In this document: positions 1-36,586 of the stretch, piece after piece
How the letters are laid out: every line of letters begins with the position of its first letter
Position numbering within the stretch: the first letter of the stretch is position 1
From: a virus
Virus record (IMG/VR): IMGVR_UViG_3300045256_000813
Coordinates: 1 to 36,586 of that record
Reading direction: 5' to 3' (one strand)
Length of the DNA stretch: 36,586 nt
Notes under the pieces: model-generated
Database searches by the model: none
Seen by the model: only the letters and a program-made list of their open reading frames with translations
Told to the model about the DNA's origin: nothing
Made by a program: the position numbers and the translations under genes

Positions 1-846
1 CTAATTGCTGCCTTTTGCTTTCAATTCAAAATTTGCTGTTATTACTTCCATCTTACGCTTCTGGTAGCCACTTTTGGCATTAACCGATACATTCTGTTCA
101 ATATTCCATTGATGCCAGCCATTGAACTTGCAATACTTTTTAAGCAAATCGCTTGGATAACTGCTCAACATGAACTTGCCCTTAATTTCAGAAAGTGTTT
201 GCAACAAGGCTTCAAAGTCCTCAAGCGTATAGCCATCATAGTGGCCACAGTTGCTGTTGTAGTATGGTGGGTCACAATAAAAAAAGCTGTACTTGGTGTC
301 CCTGCTTTTGATAACATACAAGGCATCTGCACATTCTATTTGGCAATGTTGCAGCCTTAATGCCAAGTGCTCTGTAAACTGTTCACGCTTACTGGAAATC
401 TTTGCAGTCGTTGTATCATCTGTCTTGTCGTAACCCCAACTGCCATCTAGCATGGAACTGAAGCTTTGAGTTGATAGTACCCAAATAGCCCATGCCCTAC
501 GCACTTCATCAAACAGTTTTGGTTTGTTGTAAATAACCCAAGCATTGTCATGCTCCTCTCTGCTGTGAAGTGTCACACGAACCAATGCACTCAACTCGTG
601 CCACCTGTTTTTGCATACCTTGTAAAAATTAATCAGCTCGGTATTAGTATCATTAAGTACTTCAATCTTGCTGGGCTCTTTTGCAAAAAAGATGGCTGCA
701 CCCCCTAAAAATGGCTCTATATACATTTTATGCTGTGGCATAAAAGAAAGAACTTTTTTGGCTAGTTTTTGTTTACCGCCGTAATAGCTAATCGGCGTTC
801 TTAATCGTATTTGTGTTTGTTTCATAAAATGGGTGCTCATTCCCAT
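1..846 (-). CDS. DNA adenine methyltransferase (Dam/D12 class)
   Basis: This 281-residue protein has the D12-class N6-adenine methyltransferase layout: an N-terminal FxGG-type AdoMet-binding motif (YYGGK at residues 21-25, then EPFLGGAAIFF from residue 44) and the catalytic DPPYY motif at residues 192-196. It transfers a methyl group from AdoMet to adenine N6 in duplex DNA. At the right end of a Mu-like phage, where Mu carries mom, it most likely protects phage DNA from host restriction (inference). ATG codons at residues 1, 3 and 8 could each be the start; the third precedes the family homology. The stop codon TAG is at the very edge of the window. Confidence 0.93.
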   Translation of the reverse strand: MGMSTHFMKQTQIRLRTPISYYGGKQKLAKKVLSFMPQHKMYIEPFLGGAAIFFAKEPSKIEVLNDTNTELINFYKVCKNRWHELSALVRVTLHSREEHDNAWVIYNKPKLFDEVRRAWAIWVLSTQSFSSMLDGSWGYDKTDDTTTAKISSKREQFTEHLALRLQHCQIECADALYVIKSRDTKYSFFYCDPPYYNSNCGHYDGYTLEDFEALLQTLSEIKGKFMLSSYPSDLLKKYCKFNGWHQWNIEQNVSVNAKSGYQKRKMEVITANFELKAKGSN

Positions 847-855
847 TTTTCATAA

Positions 856-2748
856 TTATTGTCCTAACACAGAATATTCATTTGTGGTTGACCCATAACC
901 GAATAATTCAATAACTGCCTGATAACCTGCATTAACTGGTAGTGTAATATCCCAATAAGGATAACCATTTGTATCGTAAGAAATTGATGAAATTGTAACA
1001 GTTGTTCCATTTTGCCAAAAAACAGGAGCCTCATTATAGCTATCGTAGCTCCCAAAACTTAAGGAAAATTCACCACCCCTCGGACTTTGATCATACCTCC
1101 CCCACCACCTTATTTTAATCTGCGTAGGTGATTGCCCACCAGATGACGAATTTTTCTTTACTCTTAATTTTGTTACAGATGGATTGTTAAAACCCAACTT
1201 AATAAGGTTTGTTCTTGGAATTTCATTTTGGTCAAAAAGGTCTAATTTTTTTGTTTTGTTGAAAGTTCCATTTACTGCCAATAATTGCTGAGAATAGCCA
1301 ACCGCTACAGCGTCAGCGACTGTTTGCACAGTGCCATTTCCATTATTCTCATTTTCACCTAATCTCAATATACTGTTGGTACCAACAGCTTGGAGCGGAT
1401 AATCATTACTACTGCCGTAGTTGAGTATATTACCTTTGAATATCGCCTCGCCATCCGAATGATAAAGTATGGCAGCACTACCATTATTAGATGTATTCAG
1501 TGAATTATCCATTATACTAGCAGAAGTTACTCCATTTAAGAAGATGCAATTAGCTATAGATTCTATGTAATTACCTTTCAAAGTAAATAAACCACCACTT
1601 GCGTATATGCCTCTAATTTTTACATCTAAAAACGTATTGTTCAACACATTTATCCTAGTACTATTATCAGATATAGATATGCCATAATTGCAACTCTTTG
1701 TTACATTATTAACATATACACCATCCTCACAACTAGCAGCCTCTAGTGCTATATTAATTTTGTTACTTGAAGTAACGATGTTATTCGATACTAAATACTG
1801 AGTACAACTATTCATGCTAATACCAAATCCATCACCAACATTGCTATAAGTATCAACAATATTATTAGATATGACATTTACATTTTTTGAAACCCCATTT
1901 AATCTGCCTCCCCAAAATTCAATAGCGAGTTCGCCCGAATTAAATATGTAATTACCTTGAACTAGTACATTGCTAGCTACGTAACCAACATACCCCCAAT
2001 AGGTGCAGAATGAGATTGCTTTAAAACCAATTTTTGTGGCTAGTGCATTGTTTACAAACCTATTACTATAGACCTCAATTTGATTATTATTGTACAAGAA
2101 AAATAATGAATTGTATCTACTATTGGTAAAAAAGGAGTTTTTTACTGTTACATTGTTACAATTGCCAAAAAATAAATGGCAGCCGTAACTTCCATTAAAA
2201 GAGCAGTTATCGATGGTAATATTATTTTTAGAAGTTGCACTTAAAAGCCCTACGTTGTATTTATCATTATCAATTACATTAGTATAAAAGGATAAATTAC
2301 GAATAGTAATGCCATTTCCAAGTATTATTTGGCATGTGGTTGAGAAAACAATCTTCGCACCATCACTACTTAGAGAGCAACTATCGGGTAAAGTGATGTT
2401 ACTATTTATTCTATAATCGCCTTTCGGAAAAAATATACACAAACCACTATTAACTGCTGCTTGAATTGCTATTGCATCATTTGTAACTCCATCACCCTTT
2501 GCACCAAATCTTTTTACCGAAACATAACTGCTAGATATATTATCAGCATACTTCTTAACTGCAGATTCAGTGACAAGTTTATTATTACTATTTGAAGCAA
2601 ATGTGCTATCATCACTAATTGATGTAACAGTTTTGTTGCCTAACTGAAAGCCATCTCTTGCTTTTACTTTTCTTCCATCAATTAATGATGGTTGACTAAT
2701 TGCACTTGTTGTTACAATACTTAGATATACTAATAATTTCATTCTCAT
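856..2748 (-). CDS. tailspike/tail fibre with parallel beta-helix (pectate-lyase-like fold)
   Basis: This 630-residue protein starts with a short positively charged hydrophobic stretch resembling a signal peptide (residues 1-19). A SESAVKKYAD-like segment near residue 62, common in Bacteroidota tail proteins, follows, and then the signature VKRFGAKGDGVTNDAIAIQAA (residues 78-98) that opens Pectate_lyase_3-type beta-helices. Residues 100-480 are rich in N/V/I repeats (NNITI, NNVTV and similar), as expected for right-handed beta-helix coils. The C-terminal third is probably a receptor-binding or trimerisation domain. It is the distal gene of the tail operon, where host-range spikes usually lie. 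It could degrade or bind surface glycans; no catalytic residues can be assigned by eye. Confidence 0.8.
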   Translation of the reverse strand: MRMKLLVYLSIVTTSAISQPSLIDGRKVKARDGFQLGNKTVTSISDDSTFASNSNNKLVTESAVKKYADNISSSYVSVKRFGAKGDGVTNDAIAIQAAVNSGLCIFFPKGDYRINSNITLPDSCSLSSDGAKIVFSTTCQIILGNGITIRNLSFYTNVIDNDKYNVGLLSATSKNNITIDNCSFNGSYGCHLFFGNCNNVTVKNSFFTNSRYNSLFFLYNNNQIEVYSNRFVNNALATKIGFKAISFCTYWGYVGYVASNVLVQGNYIFNSGELAIEFWGGRLNGVSKNVNVISNNIVDTYSNVGDGFGISMNSCTQYLVSNNIVTSSNKINIALEAASCEDGVYVNNVTKSCNYGISISDNSTRINVLNNTFLDVKIRGIYASGGLFTLKGNYIESIANCIFLNGVTSASIMDNSLNTSNNGSAAILYHSDGEAIFKGNILNYGSSNDYPLQAVGTNSILRLGENENNGNGTVQTVADAVAVGYSQQLLAVNGTFNKTKKLDLFDQNEIPRTNLIKLGFNNPSVTKLRVKKNSSSGGQSPTQIKIRWWGRYDQSPRGGEFSLSFGSYDSYNEAPVFWQNGTTVTISSISYDTNGYPYWDITLPVNAGYQAVIELFGYGSTTNEYSVLGQ

Positions 2749-2749
2749 G

Positions 2750-3187
2750 TTATCCTTTTAAAATTTTAATAATTGTTTTTTCTGTTACCCCCATAAAGAA
2801 GATTTCAGTTTCCTCTTTAAAATATCTTGAAGACTCAATTATCTCATTTCCTAAGCTTATTACTGCATCTTCTATGTAGTCTTTTAGTCCAGCATTTGTA
2901 CCAACTGAAAATATCAAACTCACATCATCAATTACACAAAAACCACGTACAAGCGTATCCGCTGGTATTGTACAGCGGTTAACCCCATCTGACAATGTAA
3001 TTGGTAAAAGTTTTAAAATGTCAACAACATTAGCTTTGGTATTCAATACATTATTCAGTCCATATACTTCGTTCATTGACACATTATCATTTTTGTGTCT
3101 AAAGCTGCTAAATGTTTCATTACGCTGGCTAATACTTGGCACTCTTGAGCTACCCCACCAATTTAATATTTGCGATAACGTTGCCAT
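2750..3187 (-). CDS. hypothetical tail-tip/fibre-associated protein
   Basis: I do not recognise this 145-residue protein. It is soluble, with no signal peptide or membrane segment. Its N-terminal half is rich in N/S/R and carries a NEVYGLNNVLNTKANVVDI segment like the short coiled connector regions of tail fibre proteins. The second half is a predicted alpha/beta region. It sits one base upstream of the spike gene and directly follows the HTHTW fibre protein, so a role in the fibre or spike assembly is inferred from context only. Confidence 0.6.
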   Translation of the reverse strand: MATLSQILNWWGSSRVPSISQRNETFSSFRHKNDNVSMNEVYGLNNVLNTKANVVDILKLLPITLSDGVNRCTIPADTLVRGFCVIDDVSLIFSVGTNAGLKDYIEDAVISLGNEIIESSRYFKEETEIFFMGVTEKTIIKILKG

Positions 3188-3188
3188 A

Positions 3189-3959
3189 CTAGTTTAATTT
3201 AATTATTGCAAATTCAAACTTCAAATCTTGGATTACAGGGCTATACTCTCGGCACGCAAGTTTAAAACTGCTCAACTGTTTATCTCCCACAACCCAACTA
3301 ACATCATTATCAAGGCTTAAATTAGTGCTATGAGTGCCTAACAACGAGCCTGCAACAATGTAATTGGTATTAGGCTGTGTTTCGATGGGAATGGTAAAAA
3401 TGGTATCCTCTATACCGCCAGGAGCTCCAACCTCACCTAGATAAACACTAGCGGCATATACAATAAAGGCATTGGGTTTATTCGAAATGCTAGCCCACGT
3501 ATGCGTATGGCTACCAAAAGCAGCTTCTAAAGCATTTAAATCATCGCCTAACGTAGTTAAAAGGTTTTCAGCAATTCTCATTCTTTTTAGCAATCCATTA
3601 GTGGGGCTATTCCTTTCAAAATCTGCCCAAGTATAAGTAGTGCCAGCTGTACCAAATGTGGCAACTCTATTTTTATAATAGCTTCTTATTTGCAAATCTT
3701 CAAATTGCCTATTCGTACTTGTTTCTGTAATTACTACAGTTGGTAGCGTTGCTCCACCAACAAAATCCAACACTTCGCCATTAACTACAACTTTGCCATT
3801 GCTCGTATTACCACCAGTAACCACACAACCACTAATGATATAATTAGTACCATTCACTAAACTTAACTGTTGCAGCAATAATATTTGCCCTTGCAAATAC
3901 TCAATGGTACTGGCACTAAAAGGAAAGCCAATTTTGTACGATGTATTAATTTGGTTCAT
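3189..3959 (-). CDS. tail fibre/collar-like structural protein
   Basis: This 256-residue protein carries a SHTHTWASISNKP motif near residues 151-163. HxH motifs of this type bind metal in intertwined trimeric tail-fibre shafts. The N-terminal half (GTNYIISGCVVTGGN, NGKVVVNGEVLDF) looks like a small beta-rich domain repeated in Bacteroidota phage tail proteins. It lies between the baseplate genes and the spike gene and overlaps the upstream gene by 4 bases (ATGA), so the two are probably translationally coupled. A trimeric fibre or baseplate-fibre connector is the most likely role. Confidence 0.65.
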   Translation of the reverse strand: MNQINTSYKIGFPFSASTIEYLQGQILLLQQLSLVNGTNYIISGCVVTGGNTSNGKVVVNGEVLDFVGGATLPTVVITETSTNRQFEDLQIRSYYKNRVATFGTAGTTYTWADFERNSPTNGLLKRMRIAENLLTTLGDDLNALEAAFGSHTHTWASISNKPNAFIVYAASVYLGEVGAPGGIEDTIFTIPIETQPNTNYIVAGSLLGTHSTNLSLDNDVSWVVGDKQLSSFKLACREYSPVIQDLKFEFAIIKLN

Positions 3960-4420
3960 ATTCTTTCTATAAAATAATTTTTACCAGCTAATTTGTATAA
4001 TGCCATTTTAGATTTTAAAACAGCCAACTCGTTATTAGTAGTTATAATTGTTGTAGGCACTTGCACTGTAAAATCATAGCCCACATCGTCTGGATAAACA
4101 AACAAAGGAGCATCTTCACTCACAAATTTTTCTCTTACGTCGGCTTCTTCAAATAAATAAACATTGCCGAATGCTGCGAATGCTACCACTCTAATTCTTC
4201 TATCTATTACATCAAATGCATCGTTCAATAATTCTTCTAAACTCCATGTTTCAAAATTGTGTGCTATTCTATATTCCACCTGCTCACAATAAGTTTGAAA
4301 ACTATTGTGTGCTTCTCGTAGTGGGTAGTTACCAGCCAATACAAGCATGTTAAACACCTCAACCCTTAGCCACACAGGTATGCACCATTGCACCAGCTTG
4401 GTAAATACTATTTTAAACAT
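3956..4420 (-). CDS. baseplate-adjacent hypothetical protein
   Basis: This 154-residue protein is not recognised. It begins with a hydrophobic/aromatic helix (LVQWCIPVWLRVEVFNMLVLAG) that looks amphipathic rather than a clear membrane anchor, followed by helical and then beta segments with YPDDVGYDFTVQVP near residue 110. Its start overlaps the baseplate J-like gene by 8 bases and its end overlaps the fibre gene by 4. The position after a gp47/J-like gene is where Mu encodes gp48, so a baseplate-completion role is possible, but I see no sequence signature for it. Confidence 0.55.
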   Translation of the reverse strand: MFKIVFTKLVQWCIPVWLRVEVFNMLVLAGNYPLREAHNSFQTYCEQVEYRIAHNFETWSLEELLNDAFDVIDRRIRVVAFAAFGNVYLFEEADVREKFVSEDAPLFVYPDDVGYDFTVQVPTTIITTNNELAVLKSKMALYKLAGKNYFIERI

Positions 4421-5276
4421 TGGCTATATAATTAATCGTTAAACCATTTGTATCGAATTTGCAATAACCAGCTTCAGGAATAAACGAGCTGCCCACACTT
4501 TGCCAACCTGCACCATTTGTATTACGTTCCATGCTTACCAAGTTTACTTTTCTACGGCTTACGCCATAAGCATTTTGCAACGCATCTATAAAATTGCTAT
4601 TGATAAATTCGCCATCAAACTCTAACGTTAATGGATAATTAATGGCCGCATCTTTTACAGGGTAGCCAGCAGCATCGGTTCTTAAACCATTACCATCAAT
4701 TAGTTGAGGATTATAATATACATCTACTGTGCAACGTAATAAATCGGCTACTTGGTTATAAATTAGCACATTTACACCTGCTGGTATATAACGTTCTAAA
4801 TAAGCATTAAATGCGTTAAACTCAGTGTTATTGAGTGGCACTAAATTAGTACCACTAATTTTGGCAATTTTATAAAGCACTACTCTTTTCCCATCTACAG
4901 TAGTTTCGGTTACTGCTGCATAAGCAATTATTTTACTGGCAGCAATTTCGTCATTTGTTTTGCCAGTATTATCAAAAACAGCAGTACGGCCAATCATATT
5001 AAAACCAAACTGAAAGGCTTTAATTTTATCTCTGTGCCAATCTAAGGTTGGTGGCACCAGTGCCAATAGTTTAGCCTCCAATGCTGCTATTCTTGTATCA
5101 ATAAATTGCTCATGCACATTTATTGCAAATGCTTTTACAAAAAACAATAATCGCCAAATAGCTACTTTGCTGGTGTTATTAAACATAGCAATGGCATCAG
5201 CATTGTTTGCTGCAGCAGCAAGCCTTTTGGCTTCTGTCAACATGCTATCAAATATTTGTTGTATCGTTCTTGCCAT
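4413..5276 (-). CDS. baseplate J-like protein (Mu gp47 position)
   Basis: This 287-residue protein resembles Bacteroidota phage baseplate proteins related to Mu gp47/P2 J, which are sometimes mislabelled as nucleotidyltransferases. Visible features are an N-terminal helical segment (QQIFDSMLTEAKRLA), a TRIAALEAKLLALVPPTLDWHRD helix around residues 62-85, and a central mixed domain (AVTETTVDGKRVVLYKIAK). A DALQNAYGVSRRKVNLV segment near residue 230 is typical of J-family domains that arrange themselves in the wedge ring. It follows the LysM-like and gp25-like genes, the usual baseplate order. The call rests on context and overall pattern. Confidence 0.65.
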   Translation of the reverse strand: MARTIQQIFDSMLTEAKRLAAAANNADAIAMFNNTSKVAIWRLLFFVKAFAINVHEQFIDTRIAALEAKLLALVPPTLDWHRDKIKAFQFGFNMIGRTAVFDNTGKTNDEIAASKIIAYAAVTETTVDGKRVVLYKIAKISGTNLVPLNNTEFNAFNAYLERYIPAGVNVLIYNQVADLLRCTVDVYYNPQLIDGNGLRTDAAGYPVKDAAINYPLTLEFDGEFINSNFIDALQNAYGVSRRKVNLVSMERNTNGAGWQSVGSSFIPEAGYCKFDTNGLTINYIANV

Positions 5277-5286
5277 GTTTTATAAT

Positions 5287-5574
5287 TTATCCATAAATGC
5301 CATAGAAAACATCCCAATCTAACTGGTCTAAATTCGTAGCAATATCTTGCAATGCCGATGCTGGTGTTATTTTTCTTCTAGCAAATACAGCAGCTATATT
5401 TTTTTTTCTTGTATCAATGGCAGGTACAACTACTTCTTGCCCTGGCATTAAATCTGTTGTTGGGTCAATGCCATTCAGCTTGCATAGTTCAGAAAGCCTT
5501 TCGGCGTCACCTAAATATTGAATAGCAATATCAATTGGCGTTTGCCTGTACTTAACTATTTCTGTAGTTGGCAT
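5287..5574 (-). CDS. small tail protein with LysM-like fold (gpX-like)
   Basis: This protein has 95 residues from the ATG at 5574; a TTG one codon upstream is less likely. Its core (IQYLGDAERLSELCKLNGID then LMPGQEVVVP) is a LysM-like module, the fold of P2 gpX/T4 gp53 tail proteins that bridge hub and wedge. In Bacteroidota phages such proteins sit next to baseplate genes and are not cell-wall hydrolases. The start overlaps the upstream gp25-like gene by 23 bases, which suggests coupling. The C-terminus is short and polar. Confidence 0.7.
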   Translation of the reverse strand: MPTTEIVKYRQTPIDIAIQYLGDAERLSELCKLNGIDPTTDLMPGQEVVVPAIDTRKKNIAAVFARRKITPASALQDIATNLDQLDWDVFYGIYG

Positions 5575-5842
5575 CAATTTTTATTTTACCGTTATCAACC
5601 GAAATACTATTGATGGTCATACCATCCGCATCAAACTGATTTCTTATGGTTTGCATCATCAAACCATCATCTTCACCTTCTAAAAAATTAGCAAGCCCTA
5701 CGCCCACGGTAGGAAACTCTTTAATACTGCCAGGCTCCGCTATCAACAAAAGTTTTTGATGCTGCTGATCGCTTTCGCCAATTACCAAATCGTTATTGGT
5801 AATTTGCAAGTCGCCATTACTATTCAGCATCAAATCCTTCAT
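5552..5842 (-). CDS. baseplate wedge protein, gp25/gpW-like
   Basis: This 96-residue protein begins with a beta-hairpin pattern (LNSNGDLQITNNDLVIGESDQQH), then GSIKEFPTVGVGLANFLEG and a C-terminal beta segment. The layout matches the gp25/gpW/Mu gp46 family, a baseplate-sheath initiator. Its stop overlaps the next gene, and its ATG overlaps the last base of the upstream spike gene's TGA region (5842), an arrangement typical of tightly coupled baseplate operons. Confidence comes from size, pattern and position between spike and J-like genes. Confidence 0.7.
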   Translation of the reverse strand: MKDLMLNSNGDLQITNNDLVIGESDQQHQKLLLIAEPGSIKEFPTVGVGLANFLEGEDDGLMMQTIRNQFDADGMTINSISVDNGKIKIDANYRNS

Positions 5843-6405
5843 CAGTGTTTTATTTTATCGTTTTTTAAGTCATTGCTGGTAGTTGTTGATAATGTGGTGT
5901 TAGCCCATGTGCCTATTGCTGTTTTTAATGCTGCACCACCATCGCTTGGTACTGGCACCCAAGCAGAAAAAATATTTTTCAAGCCATTTACCGAATTTTC
6001 TAAATTATTCAGTTTGCTTACCAGTGGCAGTAATTTTACTAAGCCTCCGAAACCACCACCATTGAACACGATGCCTGCATTGGTCACTTCAATAGTACTA
6101 TCACCAACCTTCAATCTAAACTTATCCACTTCTCCAAAACACAATGCCAACCAGTCGTCATCACTTTCAATTCTTATGGCAAAGCACCATGTCCCCACTT
6201 TCGGAAAAACTGTGATACCTTCTTTGCCATCTAGCACAGGTCGCAAACGCACATCGTTTAAATCAATACCGTCATCATCAGTTAGCACACAACTACATTC
6301 AGCATCATCCACACTTTTTACTTTGGCCAGCACGGCACTTGTGCCAACTGTATCAAGTATAAATCTTCTTAGTGCCTGCCTTATCTCCTCATCAATTTGT
6401 GCCAT
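5842..6405 (-). CDS. baseplate spike/assembly protein V (Mu gp45-like)
   Basis: This 187-residue protein has an N-terminal helix (DEEIRQALRRFILDTVG) followed by an OB-fold-like beta domain (SAVLAKVKSVDDAECSCVL, VRLRPVLDGKEGITVFPKVGTWCFA). A KVGDSTIEVTNAGIVFNGG segment near residues 100-120 resembles the beta-prism repeats of phage spikes. The family forms the trimeric membrane-piercing tip below the hub. It lies between the hub gene (6408-7385) and the gp25-like gene, the expected location. No metal-binding HxH apex is evident. Confidence 0.72.
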   Translation of the reverse strand: MAQIDEEIRQALRRFILDTVGTSAVLAKVKSVDDAECSCVLTDDDGIDLNDVRLRPVLDGKEGITVFPKVGTWCFAIRIESDDDWLALCFGEVDKFRLKVGDSTIEVTNAGIVFNGGGFGGLVKLLPLVSKLNNLENSVNGLKNIFSAWVPVPSDGGAALKTAIGTWANTTLSTTTSNDLKNDKIKH

Positions 6406-6407
6406 AT

Positions 6408-7385
6408 TTATAATTGAACATCTAACCCTATTGTTTCTCTACCACCACTGCTGCCAAAACTTCCTTCTATGCTTTCAATAATATACCTTCCTTTCTTTTC
6501 AGCATACATGCCATCGCTTATATTGCTTACATCATTCAGGTTATTGTAAGGATGAAGAAAGGTGGTAAGCTTGCCACGTAAAGCCTTATTGTCTTCATAG
6601 CGTTGCTTATCAGCTAAAGAACGCCTTGCAAATTCGCTGGTTACATCAATGGCTTTTAGCCTTATATGCTTAACACCATCTGTGCCTACCATTTTATTGG
6701 CATGCTTACGTTCGCCTGTTTTTGTACGTTGAACAAATTGGTAGTTAACCTTGGTTGCTGGTGTTACTTCAAAAGCTAAATCCTTGTCATTGGCCACATT
6801 CCAATTAAGCCTGTGATTAATTACTTTACCCGTGCCTGCTGTGTATCTTAGGCCTGCGTACAACTCATTAAAGTTGAAATAGATAGTCATGGCCATATTG
6901 GTCTTAATCCACTCCAACGCCTGTATGGCTGTGATATTCTTAAATGTCACTTCATGCAATGGCACATTAGGAATTGCATTACTTAAAACAATATCAGTGC
7001 CTTGCACCAAGTACTGAAGTATGCTTTTCAAATTGCTGCCAACAAACTGCTTGTTTATCATTTTCTTTTGCAGTTGATAACTATAGCCTTCACACTCAAT
7101 TACCAAGGGGCTACTCAATGAAATCTTGGTGATAAATCCTTTAAACCTCAAAGTGTTTTTTCCATCATAGCCCGCTTCAATAGTCACGGGCATTCCCAGC
7201 TTAAAAACACTTTGTGTTTGTATCTTACTATAAGCGTTGGTGCTATTGCTTTTAAGCATAGCAATGGCAGGTATAGTAACCTTTGCATTATCACAATAGT
7301 TATCAATGCTTCGCCTCCAATTGCAGCTAGTGCATTTGAATGGCTTGAATGGGCCTATTGTAATATTGTTGGTCATTCTAAACAT
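6408..7385 (-). CDS. tail hub protein, gpD/gp44-like
   Basis: This 325-residue protein resembles the baseplate hub family (P2 gpD, Mu gp44). It contains a beta-barrel segment with VTIPAIAMLK and GMPVTIEAGYDGKNTLRFKG (about residues 34-105) and an ECEGYSYQLQKKMINK segment after it, a pattern seen in hub proteins. The middle (NVPLHEVTFKNITAIQALEWIK) matches the family's second domain. The start ATG at 7385 overlaps the stop of the preceding gene by one base. It would form the trimeric platform above the spike. Confidence 0.7.
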   Translation of the reverse strand: MFRMTNNITIGPFKPFKCTSCNWRRSIDNYCDNAKVTIPAIAMLKSNSTNAYSKIQTQSVFKLGMPVTIEAGYDGKNTLRFKGFITKISLSSPLVIECEGYSYQLQKKMINKQFVGSNLKSILQYLVQGTDIVLSNAIPNVPLHEVTFKNITAIQALEWIKTNMAMTIYFNFNELYAGLRYTAGTGKVINHRLNWNVANDKDLAFEVTPATKVNYQFVQRTKTGERKHANKMVGTDGVKHIRLKAIDVTSEFARRSLADKQRYEDNKALRGKLTTFLHPYNNLNDVSNISDGMYAEKKGRYIIESIEGSFGSSGGRETIGLDVQL

Positions 7386-8065
7386 TAGCTTTCGTTATAT
7401 TCTAATGTAAAAACGCAATCACTTTCTAAACTCATACTAAATGGCCTTACATATTTTTTACCTTCCACTTCAGGCAAATTGAAAGCAGTAATCACCAGCC
7501 TTTGTTGTTCTTCATTGTCCAAACCACTACCTTCTAAAAAAGGGCTTATCAAAGCATTTTCCATATTAAAAGCTTCGCCACTTTCATGCAACTGTTTCAA
7601 CAGGTATATATCTTCTTCTGGCCAGCCACGTTTTTCTTTGTCAATAAAAAAACCTTTGATATTTATTTTGTAATCATCAATATTGTAAAGCTCTTTTACC
7701 GTTCCCTTCCTTTCGCTTACTGCGGTTCTTACAATATTTGTTTGGCCGCTAATGCTTACTATGCTGTATGGCAGCTTCATTTCAAAACCACCAGTACCAG
7801 CAAATGGCAAATTGTAAAGCCTTGTTGGCAACCATATCTCAACATCTTTAACGCTGTCTAACAATGGGTAACCTTTATTGGTAAACCTCAACTTCACAGG
7901 GCTAGCATTCACCACAGGCAGTTCAGTTACTTCAATCCCTTTAGGCTTTGTTACAACAGCCTTGCCGCCATTATCAACGGTATTGTAAACAATACCACCA
8001 ACCTGTGGCTTACTACCAAAGAATTGCTGGTAAAGGCTTTGTATGTCTTCAATTATCAGGCTCAT
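7385..8065 (-). CDS. tail/baseplate protein (DUF6046-like)
   Basis: This 226-residue protein matches, from memory, a domain annotated DUF6046 in Bacteroidota Mu-like phages. Features include LPYSIVSISGQTNIVRTAVSERKGTVKELYNIDDYKINIKG (quoted in parts: SIVSISG at about 103, RKGTVKELY at about 119, DDYKINIKG at about 131). The protein is beta-rich and has no signal or membrane segment. It lies between the tape measure and hub genes, where Mu has gp43, which links tail tube and baseplate. A tube-baseplate adaptor or LysM-less gp43 equivalent is inferred. Confidence 0.6.
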   Translation of the reverse strand: MSLIIEDIQSLYQQFFGSKPQVGGIVYNTVDNGGKAVVTKPKGIEVTELPVVNASPVKLRFTNKGYPLLDSVKDVEIWLPTRLYNLPFAGTGGFEMKLPYSIVSISGQTNIVRTAVSERKGTVKELYNIDDYKINIKGFFIDKEKRGWPEEDIYLLKQLHESGEAFNMENALISPFLEGSGLDNEEQQRLVITAFNLPEVEGKKYVRPFSMSLESDCVFTLEYNES

Positions 8066-8067
8066 AG

Positions 8068-10086
8068 TTATTGCACTTTTGCCCCACTATTTAAAACACG
8101 TAAATACATGCCCTTCATTTCAGGTTCTATTTTTTCCAATATATCTTCAGGGTCTTTTGCAGATATATCAATTCTGTCAGCAAACTTTAGGGTAACGCCA
8201 TTGATATTTATAACACGTGGGCCACCGCTCACAACACTCTTGCTTACTTTATCATTTTCAACTGCAGTAGTTTGCTTAGCCTCACGAATAGCCGTTAAAC
8301 TTGTTTTGCCTTCTGCAATTTTTTTACTGTAGAAATCAAGATTGGCATTATACATGGAAGTGTTTTTTTGAGCCTCGGCCACTTTGTTGTAATTCTTTAC
8401 CAAGTGCATTTTGCCATCACTTCCCATTTGCAGCATATCACCAGTACGCTTTATTTGTTCGCCAAACTTGTCTGTTGTTGGGATTTGCAAAACAGAATTT
8501 GCATTAGAAGTTTCATTAGCTTTAACGGTTTGCCTGTATTTACCTGTTTCCGATTTTAATTGTTCAGCAGCATTTATACCTCCATACATTTTCTCCAAGT
8601 CTTTTTGATAAGCCTCCAATTGCTTATTACCAAGGCTACCAATATTGTTCATATTAAGGCCACCAAAGAAATCAGGCTGAATGCCCTTCAACTGTTTCAA
8701 GTAAGCTTGCTGCTGGCTCTTAGCCACTGTGCCTGCTGGCTGCTGCAAAATGTTCAGCAATGATTTTACTTCAGCAACCCTTTCACCTACATTTTCCTGT
8801 GTCTTGTCAAGAACAGAAGTACGACCATTATTGGCCAGCTTTCTAAAGTCATCATTTACGGTGTTGGCCTTTTTGCTCACCTCATCCATCTTGCCTACCA
8901 AAACACCCACTACACCAATTAATGCACTTATGCCAGCAATCCACATGGTAGCAGGGTTAGTCATCATAGCAGCCTTTAAACTATTCAATGCAGTAGTTAC
9001 AGTGGTAGTAGCTAATGAAGCCATAATAGCAGCAGTAGCCAAGCCGCCCAATGCTACAGTAACAATTATTATGGCTGGCTTACTATTTAACAAACTGCTA
9101 CCCATTTTTATAAGGCCTTTAGTAAGAGGCTCGATAGTCTTACCAGCCTTTATTTTAAAGTTTTCCCAACTACCTTCTAGTATTTGTAATTGCCCAAAAG
9201 TTGTTTCGCCAATTTGATTCATCATATTGTTAAACTTGCCACCCTCGCCAGTGGCATGTTCAAATGCTGCTTGAATCATTTGTGCAGATATGGCACCTTT
9301 CTCCATTTCATCTTTCAGCACACCCATGCTCTTACCAGTCATTATACTAATCTCCTGCAATGGGTTAAAACCTGCATTGATGTATTGCAGCAAATCCTGC
9401 CCCATCAATTTGCCAGCAGCTTGTGTTTGGCTAAAAGCAAGTGTTAAACTTTGGAACTTGTCTTTATTGCCCATAGCCACATCACCTAACATTTGAATAT
9501 CGGGTAGCACATTTTTTGCAGCTACACCAAAGCCCAACAATGTTTGGCCACTCTTGAATACTTCGGGGCCAAGAATGGTATCCTGTTGCAATTGGTTTAG
9601 GTTGTTTACCAACTTGCCGCCTTGCTTGTTTCCTGCAAGTACCTGGTAACTTTTTTCTGTTGCTCCAAAATCCATGCTGGCCTTTGCAGCAGAGCCACCA
9701 AATGCCAATGCACCTGCTGCAATGGCTGCTGGTGCAAAACGCCTTAACATGCCACCCATCATGCTGCCCTTGCCACTATTGTCATTAGCTGCATGCCCTT
9801 GTAGTTCCCTGTTCAAATTTACCATGGCACGCCGATAGGTATCAATTCTTTTAGGGTCGGTGGCCTCTTGCATTTTTTGTTTAACGCTATCCAGCCTCCT
9901 TTGCAATTCGCTGTAGCTATTGCTTAATTTGTTATTGCTACTAGCCAAGGTGCTGGTGTTGGCAATGGTTTTATTAACCGCACTTTGAATTTGGCCAAAA
10001 GCATCTTTGCCAGCCTTGGCTACCTTAGCCAAACCGCTAGACATCATGTCCTTCATCTTCAAATAAAATTCAAGTACGTTACCCAT
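8068..10086 (-). CDS. tape measure protein
   Basis: The protein has 672 residues from the ATG at 10086; a TTG start at 10095 would add three residues. The N-terminus is coiled-coil (SNSYSELQRRLDSVKQKMQEA), then a tape-measure domain with LGFGVAAKNVLPDIQMLGD and LMGQDLLQYINAGFNPLQEI, typical of the TP901/lambda families. Two hydrophobic segments (about residues 335-355 and 375-400) follow, as is usual for proteins ejected through the tube into the host membrane. Its length sets tail length and suggests a tail of roughly 100 nm (inference from about 1.5 angstrom per residue). The chaperone gene lies directly upstream. Confidence 0.9.
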   Translation of the reverse strand: MGNVLEFYLKMKDMMSSGLAKVAKAGKDAFGQIQSAVNKTIANTSTLASSNNKLSNSYSELQRRLDSVKQKMQEATDPKRIDTYRRAMVNLNRELQGHAANDNSGKGSMMGGMLRRFAPAAIAAGALAFGGSAAKASMDFGATEKSYQVLAGNKQGGKLVNNLNQLQQDTILGPEVFKSGQTLLGFGVAAKNVLPDIQMLGDVAMGNKDKFQSLTLAFSQTQAAGKLMGQDLLQYINAGFNPLQEISIMTGKSMGVLKDEMEKGAISAQMIQAAFEHATGEGGKFNNMMNQIGETTFGQLQILEGSWENFKIKAGKTIEPLTKGLIKMGSSLLNSKPAIIIVTVALGGLATAAIMASLATTTVTTALNSLKAAMMTNPATMWIAGISALIGVVGVLVGKMDEVSKKANTVNDDFRKLANNGRTSVLDKTQENVGERVAEVKSLLNILQQPAGTVAKSQQQAYLKQLKGIQPDFFGGLNMNNIGSLGNKQLEAYQKDLEKMYGGINAAEQLKSETGKYRQTVKANETSNANSVLQIPTTDKFGEQIKRTGDMLQMGSDGKMHLVKNYNKVAEAQKNTSMYNANLDFYSKKIAEGKTSLTAIREAKQTTAVENDKVSKSVVSGGPRVININGVTLKFADRIDISAKDPEDILEKIEPEMKGMYLRVLNSGAKVQ

Positions 10087-10719
10087 TTTTACCAAGCATT
10101 ACATTTAGTTGTTCTATCATGGTTTGTTCGGCTTCCATTTGCCTTATTCGTGAAATGTGAGCAACCTTTAGTGCAAGCTCATTATCGGTCATTTGCGAAG
10201 CATCTCGACCGGTATAGTATTCAACTACAGTTTCAAAAAAACCGAACACATCATGTTCGGCTTTTTTGGATGCTTCGCTTACCTTTTTAGGAAAGCCACT
10301 TTTTTATTTTCCATGATTTTGTTAAACTTCATGGCTGCTGGTATGAAGTAATCATCATCTTCAATAATCTCCATATCGCTTAGCTGCTTACCATCGTGTG
10401 CCTCAATAGTACATTCACGCATACAAGCTTCTAAGAATAGGTACAAGCCTTCATCTTCAATTTTAGTACTTGCCAGGCTAAGTATATGCCTGTCTATAGG
10501 TTTCATGATGAGCATTTTTTCAATGCTTTCATCATCATTAATTATGGGCATGTACCACAAGCCTTTGCTGGCATTGCTCAATTGCTTAAGTGCATCCTCA
10601 CTGCCTATTCGTTCAATTGCAATAGCTTCGCATCTAGCTTTCAGTTCAGCATCTTGCTTTTCACGTTCCGCATTTTTTAACTGCTTTAAAGTTTTTTTGT
10701 TGGCGTCAGTAACTATCAT
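10079..10719 (-). CDS. tail assembly chaperone with -1 frameshift extension (G/GT-like)
   Basis: The unshifted product ends at 10279 (146 residues, ATG at 10719), a small acidic helical protein. In the -1 frame the sequence stays open past that stop to a TAA at 10079, adding about 68 residues (for example FFETVVEYYTGRDASQ and a helical end with HISRIRQMEAEQ), and no ATG precedes that region. The overlap of the two frames contains CCTAAAAAGG at 10282-10291 (codons CTA AAA AGG TAA), so a slip on the A-run would make the long form. Tail chaperones with frameshifted extensions lie just before the tape measure gene in most long-tailed phages, exactly as here. Confidence 0.75.
10235..10267 (-). promoter_or_regulatory. 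stem-loop downstream of the tail-chaperone slip site
   Basis: CCGAACA and TGTTCGG (10242-10260) form a perfect 7-bp stem with a 5-base loop, flanked by an A-run and a T-run that extend the pairing. It starts about 20 bases after the CCTAAAAAGG slip region on the minus-strand mRNA. It could stimulate the -1 frameshift, or act as a partial terminator. Confidence 0.6.
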
Positions 10720-10748
10720 GTTTTGTGTATTGGTTGGTTATAAAAAAA

Positions 10749-11177
10749 TTATCGAATAGTAGTCTTCATGCTAAGTGCTGGCAAGTCTACAGGCGTAAAC
10801 TTGCCATTTGTTTCCATAGCAGCCTTAAGGCTTGTAAATGCAATGCCAGATGCTGTAATGGTTCTTGCCGTGTCTGTAATTCTTTTTTTAAACTGGCAGG
10901 TAAGCGTAACAGCTTCATGAGGCACTTCAAGTATATCTTCATACCCTGCTGCTAAAGCTGCATCGTTCAACATATCCACCTCATACTTTAAGAGTGTTAT
11001 GCTCATAGGGTAAGACTTATCACCAGTTTGTATGTCAATTGGTTCATCTCCAGAAGCACGCAAATATTCTTTGTCTATATTCTTTTCAAAAGAGTAGCCA
11101 CGAATGCCTACCAATGTTCTTCCGAGTATTTTTACTGTAACATGTTTCCATGCACATTCTTTTGTTGAAAATCCCAT
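10749..11177 (-). CDS. tail tube protein
   Basis: This 142-residue protein lies directly after the sheath gene, where contractile phages encode the tube. It is a beta-rich, soluble domain (HVTVKILGRTLVGIRGYSFEK, DKSYPMSITLLKYEVDML, HEAVTLTCQFKKRI) with no membrane segment, which suits the hexameric ring fold shared by tail tube and Hcp proteins. Size is in the usual 120-180 range. Assignment is from position and pattern. Confidence 0.75.
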   Translation of the reverse strand: MGFSTKECAWKHVTVKILGRTLVGIRGYSFEKNIDKEYLRASGDEPIDIQTGDKSYPMSITLLKYEVDMLNDAALAAGYEDILEVPHEAVTLTCQFKKRITDTARTITASGIAFTSLKAAMETNGKFTPVDLPALSMKTTIR

Positions 11178-11203
11178 ATAAAAAATGTTGTGATTTGAAA
11201 AAA

Positions 11204-12742
11204 TTAAATGCTGCTAGCCAAGCCTATTTCGGTTTCGATAAACGTATTATAGCCTACTGGCAATACACGCATCTTAACCTTGGTTCTGCCGGTTTCAATA
11301 ATGTTAACGGTTCTGTCCACTAATGGCACAAATTGGGTTAATCTGTCGCCTAAAGTTGAATTTACACGTAGCGTAACAATGTCTTCCAAGTGCTTCGCAT
11401 CAATTTCTTTTATTGTTCCATCTTCATTTGTATCTACCTCCCCTTCAAGTTCATTGATAAAAGTGTCACTCACCACCTTTGCCACAGCATCAATTACAGC
11501 ACCATGTACCAATATTTTAAAATCATCCTTACTAGCCATGTTGTCTATTCCAAAATAATAGCCAGCTTTATTAGGGTAGGTAACAAATGATATATAGCCT
11601 AAACCGTGCAACTCATCTGTGTTAAAATATCTTTCAGGTTTTGCAGTAACCCCGTTGGCGAATGCTGTTTTTGAAACAGCCATTGTAGCTGTACCTGTAA
11701 GGCTATAAATTGAAACATACAAAGTGCTTCCGTTGTCTAAATCTCCCCTGCCTGCTGGCAGTGTAATAGTAACTACAGCAGCAGCACTACTAGCAGTATA
11801 GCCATGTGTTGATGTATTGCTGTTAATGGCAGCAGCATAAGCAGTGGCTACGGCTGTTACGCTTGAATCACCAATGATTTTCTTGTAGGTGCCTAGATAA
11901 ATCCACCCATCACTTCTTTGATGCCATATATCTATATAGTCATCATCTGTGCCTTTATTGCTTACAGTAATAGTTGCTGTAGCTCTTGTTTCAGGCACTG
12001 CTGGTATAATTAAGCTATTATCGCCTAACTCCTTCGTGCCAACATATATCTTCACAGCACTTAATGGGCCATTGGCCACTTTACCAATTTTAATATGGCA
12101 AGCGTATTTAACCTTTCTGCCAAGTGCCAAACCTATAGATGAAGATTTGCCAGGCTCAGTGTCACCCAAAACAACACCTGCATAGCCATTGCTTAAAGTA
12201 TTTGGTGCTAGAATGGTAGTACTGCTTTCGTCAGCAATCCTACCTTCAATCAAAACCCTTGTGAACAATAGATTATTGTTCAATCCTTGCACAAAGGTTT
12301 TAGCAGCAGTTATTGCATTCCTTACGTCAGCATCTATGAAGTTTGCACCAGCATCGTAGCCGTTTGGTGGCATTCTAAACACGCCTAAGTAAGCAATTTC
12401 GCCCTTAGCAAATTTAATTAGCTTATTAGCATAGGCTATACTGGTAACATCTAACATTTGCGTCATGGTAACAGTATTGGCTACCAATAGCCAGTAACTT
12501 TTTTGGCTAGCTGCAAGTTCTGTGTAGAACTCCTTCATGTGCCTGTAAGCAGTAGGCTCAGTAGCTGCTGTAATGCCTTTTGCTTCAGCTTCTTGCAGGT
12601 TATTAACAACAATAACTCTGTTAAGGTTTCCAGCCTGATAACCAGTACCAATAAAGCCTGCAAAGCCATCTATATTTGCCAAAGGGCCTTGAATATTACC
12701 ATTGCTGAATGCTATCGATACTTTGGGAGTGCTACTACTCAT
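11204..12742 (-). CDS. contractile tail sheath protein (DUF2586-like)
   Basis: This 512-residue protein fits the sheath family that is often annotated DUF2586 in Bacteroidota phages. The N-terminus has the sheath-like FAGFIGTGYQAGNLNRVIVV pattern. The middle (about residues 240-350) is a beta-rich, T/S/A-rich insertion domain likely exposed on the sheath surface. The C-terminal region (RVNSTLGDRLTQFVPLVDRT and RTKVKMRVLPVGYNTFIE) resembles the conserved sheath-handshake end. It is followed by the tube gene. The upstream gap 12743-12807 is AT-rich with no clear promoter motif. Confidence 0.82.
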   Translation of the reverse strand: MSSSTPKVSIAFSNGNIQGPLANIDGFAGFIGTGYQAGNLNRVIVVNNLQEAEAKGITAATEPTAYRHMKEFYTELAASQKSYWLLVANTVTMTQMLDVTSIAYANKLIKFAKGEIAYLGVFRMPPNGYDAGANFIDADVRNAITAAKTFVQGLNNNLLFTRVLIEGRIADESSTTILAPNTLSNGYAGVVLGDTEPGKSSSIGLALGRKVKYACHIKIGKVANGPLSAVKIYVGTKELGDNSLIIPAVPETRATATITVSNKGTDDDYIDIWHQRSDGWIYLGTYKKIIGDSSVTAVATAYAAAINSNTSTHGYTASSAAAVVTITLPAGRGDLDNGSTLYVSIYSLTGTATMAVSKTAFANGVTAKPERYFNTDELHGLGYISFVTYPNKAGYYFGIDNMASKDDFKILVHGAVIDAVAKVVSDTFINELEGEVDTNEDGTIKEIDAKHLEDIVTLRVNSTLGDRLTQFVPLVDRTVNIIETGRTKVKMRVLPVGYNTFIETEIGLASSI

Positions 12743-12807
12743 ATTATTTTATTAAAAAAGTATGCTACTGTGTTTATGTTATTTAATTAAGCTTGTGCTA
12801 GTGCGTC

Positions 12808-13197
12808 TTAAGCAGTTGGTATAGTCAATGCGTTTAGTTCTTCTTGTAAAGTGGCTAACTCGCTTTCTAATTGAGCAACTAGCAATTTGGCTTTCATATT
12901 GTCTTCGTCTATTTCATCATTACTTTTGAGCTTTGCTAACTGCTTTTCCTTTGATTTGATGTCTTTTGTAATGTGCTTTATTTTTACTGCTTTTTCAGCA
13001 TCTGTAGGCAAAACCACTTCTTCTTTTTGTGCACTAAATGCAGGATTATCGTGTATTGTAATTGCTTTATTAGCGTGCCTTTCTACCCAACGGTTTGCTT
13101 CGCTTTCGTTAGGGTGCAAAACACCATCTGCCGTTTCAAAGCATTCAACTAGTGCTGGATAGGCTAAGAAAAAATCTTTTACTGATTGAGCGTTCAT
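12808..13197 (-). CDS. hypothetical protein with C-terminal coiled coil
   Basis: I chose the ATG at 13197 (129 residues); an upstream TTG extension would add an implausible hydrophobic tail. The N-terminal part (SVKDFFLAYPALVECFETADG, SEANRWVERHANKAI) looks globular and helical. The C-terminal 65 residues form a long charged coiled coil (HITKDIKSKEKQLAKLKSN and AQLESELATLQEELNAL). It sits between the endolysin and the sheath gene. No function can be assigned. Confidence 0.65.
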   Translation of the reverse strand: MNAQSVKDFFLAYPALVECFETADGVLHPNESEANRWVERHANKAITIHDNPAFSAQKEEVVLPTDAEKAVKIKHITKDIKSKEKQLAKLKSNDEIDEDNMKAKLLVAQLESELATLQEELNALTIPTA

Positions 13198-13241
13198 AAG
13201 AATGATTAGTATGTAATAAAAATTATTAATCAACTTTTAGT

Positions 13242-13733
13242 TTAAAAAGCCACATAGTTAGTACTAGGTATCAGCTTTTTCGCATTGTACATTTCAAGCA
13301 ATTCATTTACGCTTTTGCCAAATGTTTTTTGGAAGTGTGGCGTATCAGTAAACTTCCAATCGCCACCCCATTCCCAGCCATGTTGCTTAAAAATGGCTAC
13401 TACTTCTTGCCAATCGCTTTTGCCATCCGCATCAAAATCTTTTTTTTCATCCCAACTGGCTGTTTCATAAGTACCATTACCGTCTGCATCAACCAGCAAA
13501 ACAATATCTATTGCTAAACCATAGTTGTGAAAGCTTTTGCCAGCAGAGGCTTGCGTTACTTTAGGGCGTTGTGCAAACAAGGCTGCCTGTTCTGCAAAAG
13601 TTCTAAACGTGGCGGAAAAACGGCAAATAGCCCTTCCGCTTAACGCTGCACATATTTCAGCATAAATGGCTTTAACCTCTTCTCTCACTTTTGGGTGAAG
13701 CTGGTTAATTCTATCAAGCGTAACCTTGTCCAT
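13242..13733 (-). CDS. endolysin, M15-family peptidase
   Basis: This 163-residue protein is a zinc peptidase of the M15/VanY type. The signature SFHNYGLAIDIVL (about residues 67-79) gives the first zinc-binding His and Asp, and DTPHFQ near residue 132 gives the second His. It also has two Ca-type DADGxG loops (about residues 82 and 101), frequent in Bacteroidota phage M15 enzymes. The family cleaves the L-Ala-D-Glu or D-Ala peptide links in murein. It has no signal peptide, so it would need the holin to leave the cytoplasm. Its ATG overlaps the spanin stop by one base, forming a lysis cassette. Confidence 0.9.
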   Translation of the reverse strand: MDKVTLDRINQLHPKVREEVKAIYAEICAALSGRAICRFSATFRTFAEQAALFAQRPKVTQASAGKSFHNYGLAIDIVLLVDADGNGTYETASWDEKKDFDADGKSDWQEVVAIFKQHGWEWGGDWKFTDTPHFQKTFGKSVNELLEMYNAKKLIPSTNYVAF

Positions 13734-14221
13734 TACACATTATTTTTGATGAGTGCTAAAATTGGTTTTCTGAAAGTCCAAATGGTAAGGCCTAAAGCAT
13801 AAGCTAACAGCCACCAAACCCATTTTGGAATCTTCCATTTTATTACATCAACAGGCACAAAAATTTCTTTACTAACGCTTATGCTATTCAGGCTGTACAT
13901 GTTCTTTTCAAGCCATGCAATTCTTTGCATTAGGCTATCATTATGGCAATCAACATCCAGTACACCTTTCTTAATTTTTACAGTTGTTCTTAGTGTTCCT
14001 GTGCTGTCAATAGCTTCCCTTTCATAATCAACTTCAGGGCAAGGAATAGTATCGTGAATATGAATAGTTTTAGCAGGTGTGCTAATAACAGTATCCTTAT
14101 ACTTATACTCAATGGTAGTGCTGGTGCTGTCCTTGGTAACAGTCGTTGTTCCTAGTACAATCTTATGGCTACAGCTTGTAAAGGCGATAGCAAAAAGGAG
14201 TATGGTTATAAATATTTTCAT
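13733..14221 (-). CDS. candidate unimolecular spanin (lipoprotein plus C-terminal membrane anchor)
   Basis: This 162-residue protein has an N-terminal lipoprotein signal with a lipobox (AFTSCS; Cys at about residue 17) and a C-terminal transmembrane helix (WVWWLLAYALGLTIWTF, about residues 137-153) followed by a basic tail. The middle is periplasmic, with beta-rich segments then SLMQRIAWLEKNMYSL. A lipid anchor in the outer membrane plus a helix in the inner membrane is the architecture of u-spanins (T1 gp11 type), which fuse the two membranes at lysis. The gene lies between the endolysin and the holin-like ORFs, which supports the call. Confidence 0.65.
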   Translation of the reverse strand: MKIFITILLFAIAFTSCSHKIVLGTTTVTKDSTSTTIEYKYKDTVISTPAKTIHIHDTIPCPEVDYEREAIDSTGTLRTTVKIKKGVLDVDCHNDSLMQRIAWLEKNMYSLNSISVSKEIFVPVDVIKWKIPKWVWWLLAYALGLTIWTFRKPILALIKNNV

Positions 14222-14412
14222 TACAGTTGGTTTGTTTTGTTTCCACCTTGGCTACGCATGTAAGCCCAACCAATCACAGCTCCAAAACCCATATCCATGA
14301 ACTTATCTTGCTGTGACTTATCATTGGTAGTAAGGGCAATAAAGCTGCTAACGCCAACCACCACCAAGGCTATCACATTGGCAATTGCTACTTTGTTGAA
14401 TCTTTCCCACAT
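14221..14412 (-). CDS. small membrane protein, holin candidate
   Basis: This 63-residue protein has a hydrophobic segment at about residues 8-27 (VAIANVIALVVVGVSSFIAL) and a weaker one near 41-51 (MGFGAVIGWAYM), with charged residues between and a basic C-terminus. Size and topology are holin-like, and it is immediately upstream of the spanin and endolysin with a one-base overlap. No holin family signature is visible, so this is by context. Confidence 0.55.
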   Translation of the reverse strand: MWERFNKVAIANVIALVVVGVSSFIALTTNDKSQQDKFMDMGFGAVIGWAYMRSQGGNKTNQL

Positions 14413-14414
14413 GG

Positions 14415-14582
14415 CTAATTATTTTTTGTTTCTTTATAAATCCTGATGCCATTGTAGATGATGGTGGTTATGCCAGCAACCCAGGCTATATAAACGGTTA
14501 CTTCATTTTTGTTTACCATGCCTATCCATCCAAAATAAATGGTACAGGTATAACCAAGAATGCTTTTTACATCAACCCACAT
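14415..14582 (-). CDS. small membrane protein, holin candidate 2
   Basis: I prefer the ATG at 14582 (55 residues, starting MWVDVKSIL) to a TTG at 14621. Two hydrophobic segments (TCTIYFGWIGM and VYIAWVAGITTIIYNGI) suggest a two-helix membrane protein with a charged C-terminus. It follows the capsid gene at a distance and precedes the first holin-like ORF by two bases. Phages often carry two small membrane proteins (holin and antiholin) in this position. Confidence 0.55.
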   Translation of the reverse strand: MWVDVKSILGYTCTIYFGWIGMVNKNEVTVYIAWVAGITTIIYNGIRIYKETKNN

Positions 14583-14686
14583 GCGTTTTACTTTTAAGAA
14601 GTTGGCTGCTTGCACAGCCAACTATTTTAACCCACCTGCACCAGCTTTATAGCAATTTCTTCACTATTGTACTTTACAATTATTTA

Positions 14687-14718
14687 AGCAGCACCAACCT
14701 TACGGGGTTGGCACCGCT
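14687..14718 (-). terminator. strong hairpin after the capsid gene
   Basis: On the minus-strand RNA, AGCGGTGCCAACC can pair with GGTTGGTGCTGCT over 13 positions with three G-U pairs; on the plus strand those become A-C mismatches. The hairpin therefore fits the capsid-gene transcript. It is not followed by a U-run, so it may be an mRNA-processing or stability element rather than an intrinsic terminator. The rest of 14583-14754 holds nothing obvious. Confidence 0.5.
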
Positions 14719-14754
14719 TTTCTTACAGGAGTTTTTTAATTTGGTTAGGCTGCC

Positions 14755-15834
14755 TTACGCTCCAATGGCTTCTACCACTGCGTGCACACCAGCACTTTTT
14801 CTTATCCTACCACCAAGGCGTATATAAGCACTAAACACATCGCCGTAGTACAATGGATTGCCGTTATCTTCAAACACTTTAATTTCTCCCACAGCTCGTT
14901 CTACGCAACTATCCACATAAAATAAGCTTGCCGCACTATCGCCTGTACCAGCAGCAAAGGCATCTGCCTGTGTATCTTGTGGCACCCATACACCGCTTAC
15001 TTTGCGGTATCTCAAAACACTGCTTCTCATCAATATCTCAATGCCCATAAAGCGGCCTACCACACCTCTTGATGCATCGGCAAAACTGTTGAAGTTTGTT
15101 TTTTCACCTTCGCTAAAGCTTTCGAATAATTGGTGGTAGTGATTTGCTGTAAGCAATGCTGTGCAGCGTTGCATATTCAAATTAGCATTGGCTAATTTTT
15201 TTGCAATCAACTTAAAACTATCTTTTGTAAATACTTTTCTTGTACCTGTAGCTGTGCCATCAATTAAATCTGCGGCACTATCAGCACCAGTTGTTTCAAT
15301 TACATTGGCTGCCGCTGGTGCCCACCTAATCAACAAGCCATCCATTGCATCTTGTATTAATTGTTGCTCATCTTCGCCTACAACACTTTGACGTTTATCG
15401 TAGCTCAATTCATACTTTTCAATATCTTGAATTTGACGAGGCAATGCATAGTAAGTGTCTAATGCATAGGTAAGCTCACTATCAGTTCTGTTAACTGCGG
15501 TTTGCGGAAAGCTGGTTAAATTTTTCTTGGTTTGTGTTGGCGATCCTGCAACTGGTATATGTACTACTTTACCATCTAAAACAAAGCTGTCGCCGTTAAC
15601 AGCCCTAGAAGCAAATGCATTGTCTTTAAATAAGTTTTTAACAATATCATTTTGCCATATCTCTTTTTGCAATGCCATAAACGCCACACCATTGGGCATT
15701 TTAATAAATGATGCAAAAACAATTGCACCAAACAGAACTGCACAGCCACTAGCACTTAAGGAAAAGGCACTAGCTGTTAGAATGCTGAAAAGTGCCATAA
15801 ATAATAACGAGGTAATTGCCTTAATAATTTTCAT
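14755..15834 (-). CDS. major capsid protein with hydrophobic N-terminal extension
   Basis: From the ATG at 15834 the protein has 359 residues. From residue 53 it reads like a phage major capsid protein (MALQKEIWQNDIV, then NAFASRAVNGDSFV, VVHIPVAGSP, and LPRQIQDIEKYELSYDKR), matching capsid proteins of Bacteroidota Mu-like phages. Residues 1-46 contain two hydrophobic stretches (AITSLLFMALFSILTASAF and GCAVLFGAIVFASF) that look like a signal peptide plus membrane helix, which is unusual for a capsid. ATG codons at 15696 and 15678 could give the canonical product. The next gene upstream is the protease/scaffold. Confidence 0.8.
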   Translation of the reverse strand: MKIIKAITSLLFMALFSILTASAFSLSASGCAVLFGAIVFASFIKMPNGVAFMALQKEIWQNDIVKNLFKDNAFASRAVNGDSFVLDGKVVHIPVAGSPTQTKKNLTSFPQTAVNRTDSELTYALDTYYALPRQIQDIEKYELSYDKRQSVVGEDEQQLIQDAMDGLLIRWAPAAANVIETTGADSAADLIDGTATGTRKVFTKDSFKLIAKKLANANLNMQRCTALLTANHYHQLFESFSEGEKTNFNSFADASRGVVGRFMGIEILMRSSVLRYRKVSGVWVPQDTQADAFAAGTGDSAASLFYVDSCVERAVGEIKVFEDNGNPLYYGDVFSAYIRLGGRIRKSAGVHAVVEAIGA

Positions 15835-15897
15835 AAATTAATTTTAATGTTTTAGTTTTTTTGCTGGTGGCTGTTGGCTATTTTTTTATCAAATAAT

Positions 15898-16905
15898 TTA
15901 TTGTTTCCAATCTTTACCAAACCTCTCTTTGTACTTAGCTTTAAGGCCTTCCAAATCCAGTGCTTTCAATTCTTCTAGGCTGCCTTCTTTATCCAGCTCA
16001 TCCCAAGTTTTAGCCATTAAATCGGCAAGCCTATCGTTGCTAGCAGCATTTTCCAAGCTCTTCACAATCCCTGCATAAACAGGCATTGCATCAACTAAAG
16101 CTTTTAATCCAGTGGAATTTCCAGCGTAATCATCCTTTAATTGATTGCCAACTTGTACAGTGAATTTCTTTTCATCAACACCTTTAGCTATCAGTTCTTC
16201 AACAGCTTTGTTTTCAATACTTTCTTTTAATGTGCTTAAAGCATCTTCCGCAGTTTTCTTTTCTATTTTTGCGGCGGCCAAATCTTGCAACAATTGTGGC
16301 ACTTTAGCAGCTTCTGCCAACAGGTTATTAAACGCAGCATCAACAGCAGCAGCATCAGCAGTTTCCGCTTTCAAATTCAGTTTGCCGATTTGCTCGGCTG
16401 TCAAAAAGATTTGTTTCATTGAAGAAAAATTTTGTTTAGAAAAATCAGAAAGATTGATTTCATTATCATCTTTATCGTAAAGCTTCAGGCTATTAAAGTT
16501 GCCTGGTATATCAACTAATGAACACTCACGATTGAACCATTTCGTAACAGTTGGCCCAGTTTGATTTGGCATTTTCAACGCAGGATCATCACTTGTTTCC
16601 AAAACCACAAAGTGGCCAAGTGAAGCGGCATTCAAAAAACCGTTTTCAATCTCATCAACAGTTTGTTGGCCTCTAGCATTAGAAAGATTAATCACAGGTT
16701 TCGCCCATACAGCATCTCCTTTTATTTCAAAATCTTCCCACCTCACCACTACACCATTATCTCTTAGGTGCATGTTGTAACCTATAGGATTCTTCTTATA
16801 CTCATCAATCAAGTAACCAGCAGTAAGCAATCGAAAACCATAACAGTTAACGGAATCATCAGTTAGCTTGTAGGGCTTATCAATCTTTTTAAACTTCTCT
16901 GCCAT
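15898..16905 (-). CDS. prohead protease fused to scaffold (Mu gpI-like)
   Basis: This 335-residue protein has an N-terminal globular half with WEDFEIKGDAVWAKPVINL and NAASLGHFVVLE followed by ECSLVDIPGN, the order seen in Mu-type I proteases. The second half, from about residue 190, is coiled-coil and charged (LQDLAAAKIEKKTAEDALSTLK) and ends with a basic segment, as expected of a scaffold domain. It should mature the prohead by cutting the scaffold. It lies directly upstream of the capsid gene, matching Mu I-T order. The intergenic spacer to the capsid (15835-15897) is AT-rich. Confidence 0.78.
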   Translation of the reverse strand: MAEKFKKIDKPYKLTDDSVNCYGFRLLTAGYLIDEYKKNPIGYNMHLRDNGVVVRWEDFEIKGDAVWAKPVINLSNARGQQTVDEIENGFLNAASLGHFVVLETSDDPALKMPNQTGPTVTKWFNRECSLVDIPGNFNSLKLYDKDDNEINLSDFSKQNFSSMKQIFLTAEQIGKLNLKAETADAAAVDAAFNNLLAEAAKVPQLLQDLAAAKIEKKTAEDALSTLKESIENKAVEELIAKGVDEKKFTVQVGNQLKDDYAGNSTGLKALVDAMPVYAGIVKSLENAASNDRLADLMAKTWDELDKEGSLEELKALDLEGLKAKYKERFGKDWKQ

Positions 16906-16921
16906 TTATGCTTTCGTTGTG

Positions 16922-16949
16922 TTGAGGATGTAAAATTGCAATCCTCCAA
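16922..16949 (-). promoter_or_regulatory. dyad in the leader of the protease/capsid transcript
   Basis: GAGGAT (16924-16929) and ATCCTC (16941-16946) form an inverted repeat with an 11-base spacer just upstream of the protease start at 16905. With a one-base bulge the stem extends to TTG/CAA. It could be a regulator site or an RNA hairpin at the ribosome-binding region. Confidence 0.4.
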
Positions 16950-16986
16950 AAGCCTTTCCAAACAAGGGTTTTAGCACACTTCAACC

Positions 16987-17015
16987 ATTGCGGCACACTA
17001 CTGCACTTATTGCGG
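16987..17015. promoter_or_regulatory. direct repeat ATTGCGG in the divergent control region
   Basis: ATTGCGG occurs at 16987-16993 and 17009-17015, two helical turns apart (22 bp), in the spacer between the divergent head operons. A TACTTTTTG string at 17021-17029 resembles the TAnnTTTG box with one extra T. The repeats are candidate activator sites, unsupported beyond the pattern. Confidence 0.35.
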
Positions 17016-17052
17016 TATGATACTTTTTGCTTTTGCCAAAGAGGGGTTGTTA

Positions 17053-17071
17053 AACTCAACTTTGTTGAGTT
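17053..17071 (+). promoter_or_regulatory. hairpin abutting the terminase small subunit start
   Basis: AACTCAAC (17053-17060) and GTTGAGTT (17064-17071) form a perfect 8-bp stem with a TTT loop ending at the base before the ATG at 17072. In RNA it would cover the ribosome-binding region; in DNA it would be a good operator. The HTH protein encoded next could be the regulator (inference). Confidence 0.55.
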
Positions 17072-17533
17072 ATGGCAGATGTAAAACTTAGCATAAGTGA
17101 CAAGCAGTACCTGGCTAAAATCCTTTTTACGAAGGAAAAGCTAGACCAAAAAATTATTGCAAAAAAGGTAGGCGTAAGCGAGCCTACTATCAGCAAATGG
17201 GTGAATGAATTTAATTGGAAAAGCTTGCGTAACCGCTTACTGGTTGGCAAAGAAGAAATATTAAATGGCTTGTATGAAGAAATGCAAGAAATGCAGGAAT
17301 TTATTAAAGCCAAAAAAACTGGAGAACGGTTTAGTGATAGCAAAATGGCCGATGCTAAATTAAAAATTACTGCATCAATCAGAAATTTAGAAACAGACCT
17401 TGCCATTGCGGATTTAGTTGAAAGTGGTATAAGATTTATAAAGTTTTTACAGCAAGCAGGTACGATTGAAGATGTAGTTAAATTTTCTGATTACTGGAAC
17501 GGATTTCTACAACAAAGCATGAAGAGCTTATGA
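17072..17533 (+). CDS. terminase small subunit (Mu gp27-like) with HTH
   Basis: This 153-residue protein has an N-terminal helix-turn-helix (IIAKKVGVSEPTISKWVNEF, about residues 29-48), then a helical middle and a C-terminal ADLVESGIRFIKFLQQAG region. This is the layout of small terminase subunits, which bind pac/cos-like DNA and recruit the large subunit. It overlaps terL by 4 bases (ATGA). It is the first gene of the plus-strand head operon, preceded by the 17053-17071 hairpin. Confidence 0.75.
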   Translation: MADVKLSISDKQYLAKILFTKEKLDQKIIAKKVGVSEPTISKWVNEFNWKSLRNRLLVGKEEILNGLYEEMQEMQEFIKAKKTGERFSDSKMADAKLKITASIRNLETDLAIADLVESGIRFIKFLQQAGTIEDVVKFSDYWNGFLQQSMKSL

Positions 17534-19098
17534 GTAAGGTAAAATTAGTATTGGCTAACAAAAGCAATAAGCAAGCTATGGACGAATGGGAAGATTTCCT
17601 TTTATCCATTAGCAACAGCACTACTATTGACCTAAGCGAAACCCCTGAAGAAAAAGCAAAGCGTATCAAACGCCTTGAAAAAAAAGGCAATGAAGAAGAA
17701 TGGATTGCATATTATTTTCCAAAATTTTGTTTTGCAAAACCAGCGAAATTTCAAATAGAAAGTTCAAAAAAAGTTTTCTATACAGCAAGGCTTTATCAAC
17801 GCAGAGCCTGGGCAAGAGGCTTAAGCAAAAGCACTCGTAGAATGATGGAGTTGTTTTATAAAAAGTTTGCATTAAAAAAACGTATCAATGCCCTTTTAAT
17901 AAGCAAAAACGAAGCCAATGCCATAAGATTACTTGCCCCTTATCGTGCCAATTTTGAAGCCAACCAACGCCTAATAAACGATTACGGAAAACAGGTTGGC
18001 AGCAAGTGGGCTGAGGAAGAATTTGTGACCCGTGACAAAACTTCTTTTCGTGCAGTAGGCATGGGGCAAAACCCTCGTGGTGCAAGGTTGGATGAAATGC
18101 GTATTACCGATTTAATCTTTGACGATGCTGATGATGATGAAGTAAGCCGTAACCCTGAAAGGCTTAACCAAAACTGGGAGTGGGTTGAAAAATCAGCACT
18201 ACCAACAGTTGATATTAGTGCAGATTATTTAATCGCTTTTGATAACAACATAATTGCCGAAGATAGCTTGGCTGTAAGAGCAGCAGCTTATGCAAATGAT
18301 GTTGAAACCATTAATATTCGTGATGAGTTTGGCCATTCTGTTTGGCCTGAAAAAAATAGCGAAGCAGATATTGATGACATGGAAAGCAAAATGAGCTACG
18401 AAAGCTTTCAGGGCGAATATTTCAATAATCCAATTGTACAGGGCAAAACATTCAAGGAAATTACTTACACAAAATGCCCACCATTAAAAGATTTGCCTTT
18501 TGCAATTGTTTATGCCGACCCAAGCCCAAGCAATAGAGATAAACCTACTGCAAAAAGTAAGGCACAAAATAGTTGTAAAGCTGTGGCTGTATTGGGCTAC
18601 GTTAATAATACTTTTTATTTATACAAGTGTTGGGTAGATAATACTACCAACAACAACTTTATAGACTGGCTGTATGCCGCTAAGAACTATGTAGGCAATG
18701 CAACCCAGCTTTACACTTATATTGAAAACAACACCCTGCAAAATCCTTTTTACGAGCAGGTTTTAATGCCTTTAATTTTTAGCAAGGGCAAAGAATATGG
18801 CGATACATTAATGGTAAGCCCAGACGATACACCCAAACCCGAAAAATGGTTTAGAATTGAAGGTACTCTTGAGCCATTAGTAAGGCTTTCGCTGCTTCAA
18901 TTTAACGAAGCAGAAATAGAAAACCCACACATGAAAAGAATGGAAGCACAATTTAAAGGTGCAAGCCCCAACAGTAAATTGTTAGATGGGCCAGATGCTG
19001 TGCAAGGCGGTGTAAAGATTATTCAAAATAAACTAGCTGTGGCCGCTGCTGGTGGCATACAAATTATTCGCAGGCCAATAAACCGAAAAAGATATTAA
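17530..19098 (+). CDS. terminase large subunit (Mu gp28-like)
   Basis: This 522-residue protein shows the packaging ATPase motifs: an R...ARGLSKST Walker A variant at residues 95-102 and a Walker B-type LIFDDAD at residues 195-201 with the catalytic acid following. The C-terminal RuvC-like nuclease starts at IVYADPSPS near residue 328, where the Asp would bind metal. The enzyme translocates phage DNA into the prohead and cuts it; in Mu-like phages headful cutting begins near the left end. Length is typical. No truncation is seen. Confidence 0.9.
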   Translation: MSKVKLVLANKSNKQAMDEWEDFLLSISNSTTIDLSETPEEKAKRIKRLEKKGNEEEWIAYYFPKFCFAKPAKFQIESSKKVFYTARLYQRRAWARGLSKSTRRMMELFYKKFALKKRINALLISKNEANAIRLLAPYRANFEANQRLINDYGKQVGSKWAEEEFVTRDKTSFRAVGMGQNPRGARLDEMRITDLIFDDADDDEVSRNPERLNQNWEWVEKSALPTVDISADYLIAFDNNIIAEDSLAVRAAAYANDVETINIRDEFGHSVWPEKNSEADIDDMESKMSYESFQGEYFNNPIVQGKTFKEITYTKCPPLKDLPFAIVYADPSPSNRDKPTAKSKAQNSCKAVAVLGYVNNTFYLYKCWVDNTTNNNFIDWLYAAKNYVGNATQLYTYIENNTLQNPFYEQVLMPLIFSKGKEYGDTLMVSPDDTPKPEKWFRIEGTLEPLVRLSLLQFNEAEIENPHMKRMEAQFKGASPNSKLLDGPDAVQGGVKIIQNKLAVAAAGGIQIIRRPINRKRY

Positions 19099-19100
19099 CG

Positions 19101-19535
19101 ATGCCTTTCTTAACAAAAGCAGATTTAACACCACCGTTATACCAAGAAATAATTGATGCCATTACTCGTGGTGATGATACTATAGTTGCAACTGCTATAA
19201 AAAATGGCATTGCAGAAATGACTATTTATTTGAATAGACACGATACATTGGCCATGTTTGGCTCAAATAGCGTTGAGCCTACCTATACAGACGATTATTT
19301 AAAATCTTTAGCAAAAGACATTGTGGCTTGGCAATTACTTAAAATGGGTAACCCAAGCATTAACCTTGAATTGTACCGCACCGCCTACAGTGATGCAATC
19401 AAAGTATTCAAGCAGGTAATGAAAGGTGAGGTTGACCCTAAATGGCCATTGAAACAAAATGACCCCGAAAACCTTTTTGATGTATCAGGCCACATTGCCT
19501 CTTTTTCTAACACTAAACGCAGAAACCACTATTAA
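19101..19535 (+). CDS. head completion protein gp36-like (DUF1320)
   Basis: This 144-residue protein resembles Mu gp36/DUF1320. It opens with FLTKADLTPPLYQEIIDAITR, and residues 65-85 contain TDDYLKSLAKDIVAWQLLK, then RTAYSDAIKVFKQVMKGEV. The family is related to head-tail connector adaptor proteins of the gp6/gp15 fold. In Mu this gene lies later, after the capsid gene; here it follows the terminase, so gene order differs. It is separated from terL and portal by only two bases each. Confidence 0.75.
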   Translation: MPFLTKADLTPPLYQEIIDAITRGDDTIVATAIKNGIAEMTIYLNRHDTLAMFGSNSVEPTYTDDYLKSLAKDIVAWQLLKMGNPSINLELYRTAYSDAIKVFKQVMKGEVDPKWPLKQNDPENLFDVSGHIASFSNTKRRNHY

Positions 19536-19537
19536 TC

Positions 19538-20875
19538 ATGGCAGAAAATTCAATGATAAAAAAAGAAAAAGCACCAGATAATGTTGAATTAATTGTGCAA
19601 GAAATACGCATGATTAGTGTGGATAGAACCATGAAGGATATTAAAGACTTCATGAATGCATTAAAAAGTGCCGAAAGTATTTATTATCCAAATAGAACAA
19701 GGCTTTACGATTTATACGAGCATGTAAAGCTAGATGGCCATTTATCTGGCATCATTGGTAAACGCATAGATAGCGTATTGAACAAATCAATGCGTTATGT
19801 AAAAGATGGCAAGCAGGTAGATGGCATGGAAGCATTGTTAAACACAGGTGCTTTTCGTGAAATGAAAAGAACCATTTTGCAAACCATTTTTCATGGCGTC
19901 AGTGGCATGGAGTTTATACCAGGTGCGGAGCTGGAATTTGAAGAAATTCCACGCAAACACATAAAGCCCGAAATTGGTGTAATTGCTATTGAGCAAAACA
20001 GCTACGAAGGCAAGCCTTATAAAGACATTAGCAATGTTTGGGTAATTGGCAAAAAAAGAGATTATGGCCTATTGCTGCAATGCAGTGTATATGCTCTTTA
20101 CAAAAAAAATGGCTTTGGCGATTATGCTCAATATTTAGAAATTTTCGGCCAGCCAATACGTGTTTTTAAGTACGATGCCAACGACATTAAAACCAAAACA
20201 CAATTAGCTGAAACAGCCAACCAAGCTGGCAGCAGCTTGGCATTGGTAATACCTAAACAGGCCGAATTTGAAATAATGGATGGTAAAGCCAGCAATGCCA
20301 ATGGCGATTTACAAAGGCAGTTTATTGATGCCTGTAATCAAGAAATGGATATTGCTGTATTGGCCAATACCGAAACTACCAGCAATAGCAACGGTGGCAG
20401 CAATGCCAAAGCTAAGGAGCATGGCAAGCAGCAAAATGAAGTTATAAAAAGTGATATGGCTTATCTGCTTAGCCACATGAACACGCCAAAATGCTTGGCC
20501 ATATTAAAATCTTATGGCTGGCCAGTAGTGGAAGGTGGCATGTTTGAATTTGAAAAAGAAATTGATTTGGCTTCTTTATCACAAAAAGCCATTATTGACA
20601 CTACTGTTGTAAATGCTGTTGGCCTACCTGTAGCTGATGATTACTGGTACACAACTTATGGAATTGAAAAGCCTGAAAATTATGAACAGCTAAAGGCAGA
20701 AAAAAAAGTTGTTAAAGAAGCCATACAGCAGCAGCCACGTGCTGGCAAGGATGAACCACCAAAGCCAAACAAACCAGCCAACAAGCCTGATAAGAATAAG
20801 CCTGATAACCTCTCCAGTTGGGATTGGATAAAAGCAAGGCTTGCTGATTTTTTCGACCTAGCCCACGAAGATTAA
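19538..20875 (+). CDS. portal protein (Mu gp29-like, DUF935)
   Basis: This 445-residue protein matches the DUF935 portal family: DLYEHVKLDGHLSGIIGKRI (about residues 62-82), then FREMKRTILQTIFHGVSGME, EIPRKHIKPEIG, and KQAEFEIMDGKA. Portals form the dodecameric DNA entry ring. The end is proline/lysine-rich and then helical (WDWIKARLADFFDLA). The last codons contain T_TTT_TTC (20848-20854), a canonical slippery heptamer in the portal reading frame, after which the -1 frame runs into the minor head gene. A fraction of portal could therefore carry that protein as a fusion (inference). Confidence 0.88.
   Translation: MAENSMIKKEKAPDNVELIVQEIRMISVDRTMKDIKDFMNALKSAESIYYPNRTRLYDLYEHVKLDGHLSGIIGKRIDSVLNKSMRYVKDGKQVDGMEALLNTGAFREMKRTILQTIFHGVSGMEFIPGAELEFEEIPRKHIKPEIGVIAIEQNSYEGKPYKDISNVWVIGKKRDYGLLLQCSVYALYKKNGFGDYAQYLEIFGQPIRVFKYDANDIKTKTQLAETANQAGSSLALVIPKQAEFEIMDGKASNANGDLQRQFIDACNQEMDIAVLANTETTSNSNGGSNAKAKEHGKQQNEVIKSDMAYLLSHMNTPKCLAILKSYGWPVVEGGMFEFEKEIDLASLSQKAIIDTTVVNAVGLPVADDYWYTTYGIEKPENYEQLKAEKKVVKEAIQQQPRAGKDEPPKPNKPANKPDKNKPDNLSSWDWIKARLADFFDLAHED
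20848..20854 (+). promoter_or_regulatory. slippery heptamer T_TTT_TTC at the portal-minor head junction
   Basis: The portal codons GAT TTT TTC place T_TTT_TTC in the X_XXY_YYZ register for -1 slippage. The -1 frame has a TGA at 20845-20847 just before the site and no stop from there to 22266. The unshifted frame stops at 20873-20875, so the two frames overlap only at this site. Confidence 0.55.
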
Positions 20876-22266
20876 ATAATTATCTAAGTGGGCTGCCTGG
20901 GCTTAAACATGATGAGATTGTTTTACAATTAAATGCACTGCATGATGCACATGGATGCTGTCACCCTGAGCCTGTCGAAGGGTTAGACAGCAACCATGTG
21001 CATCTGCCTAACCTTGCAGACACCCTTTTAGGGGATGCGGGTGATGCTTTTGCCCAGATGCTTGCAAACATGGTGGAAGATGTATGGAGAGAAAAAGGCA
21101 TACCCAATGGCACTATTAATAAGCAGGTAACCAACGAATTTGCAAAACGTCTGTTTAAAGGTGTAGAAAAAGGCTATGGCAAAACCCTCGCTTCACTTGA
21201 TTACAATACACCTGATGAAATAATGCTAAGGGCATTGCAGCAAAATGTGTGGCATTTTTCAGCAGCAAAAAACTACACACAATTAAAAGCGTTAAGCCAA
21301 GCATTGGTAGATGCTGATGGCAAACTTAGAAGCTACAAGGATTTTAAAACAGAAGCCTTTAAAATCAATGACCAACACACCAACCAGTGGTTAAAAGCAG
21401 AATATGAATTAGCTGTTACCAGTGGTAGAGCCATAAGCTTATACATGGAGTTTGGCGATAATGATTTATTGGAGTTTGATGCTGTATTGGATGGACGTAC
21501 AACAGACTTATGCAAGAGCTTGAATGGCACTGTGCTGCCCAAGAACCACCCTTTTTGGGCAAAGTATTGGATACCTAACCACTATGGAGAACGGAGCACC
21601 ATCAAGTCTGCAAGGGGCAAAAAACAAACACCTGCACACCAAATACCAACTGCTGATATACCAAAGATGTTTGAGACAAATTTGGCTCTTAATGGTATGG
21701 TTTTTCCGCCAACGCATCCTTATTATAAGGATATGCCAAAAGAGGTTATGAGTTTTGGCGAAACCTCTTTTACCAAGATGGAGCACAGAAGGTTTAAAGA
21801 TGGCAATGTTTACAAAAATGGTTTAACCAATAACCCTGCAAAAAAGAATGACATAAGGCACTTTGATGAAGTGCTATTGAAAGAAAAAACAGCCGATGCT
21901 CTAGCACATCATTTCAAAACTGATGTGTACCTGAACCCTGAATTTTCAAACCCTCAAACAGATATGCGTTACAGCAGCTTCTTTGCTGGTGCAAAACCAT
22001 TTAAACAGCCAGATTTCTTTTTCAACAACCAGCAATGGGAAATGGAAAGCTATGATGGCAGGTTTAAATACAATAAGGTTTCAAAAATGCTAAGAAACGG
22101 TGCAAGCCAGTCGGAAAATATTATCATCAAGCTGAAACATAGGGTAGATATTGCCAACATCAAAAGCAGGGCCCTTGCTTCAATATTAAAAAGTACAAAG
22201 CGTTTGAAACAGGTGAAGAGCTTAATAATTGTAGATGTAGATAATGTGGTTCATGTATTAAAATAA
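20848..22266 (+). CDS. minor head protein (Mu gp30/F, SPP1 gp7-like) with C-terminal nuclease-like domain
   Basis: The open frame runs from 20848 to 22266, but no ATG is available before the homology; the first usual start is GTG at 20998, inside a hairpin arm. Coding-like sequence (LSGLPGLKHDEIVLQLNAL) precedes that GTG, so the true start may be a -1 frameshift from portal. The F-type domain lies at DNDLLEFDAVLDGRTTDLCKSLN (21458-21526) and a similar LNG.V.P..HP.. motif repeats at 21691. The last 120 residues (AHHFKTDVYL, then QWEMESYDGRFKYNKVSKM and ASQSENIIIKL) resemble CdiA/colicin-type nuclease tails found on phage minor head proteins. Confidence 0.75.
   Translation, partial: FFRPSPRRLNNYLSGLPGLKHDEIVLQLNALHDAHGCCHPEPVEGLDSNHVHLPNLADTLLGDAGDAFAQMLANMVEDVWREKGIPNGTINKQVTNEFAKRLFKGVEKGYGKTLASLDYNTPDEIMLRALQQNVWHFSAAKNYTQLKALSQALVDADGKLRSYKDFKTEAFKINDQHTNQWLKAEYELAVTSGRAISLYMEFGDNDLLEFDAVLDGRTTDLCKSLNGTVLPKNHPFWAKYWIPNHYGERSTIKSARGKKQTPAHQIPTADIPKMFETNLALNGMVFPPTHPYYKDMPKEVMSFGETSFTKMEHRRFKDGNVYKNGLTNNPAKKNDIRHFDEVLLKEKTADALAHHFKTDVYLNPEFSNPQTDMRYSSFFAGAKPFKQPDFFFNNQQWEMESYDGRFKYNKVSKMLRNGASQSENIIIKLKHRVDIANIKSRALASILKSTKRLKQVKSLIIVDVDNVVHVLK
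20944..21004 (+). repeat. 61-bp imperfect hairpin carrying a REP-like repeat
   Basis: GATGCACATGG (20944-20954) pairs with CCATGTGCATC (20994-21004), and TGCTGTC (20956-20962) pairs with GACAGCA (20986-20992). CCC/GGG pairing brackets a core containing CTGAGCCTGTCGAAG, a sequence widespread as an intergenic repeat in bacteria and translated here as HPEPVEG. It lies inside the minor head reading frame and covers the GTG at 20998. A second copy of the core lies at 22945-22968. Confidence 0.75.
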
Positions 22267-22280
22267 AAAACCCCAACATC

Positions 22281-22316
22281 GCTGTCAGGGGGTGCAAGGC
22301 TCGTAAGCCCTACAGC
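22281..22316 (+). promoter_or_regulatory. bulged hairpin between minor head and gpG-like genes
   Basis: GCTGT and ACAGC at the ends plus AGGG/CCCT give a 9-bp stem with one bulged C; an inner GGCT-CGTA-AGCC hairpin is an alternative. It is upstream of the ATG at 22331 on the head-operon mRNA. It could tune expression by processing or attenuation. Confidence 0.45.
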
Positions 22317-22330
22317 ACAAATATACAATA

Positions 22331-22942
22331 ATGGAAGATTACAACATAAAATCATTGGAACAGCTTACAGAAGCTTTTAAAGCTATCGCTGCAAAGCTGC
22401 CAGGCATAGCTGGTGATGAGGTTGTAAACTTCACTTTGGAGAACTTTAAACGCCAAGGTTTTTTAGGTGCAAGCTTCCAGCCTTGGAGGCCAAGAAAGAA
22501 CCCCACCAAGTGGGGAAAAACACCACCAAGAAACAACAGAGCCATCTTGGTAGATACTGCCAAAATGCGTAGGGCTACCCGTGTTAGTGAAGCCACATGG
22601 AATTTGGTTAAGGTTACCAATAATGATGTAAAAGCGAAGGTTCACAATGAGGGCTTCCGTGGCCTTGTTCACCAAGTGGTTGATAGCTATGAAAGAAAGC
22701 AAACATTGGCAGGCAGCTTTGGTGTAGGTGGCATTAAGGCCATTACAGGTAGCCACATGAGCATAAAAAGCAGGAAAGACTTGAAACCAAAGAAAGTGCA
22801 AACAGAAGTATTTGTAACAGGCCATAATCGTAAGATTAAACAAAACATACCAGCAAGGCCATTCCTTGCCAACAGCCCTTATTTGGAAAATATGATTAGC
22901 AGAAAATTGGCTGCTGAAATTATGAAAGCATTTAAACAGTAA
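22331..22942 (+). CDS. virion morphogenesis protein (Mu gpG/HK97 gp10-like)
   Basis: This 203-residue protein matches the phage virion morphogenesis family: an N-terminal helix (EQLTEAFKAIAAKLPG), FKRQGFLGASFQPWRPRK, RAILVDTAKMRRATRV, and a C-terminal IPARPFLANSPYLENMI. The ARPF(L) end is characteristic. The middle is basic, with KSRKDLKPKKVQTEVFV. In Mu, gpG is needed for head-tail joining or tail completion. It follows the minor head gene after a 64-base spacer. Confidence 0.78.
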   Translation: MEDYNIKSLEQLTEAFKAIAAKLPGIAGDEVVNFTLENFKRQGFLGASFQPWRPRKNPTKWGKTPPRNNRAILVDTAKMRRATRVSEATWNLVKVTNNDVKAKVHNEGFRGLVHQVVDSYERKQTLAGSFGVGGIKAITGSHMSIKSRKDLKPKKVQTEVFVTGHNRKIKQNIPARPFLANSPYLENMISRKLAAEIMKAFKQ

Positions 22943-22944
22943 CC

Positions 22945-22968
22945 TGTCACACTGAGCCTGTCGAAGCG
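22945..22968 (+). repeat. second copy of the REP-like repeat
   Basis: A 24-base sequence containing CTGAGCCTGTCGAAG differs from the 20959-20982 copy at two positions. It lies between the gpG-like stop and the next start at 22987, and it lacks the outer pairing arms of the first copy. Confidence 0.75.
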
Positions 22969-22986
22969 AACAACAAAATAAATACC

Positions 22987-23526
22987 ATGAGCAATTTATC
23001 AGAAGAAATGGATAGCCCATTTAGCCAGCTTTACCTTAGCCTTCAGCTAAGAATTAAGGAAGCAGTACCTGAAATAAAATATGTGGCTTACGATATTGGC
23101 CAGTTGGATTTTTACGAAACAAGGCCAGCAGTTGATTGGCCATGTGTGCTGATAAAATTTCCATCATCAGTTTTCACAAACCAAGGTGATTTGGTGCAAT
23201 GGCTTGATGCTGGCATACTATTCAGGATTGGTTTCACTCCATTCAGCACACCCAACAGTCTGGCACCAGATATACCCATGAAGCAAGCCTTGGGTTTCTT
23301 TGAAATTGAAAACAAGGTTTACAAGGCTTTACATGGCTGGTCACCCACCATTACCATTGAAGATGAAGAAGTGGAAATAGCACAACCATTAATGCGAATG
23401 GATGCTGTTACTGAAGATAGGAATGACCCCTTTATTGTTCGTGCAATGATGATGGCCACTGGTGGTGAAGATGCTTCTGCACAGGCTGAACATAATACTA
23501 AGAAGGTAGGCCTTGAACTAGAATAG
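22987..23526 (+). CDS. probable tail completion/terminator protein
   Basis: I do not recognise this 179-residue protein by a strong motif. It is soluble: an N-terminal helix (SQLYLSLQLRIKEAVPEIK), a beta-hairpin region (DWPCVLIKFPSSVF), an amphipathic middle and an acidic QAEHNTKKVGLELE end. The layout (helix then beta segments, about 150-180 residues) and position after gpG fit the Mu gp37/lambda gpU-like tail terminator group, as an inference. Its 3' end overlaps the convergent small HTH-like gene by 29 bases. Confidence 0.5.
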   Translation: MSNLSEEMDSPFSQLYLSLQLRIKEAVPEIKYVAYDIGQLDFYETRPAVDWPCVLIKFPSSVFTNQGDLVQWLDAGILFRIGFTPFSTPNSLAPDIPMKQALGFFEIENKVYKALHGWSPTITIEDEEVEIAQPLMRMDAVTEDRNDPFIVRAMMMATGGEDASAQAEHNTKKVGLELE

Positions 23527-23860
23527 TTTTGGGCTCCCACATAATGTGGGGGTACTGCCTACGAAGTTCCTGAAGGGATGGCTTTTGGTTCTTAATCTCG
23601 TTAAGAATATAAAAGTAGTTTTCAATTATTTCAGGAATGGTTACAGGGCTGAGGTAATTTTCTTCGGCAATTTTTTCTACAATCCAGCTGTAGGATAATT
23701 TTTTGTTGAAGAAAGTGCAATAGAAATAATACCTGCTTAAAAGGAATTTGTTGCGTTTTTCATTAAGGCTGCTGTTACGGCCTTTTTTAGTATTGGCAGA
23801 GGTAAGTACAGGCTCATTGAAGATATTGCCAAATAAAGTATTTGTACCCCTATAATTCAT
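23498..23860 (-). CDS. small HTH-like regulator, possible middle/late activator
   Basis: From the ATG at 23860 it has 120 residues. It belongs to a short family common in Bacteroidota Mu-like phages and sometimes mislabelled transposase: KRNKFLLSRYYFYCTFFNKKLSYSWIVEKIAEEN shape (RYYFY at about 45, a helix-turn-helix-like LSYSWIVEKIAEENYLSPVTI at about 57-77). The C-terminus is QELRRQYPHIMWEP. It is the last minus gene of the early/middle operon and stands at the position of Mu C/Mor, so a role as activator of late genes is inferred, not shown. Its ATG lies within the palindromic TAnnTTTG site. Confidence 0.55.
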   Translation of the reverse strand: MNYRGTNTLFGNIFNEPVLTSANTKKGRNSSLNEKRNKFLLSRYYFYCTFFNKKLSYSWIVEKIAEENYLSPVTIPEIIENYFYILNEIKNQKPSLQELRRQYPHIMWEPKTILVQGLPS

Positions 23861-23876
23861 GTACACAAATGTACAT
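23859..23876. promoter_or_regulatory. palindromic operator/promoter over the start of the 23860 gene
   Basis: ATGTACA-caaa-TGTACAT is a perfect 7-bp inverted repeat overlapping the ATG. On the minus strand it reads TACATTTG, a match to TAnnTTTG, so transcription would start at or beside the ATG and give a near-leaderless mRNA. No -33 TTG lies at the standard distance (nearest is 27 bp), which suggests activator dependence. Confidence 0.55.
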
Positions 23877-23901
23877 ACTAACTTGTTTAGTAGTGCATAA
23901 C

Positions 23902-23935
23902 AAAAAACGCCGTGCAAAATTTGCACGGCGTTTTT
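23902..23935. terminator. strong bidirectional rho-independent terminator
   Basis: CGCCGTGCAAA (23908-23918) pairs with TTTGCACGGCG (23920-23930), flanked by A6 and T5. It separates the lipoprotein gene from the HTH-like gene and would stop the minus-strand early transcript and any read-through from the plus head operon. Confidence 0.85.
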
Positions 23936-23951
23936 GAATTTGCGTTAGGTA

Positions 23952-24398
23952 TCAATAATTATATTCTAACATTTTTTCGGCTTTACGCTTAAAGGTTTCC
24001 TTGCCAAATTCTGATAATTTGAAAACATGCTGCACATTGGCCCATTGTTCAAGTTCTTTATTTTCTCCAAACTTCCCCCCTAAAATATCGCTGTAGCCAT
24101 AATATGAATAATAGTCCCTTACCCCTTCTTTAGCTACATAGTAGGTTTGCTGATAAACACTTGGTTCACCATCTTTGGCCAAAAAATTTGAAAGAACAGA
24201 AACTGCATAATATTTTTTAGCAGCAGTATCTGTTTTTGCAATAACAGATAAATAAATAGTTTGCACTTTGTCCACCTGATTTATATTTTGCTCCATGCTT
24301 TCCTTTACTACAGTTGCTACCTTTTCCCATTTTGTTTTTTCCTTGTTACAGGAAGTAAGTGATGTAAGCAGAATGATAATGGCTACTATTTTTTTCAT
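23952..24398 (-). CDS. phage-encoded lipoprotein of unknown function
   Basis: This 148-residue protein has a lipoprotein signal (MKKIVAIIILLTSLTSCNK, Cys at about residue 17) and a soluble, charged body with a YYSYYGYSD cluster and helical C-terminus. It ends the early operon just before a terminator, a typical place for a moron gene expressed in lysogens or early infection. A surface role such as receptor masking or superinfection exclusion is possible; nothing in the sequence proves it. The preceding 36-residue ORF overlaps its start by ATGA. Confidence 0.7.
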   Translation of the reverse strand: MKKIVAIIILLTSLTSCNKEKTKWEKVATVVKESMEQNINQVDKVQTIYLSVIAKTDTAAKKYYAVSVLSNFLAKDGEPSVYQQTYYVAKEGVRDYYSYYGYSDILGGKFGENKELEQWANVQHVFKLSEFGKETFKRKAEKMLEYNY

Positions 24399-24505
24399 GG
24401 TTTCTTTTTGAATTTTTTGACAATGAATTTTACAGGCTTTAATATGGTAAGCTTAAAAAGAAAGACAATTATTTCATGCCTTTGGTTTTTTGAATGGTAG
24501 GCCAT
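24395..24505 (-). CDS. short basic ORF (36 residues)
   Basis: An ATG at 24505 begins a 36-codon frame, MAYHSKNQRHEI then a hydrophobic VFLFKLTIL core and a lysine-rich tail (FKKKP). It fills the whole gap between the gp16-like gene and the lipoprotein gene and ends in an ATGA overlap with the lipoprotein start. This exact fit and the open frame suggest a real coupled peptide; there is no other evidence. Confidence 0.4.
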   Translation of the reverse strand: MAYHSKNQRHEIIVFLFKLTILKPVKFIVKKFKKKP

Positions 24506-24508
24506 CAC

Positions 24509-24925
24509 TTACATTTTACTGGTTACATCCTTGTACATTTCTTCAAATTGCCAAACTAACTTAGGCAATTCATTGTATTTGTAAGAGTACAATTTTTTCT
24601 TCAAATAAGAAAACTCCAACATCCACCTATCTACCGTGGCCACATCGGCAACTATTGTATTTTGTTTGTTGCGTTTTGTCCAGCCAAGTAAGTGTGCATA
24701 GTGCAATATTTTATTTCTCATTTTATCACCCTTCTTGGCATCAGCATCATTATCTTGTAAATGCCTTATCATGGCAATAGCTTCATTATAGGTTAAATCC
24801 TTGCTGCTGGTTTTACCAGTGGTACTAAAGCCAGCTACCATAACTGCTTTTGTTTCTTTATCAATGTTCATTTTGCTGCACAAAGCACCAATGCACTTTA
24901 TTTGGTTGGGTGTAATTGTTTTCAT
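24509..24925 (-). CDS. Mu gp16-like protein (DUF1018)
   Basis: From the ATG at 24925 (138 residues) this matches the Mu gp16 family: TPNQIKCIGALCSKMNID near the N-terminus, SSKDLTYNEAIAMIRHLQDN in the middle, and RNKILHYAHLLGWTKRNK. The family is a small early/middle phage protein of unknown function, helical. Its start overlaps the upstream gene by ATGA, so the two are translationally coupled. A TTG at 24937 would add four residues. Confidence 0.75.
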   Translation of the reverse strand: MKTITPNQIKCIGALCSKMNIDKETKAVMVAGFSTTGKTSSKDLTYNEAIAMIRHLQDNDADAKKGDKMRNKILHYAHLLGWTKRNKQNTIVADVATVDRWMLEFSYLKKKLYSYKYNELPKLVWQFEEMYKDVTSKM

Positions 24926-25365
24926 AATGATTTCCAATTATTTAGCCACTGTTCTTTTTTCAAGAATTTCTCAGGTAACATGATGTAGCGTTTTTCTAAG
25001 TTTAGACGTTCACAGTATTGCCTGTATTCAATAGCCGCCAAGTAAGCCAAGTATTGTTCCGCCTTTGTCATTCTATACCAGTAAGCTATAGCTAAGTGTG
25101 TGTTGCGGAGGTTAGGGTATTCACGTTTAAAATCTTCAAAAGTTACTTCAAAATCTACTTCCTTATACTTCACCTCTTCAACCCCGCCAAACACATGCTC
25201 TATACCTTCCACGGTTGCTGGCATACGGCTACAAAAAGCTTTTCGCCAATCTCTATTAATACCTATAGCGTTGCAAAAGTTTATTTTCCAAATTAAATCA
25301 GTATTGTCATAAATAGCCTCAACAAAACCTTTATATCTTGGTGAGGTAAATAGGAATCGTCTCAT
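24922..25365 (-). CDS. hypothetical early protein
   Basis: This 147-residue protein is not recognised. It is soluble and rich in aromatic and charged residues, with EVTFEDFKREYPNLRNTHLA and MTKAEQYLAYLAAIEYRQYCERL helices in the second half. It lies between a 65-residue ORF and the gp16-like gene with one-base/4-base junctions, so it is part of the same translational unit. Homologues, if any, would probably be in Bacteroidota Mu-like phages. Confidence 0.6.
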   Translation of the reverse strand: MRRFLFTSPRYKGFVEAIYDNTDLIWKINFCNAIGINRDWRKAFCSRMPATVEGIEHVFGGVEEVKYKEVDFEVTFEDFKREYPNLRNTHLAIAYWYRMTKAEQYLAYLAAIEYRQYCERLNLEKRYIMLPEKFLKKEQWLNNWKSL

Positions 25366-25366
25366 A

Positions 25367-25564
25367 TTAAAATGGTAGTTTTTTTGTGCCTAATTCTTTA
25401 AGCAGGTTTTCCATAAACACTTCACTTACCTGCTTCACATCCTCGTTGTAAAGCCTTCGTAAGCCTATTGTTATAAGAGCATTTTGGCTAATGTCGTGAG
25501 CATCTATCCACTCCTTTAAATAGCTGGGTATTTCCGCTGTAATTTTTGACTTCTTGTTTTCCAT
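25367..25564 (-). CDS. small ribbon-helix-helix-like protein
   Basis: From the ATG at 25564 it has 65 residues. The segment KITAEIPSYLKEWIDAHDIS then QNALITIGLRRLYNE looks like a ribbon-helix-helix DNA-binding module (beta strand followed by two helices). The rest is short and charged. The preceding 125 bases include a TTAGAC...GTCTAA dyad that could be its target or that of the adjacent HTH protein. A TTG extension upstream is unlikely. Confidence 0.5.
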   Translation of the reverse strand: MENKKSKITAEIPSYLKEWIDAHDISQNALITIGLRRLYNEDVKQVSEVFMENLLKELGTKKLPF

Positions 25565-25653
25565 TTCGCAGGTATTATACAGGCAATATGATGGTAGTTT
25601 GTGACGTATATTTAATTGTTGCAAGCAATACTATCTTTCATTTGATTGTATCT

Positions 25654-25675
25654 TTAGACCAATTTTGTAGTCTAA
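25654..25675. promoter_or_regulatory. TTAGAC-N10-GTCTAA dyad
   Basis: A 6-bp inverted repeat with a 10-bp spacer lies between the HTH gene (25690-25923) and the RHH-like gene. The two encoded proteins are DNA-binding candidates, so this could be an operator. Only the dyad itself supports the call. Confidence 0.35.
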
Positions 25676-25689
25676 CAAATCGTCAAATG

Positions 25690-25923
25690 TTATGGGTAGT
25701 GGTTTACAATTTTTATCAAATCTTCAAGGTTTGGCGGCATCCTTCCACCCTCTAAGTCGTTAATTCTTTTAATTGGCATTTGAAGTTTATTTGACAATTC
25801 TTCGCCTGATAGCTCTTCACTTGCTCTAAGCATTTTTAAATTGTAGCGAAATATCTTATTGACTATTTTTATTTCTTCTTCAATGGTTATTTCGGTAGTT
25901 CCAAATCCTGTATCTGCACTCAT
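25690..25923 (-). CDS. small XRE-family HTH protein
   Basis: This 77-residue protein has an XRE-type helix-turn-helix: NLKMLRASEELSGEELSNKL then PIKRINDLEGGRMPPNLEDL (about residues 28-69). It probably acts as a DNA-binding regulator. The N-terminal 25 residues are acidic and lack similarity. It follows cassette site A (25972-26106) and starts the block leading to the gp16-like gene. Confidence 0.75.
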   Translation of the reverse strand: MSADTGFGTTEITIEEEIKIVNKIFRYNLKMLRASEELSGEELSNKLQMPIKRINDLEGGRMPPNLEDLIKIVNHYP

Positions 25924-25971
25924 TTTGTATATATTTTTCTGTTTGAAAATCTCTAATTAATAGCCCGTACT

Positions 25972-26106
25972 GCTTGCAACATTGGGTTTGCAGCCATTGG
26001 GGCTTGACCAGCTACATTTCAGCAGCATCTAAAGCCAACCTACATCAAGTTATTCAGCAGGCGAACAAAGCCATCCCAACGGCTTCAAGCCCTATTCGTT
26101 GTATGC
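25972..26106 (-). repeat. cassette-type inverted-repeat site A
   Basis: On the minus strand this site reads ATACAAC ... GGGCTTGA ... TCAAGCCC ... GTTGCAAGC, nested outer (TACAAC/GTTGCA) and inner (GGGCTTGA/TCAAGCCC) pairs; the 8-bp inner pair is perfect (26000-26007 with 26085-26092). It lies at the 3' end of the cytosine methylase gene. The right-hand part matches site B at about 33 of 45 positions (CAACATTGG, then TTTGC.GC.AT and GGCTTGAC). The order outer-inner-inner-outer is that of attC sites, though the outer boxes do not match the canonical integron core. Confidence 0.6.
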
Positions 26107-26111
26107 CATTA

Positions 26112-26723
26112 CTACCAGCCTTCAAGTTGAAGCTGACTTGACTTTTTACTTTCGACATTTCTAAGGCAGTTGAGAATGTGTAAACCTAATTCAGAATTAA
26201 CAGCATTTCTATCTTCTTGCCTTTTATCGTGGGCGTCTTTGCCAGTACCAACATATTTTTTCATCATAGTTCCTATTTCGTTTTTTGGCATTTCGATATT
26301 TGAAATTTTAAAGTTTGACCAAATCAAGTGCCTACCAATTTTTTTATATTCAGGCAAAAAAGGCTCATAATACGGTATCACATTTTCAACACACCAATAA
26401 CTTTTACAAAACTGTTTCAAGTAAATAATTTCTTGCCATAGTTTCATATCAGGATAAGAACGAACTTTTGAAATACTTTGAGTAAAATAGTTTGTTCTGC
26501 TATGTTTTGGGCAAGGTGGCGAAGTCCAAATAAAACCGAAATTCTCAAAGTTGTTTATTAAATATTCGTGTGCATCAGCTACAATTACTGTATCAGTTGG
26601 AAACTTGCTTTTATATTCATAAGCAATCTTTTCATTATACTCAACAGCAGTTACTTCGACATTTTCCCAAAGCTCACGATTGCCACCAACACCAGCGTAC
26701 AAGTTAAGTACCCGTAACGGCAT
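26112..26723 (-). CDS. compact C5-cytosine DNA methyltransferase
   Basis: I place the start at the ATG at 26723 (203 residues), because the open frame upstream to 26801 is built from the cassette site. It has C5-methylase motif I (LNLYAGVGGNREL, residues 6-18), the catalytic PPC loop (SPPCPKHS; Cys 71) and motif VI ENV (113-115). RQEDRNAVNSELGLHIL near 173-189 serves as the C-terminal motif region. Motif VIII and the target-recognition domain are much reduced, so this is a minimal enzyme of the phage type. It would methylate cytosines and protect phage DNA (inference). The last residues (SSQLQLEGW) abut site A. Confidence 0.78.
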   Translation of the reverse strand: MPLRVLNLYAGVGGNRELWENVEVTAVEYNEKIAYEYKSKFPTDTVIVADAHEYLINNFENFGFIWTSPPCPKHSRTNYFTQSISKVRSYPDMKLWQEIIYLKQFCKSYWCVENVIPYYEPFLPEYKKIGRHLIWSNFKISNIEMPKNEIGTMMKKYVGTGKDAHDKRQEDRNAVNSELGLHILNCLRNVESKKSSQLQLEGW

Positions 26724-26919
26724 ACAACATTGGTTTTGCTGCAATAGCGGCTTGACGTTGTAAGCATCGGCTTTTAGTTCTATGTTGTGCTTTAGTTCCA
26801 ACTTGACGTTAATAATTTAGCTTTTGAATATTCCTTTTACATTTGTTTTTCAATCGGCATTTGTTCCAGCGGACGTAATTCTATTGCCGCTACTGCAAGC
26901 AAGCCTTTTTCGTTGTAGG
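26720..26919 (-). repeat. cassette-type inverted-repeat site B-C
   Basis: On the minus strand the order is CTACAAC (26919-26912 region), GGCTTG (pairs with 26900-26905), then CAAGCC (26749-26754) and GTTGTATGC (26720-26728), plus overlapping TAGCGGCAATAG/GCCGCTATTGC pairing. The arms are the same boxes as in site A. It lies between the HTH/unknown pair's 3' end (26985) and the methylase start, whose ATG lies inside the outer box. The spacer between the arms is longer than in site A (200 bp). Confidence 0.55.
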
Positions 26920-26984
26920 AAAGCATTTGCCACACCCTGCTATTGCAAGGTGGACAAACGAGTAATAATAAATTGAGGGGAAAA

Positions 26985-27203
26985 TTATTTTAGTGGAGTA
27001 AATGTGATTTCAATTTCACATTTTAAAGCAGCAGAAATTCTTATCAAAGTGTTTATTTCAAAATTCGCTTTACCAGCTTCTATATCTGAAATAGTTGGCA
27101 TTCTTAGCCCTGCTTCATCTGCTAATTGTTGCTGTGTCATTTGCCTAAATTTTCGCAGTTGCTTAATCATTTTGCCATAGGCTTCTAAGTGGTCGCTATT
27201 CAT
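26985..27203 (-). CDS. XRE/HipB-like HTH protein (antitoxin or repressor)
   Basis: This 72-residue protein has a full XRE helix-turn-helix: LRKFRQMTQQQLADEAGLRMPTISDIEAGKANFEI (about residues 16-50), then ALKCEIEITFTPLK. Single-domain proteins of this kind act as antitoxins (HigA/HipB type) or small repressors. It follows the 114-residue partner by 5 bases in the same direction. It is the likely ligand of the operator at 27574-27629, as an inference. Confidence 0.85.
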   Translation of the reverse strand: MNSDHLEAYGKMIKQLRKFRQMTQQQLADEAGLRMPTISDIEAGKANFEINTLIRISAALKCEIEITFTPLK

Positions 27204-27208
27204 ATTAT

Positions 27209-27553
27209 TTATGGTTTAAAAATGAACCCTTTTTCTTTGCAAATTTGCTTGTATTCTTTTTTTGTAATTTCTTGGCTTAAATACCTTTCTCTTAATTTTA
27301 AAGGGCTTTCCATTACTTTAATTTCAACAATAGCAACATCAATAGTTTCAAAAGCTCTTTTACCAGTAAGAGGATGGTCGCTTACTCTTATTTCTTTACC
27401 TTCTTCAGAGGTAAAATAAAATGAAGCCCCATTTGTATATGAAGCAGATACAAAAGAAAAGTTTTTATAGCCCAAGGAAATTAAACGTTGTTCAGCTATT
27501 TCCCTTGTGTATTTAAAATTTGGTTGGTAAAAGTTTGAATTAAAATTTAACAT
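27209..27553 (-). CDS. partner of the HTH protein, possible toxin
   Basis: This 114-residue protein lies first in a two-gene unit with the XRE protein. Visible features are FKYTREIAEQRLISLG, then NGASFYFTSEEGKEIRVSDHPL and an RYLSQEITKKEYKQICKEKG tail. I do not recognise the family. The order unknown-then-HTH, the autoregulatory-looking operator and the cassette setting all suit a toxin-antitoxin pair, but the sequence alone does not show toxicity; a regulator with ligand domain is the alternative. Confidence 0.55.
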   Translation of the reverse strand: MLNFNSNFYQPNFKYTREIAEQRLISLGYKNFSFVSASYTNGASFYFTSEEGKEIRVSDHPLTGKRAFETIDVAIVEIKVMESPLKLRERYLSQEITKKEYKQICKEKGFIFKP

Positions 27554-27573
27554 TGTTATTTGCTTTTGTTACA

Positions 27574-27629
27574 CAAATTTACGCTAAAACGTAAATACCA
27601 ACCAAATTTATTTTACGTTTTAGCGTAAA
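27574..27629 (-). promoter_or_regulatory. promoter with two 18-bp inverted operator arms
   Basis: TTTACGCTAAAACGTAAA (27578-27595) and TTTACGTTTTAGCGTAAA (27612-27629) are perfect inverted copies; each also contains TTTACG/CGTAAA half-sites. On the minus strand TAAATTTG (27574-27581) matches TAnnTTTG and TTG lies 17 bp upstream (27599-27601). One arm thus occupies the -33/-7 interval. Autorepression by the XRE protein is the simplest reading. Confidence 0.75.
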
Positions 27630-27699
27630 GGTTATCCACATTTTAAATCCCCCTCAATTTCAAAGAACTAATCAAACACCCTAATTGCCTTCCTACATC

Positions 27700-27745
27700 A
27701 ACGGTATTGCAGCAATAAGGGCTGACGAATAAAGCCCAGCAATTA
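27700..27745 (-). repeat. cassette-type site D (degenerate copy)
   Basis: The plus strand reads TTGCAGCAATAAGGGCTGACG, matching site A (TTTGCAGCCATTGGGGCTTGAC) and B (TTTGCTGCAATAGCGGCTTGAC) in register with one base missing. GGGCT and AGCCC nearby give a 5-bp stem. It lies on the 3' side of the small ORFs 27776-28012. The outer boxes are lost or too diverged to recognise. The interval 27630-27775 otherwise shows no gene. Confidence 0.4.
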
Positions 27746-27775
27746 CACAGCCAAGCAGCAGTGCTAAATATTCCC

Positions 27776-27901
27776 TTACTGCTTCAATGCCCACCGTTCA
27801 TCTACAAAAGCTTCCATAAAAGAATTTTCTTCATCGTAGGCTCTTTTTATAAAGTCAAAAAAACTTTCATTGACACCTTGCTCATAAGTAACTTCATCCA
27901 T
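27776..27901 (-). CDS. short acidic ORF (41 residues)
   Basis: An ATG at 27901 opens a 41-codon frame rich in D/E (MDEVTYEQGVNES, then a YDEENSFMEAFVDE stretch), ending with TAA at 27776-27778. The composition is protein-like and the frame follows another small ORF by 15 bases. No family is known to me. It could be a short anti-host protein or a cassette relic. Confidence 0.4.
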   Translation of the reverse strand: MDEVTYEQGVNESFFDFIKRAYDEENSFMEAFVDERWALKQ

Positions 27902-27916
27902 ATTAATGCTTCTAAT

Positions 27917-28012
27917 TTACCACAAACCACTATCCTTATAAAGTGGTCTGTTTTTAGGTAAGTTTTCAAGCATTGTTGCTAACTCACACTCAAATTCTTT
28001 TCCTGTACACAT
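27917..28012 (-). CDS. short ORF (31 residues)
   Basis: An ATG at 28012 begins MCTGKEFECELATMLENLP, and the frame ends at a TAA (27917-27919). It precedes the 41-codon ORF and follows the structured element at 28051-28190 on the minus strand, so that element could be its leader. Cys residues at 2 and 9 are the only notable points. Support is weak. Confidence 0.35.
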   Translation of the reverse strand: MCTGKEFECELATMLENLPKNRPLYKDSGLW

Positions 28013-28050
28013 ATATTTATATTTTTAGTTTGACAAAATTTAACTAATCA

Positions 28051-28190
28051 ACCGCCTTCGCCCAACAAAAGTGTTTAAAAAGTGGGGGCTGATTTCACTC
28101 CTGAGGAGCTACACATCACGAGCCACAACTCACCTTTAAATGGCTTTAGTAAGACTACTTCCCCCACTTCTTAAACACCGAAAGGCAAGG
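28051..28190 (-). ncRNA. structured element with 18-bp stem and inner hairpins
   Basis: GTGTTTAAAAAGTGGGGG (28071-28088) pairs with CCCCCACTTCTTAAACAC (28161-28178); the single mismatch is A-C on plus but G-U on the minus-strand RNA, so the minus strand is the likely functional one. An outer GCCTTCG/CGAAAGGC pair extends it with a bulge. Inside are CTCC-TGA-GGAG (28098-28108) and AGCCA/TGGCT (28121-28125 with 28141-28145). It lies after the 28208-28504 gene and before the 31-codon ORF. It may be a leader, a small RNA or another cassette site. Confidence 0.55.
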
Positions 28191-28207
28191 CTGAAAATCT
28201 TTTTCAT

Positions 28208-28504
28208 TTAAACAATGCTCAAATGGTCTATATTATGCCAACGATAGGTACAACTAACAAAGCCTATTGATTCAACTCTCACACTTTTAGCATCGTTAGA
28301 TAATGTAGCTACGTAGCCATACATTTTAATGCCAAACACATTTTTAAAAAAGCAATAATCTCCAACTTTTACATTCTTTCGCCACTTTCTATTTTTATTC
28401 CACTTATAGATTTGAATTGTTGTCAAAACGGGTGAAGCAATAATGTAGTAAACGATATAGAACATTATATCAATTAAGCTGATGATAAATTTGAATAGTC
28501 TCAT
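28208..28504 (-). CDS. small membrane protein
   Basis: This 98-residue protein has an N-terminal hydrophobic region (FKFIISLIDIMFYIVYYIIASPVLTT in parts; about residues 5-30) that likely spans the membrane once or twice, then a basic loop (WNKNRKWRKNVKVGD) and a beta-rich cytoplasmic domain (YGYVATLSNDAKSVRVES). No family is recognised. It is in the early operon and could be an accessory gene. Confidence 0.55.
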   Translation of the reverse strand: MRLFKFIISLIDIMFYIVYYIIASPVLTTIQIYKWNKNRKWRKNVKVGDYCFFKNVFGIKMYGYVATLSNDAKSVRVESIGFVSCTYRWHNIDHLSIV

Positions 28505-28515
28505 TGATAAATAAG

Positions 28516-28722
28516 TTATGGAAATAATAATGGTTGATTATCCTGTACTTTTTCTTTAGACTTCACCATGCCAGCATTTACATACTGCTGCAAAATGGCA
28601 TCTACTTTAGCCTCAGCATTTTTACTAATGCCAAGCCTATACTTGTTTGGCTGATGGAAGTAATCTTTCTGTGCTTGCCGCATATCGTAAACAGCTTGCA
28701 TGGTTTGTTGTTGTTCGTTCAT
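28516..28722 (-). CDS. hypothetical early protein (68 residues)
   Basis: This small, hydrophilic protein is helical (QTMQAVYDMRQAQKDYF, AEAKVDAILQQYVNAGMV) with a short PLLFP end. No membrane segment or DNA-binding motif is visible. It is 11 bases upstream of the membrane protein gene and 10 bases after the 62-residue ORF on the minus strand. Confidence 0.5.
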   Translation of the reverse strand: MNEQQQTMQAVYDMRQAQKDYFHQPNKYRLGISKNAEAKVDAILQQYVNAGMVKSKEKVQDNQPLLFP

Positions 28723-28732
28723 GGCTTATTAT

Positions 28733-28921
28733 TTAAAAACTATCTTCATCCTTATTCGTTACTGTAATCATATAGACGAGGCATCCAAACAATACAATTA
28801 TTTGTGCCACTATTGGAGCAAATACCCAAATCCAGCTAACATAAATAAAGCTAAATGCTTTTAGCAAAGCCAACACTACAGTGGTAAGCATTGGCAAGTA
28901 TTGGTTTAAAAAGTATCTCAT
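28733..28921 (-). CDS. small two-helix membrane protein
   Basis: This 62-residue protein has two hydrophobic segments (LPMLTTVVLALLKAFSFIYV and IWVFAPIVAQIIVLFGCLVYM) and a short charged C-terminus (NKDEDSF). Its ATG overlaps the ATPase stop by ATGA, so it is translationally coupled. The function is unknown. Confidence 0.55.
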   Translation of the reverse strand: MRYFLNQYLPMLTTVVLALLKAFSFIYVSWIWVFAPIVAQIIVLFGCLVYMITVTNKDEDSF

Positions 28922-29724
28922 GCTACTTCAGATTTTAATTGTTCAACTTGCTCTTGTATTTTTTCTTCCTCCGTTTGCTTAGGCAGCACATGAAGGGTGG
29001 TTTTGGGTTCTGCTGCTGGTAGCTCTTTAGATTCTTTGGGCTTCTTCTCTCGTTTCGGTTTTTCTAGTTGAGCCTTTTGCCAAAACATTTTACCCCATTT
29101 AGCTTTTGCTCCTTCCTCCCAAATAACAAAGGGCCTGTTGCCTCCAAATCGGCTTTTAGGAAAAACTATCAACTTGTCAACGTATAGCTTTATTTGGGCA
29201 TAGTACTCAATGGCTCTTGCATGACTTCCCTGTGGCTTATCTCCTTCACTCCAGGCAATGGCTATCATTATCTTTCGTTTACGGCCAAAAACATATTTCT
29301 GTTTTAATTTTGCCCATTGCTGTTGGGTAAGGCCACTGGCTGGTATGCTGTCTATTACCCAAATTTTGGCACTTTGCTTTTTGCCCATTTTTTTATCTAG
29401 CTCCTCATAAGTCATGTGATCAGTTATTTGCACCATGTTGCCCACTTCTTCCAGCATGTTGTGCCTTTTAATCCATGTATCCTGTACAGTTTTGCTATGC
29501 CCCTCTTCGTAGCTCACGTACTCGCACTTACAGTTCATTGCTTTTATTAAAGCTTTTAGGAGCATCACGGTAAAGTTGCTCTTGCCGTTTCCAGATGCAC
29601 CATAAATAATTGCATCCCAAGCATCATCTATTTCACCTATACTAGCTACAAAATCTTCAGGAAGTCCACTTACTAGGCTATACACCTTTTTGTGTAGCTG
29701 CTGTAATCCTATTGTTTTGGGCAT
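28918..29724 (-). CDS. RecA/AAA-type P-loop ATPase
   Basis: I prefer the ATG at 29724, two bases after the upstream gene's stop, giving 268 residues; a GTG at 29763 would overlap that gene. It has a Walker A motif GASGNGKS (about residues 42-49), then a strand-Walker B IWVIDSIP near residue 127. A long lysine/glutamate-rich C-terminus (KPKREKKPKESKEL and on) follows the ATPase core. The shape resembles phage RecA-like or Sak4-type recombination ATPases, which would help phage DNA processing; it may also be a DNA-packaging or partition factor. The assignment to Sak4 is not certain. Confidence 0.7.
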   Translation of the reverse strand: MPKTIGLQQLHKKVYSLVSGLPEDFVASIGEIDDAWDAIIYGASGNGKSNFTVMLLKALIKAMNCKCEYVSYEEGHSKTVQDTWIKRHNMLEEVGNMVQITDHMTYEELDKKMGKKQSAKIWVIDSIPASGLTQQQWAKLKQKYVFGRKRKIMIAIAWSEGDKPQGSHARAIEYYAQIKLYVDKLIVFPKSRFGGNRPFVIWEEGAKAKWGKMFWQKAQLEKPKREKKPKESKELPAAEPKTTLHVLPKQTEEEKIQEQVEQLKSEVA

Positions 29725-29725
29725 G

Positions 29726-30136
29726 TTAGTATCTAAAATTTGTCCAGTGAATAATTTTACCACTCCATTCTTGGTTCTTCTTCGGGAAAAACCACTCTAC
29801 GAAATGCTTTCGAGTAAGCCCATCATTTTTTATTAAATCCTGAATTTCATGAGGCATCAAAGACCTGTCATCAACTAATATCTTTAATACTTCGTCAGCA
29901 TGGTATGTCATAGAGCAATGTTGAATTCCTGTACAGGTTTCTAACCTTTCTAAGCCCTTGTTAAACTGCTCATATTGCTTACTTCTTACACCTGTGGCCA
30001 TTTGTATGCTTCTGCCTTTACGCCATCTGCCTTTAGGGTCTTCCCTTAGGGAATGAATTTTTGTGCCATCAATTATCTGTTCTTCAAGATAGGTTAGCTC
30101 TCCATCAGGAAAGTGTGTTTTGAATCCTAGTATCAT
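29726..30136 (-). CDS. hypothetical early protein (ASCH-like pattern)
   Basis: This 136-residue protein starts LGFKTHFPDGELTYLEEQII and continues GTKIHSLREDPKGRWRKGRSIQMATGVRS, a pattern seen in several Bacteroidota phage proteins and reminiscent of ASCH/PUA-like small RNA-binding domains. The middle is acidic and the end is WSGKIIHWTNFRY. The start is preceded by the AGCC...GGCT hairpin (30152-30177). It ends two bases before the ATPase start. Confidence 0.5.
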   Translation of the reverse strand: MILGFKTHFPDGELTYLEEQIIDGTKIHSLREDPKGRWRKGRSIQMATGVRSKQYEQFNKGLERLETCTGIQHCSMTYHADEVLKILVDDRSLMPHEIQDLIKNDGLTRKHFVEWFFPKKNQEWSGKIIHWTNFRY

Positions 30137-30151
30137 TTTTTTGCTGTTTTT

Positions 30152-30177
30152 AGCCTGTAATGCCCATTACACGGGCT
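30152..30177. promoter_or_regulatory. hairpin upstream of the 30136 gene
   Basis: AGCC-T-GTAAT-GCCC-ATTAC-ACG-GGCT forms two stacked stems (30152-30155/30174-30177 and 30157-30161/30166-30170). On the minus strand it lies 16 bases before the ATG at 30136; on the plus strand it is followed by TTTTT like a terminator for antisense transcription. The interval 30178-30232 otherwise shows no gene. Confidence 0.45.
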
Positions 30178-30232
30178 TTTTAGGCATTTTAGAATATGGA
30201 ATTATGGTACAAAACCCCCCTAGATTCTCTTA

Positions 30233-30487
30233 CTAATTAGCCAGCATTTGGGGTGTTTCTGAGGGCTTTTTTACATGAAAAATGGCTTCTTGGCATGTCC
30301 AGCACTCATTGTTTCTTACCTCGCTGGCACTTAGATCAGCATCGCAGTGTGGGCAGTGCGTGTAGGTTTGGTGCTGAATAACAGCCTTTCTTTCGCCAGT
30401 ACCTGTGGTGCAGGTATGAGGTGCTTGATGGGTGGTTGTGCCAAGCTTTTCTAGTTCACAAGCTGGGCAGTTGTTAATTGTTTGCAT
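30233..30487 (-). CDS. zinc-ribbon protein
   Basis: From the ATG at 30487 it has 84 residues with two CxxC pairs plus extra Cys/His: NNCPACELEKLG, HTCTTGTG, then THCPHCDADLS and ECWTCQEAIFHV. This is a zinc-ribbon/double-ribbon arrangement. The tRNA-like element lies upstream at 30577-30640, so longer upstream starts would run through it and were rejected. It may bind nucleic acid or another protein. Confidence 0.6.
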   Translation of the reverse strand: MQTINNCPACELEKLGTTTHQAPHTCTTGTGERKAVIQHQTYTHCPHCDADLSASEVRNNECWTCQEAIFHVKKPSETPQMLAN

Positions 30488-30576
30488 GGTTGTGGTTTTT
30501 GTAATTAGGTGGAATTGGGAAGTAGTTTTTCGGTCACTTCCCTTCACCATCATCTTTGTGCTTACTAATCCTTTGT

Positions 30577-30640
30577 GGAGAGAGTAGGACTCGAACCTAC
30601 CCCTGTTGGCCATGTTGTGCACCAGTTACACCATCTCCCC
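30577..30640 (-). pseudogene. tRNA-like sequence with truncated anticodon arm
   Basis: The minus strand has a 7-bp acceptor stem (GGGGAGA with TCTCTCC, one G-U), a D-arm GTGT-AACTGGT-GCAC with the GG pair, and a perfect T-arm GTAGG-TTCGAGT-CCTAC. Between D and T arms only 16 bases remain (30601-30616), where about 23 are normal, and no anticodon stem can form. CCA is not encoded. It is therefore a tRNA remnant or a tRNA-mimicking RNA, not a normal tRNA. Confidence 0.7.
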
Positions 30641-30645
30641 AATTT

Positions 30646-30674
30646 TAGCCCACCTGTAGAAACAGGTGAGGCTA
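30646..30674 (-). promoter_or_regulatory. strong hairpin directly upstream of the tRNA-like element
   Basis: AGCC-CACCTGT-AGAA-ACAGGTG-A-GGCT pairs over 11 positions with one bulged A and a 4-base loop. It stands between the Gam-like gene stop (30705) and the tRNA-like 5' end (30640) on the minus strand. It could be an mRNA-processing site, attenuator or part of a structured RNA with the tRNA-like element. Confidence 0.5.
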
Positions 30675-30704
30675 CCCTTAAACCCAGCTATCCAAATGAA
30701 AAAA

Positions 30705-31238
30705 TTATGCTGCCAATTCTTCTTTTTTAAGTTCCACATAAAACTTCTCCTCCTGGTCTATACTCACAAATGCTTCTTCCTTCAACTGGTTTAATACAGC
30801 TTCATTCTTTTCTGATAAAATAGCCTCCTTATTTATCTCTTCGCTAGTACGAATAAACTTGCTGAAAACCATGTTTTTTTTCATTAACGCTAATACGGCA
30901 TCCCAAGTAAACTTCTTATCCTTGGTAACCTTTGGTGTGCCAGTTCTAAAGCCAATAATTGTGTGCAGTAGCTCTTGGCTTTTCTTTTTTCCCCAATTAT
31001 TTTTCTGCTCACTCGCAAACACCTGTAATACTTCCAGTGGCTCTGCAAGGCTTTGTTGTAGCTCAGTTACTTCATCAGCATACTTTGCTTTCACCTTGTT
31101 TATTTCATCATTCATTTTTGCTTCAATCTTTTCTAGCTTGTTTTGCTGCGTTGCATACAGTTCACTTGCTTCCTGTGCATTTTCAAGTGATACATTACTA
31201 ATTGTAGGTTTAGTAAACCTTTTTGTTGCTGTTGCCAT
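30705..31238 (-). CDS. Gam-like host nuclease inhibitor
   Basis: This 177-residue protein matches the Mu Gam family in layout: a long N-terminal coiled coil (ASELYATQQNKLEKIEAKMND and EINKVKAKYADEVTELQQSL) followed by a Ku-like region with KKKSQELLHTIIGFRTGTPKV and TWDAVLALMKKNMVFSKFIR. Mu Gam binds DNA ends and blocks RecBCD-type nucleases. Its position between the transposition genes and later early genes matches Mu. Charged, no membrane segments. Confidence 0.82.
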   Translation of the reverse strand: MATATKRFTKPTISNVSLENAQEASELYATQQNKLEKIEAKMNDEINKVKAKYADEVTELQQSLAEPLEVLQVFASEQKNNWGKKKSQELLHTIIGFRTGTPKVTKDKKFTWDAVLALMKKNMVFSKFIRTSEEINKEAILSEKNEAVLNQLKEEAFVSIDQEEKFYVELKKEELAA

Positions 31239-31269
31239 AATGGTCTTTATTTATTTATTGATTAAATGG

Positions 31270-31401
31270 TTACGCTCTTCTTTTTACCAACCACAATAGC
31301 ATTCTTAAGAAAATACACCAGCTTACTATTATGGCTATTAATATGGTTAGCAATTGTACTAAAGCTTCATCTTGTGATTCAGGCAGTGAAATGTGGTTCA
31401 T
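31270..31401 (-). CDS. single-pass membrane peptide (43 residues)
   Basis: An ATG at 31401 opens a 43-codon frame: MNHISLPESQDEALVQ, a hydrophobic segment (LLTILIAIIVSWCIFL) and a basic tail (VKRRA). Its stop at 31270-31272 is 32 bases before the Gam-like start. The topology is clear even though the frame is short. The function is unknown; it fills the otherwise empty gap 31239-31417. Confidence 0.5.
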   Translation of the reverse strand: MNHISLPESQDEALVQLLTILIAIIVSWCIFLRMLLWLVKRRA

Positions 31402-31417
31402 AATTAAGTTGTTTAGT

Positions 31418-31732
31418 TTATGAATAGTGTTTGTGCACTTCTTCAGCTATTCGTTTCATCATGTTACCAAGCTGCGTTGTGCGGTCAGTGAAATAATCGT
31501 TTCCAAGAATTCTTAATGCAAAAGCTTGTGCTGGTTGAAATGAAATTCTGTAGCTTATCTGCACCTTATCTAGCTTCATATAAATCCTATGTCTTACTTC
31601 TTCAAGTGTGGCAAACAATAGCTTATCATCATCATCATTAGGCTTTGTTTGTATCAGTATCTGTATGCTGTTAAACAAAGCTTCCAGCAGCTCTCTTTTA
31701 ACATTAATGGCAAAGGGTTTTTTATGCTTCAT
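31418..31732 (-). CDS. hypothetical early protein (104 residues)
   Basis: This 104-residue protein is helical and charged (NVKRELLEALFNSIQILIQ, EVRHRIYMKLDKVQISYRISF, GNMMKRIAEEVHKHYS). No motif is recognised; the layout is found between B and Gam in other Bacteroidota Mu-like phages, as far as I recall. Its start overlaps the DnaA-like gene stop by 4 bases. Confidence 0.5.
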   Translation of the reverse strand: MKHKKPFAINVKRELLEALFNSIQILIQTKPNDDDDKLLFATLEEVRHRIYMKLDKVQISYRISFQPAQAFALRILGNDYFTDRTTQLGNMMKRIAEEVHKHYS

Positions 31733-32172
31733 AGTTGTCTATTGATAATTTTAATTCTTAAAAAGATTTTGTTCACCTTTTTGCAAATGCGTTCATCTCT
31801 CACTTCTAGCTTGGCTTTCACATTTTTAATATGAACACTAATACTGCTTCTATCTACACATAAGTCTTTAGCTATATCACTGCTGGATAATTTCAATAGA
31901 TCATCACACAAATAGCTATACACTTGCCTTGCCTCTGTTATATCTGTTTTTTTATTTTTGGTAGTTAGATCAAACCACTCTACATCAAAAGCTTCACAAA
32001 CCAATTCTTGCAATAGGGCTTTATCTACATGCCTTTGCTGAAAATCAGAAACTTCAATGTGCATTGTTAATCTAACGCTTGTGTTAGCTATTTTACTAAG
32101 CTTTGCTTCAGCTTCCTTTATTATATCTGAAAGCATTGGTTGCACTTCTTTATTAACTTGCACAGTTATCAT
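31729..32172 (-). CDS. HTH protein resembling DnaA domain IV
   Basis: The C-terminal half (about residues 79-135) reads DITEARQVYSYLCDDLLKLSSSDIAKDLCVDRSSISVHIKNV in parts (TEARQVYSYLC, LSSSDIAKDLCVDRSSISVHI), similar to the DnaA C-terminal DNA-binding domain (EARQ...LS..EIG..F...D.STV..A). The N-terminal half is a separate domain. Such proteins may bind replication origins or act as local regulators. Here it follows the transposase-ATPase pair, so control of phage replication or host-DnaA competition is inferred. Confidence 0.6.
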   Translation of the reverse strand: MITVQVNKEVQPMLSDIIKEAEAKLSKIANTSVRLTMHIEVSDFQQRHVDKALLQELVCEAFDVEWFDLTTKNKKTDITEARQVYSYLCDDLLKLSSSDIAKDLCVDRSSISVHIKNVKAKLEVRDERICKKVNKIFLRIKIINRQL

Positions 32173-32173
32173 C

Positions 32174-32611
32174 TTACTTGCGTTTTACTATTTTACCAAT
32201 AATGGCATGATAACTTTCGCCCAATAAAACACCTTCAGGATAAATTTCATGGGCTAAATGGTCAGCATTATGTATATGAGCATAGATGTCAATACAATTA
32301 TCAACAGGCAACTGCCATAGGTTAGATACTAAATTGTTTTCATCACGAATAATCCAGTGTTGTACCCACCAATTCCACAGCTTTTTATTTGCGGCTAGTT
32401 CCTTGGTAAAAACTTCATCATTTGTCATAACTAATAAGTATCTAAGAAAACAAGCTTCCTGAAAGGCTATAAACTGTTCTGCATTCCACTTAAGAAGTTC
32501 ACATACATGCTCCTGAAGGATTAGGCGTTTATACTGTAGATTTTCACATACAGTAAAGCTTAAACTATTCAGCATGTCATTTACCCAAATGGTGTTATTT
32601 GTCTGTTGCAT
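32174..32611 (-). CDS. hypothetical early protein (145 residues)
   Basis: This 145-residue protein is not recognised. It is helical with several Trp residues (KLLWNWWVQHWIIRDE-like core near residues 76-91) and a C-terminal GESYHAIIGKIVKRK. It starts 12 bases after the B gene's stop and lies one base before the DnaA-like gene. In Mu this interval holds small semi-essential early genes; no function is inferred. Confidence 0.5.
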   Translation of the reverse strand: MQQTNNTIWVNDMLNSLSFTVCENLQYKRLILQEHVCELLKWNAEQFIAFQEACFLRYLLVMTNDEVFTKELAANKKLWNWWVQHWIIRDENNLVSNLWQLPVDNCIDIYAHIHNADHLAHEIYPEGVLLGESYHAIIGKIVKRK

Positions 32612-32622
32612 ATTGGTTGGGT

Positions 32623-33360
32623 TTACTTTAGTTTAAAATACTTTTTTGCATCCTTGGCAGTTGGCCTACCATTAAAATCTTCTATCAGGGGAAATAGGAA
32701 ATCCGTTAGTTCACCGTAGTTTTCACAATGCTTGTAGCAAAGGCTTTGCAACGCTTCATCCTTAATGTTCAAAGCAGTGAAGAATTTAGGGAACTCTTTA
32801 CCCCTGTCAATAGGTGCTAATGTTATAGTTCCCATTTTTAGCCTACGCCATAGCTGTGGAATGGCCACACGGTTCTTTTGCCTTTTGTTCAGAATCTTGT
32901 CCATTATTTGGTCTGTACCAATAAGGCAAATGGCACATATTTTTACAAGGGCATCGTACAGTGTTTTAATACTTTGCAACATGCTTACTGGCAGGTTTTC
33001 ACCTTCATCTATAATAATAATGGGCTTTTTGCCATCTGCTTTAAGCAGCTTTATCTTGGCCACTATGGCCATCAGCTTTTGCTGCTTGCTTCTTTTACTG
33101 CTGGTAACGCTTACAGTTTCGCCAAGGGCTTCTAGCAAATCATCTACAACATCATCCCATGTATAAGTGCTGCTAACGGTTAGCATGTACACATCGTGTG
33201 AAGCTTTGGCATACTTGTTCCTGATGGCCTTGCTCAAAAAGGTTTTTCCAAAACCAGTATTGCCTATTATCATTCCAGCACGGCACTTGGCTTTCAAATC
33301 TTCAATATGTGCCAGTGTTTCGACCATCTGTTCTGTTTCAATTAAAATGTTTGTGTTCAT
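32623..33360 (-). CDS. MuB-like AAA+ ATPase
   Basis: This 245-residue protein has Walker A GNTGFGKT (residues 33-40) and Walker B IIIIDE (114-119), then an AAA+ sensor region (ICLIGTDQIMDKIL) and RRLKMGTITLAP. It lacks the N-terminal HTH of Mu MuB (312 residues), so it is a shorter relative of the type seen in Bacteroidota phages. It would bind target DNA, deliver it to the transposase and give target immunity. It directly follows the transposase gene. Confidence 0.88.
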   Translation of the reverse strand: MNTNILIETEQMVETLAHIEDLKAKCRAGMIIGNTGFGKTFLSKAIRNKYAKASHDVYMLTVSSTYTWDDVVDDLLEALGETVSVTSSKRSKQQKLMAIVAKIKLLKADGKKPIIIIDEGENLPVSMLQSIKTLYDALVKICAICLIGTDQIMDKILNKRQKNRVAIPQLWRRLKMGTITLAPIDRGKEFPKFFTALNIKDEALQSLCYKHCENYGELTDFLFPLIEDFNGRPTAKDAKKYFKLK

Positions 33361-33380
33361 GGTTGTACTATTAAGGGTGT

Positions 33381-35369
33381 TTATTGGTAATCGGCGTGGT
33401 TTATTTTGCTTCGTTGATAATCCAAATATTCTTGGCGTTCTTCATCCTGTTGGGCTGGCTGTTCATGATAAGCCTGTTCTGCTGCTGCTGTTAGTTCCTT
33501 TGGTTGGTAGCCATTTAGCATAATAGCTTTTGGGTCAATACCTGCACCATGCAATGGGGTGTTGGCTGCACTGTTCAGTTTCTTTGCCAGTTCCTTTTTT
33601 TCACTCAACACCATGTTTAAAGCTGCCCTACTGCCTGGCTGGTGGTAGGCTACTGCTGCTGTATGGTAATGTGTATGCTTGGCCATGAACTGCACTTCTT
33701 TAAAGTCAGTTATCAGTACTTCATTCATATCGAAAGGGTCATACACTACAAATACTTCAGCCCTATCTACCAAGTGTACTTGGTTGTTGTAATCAGGCAA
33801 ATCATAGCTGTACTTAATACCATCAATTACTGGCTCAATGCCACGGTTAGTAATGGTGATGCTTCTACCTTGTGGCTGGTGAACAAAACCAAACCTGTAC
33901 AGCATCTGCATGTGGCTTATGGGCCTTTTAATATGTGCAGGTGTTTCTTTCCACCGTTGCAAAAAGGTATCCTGCTTGCTTGGTGCATTCATATTGTTTT
34001 TGGTAAAGGCTGGCATGTTACGCATCAGCCATGTAAACTGTTCCACCTGTGTATCACTCTCACTGCCTATGCTTGGCCTTTGTTTTTGGTACAGTTGTAT
34101 GGCTTCTACGTTCACGCCACGGTTTGCAGCAGTAACGTTGTTACCATTATAGTTAAGCAGGTTATGTGCTGGTAATTTTTCACACCGTTTTGCATGGGCC
34201 GAGCCAAAGAATGGTTCTATATAGCCACGATGCTTGTTACCAATGCCTGGTTCAATAAACTTTCCAATCTGCTTAAAGAAAGGGTGGGCAATTTTTCTTT
34301 GCCAATGGTCAGCTTTTACTTCATAAGGCAAATGCCAGTCACCCGTTAAGTCCTTTATATAATGCATGGCATCTAACCAAGCCAGCTTTACCATGTCAAA
34401 CACTGGTGCCGATGCTACCCTGTAACTTTTACCCAAAAGCAAGCCTGTTGCACTATCAATCACCAGGTAGGAAACATACCTATTGAATGGGTTGCCATCT
34501 TGCCCTTTGAAATAGTAGTTAATGTTGTAATCATCACTTTCTACCAAGGCCAATGGGTGCATGGTGCTGGCTGGCAACCTTTTCACCTGCTTAATATACT
34601 TATCGTTGGTATGGCTCCAACCGTGCCTTGTAGGTGCTATTTTTTCAGCCCATTCAATTCGCTTTGCAGTTGTTGTGCTTACTGAGATATTCTTGTATCC
34701 TTTAGATTTCGCCCATGCATTGTATAAGATTGTAACAAAAACATCATCATAATCATTTGGGTGCTTCAGTAATTCAAATAATTGGTATTCACATTCACCA
34801 GCTTCTACTTTTATCGCATTTTGCTTGCCAGTATTTCCATGCACAAGAGCTTCGTACTTGTTTTCTTTATACCTCTTTAGCATGCTATCTTTTTTGTAGA
34901 TAAGCCTTTCAAAAGAGGTAGGCAGCTCTACCTTTTCAATTTTAATAAGCTCAACCACATTGCTATTAAATACATCTAGCGTAAGCTTAAGGCTGTTTTT
35001 AATAAACTTTTTGTCATCATACATTTTCAAAAGCATATTCAGCCAGCTAGCAGCAGTTGCCTTCTTTCGGGCAATATCATAATCAAAGCCATTATCTAAA
35101 AAGAACTTTTCAGCCTCCAAATCATACACTACAAGTTCTTTAATAGGCTTCTTGGCCATGTACTCATGAACATCACCATACACTTTAGTAATGGCTTCTT
35201 TATATTTATCCCCTAAGCCATCAAAAGGAAAAAGTAACCTGCCTTTTTCTTTGATATTTGGAAGAGTAGAGTAGCCTTTACTTATATACCCATATAAATT
35301 TTTCTCCTCAAAGCCACAGGCGAGCAGGTCAGGCATTTCTATGTGCAGTCTGTCATTTATATACTTCAT
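33381..35369 (-). CDS. MuA-like DDE transposase
   Basis: This 662-residue protein is a MuA-type transposase. The catalytic core begins at ALVESDDYNINYYF (Asp 279/280), continues at VIDSATGLLLGKS, has the second acid at EVKADHWQ (Asp 354) and the third at RGYIEPFFGSAHAKRCE (Glu 385). The N-terminal 200 residues would contain the end-binding subdomains, and the C-terminal tail (QPAQQDEERQEY) ends the B-interacting region. It cuts and joins the prophage ends during lysogenisation and replication. The length is typical of MuA (663). Confidence 0.93.
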   Translation of the reverse strand: MKYINDRLHIEMPDLLACGFEEKNLYGYISKGYSTLPNIKEKGRLLFPFDGLGDKYKEAITKVYGDVHEYMAKKPIKELVVYDLEAEKFFLDNGFDYDIARKKATAASWLNMLLKMYDDKKFIKNSLKLTLDVFNSNVVELIKIEKVELPTSFERLIYKKDSMLKRYKENKYEALVHGNTGKQNAIKVEAGECEYQLFELLKHPNDYDDVFVTILYNAWAKSKGYKNISVSTTTAKRIEWAEKIAPTRHGWSHTNDKYIKQVKRLPASTMHPLALVESDDYNINYYFKGQDGNPFNRYVSYLVIDSATGLLLGKSYRVASAPVFDMVKLAWLDAMHYIKDLTGDWHLPYEVKADHWQRKIAHPFFKQIGKFIEPGIGNKHRGYIEPFFGSAHAKRCEKLPAHNLLNYNGNNVTAANRGVNVEAIQLYQKQRPSIGSESDTQVEQFTWLMRNMPAFTKNNMNAPSKQDTFLQRWKETPAHIKRPISHMQMLYRFGFVHQPQGRSITITNRGIEPVIDGIKYSYDLPDYNNQVHLVDRAEVFVVYDPFDMNEVLITDFKEVQFMAKHTHYHTAAVAYHQPGSRAALNMVLSEKKELAKKLNSAANTPLHGAGIDPKAIMLNGYQPKELTAAAEQAYHEQPAQQDEERQEYLDYQRSKINHADYQ

Positions 35370-35377
35370 AAAAACAC

Positions 35378-35629
35378 TTATAGCTGGTTAAAGGGTATTA
35401 GATTCTTAACTGCTGCTAGCAGTTTATTATCGGTATCATTATCTGCATCTACTATCGCATGGTACACAAATTCTACGTCGTCATTTTCCCTGTCGGTAGC
35501 CAGTACCTTGTAAACCAAGTCTTCAGAAACCCCAACAATTCTTGCGGTTCTTTTTACCCTGCTGGCTCTAATTGCATCCCTGCTGCCAACTTTTTCCATA
35601 CTTTTAGCATCTTGTTTTTTGTCCGTCAT
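35378..35629 (-). CDS. Ner-like small DNA-binding regulator
   Basis: From the ATG at 35629 it has 83 residues. RDAIRASRVKRTARIVGVSEDLVYKVLATDR (about residues 16-46, in parts RASRVKRTARIVGVSED and LVYKVLA) is a helix-turn-helix-like region. It is the first gene of the minus early operon, directly under the TTG-N21-TAACTTTG promoter. In Mu this position is taken by ner, which turns down early transcription. A longer start to 35755 would run through the operator and into the repressor gene and is rejected. Confidence 0.65.
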   Translation of the reverse strand: MTDKKQDAKSMEKVGSRDAIRASRVKRTARIVGVSEDLVYKVLATDRENDDVEFVYHAIVDADNDTDNKLLAAVKNLIPFNQL

Positions 35630-35638
35630 AAGAATACA

Positions 35639-35670
35639 CAAAGTTATTCGGAAAAAATCCGAATAAACAA
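35639..35670 (-). promoter_or_regulatory. early promoter with central operator
   Basis: On the minus strand, TTG (35668-35670) is followed after 21 bp by TAACTTTG (35639-35646), a perfect TAnnTTTG. The inverted repeat TTATTCGG-N7-CCGAATAA (35644-35666) fills the -33/-7 interval and overlaps the -7 box. More TTCGG half-sites lie at 35678-35682, 35853-35857 and 35877-35881. This should be where the S24 repressor represses the transposase operon. Confidence 0.8.
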
Positions 35671-35704
35671 ATTTTTTTTCGGAAATTTTCAAAATAACTG
35701 TTTT

Positions 35705-36586
35705 ATGCTTAGCTCTAACTTGAAATTGTTGCGTGAAAAATGTGGATTGAATCAAGATGAAATGCAGGCTGCTATTGAATTAGAGGGGAAAACTAGGTGG
35801 TCTGATTATGAGCGAGGCAAATCAAAGCCGCCGATAGACGTACTGTTAAAAATTTCGGACTTTTTCCAAATTGATGTTCGGAAACTGTATGAATCAGATT
35901 TGTCAAAGGCAAGGTTTGAAGGGAAAAATCTAGTTGACGAATTTGAACAAAAAGGCAAGGTTCAAGGCAGGGTTCAAGGCAAGGTTTCCTCATATTTTGA
36001 GACAAAATCCCCTGTGATTTCAATACTTGGAGAGCCTGAAAACAACTATGGTAATAAGCTAATTCCAATAACAGATATACGTGTAGCCGCTGGTAGTGGC
36101 ATCTATGCCCCTGAATCCGTTGAAAACGTTGATTTTATTGGGCTTCCACAGCATTTACTGCGTAAACCAGGCACATACCTCTGTGTTCGCATAAAAGGGG
36201 AGAGTATGGCTCCCACTTTACAAGATGGTGGCTATATGGTTATTAGGCAATTGGATCATTCAGAATGGGCATCAGCGAGTAAAAAACAGGAGCGTATTTA
36301 TGTGGTAACTGATGCAGAAAACAAAGGATACTTAAAGAGGCTGAAAAATAGACTGGATAAGGGTTTCATAGTTTGTATGAGTGATAATCCTGATAAAGCG
36401 AGTCACCCCAACTTTAACCTTATGCTTGAAGATATAACAGGTATTTGGGAAGCTGAATGGTATATATCAGCAAGAATGCCCAATATTCATGATGTTTACT
36501 ATACTAAAGTGCAGAAATTAGAAGATAATATGGAAGACCTTAAAGCAAACGTTGCTAGATTGATGAAAACCCTGCCATCAAGTTAA
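35705..36586 (+). CDS. CI/LexA-like S24 repressor
   Basis: From the ATG at 35705 it has 293 residues. An XRE-type HTH lies at NLKLLREKCGLNQDEMQAAI then RWSDYERGKSKPPIDVLLKI (about residues 5-50). The second half is an S24 peptidase: the self-cleavage Ala-Gly (residues 129-130 in VAAGSG), Ser 167 in GESMAP and Lys 211 in YLKRL. RecA-stimulated self-cleavage is known for the family, so DNA-damage induction of this prophage is inferred. The KGKVQGRVQGKVSS linker has a short repeat (KVQGRVQGKV). It is divergent from the early operon. Confidence 0.9.
   Translation: MLSSNLKLLREKCGLNQDEMQAAIELEGKTRWSDYERGKSKPPIDVLLKISDFFQIDVRKLYESDLSKARFEGKNLVDEFEQKGKVQGRVQGKVSSYFETKSPVISILGEPENNYGNKLIPITDIRVAAGSGIYAPESVENVDFIGLPQHLLRKPGTYLCVRIKGESMAPTLQDGGYMVIRQLDHSEWASASKKQERIYVVTDAENKGYLKRLKNRLDKGFIVCMSDNPDKASHPNFNLMLEDITGIWEAEWYISARMPNIHDVYYTKVQKLEDNMEDLKANVARLMKTLPSS

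What the first reader, a model, noticed from the sequence alone, without database searches (positions are those of the whole stretch)
20840..21010. Candidate programmed -1 frameshift fusing the portal to the minor head protein
The portal gene ends with GAT_TTT_TTC_GAC, so T_TTT_TTC is a canonical X_XXY_YYZ slippery heptamer in the portal frame. The -1 frame is closed just before it (TGA 20845-20847) and then open without a stop to 22266, through coding-like sequence (LSGLPGLKHDEIVLQ). No ATG exists before the minor head homology; the first usual start is a GTG inside a hairpin. A portal-gp30 fusion would put the minor head protein into the head at a fixed ratio. A single-base difference in the T6 run in assembly is the main alternative.
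Basis: partly seen in the sequence, partly recalled or inferred. Interest (0 to 1): 0.7.

Follow-up and report, generated by a model that had tools for sequence, protein, structure and literature searches.

The report
Conserved frameshift joining portal and MuF
Mu-like viruses of Bacteroidota carry a conserved "slip back one base" signal at the end of the gene for the ring through which their DNA is packed, so some ring subunits should be made with a second head protein (often ending in a toxin domain) attached; this would explain how only a few copies of that protein get into the head, and it can be tested directly.

Summary
In the window the Mu-type portal gene ends in T_TTT_TTC (20848-20854), followed by a 6-nt spacer and a stable stem-loop (20859-20895). 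The -1 frame then runs open into a MuF protein whose C-terminus matches CdiA_C. In related phages 83 loci have MuF in the -1 frame; of 57 non-redundant junctions, 51 carry in-phase T_TTT_TTY. In 49 of these a GCC(C)...GGGC stem sits 5-6 nt downstream, with compensatory pair changes. Other lineages use A_AAT_TTT, G_GGA_AAG or A_AAA_AAA/G at the same junction. A sequencing error in the T run is therefore excluded. One further result was not predicted: in some lineages portal and MuF are one in-frame ORF, yet eight of these keep the T6 heptamer and stem. There a -1 shift would end translation early and give portal alone, as in dnaX. The portal tree suggests the arrangement flipped more than once. 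I found no published description in open-access PMC.

The parts
19538..20875 (+). Portal protein gene (PF06074 Portal_Mu), 445 aa when read without a shift
   Evidence: E 2e-59
20845..20847 (+). TGA that closes the -1 frame directly before the slip site
20848..20854 (+). Slippery heptamer T_TTT_TTC in portal phase
   Evidence: conserved in relatives
20855..20860 (+). 6-nt spacer (GACCTA) before the conserved stem core
   Evidence: 6 nt in 47 of 49 relatives
20859..20895 (+). Putative stimulatory stem-loop (UAGCCCAC..GUGGGCUG); conserved core GCCCAC 20861-20866 pairs with GTGGGC 20888-20893
   Evidence: -16.5 kcal/mol, z -5.9; covariation
20848..22266 (+). -1 frame ORF: MuF (minor head) protein without a start codon of its own near the portal; read as a C-terminal extension of the portal (439 + 470 aa)
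   Evidence: phrog_220, phrog_19194
20956..20964 (+). Codons of the Cys/His motif (CC-H) in the MuF frame, upstream of the first GTG and ATG
20944..21004 (+). Palindromic repeat (core CCCTGAGCCTGTCGAAGGG) inserted in frame in MuF; contains the GTG; not part of the frameshift signal
21046..21747 (+). Approximate MuF core (homology to head morphogenesis / Phage_Mu_F proteins)
22003..22242 (+). C-terminal toxin-type domain, PF18451 CdiA_C
   Evidence: E 5.7e-7, above the curated cut-off

Best explanation
The junction is a programmed -1 ribosomal frameshift signal. Most ribosomes read the portal gene to its own stop (445 aa). A minority, paused by the stem-loop with TTT and TTC in the P and A sites, slip back one base on T_TTT_TTC and continue as ...LADFF|RPSPRRLNNY... 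through MuF and its C-terminal CdiA_C-like domain (about 909 aa). Portal and portal-MuF share the whole portal body, so a few fused subunits could enter the portal ring and carry MuF, with its toxin-like domain, into the head at a number set by shift efficiency. In related lineages the same signal is kept inside a one-ORF portal-MuF gene, where slipping would instead end translation and yield the short portal. Shown here: the sequence signal, its conservation, RNA covariation, the -1 coding frame and natural fusions. Inferred: that slippage happens, its efficiency, co-assembly into one ring, placement inside the head, and toxin delivery.
For: Window anatomy. Survey of 129 loci: MuF in -1 in 83, one ORF with the portal in 17, +1 in 4; of the four, L010 and L011 have their own ATG just after the portal stop, and L034 and L083 have broken frames but still carry T6C plus the stem. 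57 junction clusters at 90% identity: 55 have an in-phase X_XXY_YYZ, 51 have T_TTT_TTY. The codon before FF always ends in T whatever the residue (D, S, G, N, R, A; product of codon-usage expectations about 1e-21). Stem core 6 nt downstream in 47 of 49; fifth pair CG/AU/UA/GC, paired in 49 of 49; sixth paired in 47 of 49. Independent count on 12 gap-free sequences: covariation score 0.258 against 0.049 in shuffles, 0 of 500 as high. Non-homopolymer heptamers replace T6C in other lineages: A_AAT_TTT (L079-L081, L199) and G_GGA_AAG (L194). MuF-frame codons right after the portal stop are under protein-level selection (pN/pS 0.16). Natural fusions L013, L056, L070, L073, L074, L077, L126, L130 keep T6 plus a stem, with compensatory changes such as GCTCC/GGAGC in L074. 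Portals without MuF (L114-L116, L122) also lack the slip tail.
Against: No protein or ribosome-profiling evidence was available. Two related junctions (L063, L068) keep the stem but only a degenerate slip site, CTTTTTC. Some fused lineages (L009, L054, L061, L071, L072, L086, L087) lack the T6 heptamer, so the two-product arrangement is not universal. Winoviridae L010 and L011 do without it. In some relatives a start codon lies close after the portal stop, so separate initiation of MuF could also contribute there.
Confidence: 0.93

Rival explanations
1. Assembly or sequencing error in the T run; the true gene is one in-frame fusion.
For: In-frame fusions exist in some relatives.
Against: The same -1 break at T_TTT_TTC, with the same spacer and a covarying stem, is in 51 non-redundant junctions from isolate genomes and metagenomes. 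Other lineages have the break at non-homopolymer heptamers.
Confidence: 0.01
2. MuF is a separate gene that starts at a non-ATG codon, or by re-initiation after the portal stop; the stem is a translational coupler.
For: Some relatives have ATG or GTG near the portal stop; public records annotate separate genes; L010 and L011 really have separate genes with an ATG.
Against: The frame relation is -1 in 57 clusters. The heptamer phase is fixed. The nearest ATG is a median of 38 codons downstream. The stem lies at a fixed distance from the heptamer while the portal stop itself moves from 10 to 52 nt after the heptamer start. In several lineages portal and MuF are one ORF.
Confidence: 0.04
3. Transcript slippage by RNA polymerase on the homopolymer run makes the second frame, rather than ribosome slippage.
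For: Runs of T9 in L074 and L077 and A9-A10 in the A6 clade are long enough to make it plausible there.
Against: Most sites have only six T's; A_AAT_TTT and G_GGA_AAG serve in other lineages; transcript slippage needs neither a codon phase nor a stem at 6 nt, both of which are conserved.
Confidence: 0.03

Closest known systems
Tail assembly chaperone frameshift (lambda G/GT; SPP1 17.5/17.5*)
   Same: Programmed -1 shift in a phage structural operon; the same heptamer UUUUUUC is reported for SPP1 gene 17.5 (PMC6316719).
   Different: Different genes (a DNA-packaging portal and a MuF head protein) and a conserved stem at fixed spacing; some lineages reverse the outcome.
Capsid protein frameshift of Lactobacillus phage A2 (and Listeria phages)
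   Same: A -1 shift extends a head protein so that a minority form enters the head (cited in PMC5009743, PMC4493119).
   Different: There the major head protein is extended; here it is the portal, joined to a separate conserved family, MuF.
dnaX (tau/gamma)
   Same: In fused lineages the zero frame gives the long product and a -1 shift a shorter one; slip site and stem are retained (general knowledge of dnaX).
   Different: Viral head gene; the related lineages use the same signal the other way round.
MuF polymorphic toxins of temperate phages (Jamet et al. 2017, PMC5576092) and SPP1 gp7
   Same: MuF gene directly after the portal; toxin domains at the C-terminus; SPP1 gp7 binds the portal, 1-2 copies per capsid.
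   Different: That work treats MuF as its own gene downstream of the portal, with no mention of a frameshift.

Membership tests
Programmed -1 ribosomal frameshifting | X_XXY_YYZ heptamer in the zero frame | tested here: met
   T_TTT_TTC at 20848; 51 of 57 clusters T_TTT_TTY, 55 of 57 with some X_XXY_YYZ
Programmed -1 ribosomal frameshifting | Stimulatory RNA structure about 5-9 nt downstream | tested here: met
   Stem at 6 nt, covarying
Programmed -1 ribosomal frameshifting | Overlapping -1 ORF under coding selection | tested here: met
   Open 20848-22266; pN/pS 0.16 in relatives
Programmed -1 ribosomal frameshifting | Trans-frame protein observed | not testable with these tools
   needs mass spectrometry or a reporter
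Portal_Mu (PF06074) | Profile match over the cut-off | tested here: met
   202 bits
MuF / SPP1 gp7 family (PF04233) | Profile match of the window protein itself | tested here: inconclusive
   No PF04233 hit for the window protein; phrog_220 'minor head protein and DNA pilot' E 3e-10; homologues L005, L037, L047, L110, L120 match PF04233 over the cut-off
MuF / SPP1 gp7 family (PF04233) | Gene directly downstream of the portal | tested here: met
MuF polymorphic toxins | Exchangeable C-terminal toxin domains | tested here: met
   CdiA_C (window, L037, L047), Gln_amidase (L014), PBECR2 (L110, L120, L123)
MuF polymorphic toxins | Toxic activity delivered at infection | not testable with these tools
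   none
dnaX-like shift-to-stop (fused lineages) | Slip site and stem retained, zero frame = long product, early stop in -1 | tested here: met
   L013, L056, L070, L073, L074, L077, L126, L130: stop 17-32 codons after the slip; an early stop alone is what any random frame would give
dnaX-like shift-to-stop (fused lineages) | Short product is made | not testable with these tools
   needs protein data

The most novel reading that the evidence does not exclude
A two-way recoding switch sets how many subunits of the viral DNA-packaging ring carry an internal, often toxin-bearing, cargo domain. In most lineages the shift adds the cargo; in others, which made the fusion genomic, the same RNA signal was kept and its role reversed to remove it. 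This would imply selection for mixed portal rings in which only some of the twelve subunits carry MuF.
Probability: 0.6. Interest if true: 0.88.

Novelty: new variant of a known kind. Interest (0 to 1): 0.8.

Why it matters
It would be a further conserved frameshift site in tailed-phage structural genes, besides the tail chaperones and capsid proteins, in a widespread group that includes Bacteroides gut prophages of the hankyphage kind and, in reversed form, Porphyromonas gingivalis prophages. It offers a mechanism for the low copy number of MuF proteins in heads and for loading phage-borne toxin domains. It also means that current annotations give many MuF proteins a wrong, shortened N-terminus. 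Its predictions can be tested with existing lysates and simple reporters.

Tried and rejected
Single-protein pattern searches with MuF found no relatives in viral contigs or genome contigs; portal, terminase and sub-alignment queries worked. A nine-sequence portal alignment was too diverse for pattern search. Some requests were not possible in the form asked. Rfam found only a sub-threshold microRNA match in the unrelated palindrome. The AlphaFold model of the MuF ORF was weak (mean pLDDT 66) and Foldseek gave no meaningful match; no PDB sequence match. Considered and rejected: an assembly error; the hairpin around the GTG as stimulator (about 90 nt downstream and absent from the relatives examined); transcript slippage as the general mechanism; separate initiation as the general mechanism. 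The Salinibacter phage gave no MuF next to its portal and was not usable as a control. Mu, DMS3, RC1, MuM16-2 and mushu, used as controls, have separate portal and MuF genes without a T6 or A6 heptamer at the junction. The A6 clade (L200, L204-L208, L217) was kept apart because no consistent stem was seen and its A9-A10 run allows transcript slippage.

Full report
What is in the window. The window is a Mu-like (pro)phage. A terminase-type ORF (17530-19098), a gp36-like gene (19101-19535, PF07030) and a Mu-type portal (19538-20875, PF06074, E 2e-59) are followed by a MuF-type ORF that has no start codon of its own near the portal. The portal ends ...GCT GAT TTT TTC GAC CTA GCC CAC GAA GAT TAA. 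T_TTT_TTC (20848-20854) is in the portal phase. The -1 frame is closed by TGA at 20845-20847 and then open to 22266. In that frame the first GTG is 41 codons and the first ATG 61 codons after the portal stop. The stretch 20859-20895 folds into a hairpin (UAGCCCAC..GUGGGCUG, -16.5 kcal/mol, z -5.9) whose GCCCAC core starts 6 nt after the heptamer.

Survey. I collected relatives through portal and terminase similarity, not through the slip site, from phage records, IMG/VR and GTDB species genomes. Of 129 loci, MuF was found with a complete portal in 104: -1 frame 83, one ORF with the portal 17, +1 frame 4. Of the +1 cases, L010 and L011 (Flavobacterium phages, Winoviridae) have a MuF with its own ATG just after the portal stop, while L034 and L083 have locally broken frames but carry T6C and the stem. 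Of six loci without a detected MuF, L050 stops at the contig end yet shows the full signal, L107 has a truncated portal, and L114, L115, L116 and L122 have lost both MuF and the portal tail that bears the slip site. The other loci are cut off by contig ends or held no portal.

Slip site. At 90% identity the overlapping -1 junctions form 57 clusters. 55 contain an in-phase X_XXY_YYZ; 47 have TTTTTTC and 4 TTTTTTT. In portal bodies in-phase T_TTT_TTY occurs 4 times in 24,349 codons. The codon before FF ends in T in all 51 although it encodes D, S, G, N, R or A. At junctions 53 of 54 xFF dipeptides are written as the heptamer; elsewhere in portals 6 of 38 are (p = 1e-17). The selection is on nucleotides, not only on the peptide.

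Stem. 49 of 51 T6 junctions have GCC(C) 5-6 nt after the heptamer (6 nt in 47). The first four pairs are invariant G-C, C-G, C-G, C-G. The fifth is C-G 35, A-U 5, U-A 4, G-C 5, all paired. The sixth is paired in 47 of 49, with G-C, C-G and A-U all present. The loop was chosen for the best stem in that count, so I repeated it on a gap-free alignment of 12 sequences with loops of one size: 98.6% of cells paired, covariation score 0.258 against 0.049 in shuffles (0 of 500 as high), and near zero for slid partners. Stems as good as the median occur at 0.8% of random portal positions.

The -1 frame. The first 25 MuF-frame codons after the portal stop show pN/pS 0.16 over 11 pairs of relatives (several pairs are near-copies of Bacteroides prophages). 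A Cys/His-type motif is found in this region in 25 of 51 T6 junctions and lies before the first ATG in 20 of those; similar motifs recur in fused lineages. Homology to MuF extends upstream of the annotated MuF starts in Peternella (L007) and TCUEAP3 (L008), so database annotations truncate these proteins.

Other heptamers. L079-L081 and L199 have A_AAT_TTT (L199 with a GCCCC/GGGGC stem) and L194 has G_GGA_AAG. L007 and a separate clade in the species-genome sample (L200, L204-L208, L217) have A_AAA_AAA/G. Replacement of one canonical heptamer by another at the same place is hard to explain except by recoding. For the A6 clade transcript slippage stays possible and no consistent stem was found. 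In that sample of 396 species genomes of the phylum, 44 had PF06074. Of 28 portal loci with MuF, 6 had T6C, 7 A6, 1 A_AAT_TTT, 1 G_GGA_AAG, 1 was fused, and the rest were mostly separate genes with their own starts. Mu, DMS3, RC1, MuM16-2 and mushu have separate genes without a T6 or A6 heptamer at the junction.

The reversed form. 17 loci encode portal and MuF in one ORF. In eight distinct ones (L013, L056, L070, L073, L074, L077, L126, L130) the junction still has the in-phase T6 heptamer and a GC-rich stem at the same place, with compensatory differences such as GCTCC/GGAGC in L074 and GCCCGG/CCGGGC in L130. There the zero frame gives the fusion and a -1 shift meets a stop 17-32 codons on. 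An early stop is what any random frame would give, so the argument rests on the retained heptamer (8 of 8 xFF against 6 of 38 elsewhere, p = 1e-5, relatedness not corrected) and on the stem. On a portal tree of 99 sequences the three states (shift, fused, separate) need at least 12 changes, and fused rows are interleaved with shift rows (quick tree, SH-aLRT only). The direction of change is not resolved. Seven fused lineages lack the T6 heptamer, so the two-product arrangement can be lost.

Mechanism. A -1 shift would give portal (445 aa) and portal-MuF (439 + 470 aa). [quoted passage not shown] see also PMC6316719). Shifting at a modest rate would give about that number per ring of twelve (twelve subunits is general knowledge of portals). 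The C-terminal domain of the window protein matches CdiA_C (E 6e-7), and relatives carry CdiA_C, PBECR2 nuclease or Gln_amidase domains, in line with MuF polymorphic toxins (PMC5576092). The shift is not tied to the toxin: MuF proteins that end soon after the MuF core (L005, L112) have the same signal. Co-assembly, copy number and delivery are inferences.

Literature. Ten full-text searches of open-access PMC found no description of a portal-MuF frameshift. A large review of frameshifting does not contain the word portal in the part held. The hankyphage paper does not mention a frameshift or the portal in its main text. Most subscription papers and all preprints were out of reach, so priority is not certain.

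Limits. No read data, ribosome profiling or protein data. Loci are not independent; clustering at 90% reduces but does not remove this. The window protein itself is not hit by PF04233; its MuF assignment rests on PHROG and homologue matches. The structure model was too weak to use.

Noticed in passing
window 20944-21004 and 22944-22968: A 61-nt palindromic repeat with core CCCTGAGCCTGTCGAAGGG sits in frame inside MuF, adding roughly 13 residues (PEPVEG...) next to the CC-H motif; a second, partial copy lies just after the gene ending at 22942. The exact core is absent from all other loci fetched.
   Followed up: partly
window 22003-22242; L014, L037, L047, L110, L120, L123: Exchangeable toxin-type C-termini on MuF (CdiA_C, Gln_amidase, PBECR2). 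No immunity gene is evident in the short gap after MuF; none was searched for elsewhere.
   Followed up: partly
L114, L115, L116, L122: Relatives about 50% identical to the window portal have no detectable MuF, and their portals end before the slip-site tail: signal and MuF seem to have been lost together.
   Followed up: partly
L200, L204-L208, L217: A distant portal clade with A9-A10 runs (A_AAA_AAG or A_AAA_AAA) just before the portal stop and few or no MuF start codons nearby: possibly an independent origin of the same trick, by ribosome or transcript slippage.
   Followed up: partly
L063, L068: Junctions with the stem kept at the stop codon but a degenerate slip site CTTTTTC.
   Followed up: no
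L007, L008, L014: Public records annotate MuF as a separate gene starting at a downstream codon, which truncates its N-terminus.
   Followed up: partly
L067 near 8030, L083 near 6999: Portal reading frames interrupted in the body while the slip signal is intact: sequencing errors or decaying prophages.
   Followed up: no

Follow-up and report, generated by a model that had tools for sequence, protein, structure and literature searches.

The window, that is, the whole stretch of 36,586 bases analysed here, is a Mu-like transposable phage of Bacteroidota. Its transposition genes and gam are listed in Table 1, and its head and tail genes lie elsewhere in the window. Behind gam, the (-) strand carries in order a hairpin, a spacer of 5 nt, a tRNA-like element and a small cysteine-rich ORF. 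The ORF finder extends this last frame through the element; because the similar ORFs of relatives begin at the match to position 30487, we rejected the element as coding sequence.

Table 1. Positions of the early genes and of the parts of the tRNA-like element in the window
Feature	Positions	Strand	Basis or remark
Transposase	33381-35369	(-)	
MuB-like DNA transposition protein	32623-33360	(-)	
gam (Mu Gam-like end protection protein)	30705-31238	(-)	PHROG 491, E 1.1e-28
Hairpin, UUCU loop, no U-run	30646-30674	(-)	fold; motif common to related phages
tRNA-like element, 64 nt	30577-30640	(-)	Rfam tRNA, 35.7 bits; fold
Acceptor stem, 5' strand GGGGAGA	30634-30640	(-)	sequence; 7/7 pairs with 30577-30583
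D arm GUGU-AACUGGU-GCAC, Gln/Trp type, without A21	30617-30631	(-)	comparison with phage tRNA-Gln and tRNA-Trp
16-nt linker AACAUGGCCAACAGGG, replacing anticodon arm and variable loop	30601-30616	(-)	sequence, fold
T arm GUAGG-UUCGAGU-CCUAC	30584-30600	(-)	sequence, Rfam tRNA match
Acceptor stem, 3' strand UCUCUCC	30577-30583	(-)	sequence, Rfam tRNA match
Discriminator A73	30576	(-)	followed by C A
Small cysteine-rich (zinc-ribbon-like) ORF, downstream of element	30233-30487	(-)	

Structure and detection of the element

The canonical 7-bp acceptor stem and 5-bp T stem are both present with 12 of 12 pairs formed, the acceptor pairs including G1-C72, G2-C71 and G3.U70. U8 and G9, G18G19 and the T-loop consensus are retained and A21 is absent. 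The description in the earlier note, namely a tRNA-like sequence with acceptor, D and T arms, a canonical T-loop and 16 bases between the D and T arms, is thus confirmed. A usual tRNA has 23 nt where the element has 16, and the fold gives these 16 nt no stable stem in place of the canonical 5-bp anticodon stem with its 7-nt loop.

The Rfam tRNA model aligns to the element over its full length with 35.7 bits (gathering threshold 29; E 7.9e-6 in 601 bases), and over the entire record the element is the sole match (E 1.2e-7). It is missed by the default Rfam scan of the entire window, ARAGORN calls neither a tRNA nor a tmRNA in the window, and the Rfam families besides tRNA (C4 antisense RNA and others) yield one chance-level match at E up to 10. 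Taken alone, the element has an ordinary folding energy (z -0.47; 58 of 200 shuffles do as well); together with the hairpin it reaches z -2.86.

In its D region, UGGUGUAAYUGGU(A)GCACAAC, the element matches phage tRNA-Gln and tRNA-Trp, and we therefore take it to be derived from an ordinary tRNA. The pattern GTGTAAYTGGTN{0,2}GCACAAC matches 25 virus stretches, and the matches inside tRNA genes are mostly in genes of the Gln or Trp type, with a few Ile-, SeC- and unknown-type calls. This resemblance supports the explanation that the element is a functionless, decaying phage tRNA gene of the Gln/Trp type from which A21 and some 7 nt of the anticodon/variable region have been deleted, an account that we regard as quite plausible without being probable. 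One possible reading of the linker is a damaged CCA (Trp) arm, and tRNA-like sequences with unusual middles occur elsewhere in virus records: of 27 pattern matches, 8 have a matching acceptor and are missed by ARAGORN. The earlier note had argued that decay would not spare three arms, which fails as a sole argument since one short deletion explains the missing arm; loss of the 7 nt and A21 gives the same shape. The intact acceptor and T-stem pairs nevertheless weigh against decay, as do the relatives described below.

The hairpin next to the element

The strong hairpin that was initially noted just upstream of the element is indeed strong (z -4.3 alone) and 5 nt away, although it consists of 12 pairs with one bulge and not of 11 bp. 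On the (-) strand it is followed by AAAUU rather than the U run of an intrinsic terminator, and no terminator-like site was found in 30200-31300. Among 64 post-gam regions of related loci, stem-loops with UUCU, GUCU or UUCC loops occur in at least 17 when only the best hairpins are listed; several further regions carry such stem-loops as judged by eye. Usually no tRNA-like element accompanies them. A strong hairpin near an element is found only in Chitinophagaceae-type phages and in locus L174, and in the window, L047, L048 and L067 the element starts approximately 5-8 nt from the hairpin.

The stem sequence is also frequent outside the phages: 8 host-family genomes contain 36 copies of CTGTTTCTACAG, compared with 4 of the reversed control. 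Of the sites inspected, many are stems followed by T runs, often behind a shared lead-in, and most are terminator-like; the ORFs upstream of them revealed no gene in common. Phage copies of the CTGTTTCTACAG-type stem-loop matched no family when scanned against Rfam. Judged by its sequence, the hairpin is a terminator-like motif that the host clade has in common with the phages, and the recurrent CTGTTTCTACAG stem-loop could be a terminator or a 3' RNA peculiar to this clade. We rejected the hairpin as an element-specific partner because relatives have it without the element and many host-family sites exist.

Two further observations concern host genomes. Host-family loci L099-L128 carry the stem-loop with CTGTTTCTACAG, often with the lead-in TTCATATGGCAAGCAATCGTTAGAGG, in several copies per genome. 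In the genus of G254 (L048-L056 and L098), gam is present in 10 of 10 genomes, most of them with the hairpin, and several of these loci have an apparent convergent gene right behind; this suggests that they are long-kept parts of prophages.

Elements behind gam in related loci

Gam-based searches provided 12 distinct virus records, along with phage records, and Gam matches in 41 of the 394 genomes searched in one family, namely that of a Chitinophagaceae MAG found via the MuA of the phage. Samples of the order, class and genus added a few more loci; those of the order, class and phylum yielded few Gam loci and contributed no new element, and a second sample of the family consisted mostly of the same genomes. 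A further 80 virus loci are the best 80 of 343 matches to alignment A3; this query contains three element-bearing loci (L048, L060 and L067) and supplied 80 of the 144 regions, which biases the sample. In total 64 + 80 = 144 post-gam regions were examined, comprising 105 clusters at 80% DNA identity over at least 150 bases; the 64 do not include L091, where the contig ends, or L094, which coincides with L080. Nothing useful was obtained from the phage DNA search with the window region, from the MuA protein search in viral contigs (that in genome contigs gave one locus), or from phage and plasmid DNA searches with L207 and L208, and the DNA search with L174 returned only tRNA-Met regions among the matches listed.

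tRNA or tRNA-like elements are present in 14 of the 144 post-gam regions, corresponding to 13 of the 105 clusters, with the best 80 of 343 matches included. All 14 are on the gam strand, right after gam. Elements with a sense-strand T arm are those of the window, L034, L047, L048, L060 and L067 in the first 64 regions, and L174, L185, L207, L208, L221, L223, L228 and L242 in the further 80. Most relatives have no element after gam, and none was found there in Porphyromonas and fecal phages. Since the elements were found via the T arm, its intactness is partly built into the set. The weak T-arm matches of L044 and L046 lack an acceptor partner and were not counted, and L210 was dropped as a probable match within coding sequence; the acceptor of L242 passes the looser scan and fails the strict one, and that of L185 was found only after the range was widened.

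A scan for a T arm with its acceptor matched 5 of the 64 regions on the sense strand and 0 of 64 on the antisense strand, and 200 shuffles of these regions gave a mean of 0.2 matched regions. The strict T-arm/acceptor motif, sought over 799 kb of related loci, rarely occurs outside the post-gam interval, the exceptions being a tRNA-Phe near one prophage, T arms lacking a matched acceptor on the other strand of L229, L233 and L234, and a weak T arm in L044. Plain chance is therefore rejected. Antisense matches in the post-gam regions are lone T arms with no acceptor partner (L088 and L175).

The elements differ considerably in construction. A few are canonical tRNA-Met, i.e. those of L221 and L228 and a second element in L174 (63.7, 63.8 and 58.1 bits, respectively), and in most the middle is missing, shortened or enlarged and the acceptor and T arms are intact. 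The distances from acceptor to T arm are 33 nt in the window and 37, 39, 41, 42, 45, 66, 84, 101 and 111 nt in others. L223 (49.9 bits) and L242 (48.1 bits) have extra bases in the anticodon arm. L067 (528-597; 37.7 bits) lacks G18G19 and has a UCA anticodon, so that a UGA suppressor is possible from its sequence. For L047 the best match is the tRNA part of tmRNA (31.3 bits, under the gathering threshold of 47), L034 and L036 reach 20.0 and 14.6 bits as tRNA, and L048 and L060 give no tRNA match up to E 5. In L036 another ORF intervenes, and the element follows gam at a distance of about 550 nt.

Three separate observations may be recorded here. The tRNA-Met genes of the transposable, Bacteroidota-type phages L221, L228, L174 (3478-3551), L242 and L145 (1501-1573) look initiator-like, with the first position unpaired. 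In L060, the T arm near 2090-2215 lies within an extended stem, with 8 bp formed between leader and trailer. The unrelated virus contigs L002, L005, L017, L018, L020, L024, L026 and L028 contain tRNA-like sequences, missed by ARAGORN, with 88-103 nt between an intact acceptor and T arm; these gaps are possible introns or insertions.

We aligned 14 acceptor/T domains chosen by their T arm and acceptor (alignment A4), including L036 and leaving out L060, which has a T arm and no standard acceptor stem. In this set, which is biased by that selection, 163 of the 168 cells of the acceptor and T stems are paired, and both sides change in 9 of 12 pairs. On these sequences A4 shows a common fold at great divergence, and the set could also reflect independent gains of tRNAs. 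ARAGORN leaves 6 of the 14 elements uncalled and assigns 3 to unknown type. Behind the acceptor, 10 of the 14 have N73-C-A, versus 27 of the 154 tRNAs from other virus loci (p 5e-5), a difference that could be a general trait of Bacteroidota tRNAs. The gam identity between the window and L029-L035 is 52-64%.

These relatives bear on decay in both directions. Canonical tRNA-Met stands at the very site in L221, L228 and L174, and elsewhere in another relative, which speaks for decay; most related elements are noncanonical, yet keep their acceptor and T arms at deep gam divergence. A complete tRNA or unrelated sequence in related phages had been named at the outset as the sign of simple decay, and this is encountered in part: tRNA-Met in the three loci above, and nothing in many others.

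The tRNA-like domain of tmRNA offers another comparison. Like it, the element combines acceptor and T arm with no anticodon arm and carries G3.U70 and A73; unlike tmRNA, it has no mRNA domain or tag reading frame within its 64 nt, and its D arm is paired. G3.U70 is the main alanine determinant (PMC9976931, in the part consulted), and charging by AlaRS occurs in tmRNA (PMC3985003, likewise in part). The element could thus be an alanine-charged tRNA mimic, an AlaRS substrate without anticodon arm that acts as decoy or alanine donor. G1-C72, G2-C71, G3.U70 and A73 are all in the window element, and L047 shares G3.U70 besides its tmRNA-like score. However, G3.U70 is found in only 2 of the 14 A4 elements and the rest cannot work in this way, so we rejected alanine charging as the general explanation and consider it improbable for the window element.

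Even less credible, in our estimate very improbable, is a translationally active unusual tRNA with a nonstandard anticodon loop, e.g. a frameshift or nonsense suppressor. Nonstandard anticodon loops do exist in L207/L208, L223 and L242, in addition to the UCA anticodon of L067, but the window element has no stable anticodon arm, allowing at most a loop of 5 nt or fewer on a mismatched stem.

The L207/L208 pair is less open than A4 to the objection of T-arm selection. Both elements are noncanonical (ARAGORN 'tRNA-???'; no Rfam tRNA match up to E 1). They are identical at 61 of 70 positions (87.1%), compared with 80.0% for gam and 75.1% for the next downstream CDS. Seven of the nine differences are in loops and linkers and one compensatory end pair changes from G-C to U-A, while the 22-nt noncanonical middle is identical. 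In the fold of L208 this middle forms a mismatched stem with a 4-nt loop, not an anticodon arm; in L207 the free-energy minimum is another fold, and the cloverleaf-like form is not the predicted optimum. Hence at least one noncanonical element at the post-gam site appears, from sequence comparison, to be under constraint, which weighs against decay. This pair is the sole evidence of selection, and it comes from other phages, with an element middle unlike that of the window.

A possible processing mark in the early transcript

The element is a variant of known tRNA-like RNAs. With phage tRNA genes of the Gln/Trp type it shares the acceptor, D and T arms, the type of D region and a site occupied by canonical tRNA-Met in relatives; it differs from them in having neither anticodon arm nor A21 and in being unseen by ARAGORN. 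Decoding is lost, and the acceptor/T-arm domain and the D arm are kept in the window element.

RNase P cuts hairpins composed of acceptor stem, T stem and T loop alone, and also phage RNAs such as the C4 precursor, M3 RNA and T4 gene 32 mRNA, as stated in the part of PMC11143913 consulted; non-tRNA substrates appear also in that of PMC4919922. The element possesses all three parts of the minimal substrate described in PMC11143913, and RNase P cleavage is predicted at the 5' end of its acceptor stem. We tentatively propose that the element is a recurrent tRNA-like processing mark that retains the RNase P-recognised domain and punctuates the early transcript, a reading to which we give a nearly even chance. 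Host RNase P would cut the early transcript at the 5' end of the element (30640), freeing a gam-side mRNA whose terminal hairpin and short tail would resemble a stable 3' end, and leaving on the other side a new 5' end or a tRNA-like fragment. Such a mark would tolerate any anticodon arm or none; across the elements it is place, strand and acceptor/T domain that stay constant.

A functional tRNA mimic, for example one for RNase P, had been suggested by the earlier note. This suggestion stays alive and is slightly favoured because of the noncanonical elements of relatives and the structure-preserving conservation of L207/L208: varied noncanonical elements recur at the same place and strand, and one pair is constrained. 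It is weakened in that other relatives hold canonical tRNA-Met or nothing. The relatives with ordinary tRNA-Met imply that the site may simply accept tRNA genes.

The proposed processing mark resembles several known systems. As in the C4 antisense RNA precursor of P1/P7, M3 RNA and T4 gene 32 mRNA, the cut is proposed within a phage transcript; in contrast to these, the putative substrate here is openly the upper half of a tRNA. The C4 RNA represses as an antisense RNA and has its own fold. In mitochondrial tRNA punctuation, tRNA structures serve as cutting marks between messages. The t-elements are likewise tRNA-like structures that mark cuts between messages (PMC4919922, in the part consulted). 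Unlike mitochondrial punctuation and t-elements, the present case concerns a bacterial phage and interchangeable, partly armless elements, and the cutting is only proposed. No description of tRNA-like elements behind gam was found in the literature, which was searched mostly at the level of listings, and the words tRNA and Gam are both absent from the part of the hankyphage paper PMC12135933 consulted.

The presence of differently built tRNA-like RNAs at the same spot hints, as far as sequences can tell, at a kept non-decoding role. It is conceivable, though on balance unlikely, that transposable phages of Bacteroidota generally carry fast-changing, tRNA-derived RNase P marks, some with a decoding arm and some lacking it, behind gam in the early transcript, in which only the acceptor/T domain is selected. 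Such marks, if real, would amount to tRNA punctuation in a virus of bacteria. If many phages have armless tRNA-like RNAs at one fixed place, this would show that structures of the tRNA type can be retained for processing and not for decoding, and these RNAs would offer a simple test of RNase P transcript punctuation in bacterial viruses. They would also call for caution, in that part of the phage tRNAs and tRNA pseudogenes on file may be something else.
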